DNA of 52,215 nt. Origin: Microcaldota archaeon (GTDB lineage: Archaea; Micrarchaeota; Micrarchaeia; Micrarchaeales; Micrarchaeaceae). The DNA lies in assembly GCA_021801355.1 (NCBI GenBank), contig JAJYYB010000012.1:1-52215 (forward strand), written 5' to 3'. A program made the position numbers and the translations under genes. Under the pieces are notes generated by a model. It made no database searches and was not told the origin of the DNA. It saw only the letters and a list, made by a program, of their open reading frames with translations. Below are positions 1 to 52,215 of this stretch, in pieces. Every line of letters begins with the position of its first letter. Position 1 is the first letter of the stretch.

Positions 1-2023
1 CGATTAGGGCAGGATTGACCGTTACCAGTGCATTGCCCGATGTCATTGTAACCGGAGAGACGGAGTTGTCCGTGACCGTGTAGCAGAACAGGGTGTTGGA
101 CGTAGGGGCGTTGGTGACCGTGGATGAGGTGCCGGATGCCACAACTGAGTTGGCCGCGCCGCAGCTGCCGCCAGTGGAGCTGTACCACTGGTATGCATAT
201 GGTGCCGTTCCTTCGGAAGGATGTGCGGTAATGGTTATGCCCTGGCCGAGATCGACATTTGCAGTCGATGGAGATGGATTGCCTGCGATTAGGTCTGGGT
301 TGACCGTTACGATCACGTTAACGGACGTCACTGTAGGGGCATTGGATGAAGTGTCCGTGAGCGTGTAGCAGAATATTGTGTTCGAAATTGGCGAATTTGT
401 GAGTGTGACGGAGTTGCCTGAAGCGACAGGAGTGCTGGATGAGCTGCACGATCCTGTGGTCGTACTGTACCACTGGTATGTGTAAGAACCTGTGCCGCCG
501 CTCGGATTCGCAGTGAGGGTTATTGATTGACCTATGTCTATCTTCGGCGCGCTTGGCGTCGGAGCATTTGCAACAAGTGCGGGCTTCACGATAATAACAG
601 GTGAGTTATTTGTTCCATTGATGAGTATATGATGTGCTGTACTGTTGCTATCGGTCGCATGGCCATCGAATGTCCAGGCACCGAGTATCGTGTTTGGACC
701 TGATGCAACCTGTGTCACTGTTACACCAGAAAGTTGGGTAAATGTTATTGAGTTTATTGCGGTAGGGTTGACTGTAAGCTGAAGGGTATTGCCGCCAGGC
801 GTACTTGATAGGGAGTTTACCGGTGTGTTGCCGACGGCCATGTTTGAAGATGCTGGAGGCGTCCAACTCCAGTTTCCTGTATAAGGTGGCGTACCATCGC
901 TTATAACAGTGTTAAACGTATAGCTTGTGCCAACGTCTATGATTTCATTTGATATCGTGTTTGGCGTTGCAATCAGGCTGGGAAGGGCGTTGTATGTTGC
1001 GGTTATTATGTCGTTGCCACCTATCTGTATAATTGTATTAGAAGCGATTGCGTTTGATATTGATACATTAATGGCGTTACTGGCAGACCATCTGCTGAAA
1101 TAGTAGCCAGGTGGGGCTATCGCATTTATTGTATACGCACCTATGGCTTTCGTTTTTTGACCATTTAAGTAAGTAGTGCCATTGAAGTTTATCGATCCGC
1201 CTGCAGGATTGTCGTCCAATGTCACAGTATAATTCCTTGGAAGCTTATAAATCAAAAGCGTTTTTGCATCCGGAGCAGTAAGCGCAGTTTCTGTTACGGT
1301 GTATGAGCCCGCTGGCTCGAAGCACGTTGCTATGAAGGCCGCAGAGGAGGACTGTTGCACATTCTGCTGCATTGTGCAGCCCGATGGCAGAGTTGGGCTG
1401 CCCCCGCCGCCTGTCTTCTGTGTGCCGCCACCTATGCTTCCGAGTATCAATACGAACGTGTTGCTACCTGTGGTGGAGAACGAGAGCGATAGAGCAGAAG
1501 TGTTGTTGGAAAAGGCGGTGGTTATATTGGCATTTCCGAAAAGCACGTTGGAGCCTACGCCCACCATGGTTATTTGGCCAGAACCTGATGTCAATACGTT
1601 GCCATCGGACAGTAGTCTTGTGCGGCCTATCGAGCTGCACAGCACATCGACACAGGCGTTCTGACCTGTTGAACCGCCGCCTGCCGATTCAACATCCGTG
1701 GTCCAGTTGACTGAGCTTACGGCCTCGCTGCTTGTAGCAACTGCATACGCGTAGCCAAGATAACCTGCTGGCAGATGAACATTAGCATTCGTTGCGCTTG
1801 CCGCCGTGGTGCTTGATGTCACGAAAGTTATTGATGATGCATAAGATGGCTGCGCAACAATCGTAACAAGGAGCAGGGACGCAAATACGCAGGCTATGAC
1901 CATATACGTGAATGACATTGTATGGCCAAGTTCAAAGTGATGACTGGGCATAGCTTGCACGCTGATATTAGAATCGACGGAATGAGTGCCGTTATTTATG
2001 CGCTGATTGCATCTATTTTGCAT
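1..2023 (-). CDS. Secreted surface protein with tandem Ig-like repeats, partial (C-terminus beyond window)
   Basis: On the minus strand an uninterrupted frame runs from ATG at 2023 through the left edge, about 674 codons with no stop. A hydrophobic signal/anchor segment lies at about residues 36-60, starting MSFTYMVIACVF and ending near QPSYA. ATGs at 1951 and 1918 are alternative starts that still keep it. Near residues 240-310 is a beta-rich unit (GGSINFNG, YYFSRWS, ITATYNA) like the InlB B-repeat-type domains of surface proteins. The last 200 residues hold at least two Ig/PKD-like units of about 95 residues sharing YQWYS, a Cys-containing hinge, FCYT(V/L)TD and VTVNP. Many N-x-S/T sequons suit an exported glycoprotein. 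Substrate or ligand is unknown. Fold and surface location are inference; the open frame is seen directly. Confidence 0.85.
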   Translation of the reverse strand, partial: MQNRCNQRINNGTHSVDSNISVQAMPSHHFELGHTMSFTYMVIACVFASLLLVTIVAQPSYASSITFVTSSTTAASATNANVHLPAGYLGYAYAVATSSEAVSSVNWTTDVESAGGGSTGQNACVDVLCSSIGRTRLLSDGNVLTSGSGQITMVGVGSNVLFGNANITTAFSNNTSALSLSFSTTGSNTFVLILGSIGGGTQKTGGGGSPTLPSGCTMQQNVQQSSSAAFIATCFEPAGSYTVTETALTAPDAKTLLIYKLPRNYTVTLDDNPAGGSINFNGTTYLNGQKTKAIGAYTINAIAPPGYYFSRWSASNAINVSISNAIASNTIIQIGGNDIITATYNALPSLIATPNTISNEIIDVGTSYTFNTVISDGTPPYTGNWSWTPPASSNMAVGNTPVNSLSSTPGGNTLQLTVNPTAINSITFTQLSGVTVTQVASGPNTILGAWTFDGHATDSNSTAHHILINGTNNSPVIIVKPALVANAPTPSAPKIDIGQSITLTANPSGGTGSYTYQWYSTTTGSCSSSSTPVASGNSVTLTNSPISNTIFCYTLTDTSSNAPTVTSVNVIVTVNPDLIAGNPSPSTANVDLGQGITITAHPSEGTAPYAYQWYSSTGGSCGAANSVVASGTSSTVTNAPTSNTLFCYTVTDNSVSPVTMTSGNALVTVNPALI

Positions 2024-2336
2024 AATACCATGGCATATTTATATTAGAGTTTATAATTCTGCAGTGGCGTGATGCCTATTCCATGGCAAATACCAGTATC
2101 TTGTTTGGCAGCCCTATTGGATTGCGTTATATTAGTAACTAACTAATAAAAAGGTATTGAAAACTACATTTTATCGATTTGATATAAAAATAATTTTATA
2201 TTAAGTGTTACGTCTTGGCTTTTATATAAAAATAGTTTTATTTATATGCAGAGACTTTGTGTATTTGGTATAAGCCGGACTTACCGGTAAACTGATATGG
2301 CACAACGTTTTTAAGATTGCACCGATAAAACCACTT
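2024..2336. other. AT-rich divergent intergenic region with two promoters
   Basis: This 313-base gap separates the divergent surface-protein and pyrG genes. For pyrG, a TATA-like TTTTTAAG at 2308-2315 lies about 26 bases before the ATG at 2337, consistent with a leaderless mRNA. On the minus strand, TATA-like AT-rich stretches at about 2036-2048 and 2051-2060 could serve the surface protein. No ORF or RNA gene is recognisable. Confidence 0.5.
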
Positions 2337-3962
2337 ATGCAGACCAAATACATAGTGGTGCTGGGCTCATTGCTCAGCGGCTTGGGCAAGGGCATAGTAA
2401 CTGCCTCGATAGCCAAACTACTTACGATGCATGGCATAAGGGCGATGCCTCTCAAGTTCGACGGATATCTGAATTACGACTGCGGTACAATGAACCCATT
2501 CAGGCACGGCGAAGTCTTCGTACTGGACGACAAGAGCGAGGTGGACATGGATTTCGGCACGTATGAGAGATTCCTTAACAGGAGCCTTACAGGCGAATTC
2601 TCGCTCACAGGCGGAAAGATATTCAGCGCGATTATAGAGAAGGAGCGCAGGGGTGACTTCTTAGGCAACGACGTGCAGTTCGTGCCGCATGTAGCCGAGT
2701 ATATAGTTGAATACTTGAAGGGCGTAGGCAAAAAGAACGCTCTTGACGTATTGCTGGTCGAGGTTGGCGGCACAGTGGGCGACATAGAGAACAGCTACTT
2801 CATAGAGGCTATGAGGGAGCTCGCGCTTAGAGAGCAGGTGATCTTCATCGACCTCACTTACATACCGGAGCTGGGAGCCGTGGGCGAACAGAAAACGAAG
2901 CCAACACAGATAGCGCTCAGGAACATAATGCAATTCGGCATACAGCCAAGCTTCATCGTCTGCAGGTCGGAAAAGGCGCTCGCGGATTCTACCAGGAAGA
3001 AGGTGGCGCTCTTTGCGAACCTCAATGAAAGCGCGGTTATAGACGACCACAATTCCGATAACATTTACAGGATGCCGATTCTGCTCATGGAACAGGGTCT
3101 TGATGATGCGGTGATAAAGGCGCTTGGCCTTAAGGGCAATGCCGGCGATACCGCCTTCAAATCAAAGGTAAATGAATGGAAGAAGCTGTGCGAAGCTATC
3201 GAAGGTACCGGAAAAAATGGCGTGAACATAGCGATTGTAGGAAAGTACACAAAACTGCACGATGCATACGCAAGCGTGAAGGAGGCGGTTACGCACGCGT
3301 CGGCGCACAATGGAGTCAACGTGAAACTTAATTGGATTGAGTCCGAAGACCTTGAAGGTAACACCATGCATGTTGAAGAGATGCTGCGGGGGATGGACGG
3401 TATAATAGTCCCAGGAGGGTTCGGGAAGCGCGGGATAGAAGGCATGATATCTGCGATAGGATACGCGCGTGATAAAGGCGTGCCTTACCTGGGGCTGTGC
3501 CTGGGCATGCAGCTAATGGCCGTAGAGTTCGCGCGCCATGTTTGCAATTTGGAAGGCGCCAACTCCACAGAGTTCAATCCTGGCACCAAGCACAAAGTCG
3601 TAGATATAATGGGAGGCCAGAAGGATCTCGACAGAAAGGGCGGTACGATGAGACTGGGTTTGTGGCCCGCAGCAGTAAGGAAAGGCACCATCGCATACTG
3701 GGCCTACGAATCTACCAGAGTAAAAGAGAGGCACAGGCACAGATACGAGCTGAACAACGCTTACAGGAAGGCGCTTGCAGATAATGGGCTCGTGATAAGC
3801 GCGATAAACGAGCAGAACGACCTCGTAGAGATAATCGAATGGAGAGACGGATTCGGGATAGGAACGCAGGCGCATCCGGAACTTGAATCCCGGCTTGAGA
3901 GGCCGCACCCCCTGTTCCTATCTTTCTTAAAGGCGGCAGCGGAGCACAAACGCCAATCATAG
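2337..3962 (+). CDS. pyrG: CTP synthase
   Basis: Catalyses ATP- and glutamine-dependent amination of UTP to CTP in the cytosol. At 541 residues it has the family's usual length. The N-terminal synthase domain opens with the P-loop GSLLSGLGKGI (usually GGVVSGLGKG) and carries the nucleotide/Mg-binding HGEVFVLDD and DFGTYERF segments. The C-terminal class I glutamine amidotransferase domain has the nucleophile Cys388 in GLCLGMQ and the His513/Glu515 pair in AHPE. The ATG at 2337 sits about 26 bases after a TATA-like element, so translation is probably leaderless. It stands alone, divergent from the surface protein; no pyrimidine operon partner is adjacent. Confidence 0.97.
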   Translation: MQTKYIVVLGSLLSGLGKGIVTASIAKLLTMHGIRAMPLKFDGYLNYDCGTMNPFRHGEVFVLDDKSEVDMDFGTYERFLNRSLTGEFSLTGGKIFSAIIEKERRGDFLGNDVQFVPHVAEYIVEYLKGVGKKNALDVLLVEVGGTVGDIENSYFIEAMRELALREQVIFIDLTYIPELGAVGEQKTKPTQIALRNIMQFGIQPSFIVCRSEKALADSTRKKVALFANLNESAVIDDHNSDNIYRMPILLMEQGLDDAVIKALGLKGNAGDTAFKSKVNEWKKLCEAIEGTGKNGVNIAIVGKYTKLHDAYASVKEAVTHASAHNGVNVKLNWIESEDLEGNTMHVEEMLRGMDGIIVPGGFGKRGIEGMISAIGYARDKGVPYLGLCLGMQLMAVEFARHVCNLEGANSTEFNPGTKHKVVDIMGGQKDLDRKGGTMRLGLWPAAVRKGTIAYWAYESTRVKERHRHRYELNNAYRKALADNGLVISAINEQNDLVEIIEWRDGFGIGTQAHPELESRLERPHPLFLSFLKAAAEHKRQS

Positions 3963-4054
3963 CTTATAGCATGTGCTTTGCCCTAACCTAAAGCAGGTTT
4001 TTTAGTTTTGTTACAAGCATATTGACCGTGTAATTTTTCCTTGAGTGTAGTTTT

Positions 4055-6454
4055 ATGGAAGCCGAACAGCATAAGCATGAGGGGGATACCGAACACGCTG
4101 CGCATCATGGCAGTGCACATGGGAGTACCGCGTCAAAGATTGTCACATTGGGAAACCTGAAGTTGGGCATGATCCTTTTCCTATCCTATCTTATCATTTC
4201 GTTCGTAGTGTTCGCACCGCTGACCAGCAGCATAACCAACTCTGCGCCCGGATCCGGCGGCACCGCTTACCAGAATCTCTGGGACATATGGTGGGTAGGA
4301 TACTCTATGCTTGCCCTTCATACTGGGGTATTCTTCACGCCGCTGCTTTACACACCCGTAGGAGCGAACTTGATCTATCAGAACCTTTCACCGGTTGCAG
4401 CGCTAGTTTCACTGCCGTTCCAGGCCATCAGCCTAGCTTTCGCTTACAACACCATGCTGCTCTTGGGCTTCGTACTGTCCGGCATCACGATGTTCATACT
4501 CGCCGATTACATCGTGGACGACAGGAGAGCAGCTTTCGTCGCCGGGCTCGTATTTGCATTCAGCTCGTTCCATATAGCGCAGGGTTACTTCAATCTCGGG
4601 CTGATCAACATAGAGTGGGTGCCGCTGGCGCTTTATTTCTTCATCAAGATGATAAAAGGCGAGCCAACGTACCTCAATGCCGCCGGTCTGGGCCTCTCTT
4701 TCATGCTGGCTTCGCTCATGGGAAGCGTGCAGCAGGGCATCGAGCTGGCGATGCTGCTCGTGCTCGTGGCGTGCGCGTATCTTTTGGTTAGTGAGAGGCG
4801 CAAGAGAATCCTCAGCGCAAAGCTGTGGGCGTTTGTGGGGCTTGCTGCTGCCATAGCATTTTTGGTCGGAGCGGCATGGTTCGTCCCGATACTTGAGGCG
4901 GCTTTGCAGCCCGGTGGGCTGGCCCAGGCGAACGCCTTCAACAACGTAACTTACAACAGCGCGTGGAGCGACAGCATCGCATCGTTCTTCATACCTAGCT
5001 ACTACAATGGAATATTCGATTCGAACCCTTCGGTGTATTTCACCTCGGTTTTTGCGCCTACGCCAAGCGAGCGCGTGGCTTATGTGGGCTACGTGACGCT
5101 GCTTTTAGCGCTCTATGGTCTATATATAGATTATAAGAGGAGCAGGCTATGGCTCGGCCTCGCAGTTATATTCGGCATACTCTGCCTCGGCCCATCAGGG
5201 TTGCTTTATTCGCTCTATCACTTGCTGCCCGGAATAAACATAATAAGCGAACCGGACAGGTTTTATCTAGTCTTCAGTCTTGCCATGGCGATACTCGCCG
5301 CATTCGGATTCAAGGACCTTTTCGGTAGGATGAAGCTTGGAAAGCAAGGTGGCATGGCGATACTTGCAGTGCTCTCAATAGTTACCATCGCGATAATAGT
5401 CGAGAATAATGGGATCGCGCTAAGCGCTCCGCTTTACCATCAGGTCGCGATAAATGCGAGCATACCGTATTTCTACAGGCAGCTCGGCACCAGCAGCGCC
5501 AATTTTTCCGTGCTCGAACTTCCTGTACTCGACGACCAGTACTATTCCAACGGCCCGTCACTTTTCACCGGAATCGCAGCATATTATGATACTGCGGCGC
5601 ATAAACCGATACTTGGAGGGTACCTAGGACTTTCAAACGATACGCAGAAGCTTACGCTCTGCAACATACCTTTGGTGGAGACTGCGACATACCTTGAGCA
5701 GTCGGGCGGCGGCGCGCAATTATCGCTGTGCACCTACGGCACGAACGGCGTGCCAACTTATACTGTTGACAAAGGAGGGGTGCCTGTCTCTCCGTCGCTT
5801 GTGGTGCAGAACCCGGCTAACGAATCGTTGCTGCTACTGGACGACTACGGTACGGCTTACGTCGCAATAAACAACGCGGCGTACAATCGAAGCGCCCTTG
5901 TTGAACTGGGGAACTATCTGTACGGACTCTTTGGAGCGCCGGTGTACCAGGACAATTCGACGATAGTTTTCTCAACGGTCAACGCAAGCAAATACCTATA
6001 TAGGTCATATGTCGCCTACCCTATACTGAACCAGTGGGAGGCTGCGCAGGAACTGGTGAACGGCACGCTCCAGTATTTCTGGACCCCGATAAAGAACTAC
6101 AGCGCACTGTATGGAGGGCTCATAGTGTCTGCGCCATATGCAAAGCAGACTAACACAAGCGCCGCGATAGAGTCAACGTCTGTCAGCTACATAAACACGA
6201 GCATGACAATCGATGCCGGGACTAATTTCGGGGATGCGCAACTTGTTGTCGAGGGCATAGGACTGAACGGGAATCCTGTGAGGATAGCGAACCTATCGGT
6301 AAGTCCGGCTTTCGCTGCGTACACGATAAACGCAAGCCTGGTATCGGGACCGCAGGGTAACACGCTGTTCTTCCTGCAGAGGGTTGCGGCTGCAAGCGCA
6401 GGTAAGCAGCAGCTCATATTCATAAAGAACATAACGATACAGAGAGGACGCTGA
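4055..6454 (+). CDS. Large polytopic membrane protein, GT-C glycosyltransferase-like
   Basis: 799 residues. A His-rich cytosolic N-terminus (residues 1-25) is followed by about a dozen hydrophobic segments over residues 30-480, then a mostly hydrophilic region of about 320 residues with many N-x-S/T sequons that is probably outside the cell. The early loop after the first membrane span (around LWDIWWVGYSM and LLYTPVGANLIYQNLSP) and the overall plan resemble GT-C-fold integral-membrane glycosyltransferases and YfhO-like proteins, which use lipid-linked sugars. No catalytic acidic motif can be assigned with confidence, so the enzymatic role is inference. It lies 6 bases upstream of the XPF-type nuclease gene and may be co-transcribed with it. 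Confidence 0.6.
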   Translation: MEAEQHKHEGDTEHAAHHGSAHGSTASKIVTLGNLKLGMILFLSYLIISFVVFAPLTSSITNSAPGSGGTAYQNLWDIWWVGYSMLALHTGVFFTPLLYTPVGANLIYQNLSPVAALVSLPFQAISLAFAYNTMLLLGFVLSGITMFILADYIVDDRRAAFVAGLVFAFSSFHIAQGYFNLGLINIEWVPLALYFFIKMIKGEPTYLNAAGLGLSFMLASLMGSVQQGIELAMLLVLVACAYLLVSERRKRILSAKLWAFVGLAAAIAFLVGAAWFVPILEAALQPGGLAQANAFNNVTYNSAWSDSIASFFIPSYYNGIFDSNPSVYFTSVFAPTPSERVAYVGYVTLLLALYGLYIDYKRSRLWLGLAVIFGILCLGPSGLLYSLYHLLPGINIISEPDRFYLVFSLAMAILAAFGFKDLFGRMKLGKQGGMAILAVLSIVTIAIIVENNGIALSAPLYHQVAINASIPYFYRQLGTSSANFSVLELPVLDDQYYSNGPSLFTGIAAYYDTAAHKPILGGYLGLSNDTQKLTLCNIPLVETATYLEQSGGGAQLSLCTYGTNGVPTYTVDKGGVPVSPSLVVQNPANESLLLLDDYGTAYVAINNAAYNRSALVELGNYLYGLFGAPVYQDNSTIVFSTVNASKYLYRSYVAYPILNQWEAAQELVNGTLQYFWTPIKNYSALYGGLIVSAPYAKQTNTSAAIESTSVSYINTSMTIDAGTNFGDAQLVVEGIGLNGNPVRIANLSVSPAFAAYTINASLVSGPQGNTLFFLQRVAAASAGKQQLIFIKNITIQRGR

Positions 6455-6460
6455 CCGCAT

Positions 6461-7132
6461 ATGCACGCACCTGAGATAATAGTCGACCAGCGCGAGAGGA
6501 ACACGGAGCTGCTGAAGCGGCTGGAGGAGCTGGGCGTAAGGATAGCCCTCGTCACGCTGAACGTCGGCGATTACGTGATCTCCGACAGGATATGCATAGA
6601 GCGCAAGACCGTGCCCGATTTCGAAGGCTCGATAATAAACGGTAGGCTGTTCGACCAGTTGGGCAGGCTCAGGGAGCATTATTCTTATCCGATGCTGCTG
6701 CTAGAAGGCGACAGGGACGCTTTCAGGATGCGGCGCAGGGCGATAACTGGTGCAGTGGCCTCGCTTTACGTAAGATACGGCATACCGGTGATAATGTCGG
6801 AGAGCCCGACTGAAAGCGCGGCCATAATGGAGAGCATAGCCAGGCAGGAACAGGATTCTGAAGAGAGGCTCCCATCGCTGAAAGGCGGCGCGAAGGCTTA
6901 CACAAGCACACAGTTCCAGGAGTTTGTAGTCGGGAATCTGCCCGGCGTTGGGCCGAAGCTTGCGAAGAGCCTGCTAAAGCATTTCCACAGCGTGAGGCGG
7001 ATAGCGAACGCCGAAGTGGAAGAGCTGATGGAGGTCGATAAGGTGGGCGAGAAGAAGGCCAGGCTAATCCATGAAACGCTCAACGGACCATACGAGGGCT
7101 TAGATGATGGTGGGCAGGCTGAGGATTCTTAA
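6461..7132 (+). CDS. XPF/Mus81-type (ERCC4) structure-specific nuclease with HhH domain
   Basis: 223 residues, the short helicase-free form. An ERCC4 nuclease domain (residues 1 to about 130) shows the metal-binding signature: VDQRER near residue 9, GDYV near 38 and ERKTVPDF near 47. After a linker, a tandem helix-hairpin-helix region follows (LPGVGPKLAKSLL, then VDKVGEKKARLIHE). Proteins of this family cut branched DNA such as flaps, forks and D-loops, usually as dimers tethered by the HhH region and, in archaea, often stimulated by PCNA. The C-terminus is short and no clear PIP box is visible. ATG at 6461 follows the upstream stop by 6 bases. Confidence 0.9.
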   Translation: MHAPEIIVDQRERNTELLKRLEELGVRIALVTLNVGDYVISDRICIERKTVPDFEGSIINGRLFDQLGRLREHYSYPMLLLEGDRDAFRMRRRAITGAVASLYVRYGIPVIMSESPTESAAIMESIARQEQDSEERLPSLKGGAKAYTSTQFQEFVVGNLPGVGPKLAKSLLKHFHSVRRIANAEVEELMEVDKVGEKKARLIHETLNGPYEGLDDGGQAEDS

Positions 7133-7156
7133 AGGAAGCCGTAGATGGATGCCAGA

Positions 7157-7648
7157 TCAATCGCGCAGTCTTGCCATGGCCATCGCCTGAAGCACCGACT
7201 CCGATGCGCTGCCATTCAGTTTTACGCGAAGCCTGGAGGCTGCGGCTAACTCATGCGAACGTGTAGTTTTGAGTTCAGAATCCGTTTTGAGCGCTTCCTT
7301 GAACTTATTGTACGTTTTCATGTCATTTGAGAAAAAGACGAATTTGTCGCCGGATTTTATACCGATCCTGTCAATGGCATCCGATATCTGCTTCGTCATC
7401 GCGGCAAAGAGCAGCATCTCCATCGATACGCTGTTTGATATGCAGGTTCCGCTGTCCATGGCCGTCACGGCGTTCAGGTAGGCGCCCAATAGATGCGTTG
7501 AGTTTATCACTGCGCCATAATCAAACAACTGTGCCACAATGTTTTTTCCCTTGCTGCCGTTTATTCTAGCGAGCAGCTCCTCGGCGCCGAGGTTTGAGGA
7601 GCATAACCTCACTATAAGCCGGGTTGTATCTACCGCAAGAGCGTCCAT
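7157..7648 (-). CDS. cgi121: KEOPS complex subunit Cgi121
   Basis: Predicted small subunit of KEOPS, which makes the t6A37 modification on ANN-decoding tRNAs; Cgi121 binds the Bud32 kinase and tRNA. The diagnostic block is near the middle: HLLGAYLNAV, then NSVSMEMLLFAA, KQISDAIDRIGIKSG and FVFFSND, matching the archaeal pattern I recall (H-A-N-A, S-ME-L-A-G-RQI-EAI-GIK). With the start at 7648 the product is 163 residues, close to family size; a TATA-like stretch at 7671-7680 lies about 27 bases upstream. Longer starts at 7705 and 7744 are open but add an unmatched N-terminus. It is divergent from the MetRS-associated gene. No other KEOPS gene is in the window. Confidence 0.8.
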   Translation of the reverse strand: MDALAVDTTRLIVRLCSSNLGAEELLARINGSKGKNIVAQLFDYGAVINSTHLLGAYLNAVTAMDSGTCISNSVSMEMLLFAAMTKQISDAIDRIGIKSGDKFVFFSNDMKTYNKFKEALKTDSELKTTRSHELAAASRLRVKLNGSASESVLQAMAMARLRD

Positions 7649-7670
7649 GATAGCTATTTGTGTGGCAAGT

Positions 7671-7680
7671 TTATTATTTT
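7671..7680 (-). promoter_or_regulatory. TATA-like element for cgi121
   Basis: On the minus strand this AT-rich stretch is centred about 27 bases before the ATG at 7648. The same TATA-to-start spacing recurs in front of many genes in the window and supports a leaderless start at 7648. Confidence 0.5.
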
Positions 7681-7764
7681 GAACTGGCTCGGCACGGTTT
7701 ACCATTTTGCGTGATCCGTATGCACAAAAATAAATATCTGGCACTGCAGAATTATCCCGATAGA

Positions 7765-8091
7765 ATGATTTCGATAAACGAGTTCTCTGCTATAGACTTG
7801 CGCGTGGGCAGGATCATTGAGGTCGATGACATAGAAACGGCGAGGAAGCCAATGTACAAGCTTAAGGTCGACCTCGGGGAGCTGGGCGCCAGGATTATAG
7901 TGGCCGGAATAAAAGCCTTCTACACAAAGGAACAGCTCTTAGGAAAGAGCATAATAGTGGTAGCCAATCTGGAACCCAAGAGCGTTGCAGGCATAATGTC
8001 CGAGGGCATGCTACTGGCAGCGGGCGACGAACAATCGATATCGATAATACAGCCGGACAAGGAGGCCAAGCCAGGATCTAAAATCGGATGA
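7765..8091 (+). CDS. Stand-alone tRNA-binding domain (EMAP/MetG C-terminal type)
   Basis: 108 residues forming one OB-fold tRNA-binding domain. Recognisable segments are INEFSAIDLRVGRI at the start, KLKVDLG, RIIVAGI, GKSIIVVANL and the MSEGMLLAA signature. In bacteria this domain is fused to the C-terminus of MetRS; in many archaea it is separate and acts as a MetRS beta subunit that raises tRNA affinity. Here it precedes metG by 50 bases, so it very likely assists that enzyme. An ATG at 7765 is preferred over the longer frame from 7660: an AAATAAATAT stretch lies about 30 bases upstream and the extra N-terminus does not match the family. Confidence 0.85.
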   Translation: MISINEFSAIDLRVGRIIEVDDIETARKPMYKLKVDLGELGARIIVAGIKAFYTKEQLLGKSIIVVANLEPKSVAGIMSEGMLLAAGDEQSISIIQPDKEAKPGSKIG

Positions 8092-8141
8092 AAGCGTAAT
8101 TAGTAATAAAAAGGTTTTAATCTCTAAGATTGTTGATTTGA

Positions 8142-9599
8142 GTGCAGAAGTTTTACATAACGACGCCCATTTACTATGTGACCGACAAGCCGCAGCTAGG
8201 CAACGCTTACCCGACTATAGCTGCCGATGTATTGGCAAGATGGCACAGGATGAGGGGCGAGGACGTTTTCTTCCTTGTCGGCACTGACGAGCATGGAGAG
8301 AAGGTAGAGACCGCGGCGAAGGCGGCCGGCAAGCAGCCGAAGGAGTTCGTTGACGACGTGGTAGGCGTCTACAAGGACGTATGGAAGCGCCTCGGCATAT
8401 CTTATGATTATTTCATAAGGACTAGCGATCAGTCTCATGAGGCTATGGTCGCGGAGCTTATAGACGAGATGGCGCAGAACGGCGACATATACAAGGGCTT
8501 CTATGAGGACTGGTACTGCGTCCCTGACGAGACTTTCTGGACCGAGCTGCAGCTGAAGGACGGAAAATGCCCTGTTTGCGGCAGGCCAGTGAAAAAGGTA
8601 AAGGAGGAATGCTACTATTTCAAGTTGAGCAAATACCAGGGCGCTCTGCTGGAACTGTATGAAAAGAACCCATCTTTCCTCTCGCCAAAGCTAAGGTCAA
8701 AGGAGATAATGAACAGGGTAAAGGCAGGACTGAATGACATAAGCATAACAAGATCGACGATAAAATGGGGGGTGCCATTCCCGCTGGACAAAAAACATAC
8801 GGTATACGTATGGGTTGACGCCCTGTTCAATTATGTGACCGCATTGGGCGGTGCGACAGGAGTGCACTTCACAGAATTCTGGCCCGCGGATGTCCACCTT
8901 GTAGGCAAGGAGATAAACTGGTTTCATTCGGTCATATGGCCTGCGCTGCTGATGTCTTCTGGCATAGAGCCGCCTCGGATGGTTTTCGCGCACGGGTGGT
9001 GGACTGCGGAAGGCAAGAAGATGAGCAAGAGCTTAGGCAATTCTGTCGACCCCGTCGAAGTCGCCAACAGGTATTCTGTAGACGCGCTCAGATACTTCCT
9101 GCTGAGAGAGATGCCGCTTGGCGACGACGGTGATTATTCAGAGAAGTCGCTGGTGACACGGCTCAACAACGAGCTCGTGGCCGAGCTTGGCAACCTCGTA
9201 AACAGGACGCTCACGATGGCCGAGAAATTCCAGGGCGATATAAAAGGGAAGCCGGAGCTGGAGACGTCGCTGGACCTCGAAGGCATAAACAGGTGCATAG
9301 ACAACATGGACACGTTCGGCGCCCTCGACGGCATATTCTCTTTCATAAGGGCAGCGAACAAATACGTGAATGACAATGCCCCGTGGAAGCTGCAGGGCGA
9401 TGAGCTTGGCAATGTGCTTTACAACCTGCTCGAGGCATCGCGCGTGATATCCATACTGGTTTACCCGTTTATGCCGGAAACCGGCACTCGTATAGCCGCA
9501 CAGCTTGGTGTAGGAGTAGGCAGCCTTAATGACTGTAAGTTTAAAGAATTCGAAGGTAAGATAAAGAAGGGGGATTATCTTTTCAAGAAGGCTGTTTGA
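8142..9599 (+). CDS. metG: Methionyl-tRNA synthetase, bacterial-type
   Basis: Charges tRNA-Met. 485 residues: class I catalytic core plus anticodon-binding helical domain, without the C-terminal tRNA-binding domain, which is encoded just upstream. The KMSKS loop is intact (EGKKMSKSLGN). The HIGH motif reads QLGN, with both histidines replaced. The zinc knuckle has YCVPDETF followed by CPVCGRP, so one of the usual four cysteines is Asp. Segments such as FYITTPIYYVTDKP, FFLVGTDEHGEK and YVWVDALFNY look like bacterial MetG rather than the archaeal form, suggesting transfer. The start is GTG at 8142; a TATA-like GGTTTTAA lies about 26 bases upstream, implying a leaderless mRNA. Confidence 0.93.
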   Translation: MQKFYITTPIYYVTDKPQLGNAYPTIAADVLARWHRMRGEDVFFLVGTDEHGEKVETAAKAAGKQPKEFVDDVVGVYKDVWKRLGISYDYFIRTSDQSHEAMVAELIDEMAQNGDIYKGFYEDWYCVPDETFWTELQLKDGKCPVCGRPVKKVKEECYYFKLSKYQGALLELYEKNPSFLSPKLRSKEIMNRVKAGLNDISITRSTIKWGVPFPLDKKHTVYVWVDALFNYVTALGGATGVHFTEFWPADVHLVGKEINWFHSVIWPALLMSSGIEPPRMVFAHGWWTAEGKKMSKSLGNSVDPVEVANRYSVDALRYFLLREMPLGDDGDYSEKSLVTRLNNELVAELGNLVNRTLTMAEKFQGDIKGKPELETSLDLEGINRCIDNMDTFGALDGIFSFIRAANKYVNDNAPWKLQGDELGNVLYNLLEASRVISILVYPFMPETGTRIAAQLGVGVGSLNDCKFKEFEGKIKKGDYLFKKAV

Positions 9600-9660
9600 G
9601 GCATTCTAGGAAGGCCGCAGTGTTCTGCAGGCGTGCATTTAATCAATCTTGGTGGAGCTC

Positions 9661-11724
9661 ATGGGGGACGTTATAGTAGAAGCTATGAAGATGAAGTTCG
9701 ACGACTTCTTCGAGCGCTATTACAGGGAGAAGATAAACGACCTCATAATAGGCATGCCGGAGAAGAGGAGCCTCCTCATAAACTTCAAGGACCTCGAGCT
9801 TTTCGACCCGGAACTCGCGAGCGAGCTGGTGGAGAAGCCGGATATGGTGCTCGAGGCAGCGACCGAATCGCTCAAATCCAAGAGCGAGGGCGTAGATTTG
9901 GGGGAGGTCGAGCCTCATTCAAGGTTCTACAGCCAGAATATAAACACGCCGCTCGTGCAGGACGTAGGCGCGAGGTACATAGGCAAGATGATACTCCTCG
10001 ACAGCCTCGTGGTCAAGAGGTCTGAGATAATACCTAGGGTCCACATAGGCGCTTATAAGTGCACATACTGCGGTGCTGCGTTCAAGTTCAGGACCGACAA
10101 GGACGAGGTGCCTGAAGTCTGCCCCCAATGCAAGAGGAGGTCGCTCAAGGATTCACCTGAGGAATCGAGGTTCATAAACCTGCAGAAGATAGCGGTGCAG
10201 GATCCGCTGGAGAAGCTCAGGGGCAACTCACCGACATGGCAGCTCGAGGTCTGGATGGAGGACGACCTGGTAAATACTGTTATACCAGGCGACAGGATAG
10301 ATCTTACTGGCATCCTTAGGATACGCCAGAGGCGCAACGTAAAGGGCAAGGTCGAGAGGGACTTCTACACGATGTTCCTTGACACAGTATCGATAATGCA
10401 CAAGCAGAGGGAGTTCTCCGACCTGAGCATATCAGACGATGAGGAGAGGCAGATAAGGGAGCTGGCCAAGGATCCGCAGATATTCGACAAGATAACGCGT
10501 TCCATAGCCCCGTCTATATACGGCTATGACGAGATAAAACAGGCGGTCGCGCTCCAGCTGTTCGGCGGAACTCCGGGCAAGAGCCTCGTAGATGGAGGCC
10601 TTATAAGAAGCGACATGCACATACTGCTTATAGGCGACCCGGGAAGCGCCAAGACGAGGGTACTGCAATCCGTTTCGAAACTGGTCCCGAAGGGGATATA
10701 TGTGAGCGGAAAGTCAGTCACAGGAGGCGGCATGACTGCGGTAGCCGAGAGGGACGAATTCTCAGAGGGAGGGTGGACACTTAAAGCCGGAGCGCTAGTG
10801 CTCGGAAGCGGAGGTATAGTGTGCATAGACGAGTTCGACAAGATAGGCGATGAGGACAGGGCCTCGCTGCACGAGGCGCTGGAATCGCAGACGATAAGCG
10901 TCGCAAAGGCAGGCATAGTTGCCACGTTCAACGCCAAGGCGGCTGTGCTTGCGGCTGCGAACCCGAAGTTCGGCAGGTTTGACCCGAACATGTATCCGTC
11001 GGAACAGTTTGACATACCACCCACCTTGCTTTCTAGATTCGACCTGATATTCCCGATAAAGGATCAGATGGACGAGGAGCAGGACAGGAACATAGCAAAG
11101 CACATACTTATACAGCACGAGGCAGCCGGAGCGGCGATAGCGGAGATAAGCAATTATGAGCAGGTGGAGCTTCCCCCAATAAACGAGCTTCTGCTGCGCA
11201 AGTACATAGCGTTCGCGAAGAGGACCGTGATGCCGCGCTTGAGCCAGGATGCTGCCAACAAGATACAGACCTATTACGTTGAGTTGAGGAAGTCGGGGCT
11301 GAAGCAGGGCGCGGTGCCGATAACGCCTAGGCAGATAGAGGGGCTGGTAAGGCTCGCGGAGGCGAGCGCGAAGGCGAGGCTGTCACCCACCGTGGAGGTT
11401 TCCGATGCAGAAAGGGGCATATGGCTGAGCGAGTTCATGCTCAAGACGCTTGCGGTGGACAGAGGCGGCAGGAAGGACATAGACATAATACTCACAGGCA
11501 TGCCCAGGGAGAAAGTCGACAAGATAAACATAGTCCTCTCGATAATAAGGGACCTTGACGACAAAGAGGGCGGGGCGAGGATGCACAGGATAAGGGAGGA
11601 GGGGGAGAAGGCGGGACTCGACTATGGCACCATAGAGAGGCTTGTCAATGAGCTCGACAAGAGCGGTGACATCTACATGCCGACTGCAGGGCTTTACAGG
11701 ATGGCGAAGAGCAAGGGAGAGTGA
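9661..11724 (+). CDS. mcm: Replicative DNA helicase MCM
   Basis: Archaeal homohexameric replicative helicase, 687 residues. The N-terminal DNA-binding region includes a zinc finger (CTYCGAAFK then CPQCKRR). The AAA+ core has Walker A GDPGSAKT (residues 325-332), Walker B GIVCIDEFDK, sensor 1 AAANPKFGRF and the arginine-finger segment LLSRFDLIF. A winged-helix-like tail follows (about residues 610-687). ATG at 9661 is chosen because a TATA-like ATTTAAT sits about 22-26 bases upstream; TTG at 9649 and GTG at 9652 are alternatives. The last four bases overlap the GTG start of the presenilin-like protease, so the two are translationally coupled. No GINS or primase gene is adjacent. Confidence 0.97.
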   Translation: MGDVIVEAMKMKFDDFFERYYREKINDLIIGMPEKRSLLINFKDLELFDPELASELVEKPDMVLEAATESLKSKSEGVDLGEVEPHSRFYSQNINTPLVQDVGARYIGKMILLDSLVVKRSEIIPRVHIGAYKCTYCGAAFKFRTDKDEVPEVCPQCKRRSLKDSPEESRFINLQKIAVQDPLEKLRGNSPTWQLEVWMEDDLVNTVIPGDRIDLTGILRIRQRRNVKGKVERDFYTMFLDTVSIMHKQREFSDLSISDDEERQIRELAKDPQIFDKITRSIAPSIYGYDEIKQAVALQLFGGTPGKSLVDGGLIRSDMHILLIGDPGSAKTRVLQSVSKLVPKGIYVSGKSVTGGGMTAVAERDEFSEGGWTLKAGALVLGSGGIVCIDEFDKIGDEDRASLHEALESQTISVAKAGIVATFNAKAAVLAAANPKFGRFDPNMYPSEQFDIPPTLLSRFDLIFPIKDQMDEEQDRNIAKHILIQHEAAGAAIAEISNYEQVELPPINELLLRKYIAFAKRTVMPRLSQDAANKIQTYYVELRKSGLKQGAVPITPRQIEGLVRLAEASAKARLSPTVEVSDAERGIWLSEFMLKTLAVDRGGRKDIDIILTGMPREKVDKINIVLSIIRDLDDKEGGARMHRIREEGEKAGLDYGTIERLVNELDKSGDIYMPTAGLYRMAKSKGE

Positions 11725-12722
11725 GCGGTGATTTTGCGGGCCTTCGTGTTATAGAGTACAGGCAGATGGTGCAGATTCTAGTAATGTTCATGATAGTGCA
11801 GTTCTTTGGCCTCCTTCTCGCGACGCAATGGTATTACGGGGTGTCCCCTTCTGCGGTATACAGCAGCCAGGTGGTCTCGGGAGTGGCAAACACCATAGTG
11901 CTTATAGCATATATAATAGGGTTCAGCCTGCTCCTTGTGATAATAATAAGGTTTTACAAGGGGGAACTCTTCTTCAGGCTCCTTGAGGCACTTGTGATTT
12001 TCATATCCGCATTTTTCGTATTCCTCATAGTAGGAGCCACGATCAATGGCGGGGCTTATGTCACAATAGGCGGGATGCAGCTGCCTGTGTACATAATAAC
12101 TGGCGTACTGGCCGCGGGGCTTCTTGTAGCAGTAAAGAACAAGTGGCCGAGGCTGAGGAACACCGCTGCTATAATAGCTAGCGTTGGAGTTGGGGTGGTG
12201 CTTGGGATAAGCTTCCCTTTCTTCGTGGCTTACCTGTTCATGATAGTGCTTGCAGTGTACGACTTCATAGCGGTCTTCATAACCAAGCACATGATAACCA
12301 TGGCTAGGGCCATGTCATCGATGAATCTCTCTTTCCTGATCGGGGTGAACGAGGTCGAGGCTGTGCCGGAGCGCTTGCTCAGCAAGGGCGAGAGGCTCGA
12401 GTACAGGAAGGAGAAGCAGAACATAAGGAAGAATAATCCCGCCCTAAGGCAGATAATGGACAACAACCTGGTGCCTTTCGCAGCTAGGATAGAGTTGGGC
12501 ACAGGCGATCTTGGCGTACCACTGATGCTCGCGGTAGCCGCATACCAGGTAAACCTGAACTTCACGCTCAGCCTTTTCATAATAGCCGGAGCCGTAGCCG
12601 GACTCATCGCTACGATGTACGTGCTCAGAAGGTACAAGCGTGCACTGCCCGCGATACCGCCGCTTCTTATCGGAATAAGCGTAGCGCTGCTGATTTACAT
12701 ACTACTGTACAGGACCGTATGA
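11721..12722 (+). CDS. Presenilin/signal-peptide-peptidase-like intramembrane aspartyl protease
   Basis: 333 residues with about nine membrane segments. The two catalytic aspartates of the A22 family are visible: D181 in VYDFIAVF and D263 in the GxGD motif LGTGDLG. The third signature, PAL, appears as LPAIP near residue 312, a conservative variant. A cytosolic basic loop (about residues 205-250) separates the two catalytic helices, as in archaeal presenilin homologues. The family cuts membrane-embedded helices such as remnant signal peptides; the substrate here is unknown. Start GTG overlaps the mcm stop (GTGA), so it is expressed with the helicase, though a functional link is not implied. 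Confidence 0.9.
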   Translation: MSGDFAGLRVIEYRQMVQILVMFMIVQFFGLLLATQWYYGVSPSAVYSSQVVSGVANTIVLIAYIIGFSLLLVIIIRFYKGELFFRLLEALVIFISAFFVFLIVGATINGGAYVTIGGMQLPVYIITGVLAAGLLVAVKNKWPRLRNTAAIIASVGVGVVLGISFPFFVAYLFMIVLAVYDFIAVFITKHMITMARAMSSMNLSFLIGVNEVEAVPERLLSKGERLEYRKEKQNIRKNNPALRQIMDNNLVPFAARIELGTGDLGVPLMLAVAAYQVNLNFTLSLFIIAGAVAGLIATMYVLRRYKRALPAIPPLLIGISVALLIYILLYRTV

Positions 12723-12841
12723 ACCATGCCATGAATCCTTTGGGCCACCTAAACGTACAAAAAGTGATAAATACTTTGAGTGGATAACGAGGTATATCTG
12801 GTGCGAATATTTCACACCGCACGAATGATGATTAAAGTTGA

Positions 12842-14731
12842 ATGGGATACTATATGTATAGATTAGGATATCTTTTGTCGATTCTGCTGCTCGGCATTGT
12901 CTTGATGGCGGATGCGGCTGCGGCCCCGACAGGCCCCGCAGTAGGAACGGCGACGATCCACGCGCCTGCAGTAATACTGGTGAACAACAGCGGCAGCCTG
13001 ACTGTGATAAACCTTACTGTAACCAAAGGCATAGGCAATGTGATAATTGTGGGCCCCGCATCGGTCGCACCTTCAACGCTGCAATCGGCCCAGACCGCGG
13101 TGTATTACGCAGCAAAATACCTGAACATAAACCAGTACAACTACAACTTCACATATGGGATAGAGGATAACTATTCGAACGTCTCTGGGCCTAGCGCAGG
13201 AGCGGCGATGACGCTGCTGGCCGTATCTGCGTTGTCGCATAAGCAGCTCCTGCAGAACTTCACCATAACCGGGACGATAAACTCTACCGGTGGCATAGGC
13301 GAGATAGGGGGGGTGTATGACAAGATAGGAGCGGCGGTTGCTTCAGGGATGAAATTCGCGCTAGTGCCTGCCGTACCTCCAGGAACCAGCGAGGATGTGC
13401 TCTATCTGCTGGTGCAGGACACTTTCGGCATACCGCTCATACAAGTTTCTAACATAACGCAGGCGCTGCCATTCGCCGAAGGACTGAAGAAGCCGTTGAA
13501 CGGGACTTCGTACGATTTCTACCTTAATCACCACGTAAGCGGGCTCCCATATGCGAATATATCATGCAGCAACGGATGCAATGAGAGCGCTTTCGGCACT
13601 CTGGCAAACTTCACGATAAATCTGACTAGGAGCGAGATAAACACACTGGCCTCTTATCCCGCATTCAACACGACTACGGCACAACTAAGCGAGGTACTGA
13701 ACGAAAGTGCGCAGCTCCAGGGCAGGGGCTACTACTATATAGCAGCGGACCAGGCCTTCCTTGACTATCAGAATGCCTTCTTCTTCGACAACCACCTTGT
13801 AACTAGGGCAGGCGGATTAAGCACCCTGCAAGGCGTAGGCAACTTCTGCTCGGATTTCATACCGCCCCAGATAACGCTACAAAATTATGAGTTCGTACTT
13901 GGCGGCGAGCTTAGGCAGGAATGGGGCAACTACACGATAAACCAGGCTATAAACAGCTACAACGTTACCGGTTTCGACACCGACGAGGTGCTTTCTGAGA
14001 TGGTAAGCGGAGCGGACTCTAACGGTTGGTGCAACGCAGCACATGAGATGTACAGCCTTGCCAGCCAGATGGGAGGCCAGGCGGCTACAGCCTCACAGTC
14101 GCTCAACTCTGCAGCCATCAACAGGATAGACCGCGCTCTGGCCTATGGCCCAAGTCTTTACCTTAGCGGTGCGGAGGCGGCTTACAAGGCGGGCAACTAC
14201 CCGATAGCGATACTTGATTCTGATTACGCATATGCGCTATCGTACAGCCCAAACGCAACTGTGGCGCAGAAGTACAACATGAGCCTTGCGATGGACGCAA
14301 ACTCTACTTACGGCATCTGGGCTTCGCAGTTCGCTGATGAGTCTGAGTTCTACCTTTATGAGGCTAGGACGAACGCGAACAGCACGAATGCAAGCATCTA
14401 CATAGACCAGGCTTATTCGACTGCCCTTCTGGCCAACCAGATGGGCAAGGACATGCAGCTCATATACCAGAACTTGCAGCCTACGGGACAGGTAATAACA
14501 AATAGCAGCAAGGTTAACGGCACGTCTTACAACGTGCCTAGCATAGTGGACTACACAGGGATGCAGGATGAGGTGGCGCAACTCAACAGGATTGTAACAG
14601 CATTATTTATAGTTATTGCTGGCATATTCCTTGTAAATGTTGCGATCTGGATTCTTTTGATAAAGGAGCACTACGCAAGGAAGGGACCGAAGCAGCGATC
14701 CGATAGGGCGCAACAGAAATATTCTAGGTGA
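12842..14731 (+). CDS. Membrane-anchored extracytoplasmic Lon-like (S16) serine protease
   Basis: 629 residues. A signal peptide (about residues 1-28) ends in an Ala-rich stretch. The Lon-type protease domain follows directly, with catalytic Ser118 in SGPSAGAAMT and Lys161 in GVYDKIGAA, flanked by TGTINSTGGIGEIGG. The long middle region (residues 200-585) is sequon-rich and helical, with no AAA module. A C-terminal membrane helix (about 590-612) and basic tail anchor it facing out. This matches the archaeal secreted S16 proteins (COG1750-like) rather than LonB. The start is ATG at 12842 or 12854. A TATA-like GATAAATAC near 12766 would give a short leader. Role in envelope protein turnover is inference. 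Confidence 0.87.
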   Translation: MGYYMYRLGYLLSILLLGIVLMADAAAAPTGPAVGTATIHAPAVILVNNSGSLTVINLTVTKGIGNVIIVGPASVAPSTLQSAQTAVYYAAKYLNINQYNYNFTYGIEDNYSNVSGPSAGAAMTLLAVSALSHKQLLQNFTITGTINSTGGIGEIGGVYDKIGAAVASGMKFALVPAVPPGTSEDVLYLLVQDTFGIPLIQVSNITQALPFAEGLKKPLNGTSYDFYLNHHVSGLPYANISCSNGCNESAFGTLANFTINLTRSEINTLASYPAFNTTTAQLSEVLNESAQLQGRGYYYIAADQAFLDYQNAFFFDNHLVTRAGGLSTLQGVGNFCSDFIPPQITLQNYEFVLGGELRQEWGNYTINQAINSYNVTGFDTDEVLSEMVSGADSNGWCNAAHEMYSLASQMGGQAATASQSLNSAAINRIDRALAYGPSLYLSGAEAAYKAGNYPIAILDSDYAYALSYSPNATVAQKYNMSLAMDANSTYGIWASQFADESEFYLYEARTNANSTNASIYIDQAYSTALLANQMGKDMQLIYQNLQPTGQVITNSSKVNGTSYNVPSIVDYTGMQDEVAQLNRIVTALFIVIAGIFLVNVAIWILLIKEHYARKGPKQRSDRAQQKYSR

Positions 14732-14747
14732 GTTTATAACAGACGTA

Positions 14748-14906
14748 TTGCCGGGGAGAGTTTGCGTGTCTTGCGGTCATCTTAGCAGGGAGTACACTGA
14801 GTTCTCCTGCCCAAGATGCGGCAAGAGCGACATGATAAGATGCTATCACTGCAGGGAGATATCGAACGCTTATAAGTGTTCGGAGTGCAGCTTCGAGGGT
14901 CCGTGA
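14748..14906 (+). CDS. Small zinc-ribbon protein (HVO_2753-like)
   Basis: 52 residues, too short for many gene callers. It has four zinc-binding Cys pairs: CVSCG, CPRCG, CYHC and CSECSF, ending in FEGP, the conserved end of the archaeal HVO_2753/DUF1610 family. These are nucleic-acid-associated zinc ribbons, often next to translation factors; here aEF-1beta follows after one base between stop and ATG. The start is taken as TTG at 14748 because the family needs both cysteines of CVSC; GTG at 14766 would lose one. The stop of the protease gene lies 16 bases upstream. Confidence 0.85.
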   Translation: MPGRVCVSCGHLSREYTEFSCPRCGKSDMIRCYHCREISNAYKCSECSFEGP

Positions 14907-14907
14907 T

Positions 14908-15159
14908 ATGTCTAAGGCTACTGTTCTATTCAAGGTTTATCCGGCAGACCCGGAGAAGGTCGCGCAGACGATGGACAACATAAAGGCGGCTATGAACCCT
15001 TCAGGGATGCAGGCGCAGGAAGTCGCCTTTGGCATAAAGCTGATAAAGGTGCTTTTCGTATATGAGTCTAAGGAGATGGGATCATCCCAGTTCGAGGACG
15101 GGCTCAAGAAAGTGGACGGAGTTGGCGAGGTAGAGGTCGAGGAGGAATCATTGATGTAA
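14908..15159 (+). CDS. ef1B: Translation elongation factor aEF-1beta
   Basis: 83 residues, about the usual archaeal size. It starts MSKATVLFKVYPADPEK and contains the family's central AFGIKLIKVLFVY and acidic C-terminal VGEVEVEEESLM. It is the guanine-nucleotide exchange factor that recycles aEF-1alpha-GDP to the GTP form. It begins one base after the stop of the zinc-ribbon gene and is surely co-transcribed with it; this pairing is common in archaea. Confidence 0.95.
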   Translation: MSKATVLFKVYPADPEKVAQTMDNIKAAMNPSGMQAQEVAFGIKLIKVLFVYESKEMGSSQFEDGLKKVDGVGEVEVEEESLM

Positions 15160-15180
15160 CTGCATCCAACGAGGAAAGGG

Positions 15181-15188
15181 TTATAAAA
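15181..15188 (+). promoter_or_regulatory. TATA box for the phosphoribosyltransferase gene
   Basis: TTATAAAA centred about 25 bases before the ATG at 15209. It decides against the upstream in-frame TTG at 15191 and implies a leaderless mRNA. Confidence 0.6.
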
Positions 15189-15208
15189 AGTTGCGCCGAT
15201 TATACTAC

Positions 15209-15784
15209 ATGGATGGCATTAAGAGGCCCAAAGTGAACAAGCCGCTCAACTTCGAGATGAGCAAGAGGCGGTTCATAAAGATAAGCTTCAAGGAGATGAA
15301 GTCGTATTCTGAGCAGCTCGCCAGGCGGATAATTGAGGAGCATGGCGCGCCCGAAGTGATAATATACGCGCAGCGCGGAGGCATGCTCATCGGAAGGCTG
15401 CTTAGCGATGCCCTTGGAGTCAGGGACCTTGTCTGCATAAGCGCGAAGTATTACTCCAAGTCAAACAGGAGGTACTCACGTGTCATAGTGGGAAGCATAC
15501 CGCAACTGAAAGTCAAGGGCTACGCGCTCCTTGTGGACGACATCGCCGATACCGGGAAGACCCTGAATGAGATACGCTCTGGCATAGCCAAGAAGTCAAA
15601 AGCCAAGTTAGTGACATGCACTTTCGGTATGAAACCGCAGACCGTGATAAGGCCGGATTTCTACTCGTTCAGCGTGAGCAACGACACCTGGGTTGTCTTC
15701 GAATACGAGGAGTTCGAGGCGATGAGGAACTTCTCGGCCACAGGCAACGATGCCGGGTTGAGGTTCATAAAGAAGAATTTTTAA
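15209..15784 (+). CDS. Purine-type phosphoribosyltransferase
   Basis: 191 residues of type I PRTase fold. The PRPP-binding loop LLVDDIADTGKTL is unmistakable, preceded by a YAQRGGMLIGRLLSD substrate loop. This layout suits hypoxanthine/xanthine/guanine phosphoribosyltransferases (COG2236/GPT-like), which salvage purine bases with PRPP to nucleotides, but base specificity cannot be read from the sequence. The start is set at ATG 15209 by the TATA box at 15181-15188. Its last 20 bases overlap the 3' end of the convergent Mut7-C gene. Confidence 0.85.
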   Translation: MDGIKRPKVNKPLNFEMSKRRFIKISFKEMKSYSEQLARRIIEEHGAPEVIIYAQRGGMLIGRLLSDALGVRDLVCISAKYYSKSNRRYSRVIVGSIPQLKVKGYALLVDDIADTGKTLNEIRSGIAKKSKAKLVTCTFGMKPQTVIRPDFYSFSVSNDTWVVFEYEEFEAMRNFSATGNDAGLRFIKKNF

Positions 15785-16250
15785 CCGCTAGTTCTGATAC
15801 CCTGGAGAGGCGCCTTGCTATGGTCCTCCAGTGCGATCCCTGCCAATAGAGCTTGCCACATTTCCTGCAGCTGTAGAACTCATTATACCTTGAGTATATG
15901 CTTTCGGGTAGGCCTTTATTCTCTGCAAAATCCGGCCCTGCAGTACGAAGTTTTATGCCGCACCCAGGGCATAGGGTTTGAGATGCGTCGGCTTGCACGC
16001 GGAGGCGGAGCTCGCTTATTATATAAGCGAGCTGCCCGTCAAGGTCCTGCTGCACGACAAGAAGGGCTTTTATGCCGCGCTTCTTCGCCCTCAATGATAG
16101 CGCCACATCAGAGGTAAGGAGCGTGGCCTTGGTCGACTTGGTGTATCTGAGTATTGCATCGTCGCCCTGTTCGGGAACGTCCTTCGCGGCTATGCCGGCA
16201 AGCCTGAGCCACCTTGCGACCTTTGCGAGCATGACGTCGGCAAGTATCAC
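15765..16250 (-). CDS. Mut7-C RNase domain protein (DUF82)
   Basis: 161 residues. A PIN-like Mut7-C domain begins ILADVMLAKVARWLRLAG, the usual family opening with the first conserved Asp, followed by LLTSDVALS. A C-terminal zinc ribbon (CPGCGIKL, then CRKCGKLYWQGSHW) is typical of archaeal members, believed to be RNases. The GTG at 16250 is preferred: a Shine-Dalgarno-like GGAG lies about 8 bases upstream and the product then matches the family start. A longer frame from ATG 16286 adds 12 residues. A TATA-like stretch at 16289-16299 would give a short leader. The gene diverges from rad50. Confidence 0.87.
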   Translation of the reverse strand: MILADVMLAKVARWLRLAGIAAKDVPEQGDDAILRYTKSTKATLLTSDVALSLRAKKRGIKALLVVQQDLDGQLAYIISELRLRVQADASQTLCPGCGIKLRTAGPDFAENKGLPESIYSRYNEFYSCRKCGKLYWQGSHWRTIARRLSRVSELAVKNSSL

Positions 16251-16347
16251 TCTTTTCTCCTTCCTTACAGAGCAATTTTTTAGCATACTATTTTTATAGG
16301 TGAACTGGTAAATACCACTTGCTGACAAATGATCTGGTGTCTGCCGA

Positions 16348-18651
16348 ATGATAAAGTCCATAGAGCTAGTCAACTGGAAGACGCATAAGCGCACAAGGAT
16401 GGAATTCCAGAACGGGGTGAACGTGCTCATAGGGATAATGGGTGCAGGCAAGAGCTCGGTACTGGATGCGATGTCTTTCGCCCTGTTCGGCACCTTCCCT
16501 GCGCTAAAGAGCAGGAGAGTTTCCACCACCGACCTGATATCGAACAGGCCCGTGCAGGAGGATGAGGCCAGCGTGACATTGATATTCGATTCCGATGGGA
16601 GCACTTACTCCGTGACAAGGAAACTGAGCATGCGCGGCAGCAGCACAGCTAAGCTCGAGCGGGACGGCGAATACCTCCAGGCGCAGGCTGAGAGGGTAAA
16701 TGAGGAGATAGAACGCGTGCTGAAGATAGACTATGACACATTTTCAAGGGCCATATACGCAGAGCAGAATAACCTCGACTATTTCCTGGAGCTTACAAAG
16801 AGTGACAGGAAGAAGCAGATAGACAATATGCTTGGCCTGGACCAGTTCGCCAGCGCAGAGGAGAATGCCACATCGCTCATAAACAGCATAAAGGGTATGA
16901 TAAAGGATGAGGAGGCCACGCTGATGCAGATAGACATCAAGTCTTACAAAACGCATCTGGAGAGGCTGGCGGATGAGAAAAAGAGCATAGAGAAGGAGCA
17001 GGAATCGCTCAGGGCTGCAGAGAGGTCCGCGGAGGTGGAGGCAGCGCTGATCAGCAAGAAGTTGGATGATGCCAAAGCACTGTACGCAAAAAAGCTGGCG
17101 CTCTCAACGGAGATCGCTTCGATAAACGGGAGGATAACTGCAATGAACGAGGAGCTAGATAGGATAGGCAAGCTTAACATCAACGAGGATAAGCTGCAGA
17201 AGGAGCTGGATGAGAAGAGGGCGCTAAAGGGAAGGGTCGATGGCGAGATAACCCAGTTGAGGGCAAAGCTAAAGGAAGCGACAGCTAAGCTGGCGTCGCT
17301 CGAGACCTCATCGAAGAGCAACGAGATGAAGGCGAGGGAGCGCGAGAGGATCATCGACGGGATAAAAGGCAGGAGCCTTGAGGCGCTCGAGAGGGAGCTG
17401 AAGCAGAACGAGGATTCGCTCAAGGAGATGAACGATGGCCTCGCGCGGAACAACGCACAGAAAAAGGAGCTTACTGCGTGGCTTACCGAGCTGAAGAAGC
17501 ACGTAGGCAGGTGCCCGGTGTGCGAGAGCGAACTTGATGAGGAAAAGAGGAAGAAGCTGCTCGGCGACAAGAGCGCCCTGATAGACGGTATAGACCGCGA
17601 AAACGCAAGGCTAACGAAGCAGATAACAGAGATGGAGGCTCTGGTAAAAAGGTTGGGCAGCGATAGGACGATGCTGGCGATATACATGAGCAAGCTGAAG
17701 GACTACGAGAACCTTGATGCTACAATAAAGAGAGAGAACGAGGCGCTCGCAACAGTCAAGCCGCAGGTGAAGGAGCTTGAGAGCGAAGTCGAAGCAAAAG
17801 GCATGGAACGCGATGCTGCAGCAGAATCGATAAGCAAACTCAACGCAAACTTCGATGTGGCGAAGAGGAAAAAATCATACACAGAACAGGTAGCGAGGGA
17901 CAGCGCTGCGGTAAAGGGGAAAACTTTAGAAATCGACGCGATAGCTGTCGATGACAAGCAGGTAGACGAGCTACAGGAAATGCTCAGAAAGAGGAGCGGG
18001 GAGCTTGGCGACGCAAAAGCTAAGATTGCGAGCAACCTGAAGTACATGGCCAACATAAACTCGCAGATTGATGAGAAGGCAAGGCAGGTAAAAAATTTTG
18101 CACTGATAGAAGAAAGGATAGGCAAGAGGAGGGACTACATAAACAACCTCAACAAGTTCAAGACAGCGCTTATGGAAACCGGCGAGCTTTTAAGGAACAG
18201 GCTCGTTTCCTCGATAAACAGCCTTATGGACGGCCTGTGGCCGGACCTTTATCCTTATGCGGATTACAGGGGCGTAAGGCTGGCAACGAAGAAGGACGAT
18301 TACCTCCTCGAGGCTGATATAGGGGGCGCAGGCGGCGAGAGCTGGGTGTCAGTTGATTCCATAGCAAGCGGAGGGGAGAGGAGCGTTGCGTGCCTTGTAA
18401 TGCGTGTTGCGATGTCTATGGTCATAGTGCCGAACTTGAAGTGGATAATACTTGATGAACCGACGCACAACCTTGACTCCAACGGCATATCGAAGCTGAT
18501 AAGCGTGCTGGGCGAGAGCCTGCCGAAGGTTGTTGAGCAGATCTTCATAATAACGCATGATGATAGCCTTAAGCAGATAGGCTCAGCTAGGATCTACACT
18601 CTTGACAGGGATAAGTCGGCAAATGGCCCGACTGCGATATCGGAGCTATGA
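16348..18651 (+). CDS. rad50: DNA double-strand break repair ATPase Rad50
   Basis: 767 residues, an ABC/SMC-type ATPase. The N-terminal half has Walker A GIMGAGKSSVLDAM (near residue 30) and Q-loop AEQNNLDYFLEL. Long charged coiled coils (about residues 180-380 and 400-600) flank the zinc hook CPVC (C389, C392). The C-terminal half has the signature SGGERSVACLVMR, Walker B IILDEPTHNLD and a final ITHDD. It should partner with Mre11 to process DNA ends. Unusually, no mre11, herA or nurA lies in the window, although archaea often cluster them. It is convergent with ftsZ, stops 6 bases apart. Confidence 0.96.
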   Translation: MIKSIELVNWKTHKRTRMEFQNGVNVLIGIMGAGKSSVLDAMSFALFGTFPALKSRRVSTTDLISNRPVQEDEASVTLIFDSDGSTYSVTRKLSMRGSSTAKLERDGEYLQAQAERVNEEIERVLKIDYDTFSRAIYAEQNNLDYFLELTKSDRKKQIDNMLGLDQFASAEENATSLINSIKGMIKDEEATLMQIDIKSYKTHLERLADEKKSIEKEQESLRAAERSAEVEAALISKKLDDAKALYAKKLALSTEIASINGRITAMNEELDRIGKLNINEDKLQKELDEKRALKGRVDGEITQLRAKLKEATAKLASLETSSKSNEMKARERERIIDGIKGRSLEALERELKQNEDSLKEMNDGLARNNAQKKELTAWLTELKKHVGRCPVCESELDEEKRKKLLGDKSALIDGIDRENARLTKQITEMEALVKRLGSDRTMLAIYMSKLKDYENLDATIKRENEALATVKPQVKELESEVEAKGMERDAAAESISKLNANFDVAKRKKSYTEQVARDSAAVKGKTLEIDAIAVDDKQVDELQEMLRKRSGELGDAKAKIASNLKYMANINSQIDEKARQVKNFALIEERIGKRRDYINNLNKFKTALMETGELLRNRLVSSINSLMDGLWPDLYPYADYRGVRLATKKDDYLLEADIGGAGGESWVSVDSIASGGERSVACLVMRVAMSMVIVPNLKWIILDEPTHNLDSNGISKLISVLGESLPKVVEQIFIITHDDSLKQIGSARIYTLDRDKSANGPTAISEL

Positions 18652-18657
18652 GGCGCT

Positions 18658-19710
18658 TCAAAGAGGCTCAAGCCCCAGGTCGTTGCTTGATTGTTTTGCA
18701 GATGCACTGGTGCTTATGATCGATGAACCCTTTACGCCCGTGAATATTGCGATTACCTCCACTTTTCCGTTGTATGACGGATCTATCCTTGCTCCCCAGA
18801 GAACATTCGCATTTGGCGCCGTCAGACCCGTCAGCCTGTTCCCGATCTCGTTTGCGTCTCCCAATGTAAGGTCTTCGCCACCGGTTATATGAAGCAGTAT
18901 TCCGGTAGCGCCCTCGTAATCAACATCAAGAAGCTTGTTCTGCAGCGTGTTCGCCACTACCTTGTCGACCCTGTCCTGCCCGCTCGCTTCGCCCACGCTT
19001 ATCATCGCAAGGCCGCCGCTCGACATTATCGTCTTAAGGTCCGCGAAGTCCAGGTTTATCAGGCTGGGCGTGTTTATCGTCTCGGATATGCCACGCACGG
19101 CCCTGGTAGTTATCTCGTCCGCAATCTTGAAAGCCTCCTCTATAGCCACATTAGGGTAGAGATTGACCAGCTTCTGGTTATCTATCACTATCAGCGTATC
19201 GACATTCTTGCTCAGCTCCTCTATGCCCTTCTTCGCAGTGGCTATCCTAACGCCCTCCAACCTGAACGGGAATGTTACTACACCTATGACTATTGCGCCG
19301 CTGCGTTTTGCAACATCGGCCACTATGGGCGCTGCACCGGTGCCCGTTCCGCCGCCCATGCCTGCGGCTACGAAAACAAGGTTGTAGTTGTTCAACGCCG
19401 ACTCAATGGTAGAGCGCGAATATTCTGCCGCCCTGGCGCCGACCTGCGGGAAACCGCCTGCGCCTAAACCCCTCGTAAGATTGTCGCCTATCAGGATCCT
19501 GCGTATCGAGGGCTCAAGACTGTTGAGGTGCTTTGCGTCAGTATTGACGGCCACTAGTGAAGCGCCCTTCACTCCGGTCCTGCACAGCCTCTGTATAGTG
19601 TTGCTCCCCCCGCCGCCTACGCCGCACACTGCGATCTTCGCCCTGAAAAATTCATCATCGTCCTGGCCATTGGTTAAAGCGCTAGACAGTATGTCCATGA
19701 TATCACGCAT
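18658..19710 (-). CDS. ftsZ: Cell division protein FtsZ
   Basis: About 350 residues. Tubulin-like GTPase that polymerises at the division site. The nucleotide-binding core is complete: VCGVGGGGSNT (T1), AVNTDAKHL, and the tubulin signature GMGGGTGTGAAP near residue 123, followed by TLIVIDNQKL, the T7 loop FADLKTIMSSGG and RGISETI. The C-terminal tail is short, with no obvious conserved partner-binding peptide. ATG at 19710 is chosen from the TATA box at 19729-19736; ATG at 19716 adds two residues. Only one ftsZ lies in the window; many archaea carry two, so paralogue type (FtsZ1/FtsZ2) is not assigned. Confidence 0.96.
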   Translation of the reverse strand: MRDIMDILSSALTNGQDDDEFFRAKIAVCGVGGGGSNTIQRLCRTGVKGASLVAVNTDAKHLNSLEPSIRRILIGDNLTRGLGAGGFPQVGARAAEYSRSTIESALNNYNLVFVAAGMGGGTGTGAAPIVADVAKRSGAIVIGVVTFPFRLEGVRIATAKKGIEELSKNVDTLIVIDNQKLVNLYPNVAIEEAFKIADEITTRAVRGISETINTPSLINLDFADLKTIMSSGGLAMISVGEASGQDRVDKVVANTLQNKLLDVDYEGATGILLHITGGEDLTLGDANEIGNRLTGLTAPNANVLWGARIDPSYNGKVEVIAIFTGVKGSSIISTSASAKQSSNDLGLEPL

Positions 19711-19728
19711 AAACATGGAACAAAAAAG

Positions 19729-19736
19729 CTATAAAA
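19729..19736 (-). promoter_or_regulatory. TATA box for ftsZ
   Basis: TTTTATAG on the minus strand, centred about 23-26 bases before the ATGs at 19710 and 19716, again implying a leaderless mRNA. Confidence 0.55.
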
Positions 19737-19928
19737 TGTATTCCTTATAATAGTATCAGATACAAGACTGCTCAGTATGAGCGGGAATCCAGTACTGTGT
19801 CAGATAACGCATTTCTTTTCGTAAGTGAAGCTCGTGGGCCAGCCTTCTTTGGTAGGCTCTTCGTTGGATTCAGGGGCGCCCATAAGCCACTTGACATCGC
19901 ATCGGATGGTATGGTAGAGTGATCGCGC

Positions 19929-20975
19929 ATGGACAAGGGCTTCATAAGGTCGATAATACTCTCGCTCGCGTCATCGCTCACTCTCGGCGGGTGGCTTTTG
20001 CTCTCAATGAAGGCGATAAGCACCTACCCTGCGCTTGACTACTACATACTGATGTCGTTCTTCGCATTCATCTTCCTAATGGTATGGCAGGCGCTCAGGA
20101 ACAAGCCCATATCAAGACCTAAGCCGAGGGTGATAGTCAATGGCGTGCTGTTCGCTGCGGAGCTTATGATATTCCTCTCGATAGTCAACAGCCAGAACAT
20201 AGTAATGCTTTCGGCCCTCATAACGCTCAACATAATAGTATTCACGATTATCAACATATTCCTGCACAAGGAAGTGATAAACAAGCACATAGCGATAAGG
20301 ATAACCGTATCCGCGCTCCTTATAATAGCGGCGGTGGACCTGATATACGGGCTGAACGAGAGTACCGGTTTCACAGCGCTCACACAAGCGGACTTCTACA
20401 TGGCCTTCCTCCTTGTCATAATCTTCGGAATCACGAACTACATGTTCTCGTACAACAGCAAGAGGGTGGTGAACGAGGAGAATTTCATATTCTGGATACT
20501 GCTCAGCGGCTTCACTTTCAGCATGCTGCTATTCGCGGCGATAGGCTCCGGACTTGACGTGGAGAGGGGCCTCATATATTATGCTATGGCCGGCGGCATG
20601 CTCATGTTCGCAGGCATATCGAGCATGGCCTACGGCTATAGGTATCTCGCCTACTACAAGAACGTCATGCGCTTCGTTGGCACGAATGTGCTCTTCCTGC
20701 TCAGCGAGATGGACGTTATATTCATAGCGATATTGTATTCCATATTCATAGACGCCATAAGCTCCTACGTTCTAGGCGCCATAGCGCTCATACTCTTCTC
20801 CATGGTCGTCATATCTACGATAGAGGACAGGAGGAGCCAGACGAACATATTCACGCACATAGTGGCTAACGCAGTGGAGAAGGAGGCCGAGCAGCTCGGG
20901 ATAATGCTAAGGCCACATAGGATGGCGCAACGCAGGGGTAGGCGCAGGAACAGGGCGCATAAGCGCAATGAATGA
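19929..20975 (+). CDS. EamA/DMT-like ten-helix transporter
   Basis: 348 residues with about ten hydrophobic segments in two halves (residues 8-155 and 165-310), the plan of the drug/metabolite transporter superfamily. The first half ends in a glycine-containing helix (IIAAVDLIYG), as expected of EamA repeats. The C-terminal 25 residues are very basic and Arg-rich (RRGRRRNRAHKRNE), probably cytosolic; this tail is unusual for the family and could contact RNA or lipid headgroups. Substrate is unknown. The ATG at 19929 is the first good start. It stands between ftsZ (divergent) and the L10e gene. Confidence 0.7.
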   Translation: MDKGFIRSIILSLASSLTLGGWLLLSMKAISTYPALDYYILMSFFAFIFLMVWQALRNKPISRPKPRVIVNGVLFAAELMIFLSIVNSQNIVMLSALITLNIIVFTIINIFLHKEVINKHIAIRITVSALLIIAAVDLIYGLNESTGFTALTQADFYMAFLLVIIFGITNYMFSYNSKRVVNEENFIFWILLSGFTFSMLLFAAIGSGLDVERGLIYYAMAGGMLMFAGISSMAYGYRYLAYYKNVMRFVGTNVLFLLSEMDVIFIAILYSIFIDAISSYVLGAIALILFSMVVISTIEDRRSQTNIFTHIVANAVEKEAEQLGIMLRPHRMAQRRGRRRNRAHKRNE

Positions 20976-21082
20976 AGATGTGCTGGCTTACAGCGCGTTT
21001 CCCGTTATGAATATATAGCTTTTCGTACATTAAATTACGGACTTGTTTTGATAAACTGTTATCATAAGGTCTGTTGGTAAAA

Positions 21083-21604
21083 ATGGCTAGATTGAGACCG
21101 GCAAGGACTATGAGGTATCCTAACTCCCAGGCTTGGGCGAGGTACTCGCTTAAGAAGCCGAGGAAGAACTACATCAGGGCTCTGCCGCACACGAGTTTGC
21201 TCATATTCAACATGGGAGTTGACAACCCCGGATATGACCTGAAGATGACGATGAACCCGCAGAGGGATATACAGCTCAGGTCGAACGCGCTTGAGGCTGC
21301 CAGGCAGGTCGCCAACAAGTACCTCGAAACGACCATACCTCAGGGCTACTTCTTCAAGGTTCTCGTGTACCCGCACAATGTCATAAGGGAGCACAAGATG
21401 GCAACAGGAGCGGGAGCGGACAGGATATCGCAGGGCATGAGCCTGGCCTTCGGAAGGCCGATATCGATAGCTGCAAGGATCAGGGAAGACCAACCGATAT
21501 TCATGATAAAGACGAGCGCAAAGAACAGGCAGGTAGTCAACGAGGCTTTCAGGAGGGCCTCCTCCAAGCTGTCCGGCACGTATAAGATAAGGCTAACTGC
21601 TTAA
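21083..21604 (+). CDS. rpl10e: Ribosomal protein L10e (uL16 family)
   Basis: 173 residues, the usual archaeal length. It opens MARLRPARTMRYPNSQAW and contains IFNMG, LRSNALEAARQVANKYL, VYPHNVIREHKM, the AGADRISQGM loop and FGRPISIAARI, all typical of L10e/uL16, a large-subunit protein near the peptidyl-transferase and tRNA-docking region. ATG at 21083 is chosen over 21074, since the family begins MA-R-P. It precedes dph2 by 36 bases. Confidence 0.95.
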   Translation: MARLRPARTMRYPNSQAWARYSLKKPRKNYIRALPHTSLLIFNMGVDNPGYDLKMTMNPQRDIQLRSNALEAARQVANKYLETTIPQGYFFKVLVYPHNVIREHKMATGAGADRISQGMSLAFGRPISIAARIREDQPIFMIKTSAKNRQVVNEAFRRASSKLSGTYKIRLTA

Positions 21605-21640
21605 TCCTAAAGTACGCGGCAGCCCGCCAGGCATATCCCC

Positions 21641-22567
21641 ATGAGAATCCTATTGCAGTTCCCCGAAGGACTGAAGCAGTACGCTCTGGAGCACGCAAAA
21701 AAACTTGAGGCAGAGGGCAACAAGGTCTTCATATCTGCTTCCCCTACATTCGGCGCATGTGACCTTGCGCTTGACGAGGCGAGGGCACTCAAGGCGGACA
21801 AACTGGTGCATTTCGGGCATGCGGAGTTCCATCACGTGGACTTCAATGTCGAGTACGTAAAATACGAGATGGACGCACCGCTGGAAATCCTCCGGGAGTC
21901 GCTCGCCGTGCTTAAGGACTACAAGACAATAGGCTTAGTGACCACGATACAGCACGTCCACCAGCTGGAGGCGATAAAGAGGTTTTACGAGTCGAACGGC
22001 AAGACGGTTATTATAGGCAAGCCGTATGGTTTCGCAAAGCAGCCTGGTCAAATACTCGGCTGCGACATAGGCAGTGCCGCGACAGTTGACAGGCAGGTAG
22101 ATGCGCACGTCTATTTCGGCGGGGGGCTTTTCCATCCTCTTGGCGCAGCTCTCGCCACGAGCAAGCCTTTCCTCGTTGTGGAGCCGTTCGAGAACAAGGT
22201 GGAGTTCATAGACAGGTACAGGTCGGTCTACCATAAGAGGAGCAATGGGAGGATACTCGCAGCGATGGATGCGAAGAACTTCGGCATACTCGTAAGCACC
22301 AAGAACGGGCAGCACAACATTAGGCTGGCGGAGGTGATAAAGAGCAAGGTTGAGGCCTCGGGCCTCAAGGCGGGAGTGCTTGTCGCCAACACATTTGACT
22401 TCTATTCGATTGGCAACATGCTGGAATTCGACGCTTTTGTGAATACCGCATGCCCTAGGATCTCGATAGACGACCCTGTTAGGATAGGGAAGCCGCTGCT
22501 GAGCGCGAACGAACTTATGGAAGTCCTTAAGATAAAGGGCGAGCTTGCAGGCCAGCGAACCGTATAA
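21641..22567 (+). CDS. dph2: Diphthamide biosynthesis enzyme Dph2
   Basis: 308 residues. Catalyses the first step of diphthamide formation on the EF-2 histidine, transferring the 3-amino-3-carboxypropyl group of SAM by non-canonical radical chemistry. The three cysteines that hold the 4Fe-4S cluster, one per domain, are visible in FGACDLA (near residue 46), ILGCDIG (near 140) and NTACPRIS (near 272). PEGL near the N-terminus and the FGGGLFHPLG segment also fit. Archaea use a Dph2 homodimer, so this gene alone can supply the step. Next to L10e, it adds to a translation-related neighbourhood. Confidence 0.94.
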   Translation: MRILLQFPEGLKQYALEHAKKLEAEGNKVFISASPTFGACDLALDEARALKADKLVHFGHAEFHHVDFNVEYVKYEMDAPLEILRESLAVLKDYKTIGLVTTIQHVHQLEAIKRFYESNGKTVIIGKPYGFAKQPGQILGCDIGSAATVDRQVDAHVYFGGGLFHPLGAALATSKPFLVVEPFENKVEFIDRYRSVYHKRSNGRILAAMDAKNFGILVSTKNGQHNIRLAEVIKSKVEASGLKAGVLVANTFDFYSIGNMLEFDAFVNTACPRISIDDPVRIGKPLLSANELMEVLKIKGELAGQRTV

Positions 22568-22651
22568 GCCTGTGCTATTCAATCCTCAAAAAAATCCGAT
22601 ATGAAGAGTTGTTGGATAGCGTAAGGCATCGTGCATCATACACACTGATTG

Positions 22652-22709
22652 TAAATTAAAAAGTAAAGAAAGAGAAATCAAAAATTAAAGAAAGAAAAAA
22701 GAAAAAGAC
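22652..22709 (-). terminator. T-rich terminator of pilin copy 1
   Basis: Read on the minus strand, this is a run of T/C with multiple TTTT-TTTTTT tracts starting about 10 bases after the pilin stop. Archaeal RNA polymerase terminates at such U-tracts. The same tract follows copy 2. Confidence 0.6.
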
Positions 22710-22719
22710 TGAAATGCCT

Positions 22720-23301
22720 TCAGTGAGTCGACTTTATTGCCAGTGTTCCTATCTTGGCGAAGTTCGTCGGTTGAGCGCACGGCCCGGTTGTGCAGTAGCT
22801 TACCCATATGTAGCCATAGAACGGCGTCCCGATAACTGGGTCTATAGGCATGCCACCTGCTTCAGTCATAGTTGGTGTATTACCGAATGTCACAGTGTAT
22901 ATCTGGCCGGACTGCAATGTTCCTATTGGAACCGTGTTGCCTGATACGTCGGTAGATCCACCGCCAGTCATATTAAGTGGTACTCCTATTACGTTGGCCG
23001 AGCCAGATGTTAAGGTCTCTCCCTCCTGTGCTACGAAAACGTTGACCGAGTAGAACGTCTGCCCGGTGTTCTGACCGAACTGGAACGTTATATTAGACCC
23101 GCTAGACGTAGCAGAAAATACCGGACTGGCGCATATGAACCCTGCCTGCGCGATGCAAGCCTGCGGTGTCCCGCCTGTGCCGAACACTCCCAGCTCGAAC
23201 AATGCTGCCAGAACCACTGCGATTATCAAGATGGCCCATCCGTAGGTCATCAGGTACTCCATAGCGCTCTGTGCCTTTAGCGTCTTTTTATTGTGTATCA
23301 T
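22720..23301 (-). CDS. Class III signal peptide pilin-like protein, copy 1
   Basis: 193 residues. The N-terminus, with basic residues then AQSAMEYLMTYGWAILIIAVV, is a class III (type IV pilin-like) signal peptide: cleavage just before QSAMEYL leaves a hydrophobic assembly helix. The rest is a small beta-rich, Ser/Thr/Gly-rich domain with two early Cys (ACIAQAGFIC) and a late pair (SYCTTGPC), likely disulfides outside the cell. It should be exported, cut by an EppA/FlaK-like peptidase and assembled into a filament, though no assembly ATPase is in the window. Copy 2 (24387-24965) is identical over about the first 125 residues. The same N-terminal module recurs in the gene at 33934. Confidence 0.85.
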   Translation of the reverse strand: MIHNKKTLKAQSAMEYLMTYGWAILIIAVVLAALFELGVFGTGGTPQACIAQAGFICASPVFSATSSGSNITFQFGQNTGQTFYSVNVFVAQEGETLTSGSANVIGVPLNMTGGGSTDVSGNTVPIGTLQSGQIYTVTFGNTPTMTEAGGMPIDPVIGTPFYGYIWVSYCTTGPCAQPTNFAKIGTLAIKSTH

Positions 23302-23547
23302 AGATACCCCTTATATTCTATAATTCTTACAGACTGGCAATAATATATAGCTTTCCATAAAAGCGGCTTCATCCCATAAATACTTGCTATCGATTTTCTG
23401 ATTCGATGTCGAGGAAGCGAAAATTCTGTGCCATGGATGGCGTGTTGGGCACTTTGTACCACCGCGACAACATCCAAGAGTGATAGAAGCCGGTTGCGCG
23501 TCCATGCAATAACGTATCCACTACGTTTGAATGGCCAGAAACGGTCG

Positions 23548-24258
23548 TCACCGGTCGCACTTTATCCAGAATGGAAACCCAAGGCTCCTTGCAGTCCTGT
23601 CGTAGAGCAGTTGCTTGATGTTGTACGCGAGGATGCGCGGCGCAATCATGGTGTTCCTTGCCTTTATCCTGATGGTGCGCACATTGTTCCCGTACCCCAA
23701 TCTTTATGGCTGAGTTTACTGCCTCTATCACAGACCTCGTGTGATAGACTGCGTCGTAGATCTCCTTGCGCATCGTGGCCAACTGCACCATCCTCTTCCA
23801 CGCCCTTGAACCGCCCGCCTTCACCATCGTGTTCCTTTTCATGGAGAAGAATGGTTTGCCGTTCTTCTCCACAACGATGTCGCAGTTCTTCCTCGACAGA
23901 TATCCCGCGTCGGCCATTACTCTCAGGATCTCTTTGAGGTCGCGCAAGATGAAACCGAGATACCTCGAATCATTGCGGCTACACTTGGTTATACGGTATT
24001 CGACTACTGCATGTCAACGCAGTTCGACCGCAAGATGCAACTTCACGTTGTCCCTCCGCCTGTTCCTCCTGCCGATCCTTATGTCGTACCATGCACTGCT
24101 CGGCCTCAATCTTATCCCGGTGGAATCCACTACGATACTGCATCTCTTCCTCAACAGCTTCTTCCTATGGCTTATCGCTTTCCGTATTACTTGTCTTTAG
24201 GCGTCCATGGGACTCGCTGTGGCCTTCTTCCATTTATGGAAATCGGGAATGTTATATC
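23548..24258 (-). pseudogene. Degenerate IS5/IS4-superfamily DDE transposase
   Basis: The minus strand carries a broken DDE transposase. Reading left from about 24258 one frame gives a segment with the first catalytic Asp (IVVDSTGIRLR), WYDIRIGRRNRRRDNVKLH, a stop codon, then VMADAGYLSRKN (second Asp) and YHTRSVIEAVNSAIK (third acidic residue). Two in-frame stops are present. Near 23700 a frameshift moves the C-terminus (IRIKARNTMIAPRILAYNIK) to another frame, ending at 23548. No clean terminal inverted repeats were found. It sits exactly between the two pilin repeats and is surely inactive. Confidence 0.85.
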
Positions 24259-24318
24259 GGAGGAATGAGGCTTCTGATATGCATTCTGCAGGGCATCGTG
24301 CATCATACACGCCGATTG

Positions 24319-24374
24319 TAAATTAAAAAGTAAAGAAAGAGAAATCAAAAATTAAAGAAAGAAAAAAGAAAAAG
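24319..24374 (-). terminator. T-rich terminator of pilin copy 2
   Basis: Same pyrimidine-rich tract with T-runs as after copy 1, starting about 12 bases past the pilin stop on the minus strand. Confidence 0.6.
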
Positions 24375-24386
24375 ACTGAAATGCCT

Positions 24387-24965
24387 TCAGTGCGTCGACT
24401 TTATTGCCAGTGTTCCTACCTTAGCGAAGTTCGTCGGTTGAGCGCACGGCCCGGTTGTGCAGTAGCTTACCCATATGTAGCCATAGAACGCCGTCCCGAT
24501 AACTGGGTCTATAGGCATGCCACCTGCTTTAGTCATACTGTTAGCACCGAACGACACAGTGTATATCTGGCCGGACTGCAATGTTCCTATGGGAACCGAG
24601 TTGCCTGTTACGTCGGTAGATCCACCGCCAGTCATATTAAGTGGTACTCCTATTACGTTGGCCGAGCCAGATGTTAAGGTCTCTCCCTCCTGTGCTACGA
24701 AAACGTTGACCGAGTAGAACGTCTGCCCGGTGTTCTGACCGAACTGGAACGTTATATTAGACCCGCTAGACGTAGCAGAAAATACCGGACTGGCGCATAT
24801 GAACCCTGCCTGCGCGATGCAAGCCTGCGGTGTCCCGCCTGTGCCGAACACTCCCAGCTCGAACAATGCTGCCAGAACCACTGCGATTATCAAGATGGCC
24901 CATCCGTAGGTCATCAGGTACTCCATAGCGCTCTGTGCCTTTAGCGTCTTTTTATTGTGTATCAT
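24387..24965 (-). CDS. Class III signal peptide pilin-like protein, copy 2
   Basis: 192 residues. Signal peptide, hydrophobic helix and first about 125 residues equal those of copy 1. Differences lie in the C-terminal third: STDVTGNS in place of STDVSGNT, SFGANSMTKAGG in place of TFGNTPTMTEAGG, and single changes near the end. A one-codon length difference keeps the frame. The upstream minus-strand TATA-like stretch differs from that of copy 1 because the repeat ends at 25004, so the two copies may be expressed differently. Role as a filament or surface subunit is inferred from the signal peptide. Confidence 0.85.
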   Translation of the reverse strand: MIHNKKTLKAQSAMEYLMTYGWAILIIAVVLAALFELGVFGTGGTPQACIAQAGFICASPVFSATSSGSNITFQFGQNTGQTFYSVNVFVAQEGETLTSGSANVIGVPLNMTGGGSTDVTGNSVPIGTLQSGQIYTVSFGANSMTKAGGMPIDPVIGTAFYGYIWVSYCTTGPCAQPTNFAKVGTLAIKSTH

Positions 24966-25203
24966 AGATACCCCTTATATTCTATAATTCTTACAGACTG
25001 GCAAGATATAAATAGTTTTTGGTGACCTGGGCATTATTGGCGTGGCGCTTTCGGCATAGGTCCGTGCAGCGTGCCGGTAAGCATCCGTCTGTGTCAGGTT
25101 TTGCATGGGGCCTGACTTACAAATGTTTATTCAACACTCCCGAAAGTCTTCAAAAACAATTTAAGGCTATAAGTCAAGTATTGTATAGCTGATTGGTGGT
25201 GAA

Positions 25204-26475
25204 ATGGGAGAAGAATTGAATCCGTTTAAGATAGCGCAGGAGCAGCTGGACGAGGCTGCAGAGATAATGGGACTAGACAAGCAGGCGCACGCGCTCCTGA
25301 GGGAGCCAAAGCGCACGCTCATAGTGAACATACCGGTGAAGATGAGGGACGGCCACACTGAGACTTTCACTGGCTTCAGGGTGCAGTACAACGATGCCAG
25401 GGGGCCGGCCAAGGGAGGGATAAGGTTCCACCCTGCAGAGACGCTGGACACCGTGAAGGCGCTTTCCGCTTGGATGACATGGAAATGCTCGCTTGCGGAC
25501 ATACCTTTCGGGGGAGGCAAGGGAGGTGTCATATGCGACCCGAAGAAGTTCAACGAGGTGGAGCTAGAGAACCTGTCAAGAGGCTACATGAGGGCGATAG
25601 CAGATTTCATAGGCCCGAAGACCGACGTGCCTGCGCCTGACGTTTACACCACGCCGCAGATAATGGGGTGGATGCTTGACGAGTACACGAGGAAGGTAGG
25701 CCACAACGAATTTGACACCATAACGGGGAAGCCTGTCGAGGTCTGGGGATCGGAGGGCAGGATGGACTCGACGGCCCTCGGAGGGATGTTCGTCATGAGG
25801 GAGGCGGCGAAGGCCCTCAAGCTGAACCTGAAGAAGTCGAAGATAGCGGTGCAGGGATTCGGGAACGCGGGCAAGTTCGCTTACACGCTCTCCAAGGAGA
25901 TGTTCGGGGCCAAGGTGGTGGCCATAAGCGACTCGGAAGGGGGCGTCTATGATCCTGACGGGCTGGACCTGAAGAAGCTGGACGAGGCGAAGGAGAAGAC
26001 CGGCAGCGTGAAGAACTACAAGAGCAAGAACGCCAAGCAGATAACCAACGAGAAGCTGCTGGAGCTCGATGTCGACATACTCATACCGGCAGCCATAGAG
26101 AACCAGGTGAGGAAGGACAACGCCGATGATATAAAGGCCAAGCTCCTGCTCGAGCTCGCGAACGGACCGGTTACGCCGGACGCCACACAGATACTTTTCG
26201 AGAAGGGAGTAATGGACCTGCCGGACTTCCTGGTCAACAGCGGAGGCGTGATAGGTTCGTACTTCGAGTGGGCGCAGAACATAAGCAGCTACTATTGGGA
26301 CACCAAGAGGTTCCATGACGAGCTCGACAGGACGATAACGAAGTCGTTCAAGGACACTATAGCGATGCAGAAGGGCTATGCCGACAAGGGGAAGAAGATA
26401 TCAGAGCGCATGGCCGCGTACGTCATAGCCGTTGACAGGGTGGCGAAGGCCATGAAGGCGCGCGGCTGGTACTGA
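25204..26475 (+). CDS. gdhA: Glutamate dehydrogenase
   Basis: 423 residues, the hexameric archaeal/bacterial size. Interconverts glutamate and 2-oxoglutarate plus ammonia with NAD(P). The substrate domain has GPAKGGIRFHP, the catalytic-lysine loop GGGKGGVICDP and DVPAPDVYT; the Rossmann domain has VQGFGNAGKF followed by AISDSEGGVYDP, where the residue after the first strand suggests no firm cofactor choice. VNSGGVIGSYFEWAQN is the usual late signature. A GGTGGTGA Shine-Dalgarno-like motif lies just before ATG 25204, and a TATA-like stretch near 25160 would give a short leader, unlike most genes here. Confidence 0.96.
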   Translation: MGEELNPFKIAQEQLDEAAEIMGLDKQAHALLREPKRTLIVNIPVKMRDGHTETFTGFRVQYNDARGPAKGGIRFHPAETLDTVKALSAWMTWKCSLADIPFGGGKGGVICDPKKFNEVELENLSRGYMRAIADFIGPKTDVPAPDVYTTPQIMGWMLDEYTRKVGHNEFDTITGKPVEVWGSEGRMDSTALGGMFVMREAAKALKLNLKKSKIAVQGFGNAGKFAYTLSKEMFGAKVVAISDSEGGVYDPDGLDLKKLDEAKEKTGSVKNYKSKNAKQITNEKLLELDVDILIPAAIENQVRKDNADDIKAKLLLELANGPVTPDATQILFEKGVMDLPDFLVNSGGVIGSYFEWAQNISSYYWDTKRFHDELDRTITKSFKDTIAMQKGYADKGKKISERMAAYVIAVDRVAKAMKARGWY

Positions 26476-26497
26476 AAGCGTTAGATAGAAGATTGTG

Positions 26498-26542
26498 TCG
26501 TGAATCTTATCGATTCACGATTTTCTATTTCTTTTTATATTT
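26498..26542. terminator. Hairpin terminator between gdhA and fni
   Basis: A perfect 9-bp stem (26498-26506 with 26512-26520, 5-base loop) is followed by a T-rich tract to 26542. It starts 22 bases after the gdhA stop. The convergent fni gene ends at 26555, so the hairpin may end both transcripts. Confidence 0.6.
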
Positions 26543-26554
26543 ATTATAGGTAGC

Positions 26555-27652
26555 TCAGGCGCGGTCGTAAACCTCGCACCAGTCCTTCAGTTCTCCGGTG
26601 ATGACATGCCTCGCCTTCTTCAGCTCGGCTATGTTCCTTGATCCGGTGATGAACATCGCAGTCTTGAGCGCGAAGATCGTCTCGTCGATGTATTCCTTCA
26701 CTTTTGCGCCCGAGATGGTAGCCGGCCTTAACAGGGGCCAGGCCATCGCGCACAGGTCTGCGCCCATGGCTATGGCCTTGGCCATCTCCAGGCCGTTGCG
26801 TATCCCTCCGGATGCCACCACAGGCAGCTTGACCGCTTTCCTTACGCCGTAAAGCGCGGCTGCTGTAGGTATGCCCCAATCCCACAGGATGTTGCCGGCC
26901 TTGAACTTGAGGCCCATGTTCGCCTCTTTCGCCCTGTACGATTCCACGCCTGACCAGCTTGTCCCGCCCATACCGGCTATCTCTATCGCAGCCACGCCGG
27001 CGGACTGGAGCTTCTTCGCTGTCGTGTCCGATATCCCGGCGCCGACCTCCTTCGCTATAACCGGCTTGTCCAGCCCTGCGGACAGCTCCTTTATCCTCTT
27101 GAGCACGTTGCCGAACCTCGGCTCGCCCTCAGGCTGGATCGCTTCTTGTAGGGGGTTCAGGTGGACGTACAGCGCGTCCGCGTCAAGCATCTCTACGAGC
27201 TTTTTGGCGGCCTCGATGCTGAACCCTTCGGCAAGCTGTGCGCCCCCTATGTTCGAGCCTATGAATATGTCTGGAGCGACCTTCCTGGTTATTGAATATG
27301 TCTCTGCGAGCCCCTTCGTCAGCAGGCCTGCACGCTGACTCCCTACCGCCATCCCTATGCCGAGCTCCTCGGCGGCCTCGGCAAGATTCTTGTTCACCTT
27401 CTTTGCCATGTCCGCGCCCCCGGTCATCGCGCCTATGAAAACAGGGGCGTCGAACTTGTGGCCAAGGAACTTTGTTGATATGTCAATGTCATCGAAATCT
27501 ATCTCTGGCAGTGCGTCATTGAACAGGCGGACGTCCTCGAAGAGCGTGGTGACCTTCCTTGCCTGCACAGGCTTTTCAAGGCACAGCGTTATGCCCTCCT
27601 CCTTCCTCCTTTTTATTATGCTGACCCTCTTTTCAAGCTCCGACTTATCCAT
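26555..27652 (-). CDS. fni: Type 2 isopentenyl-diphosphate delta-isomerase
   Basis: 365 residues. FMN-dependent interconversion of isopentenyl and dimethylallyl diphosphate, needed for archaeal lipid synthesis. The TIM-barrel shows APVFIGAMTGG near residue 75, VGSQRAG, HLNPLQEAIQPEG (the conserved HLNxxQE block), KEVGAGI, GTSW and the FMN-phosphate loop VASGGIRNGLEMAKAI. The lysine-rich N-terminus (KRRKEEGI) is also typical. No mevalonate-pathway neighbour is in the window. Confidence 0.95.
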   Translation of the reverse strand: MDKSELEKRVSIIKRRKEEGITLCLEKPVQARKVTTLFEDVRLFNDALPEIDFDDIDISTKFLGHKFDAPVFIGAMTGGADMAKKVNKNLAEAAEELGIGMAVGSQRAGLLTKGLAETYSITRKVAPDIFIGSNIGGAQLAEGFSIEAAKKLVEMLDADALYVHLNPLQEAIQPEGEPRFGNVLKRIKELSAGLDKPVIAKEVGAGISDTTAKKLQSAGVAAIEIAGMGGTSWSGVESYRAKEANMGLKFKAGNILWDWGIPTAAALYGVRKAVKLPVVASGGIRNGLEMAKAIAMGADLCAMAWPLLRPATISGAKVKEYIDETIFALKTAMFITGSRNIAELKKARHVITGELKDWCEVYDRA

Positions 27653-27708
27653 TTGAATGCACTCTATTATTCATTGTAGAACAATATTTTAAATAGCGAT
27701 GTTGACTG

Positions 27709-29217
27709 TCAAGCTTTCAGGTCAAGCGTATTAAGCAGACGCGTCTTCAGGTCGAACACTCTTACCAGATGGTTGTTCGTATCTGCTATGTAGAGCATGT
27801 TGCCGTATGCCTTTACATCGTTAGGTTCGAAAAGGCCGAGGGCGTCACAGCCGGGATCGTCGAACCTGCAGAATGACTGTGAGCCATTGGCTGCTATCAG
27901 GGTGGTCACGCGCTTCTCCTTTATCGATATTTCCCTTACTGCGTTGTTGTAGGTGTCGGCGACGTATATCACACCGTTATTAGCCGATAACCCTATAGGG
28001 TGCTGGAACCTCGCCCGGTTCAGCGCACCGTCGCCCTTCCCGAATATGAAAAGTCCTGCGCCTGCGAGAGTGGCCACATACCCAGTCTTTGTGTCCAGGC
28101 TCCTTATTGATGAACTCTCACTGTCGGCAACATAAAGCTTGTTGCCACCAATCGAGAGACCGCTCGGCTGCGCGAAATTCGCAGCCTCTAATGTGCCATC
28201 CGATATGTTTTCCGCGCCGCTTCCGGCGTACGGGCCGATGGCTTTCGCCTTTACGTGGTAGACCCATATTTGATGCAGGCCAGCCATGGCGACGTAAAGC
28301 TTGCCATCCTTGAAAGCGAGGTCCCAGGGCGAGCTCAATGAGATGGATTTAGCTTCATTCGTATAGGCAAATGCCACATAAGGCCCCTGCATTCCGTTGC
28401 CGGCTATGGTCTTTACGCTATTTGATTTCAGGTCTATCTCACGGATCGCGTGGTTCTCGGTGTCAGCCACATATATTATATCTCCAACCCATACGAGGCC
28501 CTGCGGCCTGAAGAATAGTGCGCCTGAGAGCGTGCCATCTCTCAAACCACGGCTGCCGGCTCCGATGACCGTTTTTATTTTCCCGGTTTTCCTTCCTACC
28601 ACAAGTATCCTATTGTGGTTGGAGTCGCTTACCGCGATGTATGACCCGTCTTCCGATATTGCAAGCTTCCCTGGATATGAGAGCACTGATGCGTCTTCAT
28701 AATTCTGCGGCGTGGTTATAAGAGGGCCGCTGGCAAGCGTCCCTGCTGCCTCGCTCCTCCAGATGGATTGATCGACAAACTTTTGTATCACATCGCCGCT
28801 TATTTCACCGTATCCTTTGTATACTATCCTGCCCTCCGGATTCATGACTATTATAGTAGGCCAGGCGGCAGCGCCGTAAGAGTTCCATATGCGCATCTTG
28901 CGGTCGACTATGACAGGATGCTTCACCCCGTACCTAGAAATCGCTTCCTTTATGTTCTTGGGGTCTCGTTCGGCCTCGAACTTTGCCGAATGCACGCCTA
29001 TGACTATGACAGGTTTGTCTTTGTAGCGCTCCTCTATCGCTGATAAGGTGCGCAGCATGTGCATACAGTTTATGCAGCAGTAAGTCCAGAAATCGAGTAT
29101 CACGACCTGGCCCTTCAGCGTATCGATTGATATTGGCTTATCTGCGTTTAGCCATGTGAAGTCTTTTGGGAACTCGTGCGCTTTTCTGCTGAACGGGTTG
29201 TGCAATCCGCTTATCAT
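27709..29217 (-). CDS. Thioredoxin-like protein with NHL beta-propeller (NHLRC2-like)
   Basis: 502 residues. The first about 150 form a TlpA/peroxiredoxin-like thioredoxin fold with the redox motif in DFWTYCCINCMHML (CxxC, preceded by an extra Cys) and the cis-Pro segment AAWPTIIV. Residues 165-500 contain about five NHL repeats (e.g. ISEDGSYIAVSDSNHNRI, IYVADTENHAIREI, LYIADTNNHLVRVF) forming a beta-propeller. There is no clear signal peptide. The arrangement matches the NHLRC2 family, whose role is poorly known. It stands at the edge of the envelope locus, next to another CxxC protein, which suggests redox chemistry, perhaps handling disulfides of surface proteins (inference). Confidence 0.85.
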   Translation of the reverse strand: MISGLHNPFSRKAHEFPKDFTWLNADKPISIDTLKGQVVILDFWTYCCINCMHMLRTLSAIEERYKDKPVIVIGVHSAKFEAERDPKNIKEAISRYGVKHPVIVDRKMRIWNSYGAAAWPTIIVMNPEGRIVYKGYGEISGDVIQKFVDQSIWRSEAAGTLASGPLITTPQNYEDASVLSYPGKLAISEDGSYIAVSDSNHNRILVVGRKTGKIKTVIGAGSRGLRDGTLSGALFFRPQGLVWVGDIIYVADTENHAIREIDLKSNSVKTIAGNGMQGPYVAFAYTNEAKSISLSSPWDLAFKDGKLYVAMAGLHQIWVYHVKAKAIGPYAGSGAENISDGTLEAANFAQPSGLSIGGNKLYVADSESSSIRSLDTKTGYVATLAGAGLFIFGKGDGALNRARFQHPIGLSANNGVIYVADTYNNAVREISIKEKRVTTLIAANGSQSFCRFDDPGCDALGLFEPNDVKAYGNMLYIADTNNHLVRVFDLKTRLLNTLDLKA

Positions 29218-29280
29218 ACTATGCCATATGTGTACCCAATATTAAGTGCTTTTAGCCCGCTTTGCCGCTGCATGAAAAGC

Positions 29281-30285
29281 TCAGGATAAGAGCCCTAGTT
29301 CGGACCCTATCTCCTTTATAGCGGGTAGAGCGCATACAGGTGCAGTGTTGTTTACGGAAGGGCATAGGTCGGCTATGTACAGATCTGCCGCTGCGTATTG
29401 CCCCCATGCGAACTGGTCGTTGAAGTGTGAGATCTGGCTTAGGATCTGGGCGTGGGTCATTGAAGCTATGCTCTGCCAGCTTAGGGTGCTGGCGTTGTTG
29501 CCGAGCACTACCGCGTCTGCACCGTTCACCAGGGAAGTTCCCCAGAATGTGAATGGAGTGCCCTGGAAGAGGCCGGTTCTGTTCATGAACATTATTGCGC
29601 TCCTGTATGTGGCATTGGGCGCCCTTGCTATGAAGAAGGAAAGCGGCTGTATCTCGAAATGGCCGGTTATCGGCGACTCGTACTCTGCAGAGATAAAGTT
29701 TATCGCATTGCTCGAGTAGTAGTTACCGAAATCGACGCCTGCCGGAGTCGTTGTGTTTGACATGACCCAGTATAATGTAGGGACATCGCCGTCCTGCAGT
29801 GCGCTGTATCCTTGATAGAGCGCTGAGAAGTTTCCGAACTTGGCCAAGGCCAGGGCCATCGCCCATCTGTTTTCACCGCAGAACGGGCAGGTGGTTGCGC
29901 CTATGTAGACTACGGTGGGCTTGCCGTTTATCATTATAGGCTTGTATTGTGGTGAGTTAGACACGAGCACCTCGTTTATCAAGGATCCGTTAAGTAGCTT
30001 TTCGCCTGCGATTTGATAGTAGTTCAAAGGTTCGTTGTTTATTATTGCAAGAGAGGAGCTGTTTAGCGGGTCGTTTATGCCTGCAAGCGTGCCGTTCTGC
30101 GTCTGGTTGGATGTTGATATTCTAGTTGTAGCGCTTATAGAAGTGGTCGTGTTCGAAACTTGGTAGATAGGCTTCGTTGACATCTCATAAATTAGGGCAA
30201 AGACCAGAAGCAGGACTATTAGCGCCATTATTACATTCAGCGTTATTGATCGGATGAGCAGTTTCTTCTGATCGTTCCTGGCCAT
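29281..30285 (-). CDS. Membrane-anchored DUF929-like protein with CPFC redox motif
   Basis: 334 residues. A single N-terminal membrane helix (about residues 15-37) anchors an extracytoplasmic domain with many N-x-S/T sequons. VYIGATTCPFCGENRWAM is a thioredoxin-like CxxC active site, followed by a LSFFIARAPN segment. This fits the archaeal DUF929 family, here guessed to be a surface thiol-disulfide enzyme. Two more Cys near the C-terminus (DLCPSV, PVCALP) could form a structural disulfide. ATG at 30285 is preferred over the longer frame from 30447 because a TATA-like GATTAAAATC lies about 25 bases upstream. Confidence 0.75.
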   Translation of the reverse strand: MARNDQKKLLIRSITLNVIMALIVLLLVFALIYEMSTKPIYQVSNTTTSISATTRISTSNQTQNGTLAGINDPLNSSSLAIINNEPLNYYQIAGEKLLNGSLINEVLVSNSPQYKPIMINGKPTVVYIGATTCPFCGENRWAMALALAKFGNFSALYQGYSALQDGDVPTLYWVMSNTTTPAGVDFGNYYSSNAINFISAEYESPITGHFEIQPLSFFIARAPNATYRSAIMFMNRTGLFQGTPFTFWGTSLVNGADAVVLGNNASTLSWQSIASMTHAQILSQISHFNDQFAWGQYAAADLYIADLCPSVNNTAPVCALPAIKEIGSELGLLS

Positions 30286-30376
30286 ATGATCGCGCTCTTT
30301 GATTTTAATCTTATTGCTTCGATGGTGATTAAATATCTTTGCGCGCATTGGGGGATGTAGTATTATTTTATACGCT

Positions 30377-31657
30377 TCATGGACATCCAGTGCAATCGGT
30401 AATATTGGCGCCGTTGAAGTTGGCGCCAGATACGTCGGCGCCGGCAAGATCGGCGTAAGCGAGATCAGAATTGGCGAAATTGGAACCGACCAGGTCTGCG
30501 TTCACAAGGTTAGAGTACGCTAAATTTGAATTAGCAAGATTAGCTCCGGACAGGCTTATGCCTTCCATGTCGGAGTATTTCAATATGGCGCCCTGGAAAT
30601 TAGAGCCGGCCGCATCAACAGAGCCCTGCATGTCTGTACCATTAAGATTCGCGCCCTGGAAATTCACGCCAGTCATTATGGCACCATCCAAGTTTGTCAA
30701 GCTCAAGTTAGCATCAGCGAGGTTTGAACCTGCCAGATTGACGTTGGCCATATCTGAACTGAAGATAGTACCGAAAACTATGTTGTCCCCTGTCATAGTA
30801 TAACCGACTAGGTTGCAGTACTCGGCCTTCACCCTTGCAAGGTTCTGGCCGCCTTCATTTGGTATCTGCGGACAATTCTGGTAGATTATCCCGTTATAAG
30901 TCGCGGTTATGGTACAGTTCTTTGTAACGATGATTGATTCCTCCTCGCTTGTCATGCCACATCCAGATATCGTATTGAAAGTGTAGGAGAACCCATTGAC
31001 TTCCAATGTAGGGTCATAAAGTATAGCGTGGCTCGTACCATACGGGTAAGAGCGCAACAATGGGAGCTGACTGTATGCGAAATTGGAACCGTCTATCTCC
31101 AGCACATTCCCTTTAGCCGATGGGTAGTGGGCTATAGTGTAGTTAACGTAGACTTCTGTTGGCGATTCTTGGGCGCTCACCTTGGCGTTACCGACATAAA
31201 GATAGGAACTCGAAGATGGACAGATGGTGCCTATTTGGCTGGCTGCCTTGGCGCAGTAATCGCCTGCTATATGGAATGTTGCAGTGTATACTTGACCTTG
31301 TTCTATCTTGGAGGAGAAGTTGGCTAGGCAGTAGACGATCTGGCCAGAAGTAGACAGTGATGGGTTGCATGATCCGTCCGTGCTTTGGACGTAGTTAACA
31401 GTCGCGCTGAAGTTGCTCACATTCACCAGCCCGGGTTCTACGTTAGTGGCTAGTACCACGAGCTGCGATCCGGAGCCAAACGCATAATATTCGATGTCAA
31501 TGCAATTGAAGCCGCTATAGAATGAGCATTCCAAGGGCAATGAAGATTGTGGTATCGAAACGAAGAATATCAGTATTGCTAATACTACAACTATGATAAG
31601 GAAAACGGCATCGTAGGTCAATAGAAACTCTATAGCGCTCTGGCCTTTTTTATCCAT
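30377..31657 (-). CDS. Class III signal peptide protein with C-terminal pentapeptide-repeat domain
   Basis: 426 residues. The N-terminus KKGQSAIEFLLTYDAVFL is a type IV pilin-like (class III) signal peptide. A Cys-rich beta domain (residues 40 to about 300) follows. Residues about 310-420 are pentapeptide repeats of the A(N/D)LxG type (e.g. NLAGSNLADANLSLTNLDGA), which fold as a right-handed quadrilateral beta-helix. It ends DCTGCP. A pilin-type anchor carrying a pentapeptide beta-helix suggests a filament-tip or surface adhesin, but that is inference. ATG 31657 is set by the TATA box at 31679-31688. Confidence 0.82.
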   Translation of the reverse strand: MDKKGQSAIEFLLTYDAVFLIIVVVLAILIFFVSIPQSSLPLECSFYSGFNCIDIEYYAFGSGSQLVVLATNVEPGLVNVSNFSATVNYVQSTDGSCNPSLSTSGQIVYCLANFSSKIEQGQVYTATFHIAGDYCAKAASQIGTICPSSSSYLYVGNAKVSAQESPTEVYVNYTIAHYPSAKGNVLEIDGSNFAYSQLPLLRSYPYGTSHAILYDPTLEVNGFSYTFNTISGCGMTSEEESIIVTKNCTITATYNGIIYQNCPQIPNEGGQNLARVKAEYCNLVGYTMTGDNIVFGTIFSSDMANVNLAGSNLADANLSLTNLDGAIMTGVNFQGANLNGTDMQGSVDAAGSNFQGAILKYSDMEGISLSGANLANSNLAYSNLVNADLVGSNFANSDLAYADLAGADVSGANFNGANITDCTGCP

Positions 31658-31678
31658 AATATAATTTTGGCTGAGAAG

Positions 31679-31688
31679 ATATATAATC
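31679..31688 (-). promoter_or_regulatory. TATA box for the pentapeptide-repeat pilin-like gene
   Basis: GATTATATAT on the minus strand, centred 26 bases before ATG 31657; leaderless start. Confidence 0.6.
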
Positions 31689-31711
31689 GCAGCATTATTG
31701 GAAATGACCTC

Positions 31712-32332
31712 ATCCGCGGGCTTTAGCCCGTGGTATCCGGCATGGCCACATGGCAAGTTTTTTCTGACCAGATATGTCTTGCCTCCTGATGTAATTCTTT
31801 ACAACATTTTCATCCCTTGGCCCAACACCCCCCGTTGCTGTATCCGGCACTCCAGAAATTTCCGTGGCCGGTACATCGATCTGTGGTTTGGGATCTCCCT
31901 GAATACCTCATGAGAAGAAAATCCTTTCAACAATTGGACAGCGAAAGAAACCGACATTGTATTAGGTATGGAAACCTCCATGTGCGTATGGGCGTAGTCT
32001 TCACCAAATGACAATTATTTTATGATCATTTTGTATCTCTTGGCAACGTCATAAAATGCACAGCGTATTGTATCTATAGTTTTTGTTTTCCGAACATTTT
32101 GTACCTGTATTTTGTCACAAAGACAAGGTGCTCAGTTGTATTGGTGGCCAAAGCCATTGGCCGTTTAGTTTTTATTTGGCGCATTCGCCACGCTATTCAT
32201 AGACCCACATTTCGGCAGAATTGCAGCGCAAAAATTTATGCGCTGCGCTGCCGTTAACGGATATTTAGATAGGAAGTGATAGATGCGTTGCTGCGGGCAA
32301 TTCGTCCGCGACTTAAAAGTCGTGGTATACTT
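31712..32332 (-). mobile_element. IS200/IS605-family relic
   Basis: Two look-alike imperfect palindromes in the same orientation bound a decayed tnpA. At about 31712-31736 is TCCGCGGGCT-TT-AGCCCGTGGTA and at about 32309-32331 TCCGCGACTT-AA-AAGTCGTGGTA: different stems, same flanks and geometry, as expected of the subterminal hairpins recognised by a Y1 transposase. A further perfect 8-bp hairpin with an 8-base loop lies at 32223-32246, upstream of tnpA, where IS200 elements often carry a leader hairpin. No tnpB was found inside. Confidence 0.7.
31799..32175 (-). pseudogene. tnpA: Degenerate Y1 (HUH-type) transposase TnpA
   Basis: Minus-strand fragments in shifting frames recall IS200/IS605 TnpA: TTEHLVFVTKYRYKMFGKQ, then after a frameshift IRCAFYDVAKRYKMIIK, a stop, and EDYAHTHMEVSIPNT with the HTH form of the HUH motif, followed by VQLLKGFSSHEVFREIP. 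The distal part with the catalytic Tyr is not clearly readable. Stops and frameshifts make it inactive. Confidence 0.75.
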
Positions 32333-32586
32333 GCCACTTCAAATTATTCTGGCCTTGCAGCTCTTGCCGCCGGGTAGGAGGAATTAACATAGTAGTTCCA
32401 GCTACGGTTTTCCGCCCAATCCTTTGAATATCCGGATGCCATTCCCTATTGTAACATGGTTTATCATGAACCAGAACTCGTCAATCAACCCCGCTTTTAT
32501 ACGGGATACCACTAATTCCGATCCGCCCGCCTTGCCTAAAGCACCTAGGCGCTAGAAAATTACGCCATGCTTAAATTGCAGTAGAA
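32333..32586. other. Non-coding stretch beyond the IS relic
   Basis: No gene-like frame, RNA gene or strong repeat seen. It lies between the IS200/IS605 relic and the 3' end of the secreted-protein gene at 32587 and may be further decayed insertion sequence. Confidence 0.3.
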
Positions 32587-33801
32587 TCAACTTGCAGTAA
32601 CCGTGACGGAAGCCTGCGCACCGGAATTGCCTGTTACGGTTATCTGGTATTGCGACCCAGACTTAGGCTTCGCTATAAGGGTCCCGGAATTGTAAGTCAG
32701 CATGCTACTATAGCTAAAGGTGCTTGTCTGGCCTGCCATGATTGTGGCACCGCTGCCCTGAAAGTCCTCGTTTCCTGTAGTCACCGCGGTCATTGAACCT
32801 CCGGGCGCCACAACAAAATCGATCTCGCCGTTGGCCTCTATGTTCAGCCCTAGCTTGAGCAGTGCGCTTGTATTCAGCCCTATTGAGCCTCTGCTTCTAC
32901 CTGCCCCAAGGGCGCCCGTTATCCCAGCAACTGCAGAGGCATTGGAGCTAGCGGAGGATGATGCTTGGACTGCCTGATTGCCGCTCATGAACACGTTGTT
33001 CAGTGTAACTGCAGCGTTTGAATTGTCCTTCACAGTCACATATATAGTCGTAACATTTCCATTTACGCTTATGTTGGCAGATGTTATCGTGATATTGGGT
33101 GCTGCGGCCGCGAGGCTGGCTTTGGCGTTGGCGTTCAGACTTACTTGCGCGCCCACTCCGGCGCTGGCCTGTGCGCTTATATTTTTAGCTATGGCAGCTT
33201 TGGCTGAAGTCGATGCCATAACGTAAGCTGTCGAATTCTGGTTATAAACTGCGCTTACAGTAGGCGCTACATCTATGATGACCCCTGCTTTTGTGCTCTG
33301 ATTAATCTTTGTAGCGCTCGTTATGTTTATGATCACTTGATCGTTTGGCACTTGGACAACATACTTCGTCCCATTAACCACTATGTATGCTGAAGTGATG
33401 ATAAACTTGGTGGCGGCTATTGTAGCGTTCGGGGTGATGTTCGCATAGCCTATCACTTTGCTGGTGCCGTTTTGCACTGCAGTGAGGTTCACCGAGCCGC
33501 TTGCCATAGAATTAGCGTTAACCCAGTCCGAGCCTGAAGGCCCTGATTGCTGTACCTGCAAGGATGAATAAGATATTACCATTGCCTGCGTTCCGACTGG
33601 GACATGCCCCGGATCGGTCACAACAACAGGCGTTGAAGTGTACTTCCCTGATGAGCTCTGCAGGATAGTTGTTTGCTGTTGAGTAGTGTTTGGTACACCG
33701 ACCGGTGCGCCTGTCTTAGAACCAAGGCCGCTTAGTAGCGTCGCCGCTGCGACTATTATAACAAGTACAACTATTATCCCTATTATTGATTTGCTATTCA
33801 T
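32587..33801 (-). CDS. Secreted or membrane-anchored Ala/Ser/Thr-rich protein
   Basis: 404 residues. A single N-terminal hydrophobic segment (about residues 4-26) acts as signal anchor or signal peptide. The rest is low in charge, rich in Ala, Ser, Thr, Val and Asn, with many N-x-S/T sequons and no cysteine. Beta-strand-like stretches such as NITITSANISVNGNVTTIYV suggest an Ig-like fold in the second half; the middle has Ala-rich helical stretches. I do not recognise the family. ATG 33801 is preferred to 33825. Surface location is inferred from the leader and its pilin-like neighbours. Confidence 0.75.
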   Translation of the reverse strand: MNSKSIIGIIVVLVIIVAAATLLSGLGSKTGAPVGVPNTTQQQTTILQSSSGKYTSTPVVVTDPGHVPVGTQAMVISYSSLQVQQSGPSGSDWVNANSMASGSVNLTAVQNGTSKVIGYANITPNATIAATKFIITSAYIVVNGTKYVVQVPNDQVIINITSATKINQSTKAGVIIDVAPTVSAVYNQNSTAYVMASTSAKAAIAKNISAQASAGVGAQVSLNANAKASLAAAAPNITITSANISVNGNVTTIYVTVKDNSNAAVTLNNVFMSGNQAVQASSSASSNASAVAGITGALGAGRSRGSIGLNTSALLKLGLNIEANGEIDFVVAPGGSMTAVTTGNEDFQGSGATIMAGQTSTFSYSSMLTYNSGTLIAKPKSGSQYQITVTGNSGAQASVTVTAS

Positions 33802-33933
33802 ATCCACACGCTTAAAAAGTAACACATGCTAAATATTTAATGGTTTTTATATCGATACCCGCAGTAATAATTATAAACTCTTACTGAGCTACACTATCTG
33901 ATATTATTGCATTGCAGTCGTGGTGCATACATT

Positions 33934-35565
33934 ATGCGCAATTATCCCAAGAAGATTATCAAGGCCCAGTCATCGATGGAGTACCTGATGACATATGGAT
34001 GGGTCATCCTTATAATCGCGATAGTAGTTGGCGTGCTTGTCGCACTCGGCCTTTTCAACGGCTATGCAGCCACACCCAACGGCTGCTTCCCACAACAGGG
34101 TTTCACATGCTCGAATCTTGTTTACACATCTAATGGGATAACGGCGACGATCAGCCAGGATTCCGGCCAGAACTACTACGATGCATTGGTCTTCGTGGCA
34201 TCTGAAGACGAGAACATCGGGTCCGGTGGTCTCCCTGTCAACTTCTCCGAATCGAACACCGTGAACATGACACCGATAGGCACTATCCCTCCTTCCGGCA
34301 CCGTGACGTTCAATTTCAATCACACTTCAGCCGGCGACATACCTACTGCGAAAATACCTGTCGGGACGGAGTTCACTGGTTACATCTGGATCGCTTACTG
34401 CCTCAGCCCTGTCTGCAGCGGCCCTACGGCGTACTCTAAAGTAGCAACTATAGCGACGAAATATACCGGTTCGCTGGGCTTTAGTGGTCAGAGCGCCGCG
34501 CTGCCGACGCCTGTACTCGACATAGCACCCGGATATATCCCGATAACGCTGGACCAGGGCGGTAACCAAATCAATTATATGTTCCAGCAGAACGTAACGT
34601 TCAGCCCGTCACAATACAATTCCCACGAGTCGCCTGACCTCGGCAATATAAGGTTTTATGCCGGTGCGCCCAGCATATCTAACGCCCTTACCTCATGGTG
34701 CCAATCCGGATGCACCAATGATTCCTCTAATGCAGAATTCTGGATAAAGATGCCAACTGGCGAGACACCAGGCGAGCAGATATACATGTATTTCGAGCCG
34801 AACACGACATATGAATATGATGGTGTATACGCAGGCGAGGCCCCGCAACTGAGCAGCACGTATGCACAGTACGACAACGGCCAGAGCATATTCGACTTTT
34901 ATGACAACTTCGCCGGCCAATATACATATTCAAATGATTCTGGCACTACTACTGGCACACCAGTGCCTGGCTTCTTTGCCGTGAACGCAGTAGCCGCAGT
35001 GGATAATGGGCTGGTGCTATCAAATGCTACGGGTGCAGCTAACACTAGCGGCATGCTGTTCGCAACAACTTCTAAGTACGGGGTTGGCACTACCTTCGAT
35101 GCTGAGGTTGTAGGTTTACCATATAGCGATACCGTAAATATCGGATACCAGGAGCTGCCGTACAATCCTGGTCCGTCGCCCCAGTATGGTACATTCATAC
35201 GACAGGCTTGCGGCTCCACGTACCCAGACCAGATAAACTACAGCGGCGAGCCTAATGGCTGCGGAAGCATAGAACGCTTCGCTAGCAGTGAGAACTTACC
35301 TGGCGTTTACAGTGTTGCAATCACCTCAAGCAAGGAATCCTATCAGCAATTGAATGGTTCTGGCATGCTATACCAACCTGCGGATACGAGTTTCCCAGAA
35401 CCTCCGGAAAGCCCCGGCAGTTACCCTACATATGTAGGGTTCAGCTCATCGCACGGAGGCATAATATTGCCGGTTCAATGGGTCCGCATAAGGAATGCCC
35501 CGCCATTGATAAGCGGAGTGCCGCAAATGCCTTCCGCTACGCTCGGTAATTTTGTACCTACATGA
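33934..35565 (+). CDS. Class III signal peptide pilin module fused to a DUF2341-like domain
   Basis: 543 residues. The N-terminal about 180 residues parallel the pilin genes at 22720 and 24387: signal peptide AQSSMEYLMTYGWVILIIA, an early Cys pair (GCFPQQGFTC), IGTIPPSGTVTF, and GYIWIAYCLSPVC near the end of the module. The next about 370 residues begin with a DUF2341-like concanavalin-fold unit (PLDLGNIRFY-type segment, SNAEFWIKMP, IYMYFEPN) and a second lectin-like half (FYDNFAGQ onward). This is a pilin-anchored candidate adhesin. ATG 33934 is preferred to the upstream frame from 33907. It ends 5 bases before the next gene. Confidence 0.83.
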   Translation: MRNYPKKIIKAQSSMEYLMTYGWVILIIAIVVGVLVALGLFNGYAATPNGCFPQQGFTCSNLVYTSNGITATISQDSGQNYYDALVFVASEDENIGSGGLPVNFSESNTVNMTPIGTIPPSGTVTFNFNHTSAGDIPTAKIPVGTEFTGYIWIAYCLSPVCSGPTAYSKVATIATKYTGSLGFSGQSAALPTPVLDIAPGYIPITLDQGGNQINYMFQQNVTFSPSQYNSHESPDLGNIRFYAGAPSISNALTSWCQSGCTNDSSNAEFWIKMPTGETPGEQIYMYFEPNTTYEYDGVYAGEAPQLSSTYAQYDNGQSIFDFYDNFAGQYTYSNDSGTTTGTPVPGFFAVNAVAAVDNGLVLSNATGAANTSGMLFATTSKYGVGTTFDAEVVGLPYSDTVNIGYQELPYNPGPSPQYGTFIRQACGSTYPDQINYSGEPNGCGSIERFASSENLPGVYSVAITSSKESYQQLNGSGMLYQPADTSFPEPPESPGSYPTYVGFSSSHGGIILPVQWVRIRNAPPLISGVPQMPSATLGNFVPT

Positions 35566-35570
35566 AATGA

Positions 35571-36080
35571 ATGGTGCTTTGGATGAATACGCGTTTAGTT
35601 GCCTTAGTACTGCTGTTTTTAATATGCGTTGCAGCTGGTATAGTGTTGTTATATGGCAATTTCTTTTCGCATAGTGTAACAGCTTCAAACCAGTCTTCCA
35701 CTTCAATCAAAGTATTACCAAGGAATAACAACCAGGCGGAGTATACGAACTTCAATGTTGATATGATCCTGAACAGTACATATCTCGCAGTAAACAAATT
35801 TGCAGTCCTTGAGGAGTTGTCTGCGCTACCGCGCATGTATGTGAACTCTAGCAATGAAAACGTCTCCATTACACTCTCTGGCAGCAAAATCATGATTATT
35901 CAAGGATCAAAGGATAACATAAGCGTTACTATACCAAATAACGCAGTACTAGTTATACGTGCTGATAGTGCGAATATGTATGACACTGTTATAGCAACAG
36001 GAGGTTACATATACAATACCGCAATCCCAGAGGCTGGGGTGAATCTTGAACTGCATAATTCTACCCTGATATCTGTTTAG
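35571..36080 (+). CDS. Small membrane-anchored surface protein
   Basis: 169 residues. A strong N-terminal hydrophobic helix (about residues 8-30) is followed by a sequon-rich extracytoplasmic part. The region from about 95 to 165 has short beta-strand repeats (VSITLSGSKIMIIQG, ISVTIPNNAVLVIRA), possibly a small beta-solenoid. No family recognised. It starts 5 bases after the DUF2341-pilin gene, so the two are likely co-expressed and may act together. ATG at 35583 is an alternative start. Confidence 0.7.
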   Translation: MVLWMNTRLVALVLLFLICVAAGIVLLYGNFFSHSVTASNQSSTSIKVLPRNNNQAEYTNFNVDMILNSTYLAVNKFAVLEELSALPRMYVNSSNENVSITLSGSKIMIIQGSKDNISVTIPNNAVLVIRADSANMYDTVIATGGYIYNTAIPEAGVNLELHNSTLISV

Positions 36081-36536
36081 GGATTACTGTAAATATGGCG
36101 TCGGAAATCCCGTTCACTATCATAGTTAGGTAGTTCTCCAACCTCAACACTGAATGATTTTCATCTCGAAATACAAGTACATGTGCCAATAAGCCGCCTT
36201 TTTGGTCGCGTTAACCTGACTTTATCAGATAATTACAAGTGAAACGCGTTATCTCTAATAGTTATGTTCGATTTTTTAGTCATAACATGAGAATTGATGC
36301 CGTAGGATGGTTGCCAAGACATTGTAGCCCGTGAACCCAGGCGAACGCGTCGCGATATCTGGACCTGATGCGGTCTGGGAGCGTCGTAAATAACAAGCGC
36401 GTAAATCCATGCGACACATATGCCATATATGCTTGTGCCACCCGCAGCACATTGCGGCACATAGCGAACAGCAGATGCACTGGTTAACATTAGTGCCAGT
36501 GGAATGGGCGACTGCTGCGACCGTTACCGATGTGCT
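36081..36536. other. Intergenic region without a recognised gene
   Basis: 456 bases between convergent genes. Overlapping minus-strand frames at 36233-36490 and 36280-36480 are open but compositionally unconvincing and show no known motif. The segment could be decayed insertion sequence. Nothing firm can be assigned. Confidence 0.3.
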
Positions 36537-37577
36537 TCAGTCCTTGAACACGTACGCCGAGACCACTCCTGCAGTGTCAAACGAATAGATGCACCACGGG
36601 CATATGGACGCGCCCACAGAAACCTCGGACACATTGTACGTACCAGGATCCTGTATGCAGGCCGCATCGAAGGCAGAGGCCTGATACCAGTTTTGCTGGT
36701 TGTCAAGCATAACGCATCCGGTTGGCAGGTTTATTGTGTCGCAGTTTGCCCAGCCGCAGGAGCCAACTATGGCCACAAAGCTGTTGGGCTTGGTCACTGT
36801 GTAGGTCAGATTGGTGTCGTACACCGCAGGGTGCGTTTGTGAGTTCGGATTGTTGGCCGAGCTGAATATCGTCGCGTCGCTGACAGGTACATTCAGCCCT
36901 ATGCCAGCTATGGCAGATGGCCAGGAGAACGCAAGCGAGCAGGACCCTATGTTAGAGGCCTGATAACCTGTTGCAGAGCACCTGCTGCCTCCTGCACAGC
37001 CGAAGAAGTAACCTGATTCGACATTGCTAAACGAGGTCGATTCTATGCTCGGATAGCCGCTTCCGCAGGCAAATATATAGGTAGAATCGCCTGGTGGCAG
37101 GACCGTGCTTGGGCTCTGCGAGGAGTTATGTGTGTACTGTATGTTGAATACTGTGAGGTTCACTGGATTTGAATATTGCACTATAACACTCTTCGATAAC
37201 CTAGCGCTAACGTAAACGCTTACTGAGTTGTTCGTGGTGAAATTGCAGGTGTTTACGCGTATGCCGCCGCAGCCGCTTATGGTTTGGTTGCCTGCGTAGA
37301 ACGTGTAGTTTATGGGTTCATGCCCTTTAGATAATATAGAACTGTTACTCAAAGTCGCAGTAAGTACGGTCTTGAGGCTGCTCATGCTTGATGTATTGGT
37401 TGCCGTAAGTGACAGGTTTATCTTTTCTGAGAAGACCCGCTGCTGGTTTATTACGGCCACGCTAGGCAGAGTCACGTTGTTGCTCACCGCCCAAGTCGTT
37501 CCTACCACTATTGTGCATGCCAATATTGTTAGAACAAACAGTTTTGCTGCATTCATCCTTGCGTTCGCATCGCTCAT
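36537..37577 (-). CDS. Secreted cysteine-rich protein
   Basis: 346 residues. An N-terminal hydrophobic segment (about residues 12-31) looks like a signal peptide. The mature part has numerous sequons and many cysteines in close pairs (GCGGIRVNTC, GCAGGSRC, GSCGWANC), implying several disulfides. A late SICPWCIYS is a CxxC in an exported protein. Family not recognised. The start ATG 37577 lies about 29 bases after a minus-strand TATA box (37601-37612). Its cysteine load fits the nearby CxxC redox proteins as possible partners (inference). Confidence 0.75.
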   Translation of the reverse strand: MSDANARMNAAKLFVLTILACTIVVGTTWAVSNNVTLPSVAVINQQRVFSEKINLSLTATNTSSMSSLKTVLTATLSNSSILSKGHEPINYTFYAGNQTISGCGGIRVNTCNFTTNNSVSVYVSARLSKSVIVQYSNPVNLTVFNIQYTHNSSQSPSTVLPPGDSTYIFACGSGYPSIESTSFSNVESGYFFGCAGGSRCSATGYQASNIGSCSLAFSWPSAIAGIGLNVPVSDATIFSSANNPNSQTHPAVYDTNLTYTVTKPNSFVAIVGSCGWANCDTINLPTGCVMLDNQQNWYQASAFDAACIQDPGTYNVSEVSVGASICPWCIYSFDTAGVVSAYVFKD

Positions 37578-37967
37578 TGCACCACGTTGAATATTTACTC
37601 TATTTATATAATCCGCAATGAATAAATAACTACCTAATGGGAGCCCGCCGAGGCCGTTGAAAATTTGTAAACCCTTACACTTCCACTATTCCGAAAGGGT
37701 CTACTTTTTTATCTTCGATACAAAGAACGGGGCGGAAGGCGACCGTTCACAAAGTTCCTGCAGAATAGGCGTCTAATAAATGTTAGAGGGGCCGCTGCCT
37801 TGCAGTGGCAGCCCCTGGAGATCGACCAAACTGTCATGAGAGAACGTTTTTCAGGCTCAACTCAACAGATTCGAATAAGGGCTACGATAGGATTTTCAAC
37901 GACCTCAGAACTATCCATCCAGCGACAGCATTTTATATGTGTAACTACCATATAATTACAGCGACAG
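37578..37967. other. Intergenic region with a GC-rich hairpin
   Basis: 390 bases between the secreted Cys-rich protein and hicB. It holds the minus-strand TATA box at 37601-37612, a hairpin at 37787-37816 (two 5-bp stem segments around a 3-base bulge), and two TATA-like stretches before hicB (37931-37939 and 37949-37957). No ORF with recognisable features was seen. A small RNA is possible but unsupported. Confidence 0.35.
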
Positions 37968-37976
37968 ATGAATTTT

Positions 37977-38177
37977 ATGCGATTTAGGGTATTGATAGAG
38001 AGAGACGAAGACGGCATCTATGTAGGCAAGGTTCCCGACCTTCCGGGATGCGCCACCGAAGGCAGGACCAAGAAGGAACTTATGAAGAACATGAAGGAGG
38101 CCATACAAGCTTATATGGAGTCATTGAAGAAGCACGGCGATCCTATTCCTGTAGAATCGGTGCAGATAAGTGTCTAG
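37977..38177 (+). CDS. hicB: HicB-family antitoxin
   Basis: 66 residues, the partial RNase H-like fold of HicB: FRVLIERDEDGIYVGKVPDLPGCATEG is the hallmark opening, followed by the amphipathic helix ELMKNMKEAIQAYMESLKK. No DNA-binding domain is attached. It should bind and neutralise HicA. ATG 37977 is preferred because a TATA-like stretch at 37949-37957 lies about 25 bases upstream; ATG 37968 adds three residues. It overlaps hicA by 8 bases. Confidence 0.9.
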   Translation: MRFRVLIERDEDGIYVGKVPDLPGCATEGRTKKELMKNMKEAIQAYMESLKKHGDPIPVESVQISV

Positions 38178-38427
38178 GCTTATACCGCTTGATTATGACA
38201 AGGTCATAAAGGCTCTTTCTAAAGTAGGCTATGTCGTGAACCATCAGAAAGGAAGCCATATCGTAATGCACCTTGACAGGAAGGACAGGTACACCAAATT
38301 ATTCGGAGACAGGAAGCCGGAATACATGATAGTAGTCCCAGCCCATAGGCCGATAGGCAGGGGCATGGTAAGGACTATCATGAGCGAGGCCGACTTGTCA
38401 GTTGACGAGTTCAATAGCTTGGCATAA
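38170..38427 (+). CDS. hicA: HicA-family mRNA interferase toxin
   Basis: 85 residues with the double-stranded-RNA-binding-like fold of HicA. VIKALSKVGYVVNHQKGSHIVM carries the catalytic His in the G-S-H motif, and IVVPAHRPIGRGMVRTI is the conserved second half. It is expected to cleave mRNA until bound by HicB. The start is GTG at 38170 inside hicB, so translation is coupled. Gene order is antitoxin first. The pair marks the left edge of the accessory island. Confidence 0.9.
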   Translation: MSRLIPLDYDKVIKALSKVGYVVNHQKGSHIVMHLDRKDRYTKLFGDRKPEYMIVVPAHRPIGRGMVRTIMSEADLSVDEFNSLA

Positions 38428-38815
38428 TCCTCGCTTTGAGTCTTTCGGCTTTCTCCACAGAGAATGCCTCATCCACAGCCTTGTAAAGCTCGGCCTTCCG
38501 CGTGTTTATGTAGGTCATGGTGGTGCTGGGATCGCTATGCCGTGCAAAGCGGCTGGATAGCACCATATCCCCATTGCTCTGCCTGGCGAAGCTGTGGTTA
38601 TCGCATAGTGGCGCAGGCTGTGAGTAGTCAGCCTATGGAGCTACCTTGGCGTCCTTCCGTACGTCTCCTCGCTCTGGTCGTAGACATCGTCCAGCTTGGC
38701 GGCTTGGACGTACTCCCTGAACACCTTGCGGACGTAGTTCTTCTCCAAGTAAGGCTCCCCCTTAAGGCCATGCCCAAGCTCCGAGAAGAACACGAACCCG
38801 CGTTTTTGCGATTTT
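38411..38815 (-). pseudogene. Tyrosine recombinase (integrase) C-terminal fragment
   Basis: On the minus strand, frames joined across one stop (near 38640) and one frameshift (near 38600) encode a tyrosine-recombinase catalytic C-terminus: YLEKNYVRKVFREYV, LTTHSLRHYAIT (the HxxR box) and FARHSDPSTTMTYINTRKAELY with the nucleophile Tyr. The N-terminal part and the first catalytic Arg are missing. The stop at 38411 lies inside the 3' end of hicA on the other strand. It lies just beyond a tRNA-Asp fragment, as expected of an integrase next to its att site. Confidence 0.82.
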
Positions 38816-38869
38816 CCTGCTTGGCTGCTTTGCTGCGAACAAACCCAGCGCTACGGCGTGAATAGAAGA

Positions 38870-38917
38870 CGCCTTGGTCGGGATTCGAACCTGAGTCGCA
38901 AGCTAGCACGGCGCCCT
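38870..38917 (-). repeat. tRNA-Asp 3' fragment (att-like)
   Basis: On the minus strand these 48 bases parallel the intact tRNA-Asp at 41757-41829 from anticodon stem to 3' end: same length between the GCC and GCTTG anticodon-stem strands, then GACTC, GGTTCGAATCCCG and CCAAGGCG. The anticodon loop and one T-stem base have changed, and no 5' half is present. About 95 bases beyond it also resemble the sequence beyond the intact tRNA, ending in a shared AAAACGCGGGTTCG. This is the expected far-end scar of integration into tRNA-Asp. Confidence 0.7.
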
Positions 38918-39078
38918 TGCCGCCGTAAAACCCCGAATTCCTAGCTCCTTTGTTTCTTTGCGTGCTACGCATAGCGAACCTCGATTTTCATAGCTACTTA
39001 GCAACCCCGAATTTATATAAGCCTCGGGTGCGATTTCATCCGGATATTCGAACCCAGAAAGTGAGCACAGATAATGTA

Positions 39079-39429
39079 TTATCTGCTTTTGTACCAGAAC
39101 CTCCGTTCGTATGCTTTATGATTCATCCATTCGAGCAATATGGCTACTATCTCTATTTGATTCCCAGCCAATGTATACAATAATCGCCAGCCATTTCTAA
39201 GGTCGTATTTTCTAAGGTTGTCTATGCCGTATTTCTTAACGTACTCCTTAGGCCATAAATGCCTCTCTATCTTAACCCCACGTAGTGGATTTTCTTTAAG
39301 TGCATTAATTGCTCCTTCTATCTCGTTTGCTAACTGCTTATCCTCAAACTTACCAGACTTCAATGCATCAAATGCGTCGCGAAGTTTAGCATCAACAAAA
39401 GCGACCCTCTGGATTCTATTGCCACTCAT
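39079..39429 (-). CDS. RelE/ParE-like toxin
   Basis: 116 residues. The central and C-terminal segments follow the archaeal RelE-like pattern: ALKENPLRGVKIERHLWPKEY, then NLRKYDLRNGWRLLYTLAGNQIEIVAIL and a terminal EWMNHKAYERRF. Such proteins cleave mRNA at the ribosome; which basic residues are catalytic cannot be assigned here. The start ATG overlaps the stop of the upstream winged-helix gene by four bases (ATGA), the usual antitoxin-toxin arrangement. Its AT-rich composition matches the island. Confidence 0.8.
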   Translation of the reverse strand: MSGNRIQRVAFVDAKLRDAFDALKSGKFEDKQLANEIEGAINALKENPLRGVKIERHLWPKEYVKKYGIDNLRKYDLRNGWRLLYTLAGNQIEIVAILLEWMNHKAYERRFWYKSR

Positions 39430-39716
39430 TTAATCACTAGACTCTGATTCTTTAGATGTTCTATCAGTTTGGGATTCCAAATCCAGGTAACTGTCTTATC
39501 TTTTTCAATGATTATTTTGCTAGAGTACTCTAAGTATCTCACAACCGTAGTAAATGTGGTCCACATTACTTTTTTTGGCAATAGTCTCCATATTTCAGTG
39601 AGCGTTTTTTCGCTTTTATACTTGTATAGCGCAGCTTCTATCATTAGTATAGTGTCTAGGCGTGGAGATCTGTCTATCCGCCGTTGCTTAAATTTTAAAA
39701 TTGTTTGCTGGTACAT
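39426..39716 (-). CDS. Winged-helix DNA-binding protein, candidate antitoxin
   Basis: 96 residues. A predicted winged-helix core (residues about 20-85: LDTILMIEAALYKYKSEKTLTEIWRLLP and VRYLEYSSKIIIEKDKTVTWIW, a strand-turn-strand wing). It is directly upstream of and overlapping the RelE-like gene, so it probably serves as antitoxin and autorepressor, though it is not one of the common RelB/AbrB/MetJ-type antitoxins. ATG 39716 is chosen; TTG 39725 is the alternative. Two overlapping palindromes immediately upstream are likely its operators. Confidence 0.65.
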   Translation of the reverse strand: MYQQTILKFKQRRIDRSPRLDTILMIEAALYKYKSEKTLTEIWRLLPKKVMWTTFTTVVRYLEYSSKIIIEKDKTVTWIWNPKLIEHLKNQSLVIK

Positions 39717-39752
39717 ATATATCAACTGATATATTTATCAATTGATAAATAT
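39717..39752. promoter_or_regulatory. Two overlapping palindromic operators before the winged-helix/RelE operon
   Basis: An imperfect palindrome at 39717-39734 (core TATCAACTGATA) overlaps a perfect 22-base palindrome at 39731-39752 (core TATCAATTGATA). Their centres are 16 bases apart. Both cover the TATA region of the operon and end right at the start codon at 39716, so bound protein would block transcription. Likely ligand: the winged-helix protein. Confidence 0.7.
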
Positions 39753-39807
39753 TAATAACTTTCTAGTGCTAGTAGGTTAACTAACCTAAATTTATCCTCA
39801 AGAGGTA

Positions 39808-39872
39808 TGCTCCGATCGGGATTTGAACCAGAGTTCCGGCCTTGAGAGGGCCGTGTCCTTGACCGGACTAGC
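39808..39872 (-). repeat. tRNA-Glu(CTC) 3' fragment (att-like)
   Basis: The minus strand reads like tRNA-Glu from the D-loop on: AGTCCGGTCAA, a perfect anticodon stem CGGCC/GGCCG around loop CTCTCAA (anticodon CTC), T-loop GGTTCAAATCC and acceptor strand TCGGAGC with discriminator A. The 5' acceptor strand and D-stem partner are missing; foreign sequence TTTTATGGCAGC replaces them, and the T stem has a mismatch. It cannot fold as a complete tRNA and looks like an integration scar. The intact tRNA-Glu is not in the window. Confidence 0.7.
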
Positions 39873-39913
39873 TGCCATAAAACAAGCATTATTTTTTCTA
39901 GCCATTCCCAAGC

Positions 39914-39968
39914 GCCTAACTTTTAATTTTCGGGTATCCGAACCCCCCTTTTCAATTAGAAGTTAGGC
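39914..39968. other. Long three-tier hairpin
   Basis: A perfect 9-bp outer stem (39914-39922 with 39960-39968), an inner 5-bp stem after a one-base bulge on each side (39924-39928 with 39954-39958) and an apical 4-bp GGGT/ACCC stem (39932-39935 with 39942-39945). A minus-strand TATA-like stretch at 39974-39984 would start transcription near 39952, inside it. Structured RNA, recombination site or terminator are all possible. Confidence 0.45.
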
Positions 39969-40019
39969 AATCCATATTTATAAGCACACCGGGTTCACTT
40001 TTGTTTTGGATTCGAACCT

Positions 40020-40128
40020 GTCGAAAAAGCCAATAACTGCGAAGCAAAACGGCTTTGAGATTTGGTGAGAATGTAAAAAGTAGAACACAGTTGAAAAAGC
40101 CACTAACTACGAAGTAGAACGGCTTTGA
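40020..40128 (-). terminator. Tandem covarying terminator-like hairpins
   Basis: Two 39-base copies, 70 bases apart (about 40020-40058 and 40090-40128). Each has an outer 6-bp stem AAAGCC/GGCTTT and an inner stem around the triloop. The inner stem changes by compensation (CTAC/GTAG in one, TGC/GCA in the other), so the pairing is conserved. On the minus strand each ends in GGCTTTTTC, a terminator-like T-run, starting 15 bases after the stop of the P-loop gene. Confidence 0.55.
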
Positions 40129-40142
40129 AACTAGAAATATAG

Positions 40143-40592
40143 TTATATAAAAAATCTGTGTGCTTTCAGCGTATTAAAAAGCTTCAGGCCATCGTATGCT
40201 TTCTTATCAATCCTGTCAAACTCGTAACCTTTATTATTTTTGATATGCGCTATCGCCCCGTCTATTCTTATCTTTTCTTCATTTGCGTCTGTGTTCACAT
40301 TTGTAGTAAATGGCATTAACACTACAAAATAATTTAAATTAAAAATAGCAGCAATCTCCTCCAATTTCTCTAAATCAGCATCTATTTGATCATTTACTTT
40401 ACTCCTATTCCTTTCTTGAGGCGATGAATTGATTGTGAGTATTGGTGCTCCGTTAATCGAACAAAAACTAATCTGTGAGTTACCTGTTAGCTTAAAACCA
40501 TTCGTGTCTTTAACCAAGTCTTCTATCGCGGATGTCTTGCCACTGTCACCCTCTCCAACCAATGCAAGGAACTTTTTTATCAATTCATGCAC
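40143..40592 (-). CDS. Small P-loop NTPase-like protein
   Basis: 149 residues. A Walker A motif VGEGDSGKTS (residues 12-21) follows the opening helix. A hydrophobic strand FVVLMPF near residue 97 could carry a Walker B-like site, but no clear DE pair follows it. Family unknown; the size suits a minimal GTPase- or ParA-like fold, not a full one. It overlaps the upstream gene by 8 bases and has an AGGTG Shine-Dalgarno-like motif just before its ATG, so it is the last gene of a three-gene operon. Composition is AT-rich, unlike the chromosome around it. Confidence 0.6.
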   Translation of the reverse strand: MHELIKKFLALVGEGDSGKTSAIEDLVKDTNGFKLTGNSQISFCSINGAPILTINSSPQERNRSKVNDQIDADLEKLEEIAAIFNLNYFVVLMPFTTNVNTDANEEKIRIDGAIAHIKNNKGYEFDRIDKKAYDGLKLFNTLKAHRFFI

Positions 40593-40824
40593 CTGTTTTG
40601 AGTAGCCTACTAAAAAACTTCTCTACATCAGAACCATTTTCGCAATGGGTAATATCATTCTTTTTACCTTTTTTGTCGCCCCTATCGTAAGCCAGCCTAA
40701 TTATGCCATCTGCACTTTTCCAAACTCTCAGTCCACATAAATAGACCGTTTCCCCCTCACTTTTATAGACATTTAGTTTTGGCATCTCGACCACACCGTT
40801 TAGGTTATTCCCCTTTACCTTCAT
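40585..40824 (-). CDS. Hypothetical protein of the island operon
   Basis: 79 residues, charged, with short predicted strands (TVYLCGLRVWKSADGIIRLAYDR) and two Cys. No family recognised. It overlaps the preceding membrane-protein gene by 20 bases and the following P-loop gene by 8 bases, an arrangement that argues for a real, co-translated gene. ATG 40785 is an alternative start that removes the upstream overlap. Confidence 0.5.
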   Translation of the reverse strand: MKVKGNNLNGVVEMPKLNVYKSEGETVYLCGLRVWKSADGIIRLAYDRGDKKGKKNDITHCENGSDVEKFFSRLLKTGA

Positions 40825-41056
40825 TATACTTCCATATACCTGCTGCTACTAAAAGTGCAAGTACATCATCAATCGGATCCATAATAAAACCTACAATAAA
40901 GGTTATTAGATTTTCTATCGGTGTTAAAATGGCCTGCTCCAACCATGCAGCTATATTTGAAAACAATGAGCTTGCGCCTAGCGCCTGCAAGAAGTAGTAT
41001 GAGATTATAACGCTGACTAACAACCCAAATAAAGCATCAATATCATTGCTGTTCAT
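40805..41056 (-). CDS. Small membrane protein of the island operon
   Basis: 83 residues with two to three hydrophobic helices (about residues 8-30, 35-50 and 52-75) and a short charged tail. It is the first gene of the operon. ATG 41056 is chosen because a TATA box TTATAAATAT (about 41080-41090) lies some 28 bases upstream, so the mRNA is leaderless; the longer frame from 41074 would overlap the TATA. Function unknown; holin-like or membrane-anchor roles cannot be told apart. Confidence 0.6.
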   Translation of the reverse strand: MNSNDIDALFGLLVSVIISYYFLQALGASSLFSNIAAWLEQAILTPIENLITFIVGFIMDPIDDVLALLVAAGIWKYNEGKGE

Positions 41057-41091
41057 GTTTTCTTCTTTATACATTTAATAATATTTATAAT

Positions 41092-41649
41092 TTAGGTATT
41101 CCTTGCACGCCCCCTCGCTAGTTCTTCGTTAAGCCTTTCGTAAGCCTCGTTTATCTCCTTCATCCTAGCCTCCGCATCCCTGCTCTTGTTCACGTCCGGG
41201 TGGTACCTCAGCGCCATCCTGCGGTAGGCTGCCTTTACCTCCTGCGGGGTGGCCGTTTCCGGCACCCCTAGCACCTCGTAGCACCAAGCCAGGCTGCCCT
41301 TCGACGAGCCTTTAGGCTTGGCATCCTCCTTCCTTTGGTTGCGCTTTTGCTCCTGTCTGACTCTTTCAAAATCTTGGAACATCTTTTGTTGCCGCGTAAA
41401 GGTGCGGTACTCCCACCAGACCTCGAATGCTCCCAAGCCTACGAACATGGCCAGAAGGCTCAGGACGTAAAGCGGGCGTATGGCTTGGTTTAGCTGCATG
41501 GGGGCTAGGTACTGGGTGACAAGTAGCAGCGTGAACATGGTGAAGTTGAAAACATAGCTACTGAACAGCGAGTAGATAAAAGCCAGAAAGGCGTAGATTA
41601 CGGTTAGGAATATAACCAGCACGGCAAAGGCATAGAGTATTATGAACAA
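41092..41649 (-). CDS. Membrane-anchored J-domain (DnaJ-like) protein
   Basis: 185 residues. The N-terminal part has three to four hydrophobic helices (about residues 2-90), a basic linker follows, and residues about 122-180 form a J-domain: CYEVLGVPETATPQEVKAAYRRMALRYHPDVNKS with the essential HPD tripeptide, then EINEAYERL. It would recruit and stimulate a DnaK-type Hsp70 at the membrane; no dnaK is in the window. The start is TTG 41649, and the frame stays open upstream almost to tRNA-Asp without ATG or GTG. That upstream stretch resembles the sequence beside the broken integrase. Confidence 0.8.
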   Translation of the reverse strand: MFIILYAFAVLVIFLTVIYAFLAFIYSLFSSYVFNFTMFTLLLVTQYLAPMQLNQAIRPLYVLSLLAMFVGLGAFEVWWEYRTFTRQQKMFQDFERVRQEQKRNQRKEDAKPKGSSKGSLAWCYEVLGVPETATPQEVKAAYRRMALRYHPDVNKSRDAEARMKEINEAYERLNEELARGRARNT

Positions 41650-41756
41650 GGCCGCTATGAACTCGCCGAAAACGAACCCCGAACCCGCGTTTTCGCGCGT
41701 TTTCCCGATGCTCGGCTCATCGGAGACGAACCCGGCGCTGCGACGACAAAAAATGG

Positions 41757-41829
41757 CGCCTTGGCCGGGATTCGAACCCGGGTCACAAGCGTGACAGGCT
41801 CGTATGCTGGACCGCTACACTACCAAGGC
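41757..41829 (-). tRNA. tRNA-Asp(GTC)
   Basis: 73 bases on the minus strand. Acceptor GCCTTGG/CCAAGGC is perfect, with discriminator G as required for Asp. The anticodon stem CGAGC/GCTTG encloses the loop CTGTCAC (anticodon GTC). The T arm is CCGGG-TTCGAAT-CCCGG. No intron; CCA is not encoded. It forms the right boundary of the integrated island, and a divergent CDF gene lies beyond its upstream region. Confidence 0.95.
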
Positions 41830-41971
41830 ATTGCCTTAAATCAGTGAACGCTTAATGTCACGTTAAGCAAACTAGGCAGATTCATTCAATATGAATCGTA
41901 GAGACTTTAAAGGTTTAACATTTAAATAGATTCCAGTAAACTGTGCAATTCAAACATTGCAAAATGGTATA

Positions 41972-42859
41972 ATGGAAGTAGGAAATAAAGCTTCTGATGA
42001 TCTTAGGCGGAGACTAAAGATAGGTATTCTAGGCGACATACTTTTCTCCATAGCACAGTTCGTGATAGGCATAAGTTCGGGAAGCCTTGCGCTGATATCT
42101 AACGGTGGGCACGGACTGACAGACGCCCTAAGCCTTCTGATCTCTTTTATAGCTGCCAAGGTGTCCATGCGGGAGGCCACTACGAAGAAGACTTATGGAT
42201 ATGGAAGGGCAACCATAATAGCGGCGCTGATAAACAGCGTGCTGCTCATACTGTTCGCCATTTTCGTTTTCGCCGAGGCTTATGTACGAATATTGAATCC
42301 TGTGCCGGTAGGTGGTGTTGCAATAATAGTTACCGCTATATTCGGCATGCTGTTAAGCGGCGGGATCGCAGTCCTCTTGAGGAAGCATAACGAGGATCTG
42401 AACGTAAAAAGCGTGTTCTTGCATATGGGCTATGACGCCATAGCTTACGTAGGCACTTTGCTAGCTGGCCTTGCGATATTGGTGACCCGCCAGACCGTGT
42501 TCGACCCGCTGATAAGCATATTGATAGGCATATTGATGATAATAGGCGCGTGGGGGGTGCTACAGGATGCCTTCCAGATACTGCTTGAAGGCGCGCCCAG
42601 GTGGATAAGTGTCGATGCAGTAAGAGAAAGCATAAAACGGAACAAGGCAGTCAGAGGAGTCCATGACCTCCACATATGGGCCATATCTTCGCAGTACGCT
42701 GCGCTGAGCTGCCATGTTATAATACAGGCAGACAGCTTGAGCGAGTGCTCGGCGATAATCTCGAATATAAAGAAGACGCTGAGAAAAGAATTCAGAATAG
42801 AGCATGCAACGATAGAAGCGGAGCTGAAGAATGTACATATGGGAAGAGCGCACAAATGA
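41972..42859 (+). CDS. Cation diffusion facilitator (CDF) metal transporter
   Basis: 295 residues. Six membrane helices (about residues 15-215) and a C-terminal cytosolic ferredoxin-like domain (about 220-290). Metal-site motifs of Zn/Mn/Fe-exporting CDF proteins are visible as HxxxD in TM2 (NGGHGLTDALS) and HxxxD in TM5 (FLHMGYDAIAY). The C-terminal HDLHIWAISSQYAALSCHVII is the usual CDF cytosolic signature. It exchanges metal for protons, probably exporting zinc; metal is not certain. ATG 41972 is preferred to TTG 41957. A TATA-like stretch near 41919-41934 would give a short leader. Confidence 0.9.
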   Translation: MEVGNKASDDLRRRLKIGILGDILFSIAQFVIGISSGSLALISNGGHGLTDALSLLISFIAAKVSMREATTKKTYGYGRATIIAALINSVLLILFAIFVFAEAYVRILNPVPVGGVAIIVTAIFGMLLSGGIAVLLRKHNEDLNVKSVFLHMGYDAIAYVGTLLAGLAILVTRQTVFDPLISILIGILMIIGAWGVLQDAFQILLEGAPRWISVDAVRESIKRNKAVRGVHDLHIWAISSQYAALSCHVIIQADSLSECSAIISNIKKTLRKEFRIEHATIEAELKNVHMGRAHK

Positions 42860-42915
42860 AATGAGACCCTATGGCTGACTTGGGGTTGTTGCGCCCTAGA
42901 ATGAGTGTCCGTCTG

Positions 42916-43380
42916 TTATTTGGCCATGTCTTCAGGGCCGAATCCGAATGGCAGCAGCGTCTCTATATCGCTCACTATTATTTTGTCCTCATTCGTATTT
43001 GAGAATATGACTTGCATCTTGCCTTTGGATAGCTGCGAAGCCTCGTATAACATCTGTCTGCATGCACCGCATGGGGCAGTTGGGTAATTTGTGCCATGCT
43101 TCTCGCCTGCTGCTATGACCGCTATCGCCTTGAATGAGCGGTAGCCCATCGCGTTTGCAGCGACCAAAGCGGAGCGCTCTGCACATATCGTGCTGCCATA
43201 GGCTGCATTTTCAACGTTCGAAGCAGCTACTATATGGCCGCTCTCGGTGAGCAGAGCTGCGCCTACGCGAAATTTAGAGTATGGGGAATAAGCATTTCTG
43301 GTAGCTTTTTTAGCTGCATCAAGAAGTTTTTGCTGCGATTTGTTCAAGTCCGCATAATCCAGATATTTTTGGCCGGTCAT
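42916..43380 (-). CDS. cdd: Cytidine deaminase
   Basis: 154 residues, homotetrameric type. Deaminates cytidine or deoxycytidine to uridine. The active site is complete: NAAYGSTICAERSAL (zinc Cys and catalytic Glu) and APCGACRQML (two zinc cysteines). AYSPYSKFRVGAALL near the start binds substrate. It supports pyrimidine salvage alongside pyrG. ATG 43380 is chosen; GTG 43392 is the alternative. It is divergent from the CBS-like gene. Confidence 0.95.
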   Translation of the reverse strand: MTGQKYLDYADLNKSQQKLLDAAKKATRNAYSPYSKFRVGAALLTESGHIVAASNVENAAYGSTICAERSALVAANAMGYRSFKAIAVIAAGEKHGTNYPTAPCGACRQMLYEASQLSKGKMQVIFSNTNEDKIIVSDIETLLPFGFGPEDMAK

Positions 43381-43470
43381 TTGATTTACCACTAAAGAGA
43401 TAACTACGCAATATCCTATTGTTAGGCAAGATATAAAATTTTAACAATTGATAACATACGCGGAGAGATA

Positions 43471-44436
43471 ATGAAGTTCTACAACAATGTGCTTGAATTG
43501 GTTGGGAATACGCCTCTTGTAAGACTTAACAATGTGATAAAGAAGAAGAATGTCACGGTGCTCGCCAAGCTTGAGTGCATAAATCCAGGAGGTAGCGTCA
43601 AGGACAGGATAGGCATAAAGATGGTGAACTATGCCGAGGCAAAGGGACTCATCAGGCCCGGGGCCACGATAGTTGAACCCACATCAGGGAACACAGGCGT
43701 AGGGCTTGCACAAGTTGCAGCGGTAAGGGGCTATAAAACCGTCTTTGTAATGCCTGAAAAGATGAGCAAAGAGAAGGAACTGCTGCTCAAGGCTTATGGC
43801 GCGGATGTGATACGCACACCTACTGCAGTTGCCCCTGATGACCCGCGAAGCAACTACAAAGTATCGGAACGCATAGCAAAAGAATCTACAAACGCCTTCA
43901 GGCCGAACCAGTACGAAAACATGAACAACCCTGCTGCACATTTTGAGACAACTGGACCAGAGATATGGCGTGACACTGAAGGAAAGATATCACATTTCGT
44001 AGCGTGCTTAGGGACTGGAGGCACGGTAAACGGCACTGGAAAATTCCTGAAAAGCAAGAGTAGGAAAGTGAAAGTCATAGGAGTGGATCCTGAAGGTTCA
44101 ATCTTCTATGACCGCTTCTACCACAGGAAGGAGAGTTTTCATACTTACAAATTGGAAGGCATAGGAGAGGATTTCGTGCCCGGCACCACTGACCTGACCG
44201 CCATGGACGATATAATAAAAGTCAGCGACAAGGAGTCGTTCCTTATGACAAGGGATATAGTCAGGAGGGAGGGATTGTTTGTGGGTGGCTCTTCAGGTGC
44301 GGCAGCGCTGGCTGCGAGCAAACTGGTAAAGAAGCTAAAAAGAGGAGTAGTCGTAGTGCTCTTCCCTGATACCGGGAGGAATTACTTGAGCACTATATTC
44401 AACGACGAGTGGATGAAGAGTAATGGATTCTTGTGA
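43471..44436 (+). CDS. Cystathionine beta-synthase-like PLP enzyme
   Basis: 321 residues, fold type II PLP enzyme. The PLP lysine is in NPGGSVKDRIG, the substrate loop is EPTSGNTGVGLA, the phosphate-binding loop is GTGGTVNGTGK, and GSSGAAALAA closes the site. The segment LEGIGEDFVPGTTDLT is closer to cystathionine beta-synthase than to O-acetylserine sulfhydrylase. No heme or regulatory CBS domains are attached. Followed 18 bases later by a cystathionine gamma-lyase-like gene, it probably condenses homocysteine with serine, the first step of reverse transsulfuration. Confidence 0.87.
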   Translation: MKFYNNVLELVGNTPLVRLNNVIKKKNVTVLAKLECINPGGSVKDRIGIKMVNYAEAKGLIRPGATIVEPTSGNTGVGLAQVAAVRGYKTVFVMPEKMSKEKELLLKAYGADVIRTPTAVAPDDPRSNYKVSERIAKESTNAFRPNQYENMNNPAAHFETTGPEIWRDTEGKISHFVACLGTGGTVNGTGKFLKSKSRKVKVIGVDPEGSIFYDRFYHRKESFHTYKLEGIGEDFVPGTTDLTAMDDIIKVSDKESFLMTRDIVRREGLFVGGSSGAAALAASKLVKKLKRGVVVVLFPDTGRNYLSTIFNDEWMKSNGFL

Positions 44437-44454
44437 TACTAGCTGGTGAAACGT

Positions 44455-45621
44455 ATGGGATTTGAAACTGATGCAGTACATGCTGGTGAAGAACCTAATC
44501 TTAAGGAGGGAGGTACAGGGGACGTAACTGCCCCTATACATTTGTCAACTACATTTGCAAGGAAAAAAACGGACACGCCAACAGGAGGTTATGCATATTC
44601 GAGGACTGATAATCCTACCAGACATGCACTTGAAGTGCGACTTGCAGCACTGGAAAAGGCACGTTTCGGAATCGCTTTTTCCACTGGACTCGCAGCGGAG
44701 ACATCCGTGATGCTAGCACTGCTAAAATCAGGGGATCATGTAGTTGCATTCGATGACCTCTATGGTGGCACAAAAAGGTTAATGGACAAGATATTTGCAG
44801 ATAAATTTGACATCTCAGTCGATTACGTAGACGCAACTGATACCAAAAACGTCGAACGTGCAATGAAGGAAAACACAAAGCTCGTATGGTTGGAAAGCCC
44901 GACCAATCCCCTAATGAAGCTCTGCGATATAAAAGCTATATCTCAAATCGCTAAGAAAAAAAATGCGATCGTTGTGGTTGACAATACATTTGCTACGCCT
45001 TATCTCCAGAAGCCGCTGGTGTTAGGTGCTGATATAGCGCTGTACAGTACGACGAAGTACATTAACGGACACAGCGACTCTATGGGCGGAGCAGTAATAC
45101 TCTCAGATGAAGAACTTTACACTAAGGTGAAGTTCTTGCAGAATTCTGCTGGTGCGATACTCTCACCATTTGACAGCTTTCTAATAATGCGTGGATTAGA
45201 GACGCTCGCACTAAGGATGGATCGGCATGATAAGAACGCCATCCAGGTTGCAGAGTTCCTGGAATCGCATGACGCAATCAAGTCAGTGCGCTATCCTGGA
45301 CTCAAGAGCCACCCACAGCATGAACTTGCAAAGAGGCAGATGAGCGGATTCACAGGGATGATGGCCATAGAACTAGAGGGAAACATGAAAACTGCCAAAA
45401 AATTCCTTGAAGCACTTAAGATATTCAGCTTGGCCGAAGACCTTGGCAGCGTCAAATCGTTAGCAGAGCACCCTGCTTCAATGACCCATGCTTCTGTGTC
45501 AAAAGAGTTTAGGGAAAAAGTCGGGATAACGGACACGCTTCTCAGGCTATCAGTCGGGATAGAGGATATTAATGATATAATATCGGATCTCGAAAACGCA
45601 CTAAAGGTCGCATCCAGATGA
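44455..45621 (+). CDS. Cystathionine gamma-lyase-like PLP enzyme
   Basis: 388 residues, the Cys/Met metabolism PLP family. The internal aldimine lysine is in YSTTKYINGHSD; upstream are YAYSRTDNPTRHALE, FSTGLAA and VVVDNTFATPYLQKP; RMDRHDKNA follows. The family includes gamma-lyase, gamma-synthase and beta-lyase, which motifs alone do not separate. Next to a CBS-like gene, gamma-lyase, giving cysteine, is most likely. ATG 44455 is chosen because a GGTGA Shine-Dalgarno-like motif lies just upstream, as expected of an internal operon gene; GTG 44446 is the alternative. Confidence 0.87.
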   Translation: MGFETDAVHAGEEPNLKEGGTGDVTAPIHLSTTFARKKTDTPTGGYAYSRTDNPTRHALEVRLAALEKARFGIAFSTGLAAETSVMLALLKSGDHVVAFDDLYGGTKRLMDKIFADKFDISVDYVDATDTKNVERAMKENTKLVWLESPTNPLMKLCDIKAISQIAKKKNAIVVVDNTFATPYLQKPLVLGADIALYSTTKYINGHSDSMGGAVILSDEELYTKVKFLQNSAGAILSPFDSFLIMRGLETLALRMDRHDKNAIQVAEFLESHDAIKSVRYPGLKSHPQHELAKRQMSGFTGMMAIELEGNMKTAKKFLEALKIFSLAEDLGSVKSLAEHPASMTHASVSKEFREKVGITDTLLRLSVGIEDINDIISDLENALKVASR

Positions 45622-45647
45622 TGCGAAGTAGCTTTCCGGTTCCTGAA

Positions 45648-46997
45648 TTATGGCTCAACTCTGTTCATGGTTCTCGGGAAAGCGATTGCGTCGCGTATGC
45701 TGTCAAGCTTAAGCAACCAACGCACCATGCGCTCCGAACCCATGCCGAATCCTGAGTGAGGCACTGTGCCGTATTTCCTTAGGTCTACATACCACTTGTA
45801 GTCCTCTTCTTTCTGTCCGAGGTCCTTGAGCCGCTTAACTAGTTCGTTATAATCTGATACTCGTTCGCTGCCACCTATTACCTCACCTATTCCCTCAGGA
45901 GCAAGCATGTCAGCATCCTTAACTGTCCTCGTGTCATCCGGATTTATTTTCATGTAAAAAGCGCGCATCTCCTTTGGCTGGTTGGTAAGGAATACTGGTT
46001 GGGTGTTATCCTTGACCAGCATCTTCTCTTCATCAAGGCCTATTCCGTCACCCCATTCTATCTTCAATCCCATTCCCTGCAGTTTCTTGATCGCATCACC
46101 GTAGGTCATTTTGTCGAAAGGTGCCTTTATCGCAGCAAGGTCACTTGGATCCCTACCGAACTTCTTCAATATATCAGGCTGCTTCTTTGCCGCCTCCGTG
46201 CAAATCGTCTCTACCAATTCGCCTTGCAGTTTCATGTTCATGGCCTGGTCATAAAATGCCATCTCAGGTTCAAGCTGCCAAAACTCGGTCAGGTGTCTTG
46301 GAGTCCTACTCGGTTCAGCACGAAACGAAGGGGCGTATACGTATACCAGCGGATAGCCGCTTATCATCGCCTCGCTATACAGCTGACCTGTCTGCGACAG
46401 GTAAGCCTTCCTATTAAAATATTGGACTTCAAAAACTGTTGCTCCGCCTTCTGCAGCATTACCTACGAACATGGGTGGCTGGAACTCTAGGAAGCCGCGC
46501 TCATCTAGGAAGGAGCGACATGTCCTCATCAGGAACGCCTTGAATTTGAGTATGTCAGTCATGTATTGAGATCTTACCCAAAGATGCCTTACGTCCAAAA
46601 GGAACTCAGCGCTCTGGTCCTTGGATACGGGGAATGGTTCGCCTTTGAAGTCGACCTTGAAATCCTTTGTGCGCAATTCTACACCGCCTGGCGCACGTTC
46701 GTCATTTGCAACCTGGCCATATGCATATACCACGGAATCGATAAAGACATCATTTGCGGCATCCCATGCGCTCTTGTCGTTCTCATCGTTCTTAATTGCG
46801 CATTGCACTATACCGGTGCCGTCCCTTAATACCACGAAAGCTAGATTGCCGGTTCTCCTGTGCCTATAAACCCAGCCCCTGAGCAGCACGTCCTGCCCTA
46901 TCTTCTGCCTGAGCTCTGAAACTTTAGTTACTCTGCCACTTATCTCTTCCATGGTGCCTTTGAGCATACTGTCGAGTTCTTTCATATGCATTACCAT
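45648..46997 (-). CDS. asnS: Asparaginyl-tRNA synthetase
   Basis: 449 residues, class IIb. The N-terminal OB fold binds the anticodon (VLLRGWVYRHRRTGNLAFVVLRDG). The catalytic core has motif 2 FRAEPSRTPRHLTEFWQLEPE and motif 3 GFGMGSERMVRWLL, plus GEVIGGSERVSDY. The features point to Asn rather than Asp specificity, the AsnRS-like RHLTEFWQLEPEM and the -IGGSER- block. The enzyme charges tRNA-Asn directly, so the cell need not rely only on the Asp-tRNA-Asn transamidation route. ATG 46997 follows a TATA-like GCATTAAATGC by about 25 bases. Confidence 0.9.
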   Translation of the reverse strand: MVMHMKELDSMLKGTMEEISGRVTKVSELRQKIGQDVLLRGWVYRHRRTGNLAFVVLRDGTGIVQCAIKNDENDKSAWDAANDVFIDSVVYAYGQVANDERAPGGVELRTKDFKVDFKGEPFPVSKDQSAEFLLDVRHLWVRSQYMTDILKFKAFLMRTCRSFLDERGFLEFQPPMFVGNAAEGGATVFEVQYFNRKAYLSQTGQLYSEAMISGYPLVYVYAPSFRAEPSRTPRHLTEFWQLEPEMAFYDQAMNMKLQGELVETICTEAAKKQPDILKKFGRDPSDLAAIKAPFDKMTYGDAIKKLQGMGLKIEWGDGIGLDEEKMLVKDNTQPVFLTNQPKEMRAFYMKINPDDTRTVKDADMLAPEGIGEVIGGSERVSDYNELVKRLKDLGQKEEDYKWYVDLRKYGTVPHSGFGMGSERMVRWLLKLDSIRDAIAFPRTMNRVEP

Positions 46998-47061
46998 TTA
47001 TCCTAATTCTAAAGTAGCATTTAATGCGGATGGATTCATGCTGACCTAATAGAAGCTTATT

Positions 47062-47163
47062 TCCCGTTGAGGTGAGTCGAACACCTAACCTGCCGGTATC
47101 TTCTTGTTGTCACAAGAAGCCAACAAACTACAGCCGGCCGCTCTGCCATTGAGCTACAACGGG
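47062..47163 (-). tRNA. tRNA-Tyr(GTA) with a 30-base intron
   Basis: 102 bases on the minus strand, 72 after splicing. Acceptor CCCGTTG/CAACGGG has C1:G72, diagnostic of archaeal tRNA-Tyr, with discriminator A. The anticodon stem GCCGG/CCGGC encloses CTGTAG then, after the intron, A (anticodon GTA). The intron sits at the canonical 37/38 position and contains an 8-bp hairpin, CTTCTTGT/ACAAGAAG with loop GACA, as expected of a bulge-helix-bulge splicing substrate. The T arm is AGGTG-TTCGACT-CACCT. Confidence 0.93.
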
Positions 47164-47292
47164 AGGATATAAATTATCTTGCGGACTAATTTAAATCACT
47201 TTCTTTGCCGCGCTAGCCCATTTAGCAAAATATTTTATTAATAGTATAGATAAACGTATGATAAAAGTATGGGCTGCGTTTGAAAATATCAA

Positions 47293-50085
47293 ATGATTTT
47301 GATGATATCAAAAAACGAGCCTGCTGATGAGCCAGACAGTCAACCAGAGGAGGCAGCACAGTTATCTTCGAAGGCGGCCGACTCAAAGAGCAAATTGCCA
47401 CTAGAGTTGTACACAGTAAAGGATGCAATTGAGAGGGTAACTTCGCATGCAAACTTCCTGGATGCAGTGCTGATTGCGATAGCTTTCATAGCAGCGGCAA
47501 CTGCACTGCCCTTTTACCCCGTGCTTATTTTGCCGATAATATTGATAGCACTTATAGCGCTCGCCTTGTTTTACCCGTTCCTAGGGCTCATAGTCCTGAT
47601 GGTAGTGATATTCCCTGCGATAGCTTACCAAGTGCCTGCACTAGCGCTGTTCTTCCTATTCGTGGTGGCAGCCTCTTTGATAGCGGGCTACCTTTATTAC
47701 AGGTCACTTGCATTCCTTTACATACTTGTCGGGTTGGCATTCTCGCCCCTTGGCTTGCTTCTTGAAATCCCGGCTTTCATAATGGCAGTACTGGTGTTAG
47801 ACTACAAACGTGCCATAGTCGTGACCGTGGCCACATTCATATGCATAGTGGCGCTCTCGGCAGTTACAGGAACACAGAATACGGGTTACATTGCTTATGA
47901 TGCCTCCGCGGCGCATTCGACGTTCAGCCCGAACACCGCTATTCTATACGGTATGATAGACAAGCCCGTCCTCTCGTTGTCTAATTTTAGTGCCGGTATG
48001 TCGACTGCGATGTCGCATGTGACCAACTCCGCTGTCGTAGGAAGCCTGCCGACCACAATGTCAATGCTGTTGGGATCGCTATCGATAAACACCGTCGATT
48101 ACATAGCCATGTTGGCCATACTCATTGCAGCTGCCTGGCTGATCTCATGGATTGGAGGTTCCGGCAGGTCGAAGTTCAACGGAGTAATCGCTTCATTGCC
48201 AGGGATAGCTTATCCGTTGTCATATGCAGCGCTATCTGCAATAAGCAACCAGAATTATAGCATAATAATTCCATTCGCCAGCTTCCTTATAGCACCCGCA
48301 TTCTTATACGCAACACAGAGGCTCGGCATAGATGTCATAAAGGTACAAGAGGTCAGGAAGCAGGATATAAGGATGAAGTTCGGCGAGGCTTTCGAATCGC
48401 TGGGGAGGGGAGCAAGCAGCGAGACATTCAAGGACATAGGCGGCTACGACGCAACCAAGAAGGAGCTTCACGACGCGGTGCTTGCACCGATCGAAGAGAG
48501 GGGCATATCCAAGGCTTACAACGTGAAGCCATCCAGGGGGATACTTTTCTTTGGGCCGCCCGGGACTGGCAAGACCATGATAATGCGCGCGCTCGCCAAT
48601 GAGATGCACGGAGGATTCTACGTCGTGAAGGGGTCTAACCTGATATCTGCATATCCTGGTGAGACTGAAAGGATGATATCCGAGATTTTTGAGGTCGCGG
48701 CCAAGCACGCCCCTTGCGTACTTTTCTTCGATGAGATAGACGCTATAGCGCTGAGCAGGAAGAGCGCTGCGGATGTTGGGGATGTGCAGTCCCATGCGCT
48801 GTCCCAGCTCCTGCAGGAGATGGACGGATTCCAGAAGTTAAACAATGTAATAATAGTAGGCGCCACCAACGTGCCTAACCTCTTGGATCCGGCGATAATG
48901 AGACCAGGCAGATTCGACAAGATAATATACATGCCGCTGCCTGATGTCAACGCTAGGAAGAGGATCTTCCAGATTTACCTATCAAAGCTGCCGCTCTCCA
49001 GTGACATAGATTACGAGAGGCTTGCAGAGAAATCGGAGAGGTTCTCTGGAGCTGATATAAAGGCATTGTGCGAGAACGTAGCGCAGAGAGTCGCGCAGGA
49101 GGCATCCAGCGAGCGCAAGGTGCTTGAGGTAACCATGAAAGACCTCACCAATGCTCTGCTTACAACCAAGCCATCGACATCAATCGCACAGCTTGAGGAG
49201 TACACCAGATTCAGGATGGATTTCGAAAGGAGGAGCTCAGGCGAGGACGAGGTCGAGAGGGGCGAGAAGATAAAGCTCGGTGACGTCATAGGCGTGTCAG
49301 ACGCCAAGAAGGCCATAGCGGATGCGATAGAGATACCGCTGCTCAGGCCGGAACTGCTCAAGAAATATGACGTGAAGAACGTAAACGGCATACTGCTTTT
49401 CGGACCGCCTGGTACTGGCAAGACAATGCTGATGAAGGCCATGATAAGCGAGCTTACCGGAATCAACATGATAGAGGTGAACGGATCGGTTATAACGCAG
49501 ATGGCCGGGGATAAGGCTGTTGCTACGATAAAGGAGATATTCAACAGGGCCAAGGAGAACGCCCCTGCGGTCATAATAATAGACGAGATTGACGGGTTCT
49601 TCCCAAGACGCGAGGGCGCAAGCGAGGCAAGCATACAGAGGGTAAGCCAGATACTGCAAGAGATAGATGGCGTTGGGAAGCTTTCTAACGTGCTGATAGT
49701 CGGGGCGACAAACAACCCAGAGGCGCTCGATCCTGCGCTGCTCCGGCCAGGGAGGTTCGACAAACTAATATTCGTCAAGCCGCCCAGCGCAGCGCAGCGC
49801 GCGGAGATGTTCGAGTATTACCTGATGCACGTGCCGAAATCAAATGATATAGACTTCGAGAAGCTCGGCAACCAGACAAAGGGCTTCACCGGAGCTGACA
49901 TATCGAACATATGCAGGGAGGCGAAGACTAGGGCGATGGAGGCAGAGATGCGTGGAAGCGAGGAGAGCGAGGACAGGATAGACATGGCTATGCTTGAGAG
50001 GATATTGAAGACGGCGAAGCCGTCTGCCCCGGAGCAGGTGGTGAGCAATTACCTCACTTTCCTGCAGAAGTATGGGGAACGCTAG
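47293..50085 (+). CDS. Polytopic membrane protein fused to two CDC48-like AAA ATPase domains
   Basis: 930 residues. A short polar N-terminus leads into about eight membrane helices (residues 55-195), an extracytoplasmic loop of about 80 residues, and about three more helices (270-345). Two AAA modules follow. AAA1: Walker A GPPGTGKT (421-428), Walker B DE at 480-481, RPGRFDK (537-543). AAA2: Walker A GPPGTGKT (704-711), Walker B DE at 764-765, RPGRFDK (818-824). Both keep the SRH and C-terminal GADI signatures of CDC48/VAT. The usual CDC48 N-domain is absent; the membrane domain replaces it. No FtsH-type zinc protease domain is present. It may extract or unfold membrane proteins (inference). 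Confidence 0.92.
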   Translation: MILMISKNEPADEPDSQPEEAAQLSSKAADSKSKLPLELYTVKDAIERVTSHANFLDAVLIAIAFIAAATALPFYPVLILPIILIALIALALFYPFLGLIVLMVVIFPAIAYQVPALALFFLFVVAASLIAGYLYYRSLAFLYILVGLAFSPLGLLLEIPAFIMAVLVLDYKRAIVVTVATFICIVALSAVTGTQNTGYIAYDASAAHSTFSPNTAILYGMIDKPVLSLSNFSAGMSTAMSHVTNSAVVGSLPTTMSMLLGSLSINTVDYIAMLAILIAAAWLISWIGGSGRSKFNGVIASLPGIAYPLSYAALSAISNQNYSIIIPFASFLIAPAFLYATQRLGIDVIKVQEVRKQDIRMKFGEAFESLGRGASSETFKDIGGYDATKKELHDAVLAPIEERGISKAYNVKPSRGILFFGPPGTGKTMIMRALANEMHGGFYVVKGSNLISAYPGETERMISEIFEVAAKHAPCVLFFDEIDAIALSRKSAADVGDVQSHALSQLLQEMDGFQKLNNVIIVGATNVPNLLDPAIMRPGRFDKIIYMPLPDVNARKRIFQIYLSKLPLSSDIDYERLAEKSERFSGADIKALCENVAQRVAQEASSERKVLEVTMKDLTNALLTTKPSTSIAQLEEYTRFRMDFERRSSGEDEVERGEKIKLGDVIGVSDAKKAIADAIEIPLLRPELLKKYDVKNVNGILLFGPPGTGKTMLMKAMISELTGINMIEVNGSVITQMAGDKAVATIKEIFNRAKENAPAVIIIDEIDGFFPRREGASEASIQRVSQILQEIDGVGKLSNVLIVGATNNPEALDPALLRPGRFDKLIFVKPPSAAQRAEMFEYYLMHVPKSNDIDFEKLGNQTKGFTGADISNICREAKTRAMEAEMRGSEESEDRIDMAMLERILKTAKPSAPEQVVSNYLTFLQKYGER

Positions 50086-50897
50086 CGACGCTGTAGCCTC
50101 CTATCCAGTGGCTTGATTTGAACCAATCTTGAAAGGTCCCCAGCATTTATGGTTATATGGCCATTGAGCGACCTTGCAGAGCAGAATTCCAGCTTTACAG
50201 GGCTGTGCAGCCTGATTTTTTCTGCGACAAGCGCGCAATAGCCTAATAGGTAAGCTTCAATTCTAGAGTTATTTGAATCAGTGAGCACGCAACTGGAAAA
50301 CGCCACCTTTTCGCCCCTGAGTCCGGTCGTGTATCGCATTTGTGATATCTCCACAATTCTGCCGATAACATCTATGTTCCTGTCGCCTTCATTTATCGCT
50401 GAAAAATCCGTTATTCCACCGTTTGAGGCGGAGACGCTGCTTAGAGAAGTGTTCCTTAAGGCGTGCAATTCGCCCAACGCAACGTCTATAGCAGCGTTTT
50501 TCACCAAGACTTTTTCACCGCGCTCGTATGGTTTAGAATCCAAAACTTCAGAGAGCTTATCGAAAAGATTCAGCTTTATCGTATTGCCAGCCTTTCCCAT
50601 GACGATAACACGCCTGTTCTGGTTCGATTGCACGCCATTGAAGCCCTTTGGATTGAACACTCTGTATATCTCGTCCTCCAAATCAACCACATAGTTAGAG
50701 TCTTTGAGCCCATCGTTCTTCGATTTTTTTGCGGATTCGATGAATGAAAGTATTTCTGTAGTGTCCGAAACTTTAGCGCCACCCGGATCCGAGTCGGATT
50801 TGTTTTCCTTGGTTGATCTTCCGCTTGCTATCTTGGAAGCATGCTCGATTGATATCATGCCGGAGAAGCGATCTAGCACGTCTTCTGCATCGGACAT
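50082..50897 (-). CDS. OB-fold protein, probable RPA-like single-stranded DNA-binding protein
   Basis: 271 residues from ATG 50897. After a polar helical region (1-75), two OB-fold-like units appear: about 85-155 (VFNPKGFNGVQSNQNRRVIVMG through EKVLVKNAAI) and about 170-265 (IDVIGRIVEISQMRY, EKVAFSSCVLTDSN, RIEAYLLG, and a closing HITINAGDLSRLVQI). The inner strand spacing resembles archaeal RPA large-subunit OB folds; no zinc finger is visible. It ends sharing the CTAG with the convergent AAA gene. The 5' end is 14 bases from the edge of the TnpB element, so its native promoter appears displaced. Confidence 0.55.
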   Translation of the reverse strand: MSDAEDVLDRFSGMISIEHASKIASGRSTKENKSDSDPGGAKVSDTTEILSFIESAKKSKNDGLKDSNYVVDLEDEIYRVFNPKGFNGVQSNQNRRVIVMGKAGNTIKLNLFDKLSEVLDSKPYERGEKVLVKNAAIDVALGELHALRNTSLSSVSASNGGITDFSAINEGDRNIDVIGRIVEISQMRYTTGLRGEKVAFSSCVLTDSNNSRIEAYLLGYCALVAEKIRLHSPVKLEFCSARSLNGHITINAGDLSRLVQIKPLDRRLQRR

Positions 50898-50910
50898 AAA
50901 GCTCAACAGT

Positions 50911-51050
50911 GTGACCTCCTCCCACACCTAAAGGTGTGGGCTTCCTCCGCGATTATCAACCACGGAGTATGTTCTCAGTTCCTTGGCAGTTGCTCCCTGT
51001 TGGAGTCTTACACTGTCTCCCTGAGCGTAAGTTCGGGCAAGCCCTGCCCT
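50911..51050 (-). ncRNA. Predicted TnpB omega-RNA (reRNA) scaffold and element right end
   Basis: In IS605-type elements the guide RNA scaffold overlaps the 3' end of tnpB and stops at the right end. Here a perfect 8-bp hairpin, CCCACACC/GGTGTGGG with a 4-base loop (50921-50940), contains the tnpB stop codon in its loop and is followed by GAGGAGGTCAC, the expected end. The guide would be the next about 16-20 bases, toward the ATG at 50897. The 5' limit of the RNA is only estimated. Confidence 0.5.
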
Positions 51051-52157
51051 ACCTCTTTTGAGTATGTTTATTGATGCGTTTATATCCCTGTCAATCTGCA
51101 GACCGCATATGCTGCATATGTATTCCCTAGTTGAAAGTGGCATTTCCTGAATATTGCCGCAGTTGCTGCACGTCTTTGTAGTGTTTGCCGCATTTACCTC
51201 TATAAACTTCATACCGGCACTTTCAGCCTTGTATGAAAGCATTTGAATGAACCTGTTCCATGAAGCGTTCTGTATAGACTGCGCGAAATTGTGGTTTTTC
51301 ATCATGTCCTGCACGTTTAGTTTTTCCACCGCAAACGAAGTATAACCTGATTTTACCAGTGCGGTTGAGAGTTTGTGCTCGAAGTCGTTGGACTGATTTG
51401 TCACGTTTTTCCATTCTTCTTCGAGCTGCAGTTTTGCCTTGTCCCTTCTTTTTGAGCCCTTGCTTCTTCTCGCGATTATAATTTGCCAGCGGGCGATCCT
51501 CCTTGCCCTCATTTTGAAGAATCTTGGTTTCTTGATGGTCTTTCCGTCCGACAGCGCCACGAAGTTGTCAAGTCCCATGTCTATGCTTACCGGTTGCGTG
51601 TCTGCCATGTCATTTGGCGCGCTTTCCCTTACTGTTGTGAAGACAGCGTAGTAGTCACCGGCGTCTCGTTTTATCATCATGGTCTTTATTTTCCCCTCCA
51701 TCTCCCTGTGCAGTTCTATCCTCATAGTGCCTATCCTTGCGACCCTCAGTCGGTTCTTCTCTATCGTGAACGCGCCATTGTCCTGAGGATACGTGAGCGA
51801 CCTGTACCTGTCCCTTGACTTGAAGCGCGGGAAACCCGCCGCCATCCTCTTGCCCTGTTTCTTCTCCTTGCACCTCCTGAAGAAGTTCTGGTACGCCTTC
51901 AGCACCCTGATGAAGATGTCTTGCCTTGTCTGAGAATAGAGTTTCAGTAGTTCCTTGTCGTTTGCGATGGTCTCCTTCATGTAGCCGTTCAGGGTCGACT
52001 CGTTTATTCTCGCATTTCTGTCCTTTTCATAACCCGCCTTCGCCTTTTCAAGTATTCCGTTGTAAAGGCGTTGCGCAAGAATGAGCATGCAGTCTATCTC
52101 TTCTGAACGTTTCCTGTCAGGGTAGACACGAAACCTGTACGCCCTTGCTGAAAACAT
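50928..52157 (-). CDS. tnpB: TnpB RNA-guided endonuclease of an IS605-like element
   Basis: 409 residues, intact. The N-terminal region (1-170) is the wedge/REC-like part. The RuvC residues are present: D193 in SIDMGLDNFVALSDG, E278 in SFAVEKLNV and D356/D358 in QIDRDINASINIL. A four-Cys zinc finger, C330/C333 with C348/C351 (CSNCG, CSICG), lies between. These positions compare well with characterised TnpB. The stop falls within the right-end hairpin. A TATA box at 52179-52190 lies 27 bases before ATG 52157 (leaderless). No tnpA accompanies it, so it may be moved by a TnpA elsewhere. Confidence 0.95.
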   Translation of the reverse strand: MFSARAYRFRVYPDRKRSEEIDCMLILAQRLYNGILEKAKAGYEKDRNARINESTLNGYMKETIANDKELLKLYSQTRQDIFIRVLKAYQNFFRRCKEKKQGKRMAAGFPRFKSRDRYRSLTYPQDNGAFTIEKNRLRVARIGTMRIELHREMEGKIKTMMIKRDAGDYYAVFTTVRESAPNDMADTQPVSIDMGLDNFVALSDGKTIKKPRFFKMRARRIARWQIIIARRSKGSKRRDKAKLQLEEEWKNVTNQSNDFEHKLSTALVKSGYTSFAVEKLNVQDMMKNHNFAQSIQNASWNRFIQMLSYKAESAGMKFIEVNAANTTKTCSNCGNIQEMPLSTREYICSICGLQIDRDINASINILKRGRAGLARTYAQGDSVRLQQGATAKELRTYSVVDNRGGSPHL

Positions 52158-52178
52158 AAATGATATTGCGTTATTAAA

Positions 52179-52190
52179 GTTTTTATACTT
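52179..52190 (-). promoter_or_regulatory. TATA box for tnpB
   Basis: AAGTATAAAAAC on the minus strand, centred about 27 bases before the tnpB ATG at 52157. Confidence 0.6.
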
Positions 52191-52215
52191 TGATCATGTT
52201 AGACAATTGGCTTTT

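Follow-up and report, generated by a model that had tools for sequence, protein, structure and literature searches.

DPANN archaea are believed to live on other cells, and the means by which they select a host and keep hold of it are still sought. The locus studied here raises this question in a particular form: what are two nearby genes, each joining a class III (prepilin) signal to a large and unusual C-terminal domain, likely to do for such an archaeon, and how far do they stand alone in its genome? The window, that is, the whole stretch of 52,215 nucleotides that was analysed (contig JAJYYB010000012.1 of assembly GCA_021801355.1), belongs to a genome of 1,073,858 bases in 21 contigs (numbered with C) that is 96% complete. 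All named relatives of this genome were Candidatus Micrarchaeota MAGs, and the guess of a DPANN-type organism in the preliminary description, which was made from the letters alone, was right.

Both ORFs were present as described there, each beginning with a class III signal. Modular pilin 1 (426 aa; 30377–31657, minus strand, ATG at 31657) consists, in order, of the class III signal and helix, a diverged pilin module (31250–31657, minus strand; profile E 1.5e-21), a middle domain and a pentapeptide beta-helix. Its start reads MDKKGQSAIEF, with cleavage predicted between MDKKG and QSAIEF, which makes Gln6 of MDKKGQ the mature N-terminus. Modular pilin 2 (543 aa; 33934–35565, plus strand, ATG at 33934; carrying KAQSSMEYLMTYGW) has its predicted cleavage site between KA and QSSMEY, and its class III signal is followed by a pilin module, a DUF2341 domain and a ConA-like lobe. 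Its module (33949–34470, plus strand) was 84–87% identical at the amino-acid level to four modules of the same genome and, as had been proposed, is common to the short pilins of the window (43% over 191 aa, E 6e-42). The preliminary description had wrongly left the pentapeptide protein out of this sharing, since that protein carries the diverged copy. In both window proteins, and in their headed siblings, a pilin moiety is followed by a large separate functional module, the arrangement that defines modular pilins.

Alignment-based AlphaFold2 models of both full proteins were of moderate confidence (mean pLDDT 69.8 for modular pilin 2 and 65.9 for modular pilin 1), and each contained a long N-terminal helix (residues 14–37 in modular pilin 2 and 8–34 in modular pilin 1) followed by a beta domain. 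The head of modular pilin 1 (aa 265–426; 30380–30865, minus strand) was recognized both by Pfam (pentapeptide repeats, E 1.3e-25) and in the model, where it was predicted as a quadrilateral beta-helix whose ten-residue blocks were mostly at pLDDT 75–91 and which matched 2j8k with a VIA Z of 28.6 and an rmsd of 1.4 over 164 residues. It ends in CTGCP, a motif that in the alignment is conserved in both full-length homologues, which come from two other genera (45% identity in G005 and 39% in G015). The middle domain (aa 166–261) was poorly predicted. In modular pilin 2, the DUF2341-like N-lobe of the head (aa 200–319; 34531–34890, plus strand) was assigned from Pfam and the model together, its DUF2341 match (E 2.4e-4, 21.9 bits) lying below the curated cut-off of 23.4 bits; this cut-off was passed at two other loci of the same genome and by several siblings, with 30.5 and 45.0 bits, for example. 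The second lobe (aa about 320–523; 34891–35502, plus strand; VIA Z 13.4) was modelled as a ConA-like jelly roll over residues 321–522, with residues 409–453 poorly predicted, and matched galactocerebrosidase 3zr5_A with an rmsd of 3.5 over 170 aligned residues. The VIA structure matches spanned mainly residues 270–524 of modular pilin 2 and 259–426 of modular pilin 1. Both heads modelled as had been claimed, and the head of modular pilin 2 is predicted to have a ConA-like fold with a putative sugar-binding role. For the module itself, comparison with curated pilins gave no Pfam model that names it and one member with a sub-threshold Pilin_N match, and the PDB gave a weak pilin match only (8fj5_A, E 0.31).

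The phenomenon is much larger than the two genes first noticed. A profile search with the module found 37 ORFs or fragments in the genome, together 46,974 nt or 4.4% of its length, of which 20 were headed and 6 were uncut and headless. The heads comprised DUF2341 types (some with LamG or InlB repeats), glycine-rich and InlB-like types, a repeat type with QYGLPSG-like motifs, and the pentapeptide type, of which modular pilin 1 was the one such protein found in the whole genome. The module subfamily of modular pilin 1 was also joined to a DUF2341-type head elsewhere in this genome (C5:22769) and, as judged by eye from the sequence pattern, in nine other genomes (L189–L197). The proposal that one pilin module is reused with different heads was therefore strongly supported, by these module ORFs and several head types and by the phylogenetic conflict between modules and heads that is described below. 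Of 74 headed members from the five genomes of the genus, 43 had a Ser/Thr-rich stretch behind the module; both window proteins lacked it. Two truncated or interrupted module copies (C12:92040–92258 and C13:96698–96922) could be remnants or donors of recombination.

The cleavage context was kept in every member sampled: Gln at +1 and Glu or Asp at +5 were found in all 114 members with a signal region in the stretches taken from the five genus genomes, and the residue at +5 was Glu in 110 of them. These 114 members, like the 74 headed ones, include near-duplicates between G003 and G004, and G001–G004 were sampled as stretches around matches. G003 and G004 were 100% identical over kilobases at shared loci and so were rejected as independent strains and treated as one population. 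Heads that failed to fold as claimed and a lost cleavage context had been named beforehand as grounds for giving up the original proposal, and neither was encountered. One module copy has no signal and instead makes up the C-terminal end of another membrane-anchored protein (C3:141745–143283, L053:2746–4281), which indicates that the beta domain also occurs outside pilins.

The genome encodes what a type IV pilin needs, namely a prepilin peptidase, an assembly ATPase and a platform protein. The assembly ATPase, for which a search had been recommended, is a T2SSE ATPase on C21 that lies beside two T2SSF platform proteins and a coiled-coil-like protein, and the prepilin peptidase was a single match in the genome (C11:16492). 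A second T2SSE-type ATPase (L060:4653–5969) was solitary, without adjoining platform genes. The window also contains a short headless pilin (22720–23301, minus strand) that has syntenic orthologues in G002 and G003/G004, and a second copy (24387–24965, minus strand) that is 95% identical to the first and arose by local duplication, with a remnant of an IS5-type transposase between them (23390–23947, minus strand). In G002 and G003/G004, the syntenic place holds a single copy, compared with two here, within a block conserved in these genomes. The short headless pilins are the strongest candidates for the role of structural pilin.

We consider it probable that these genes encode a repertoire of modular pilins in which heads recombine with bases, that these pilins are displayed via a type IV pilus and that they most likely act as adhesins. 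The architecture of a shared module, different heads and a pilus machinery is established at the level of sequence, as is the mosaicism. In the proposed mechanism, a constant mature module (helix 1 and beta domain, about 175 aa) would be cut by the single prepilin peptidase, after which the ATPase/TadC-type machine would insert it into the type IV pilus or attach it to the outside. The lectin-like, pentapeptide, glycine-rich, InlB-like and LamG heads at the C-terminus would do the work, most likely by adhering to a partner cell or surface; from this arrangement we infer incorporation into the filament, a location at its tip, adhesion, and a host or surface as the target. In this view, the set resembles a kit of changeable tools for holding on to partners or surfaces. 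The strongest competitor, which we regard as unlikely, is that the headed proteins are membrane-anchored, of an S-layer-like or pseudopilin type, and have kept the class III signal without ever entering a filament. The predominance of headed over uncut headless members would suit such anchored proteins, as tip adhesins are usually few, and so would the size of the heads, which reach 872 aa behind the matched module. However, the invariable Gln+1 and Glu/Asp+5 and the presence of peptidase, ATPase and platform genes argue against this reading.

To trace the history of this repertoire, we compared modules and heads in 31 of the 37 genes that make up the DUF2341 head component in the window's genus. 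Six genes were left out of the set: L170 and L184, which are a single gene in G003/G004; L041:4968 and L181:5491, tandem partners that have InlB repeats and a glycine-rich part; and L049:2270 and L213, whose modules are strongly diverged. The module tree required 6 species-label changes, compared with a shuffled mean of 15.5, and none of 200 shuffles was as low; the head tree of the same genes required 15, compared with 15.6 after shuffling, and 96 of 200 shuffles were as low. Modules thus cluster by species and heads do not. AU tests rejected the swapped groupings in both directions (4 of 4, p below 1e-5, with groups picked after the trees had been seen), and many modules of the window's genome were nearest to modules of that genome while their heads were nearest to heads of other species. 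Among 16 cross-species reciprocal-best head pairs, for which only head alignments of 200 aa or more were kept, both modules were closer to a home paralogue than to each other in 12; the head was more similar than the module in 7 pairs, and the module at least as similar in 9. The conflict between module and head was therefore clear mainly in the stronger cross-species pairs, such as C13:94973 and G001 (head 77%, module 53%), C4:1877 and G004 (head 70%, module 52%), and modular pilin 2 of the window and G001 (head 60%, module 50%).

Identity changed abruptly along the proteins. Modular pilin 2 and three paralogues of the same genome were 82–95% identical for about 160 residues and 10–60% thereafter, and these three paralogues were mutually 72–100% identical for about 320 residues and then mostly 15–50%. 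Three cross-species head pairs gave the mirror-image profile, with mostly 30–70% in the first part and 58–92% in the second. The shared DNA starts at the prepilin cleavage site, that is, at the mature N-terminal Gln: the module was 87.9% identical, and the leader together with 100 nt upstream was at background (60.8% vs 59.2% shuffled). At one locus, C21:151869, the upstream 2.6 kb including the module matched G004 at 74% and the downstream 1.5 kb at 80%, with the head unmatched; the head that G002 and G004 have in common there (80% DNA identity in part) differs from the one at C21:151869, which resembles a head at a different G001 locus (71% over 669 nt). Here the head was replaced in place, with flanks and module kept. 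At other loci, the exchange could be either conversion of the module or transfer of the head. Read from the aligned genes, these patterns demonstrate that the 5′ module and the 3′ head have recombined with respect to each other, so that modules are homogenized within species and heads are drawn from a cross-species pool. A diversity-generating retroelement target was rejected, as the reverse transcriptase PF00078 had no match in the 96% complete genome.

It is improbable that the likeness of modules within a genome instead reflects purifying selection and co-evolution with the pilus core, without recombination between module and head. Within-genome module dN was indeed low (0.03–0.10), but such selection would leave modules as saturated in dS as heads, whereas for the ten pairs that five genes of this genome form, dS was 0.30–0.74 for modules and 1.02 to saturated for the heads of the same genes. 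The many heads nearest to those of other species, the AU tests and the abrupt breakpoints likewise argue against it. There is a similarly small chance that the recombining heads are surface-displayed glycan-cutting enzymes and not adhesins. The ConA-like lobe resembles GH16 enzymes among others, but non-catalytic lectin-type domains match it equally well, and the GH16-type catalytic motif ExDx(x)E occurred in 1 of 74 heads; enzyme heads were accordingly set aside. Slightly less probable again is that the apparent mosaics arose as assembly chimeras where modules are repeated. Family ORFs do contain 9 of the 42 contig ends (expected 1.8, P 7e-5), but mis-joins within a genome cannot make modules, but not heads, cluster by species, and the locus with the syntenic head replacement is internal to a contig of 179 kb. 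As a tenth case, contig C4 starts within a DUF2341 head that is the continuation of the fragment at the start of C17. Because contig ends split family genes, the true gene number is slightly below the fragment count of 37, and the result is a warning that such MAGs tend to break at modular pilin genes.

Constant pilin parts with exchangeable C-terminal heads are familiar from the PilV shufflon of plasmid R64; the archaeal genes share this design and differ in being dispersed complete genes. Modular pilins are already known, and what is new here is the scale and the recombination history. In Streptococcus sanguinis, the part of the report drawn on here describes PilB and PilC as modular pilins with a class III signal and a pilin moiety onto which a large functional module is grafted C-terminally, the PilC module being a ConA-like lectin of shown activity (PMC9934059). 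That system, as presented there, comprises two modular pilins at one locus, whereas the present one comprises dozens genome-wide, with recombination between module and head and with lectins that are putative. DUF2341 has likewise been linked to archaeal pili, in that DUF2341 proteins at methanococcal type IV pilus loci were proposed as PilY-like tip adhesins; according to the portion of that work used here, these are large proteins encoded inside the pilus loci, whereas the present ones occur in many copies away from the assembly locus and carry a pilin module as a fusion (PMC4858521). Mosaicism of module and head in DPANN pilins was not found in a search of titles and abstract starts that covered few subscription journals.

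Related genomes had been suggested as a place to look for the module with other C-terminal domains, and there the search was productive. The module profile matched all of 60 genomes, with 25–43 matches per genome in the window's genus (n = 5) versus a median of 12 in the 55 others, and LamG_3 and Kelch-type heads were found. In genus g32 (G042 and G044), where the shared part is short and nearly invariant, most matches covered the helix only, in ORFs of about 290–300 aa, and G007 and G020 gave helix-only matches likewise, as judged by the match pattern. A LamG_3 lectin domain stood directly behind the helix in all 8 such g32 proteins scanned, and among 9 different sequences the helix part was 76–86% identical and the lectin centre 11–30%. 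In a further protein of that family, a Ser/Thr linker joins the module to a Kelch-type head. The many proteins at the G042 and G044 loci L239–L266 fuse a near-invariant pilin helix to a highly variable LamG lectin domain. Another micrarchaeon with many jelly-roll surface proteins is Mia14, for which an expansion of LamG-like proteins, some at pilus loci or genomic islands, and one FlaK-like peptidase were reported; the part of that account consulted makes no mention of a fusion to a pilin segment, such as is present in genus g32 (PMC5498576).

A more specific reading is possible, and we offer it tentatively: Micrarchaeota may maintain a combinatorial receptor-binding repertoire in which a species-specific constant pilin base is repeatedly joined to a cross-species pool of heads. 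The base would be kept uniform by gene conversion with tracts starting at the mature N-terminus, and part of the joining of heads would take place in islands associated with tRNAs; other genera would have exchanged the pilin body for a variable LamG lectin carried by a near-constant helix, a fusion present in dozens of copies. If this is true, a DPANN symbiont could change partner recognition, or escape recognition, with the pilus machine unchanged. The broader reading of recombining, pilus-displayed modular pilins already provides about 35 pilin-mounted heads with a recombination history as named, testable candidates for partner recognition, and such a repertoire may account for some of the expansion of lectin domains described for these genomes.

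Both modular pilins of the window lie in a variable island (30341–41753) delimited by interval comparison: the distance from the DUF929 gene to the cation-efflux gene is 11.6 kb here versus 1.2 and 1.7 kb, respectively, in G002 and G003, which represent two other species of the genus. A tRNA-Asp (gtc) gene stands at the island border (41754–41829, minus strand), and positions 38839–38903 are a partial repeat (78%) of 41726–41790, the 3′ end of this tRNA with its flank, which is possibly an old copy of the attachment site. The border and the repeat are as expected of an island inserted at a tRNA. Association with tRNAs was rejected as a general rule, an att-like repeat being found in the window island only and a tRNA in 6 of 21 other stretches. 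At the pentapeptide locus, no block of synteny conserved with G001 was found. The island also encodes a ParE-type toxin (39079–39429). A secreted protein at 32587–33801, which had no Pfam match, shares with the secreted protein at L060:151–1821 a motif, seen by eye, that resembles DPxHVPxGTQxxxIxYSSLxV, and the latter protein has, also by eye, an N-terminal winged-helix-like stretch.
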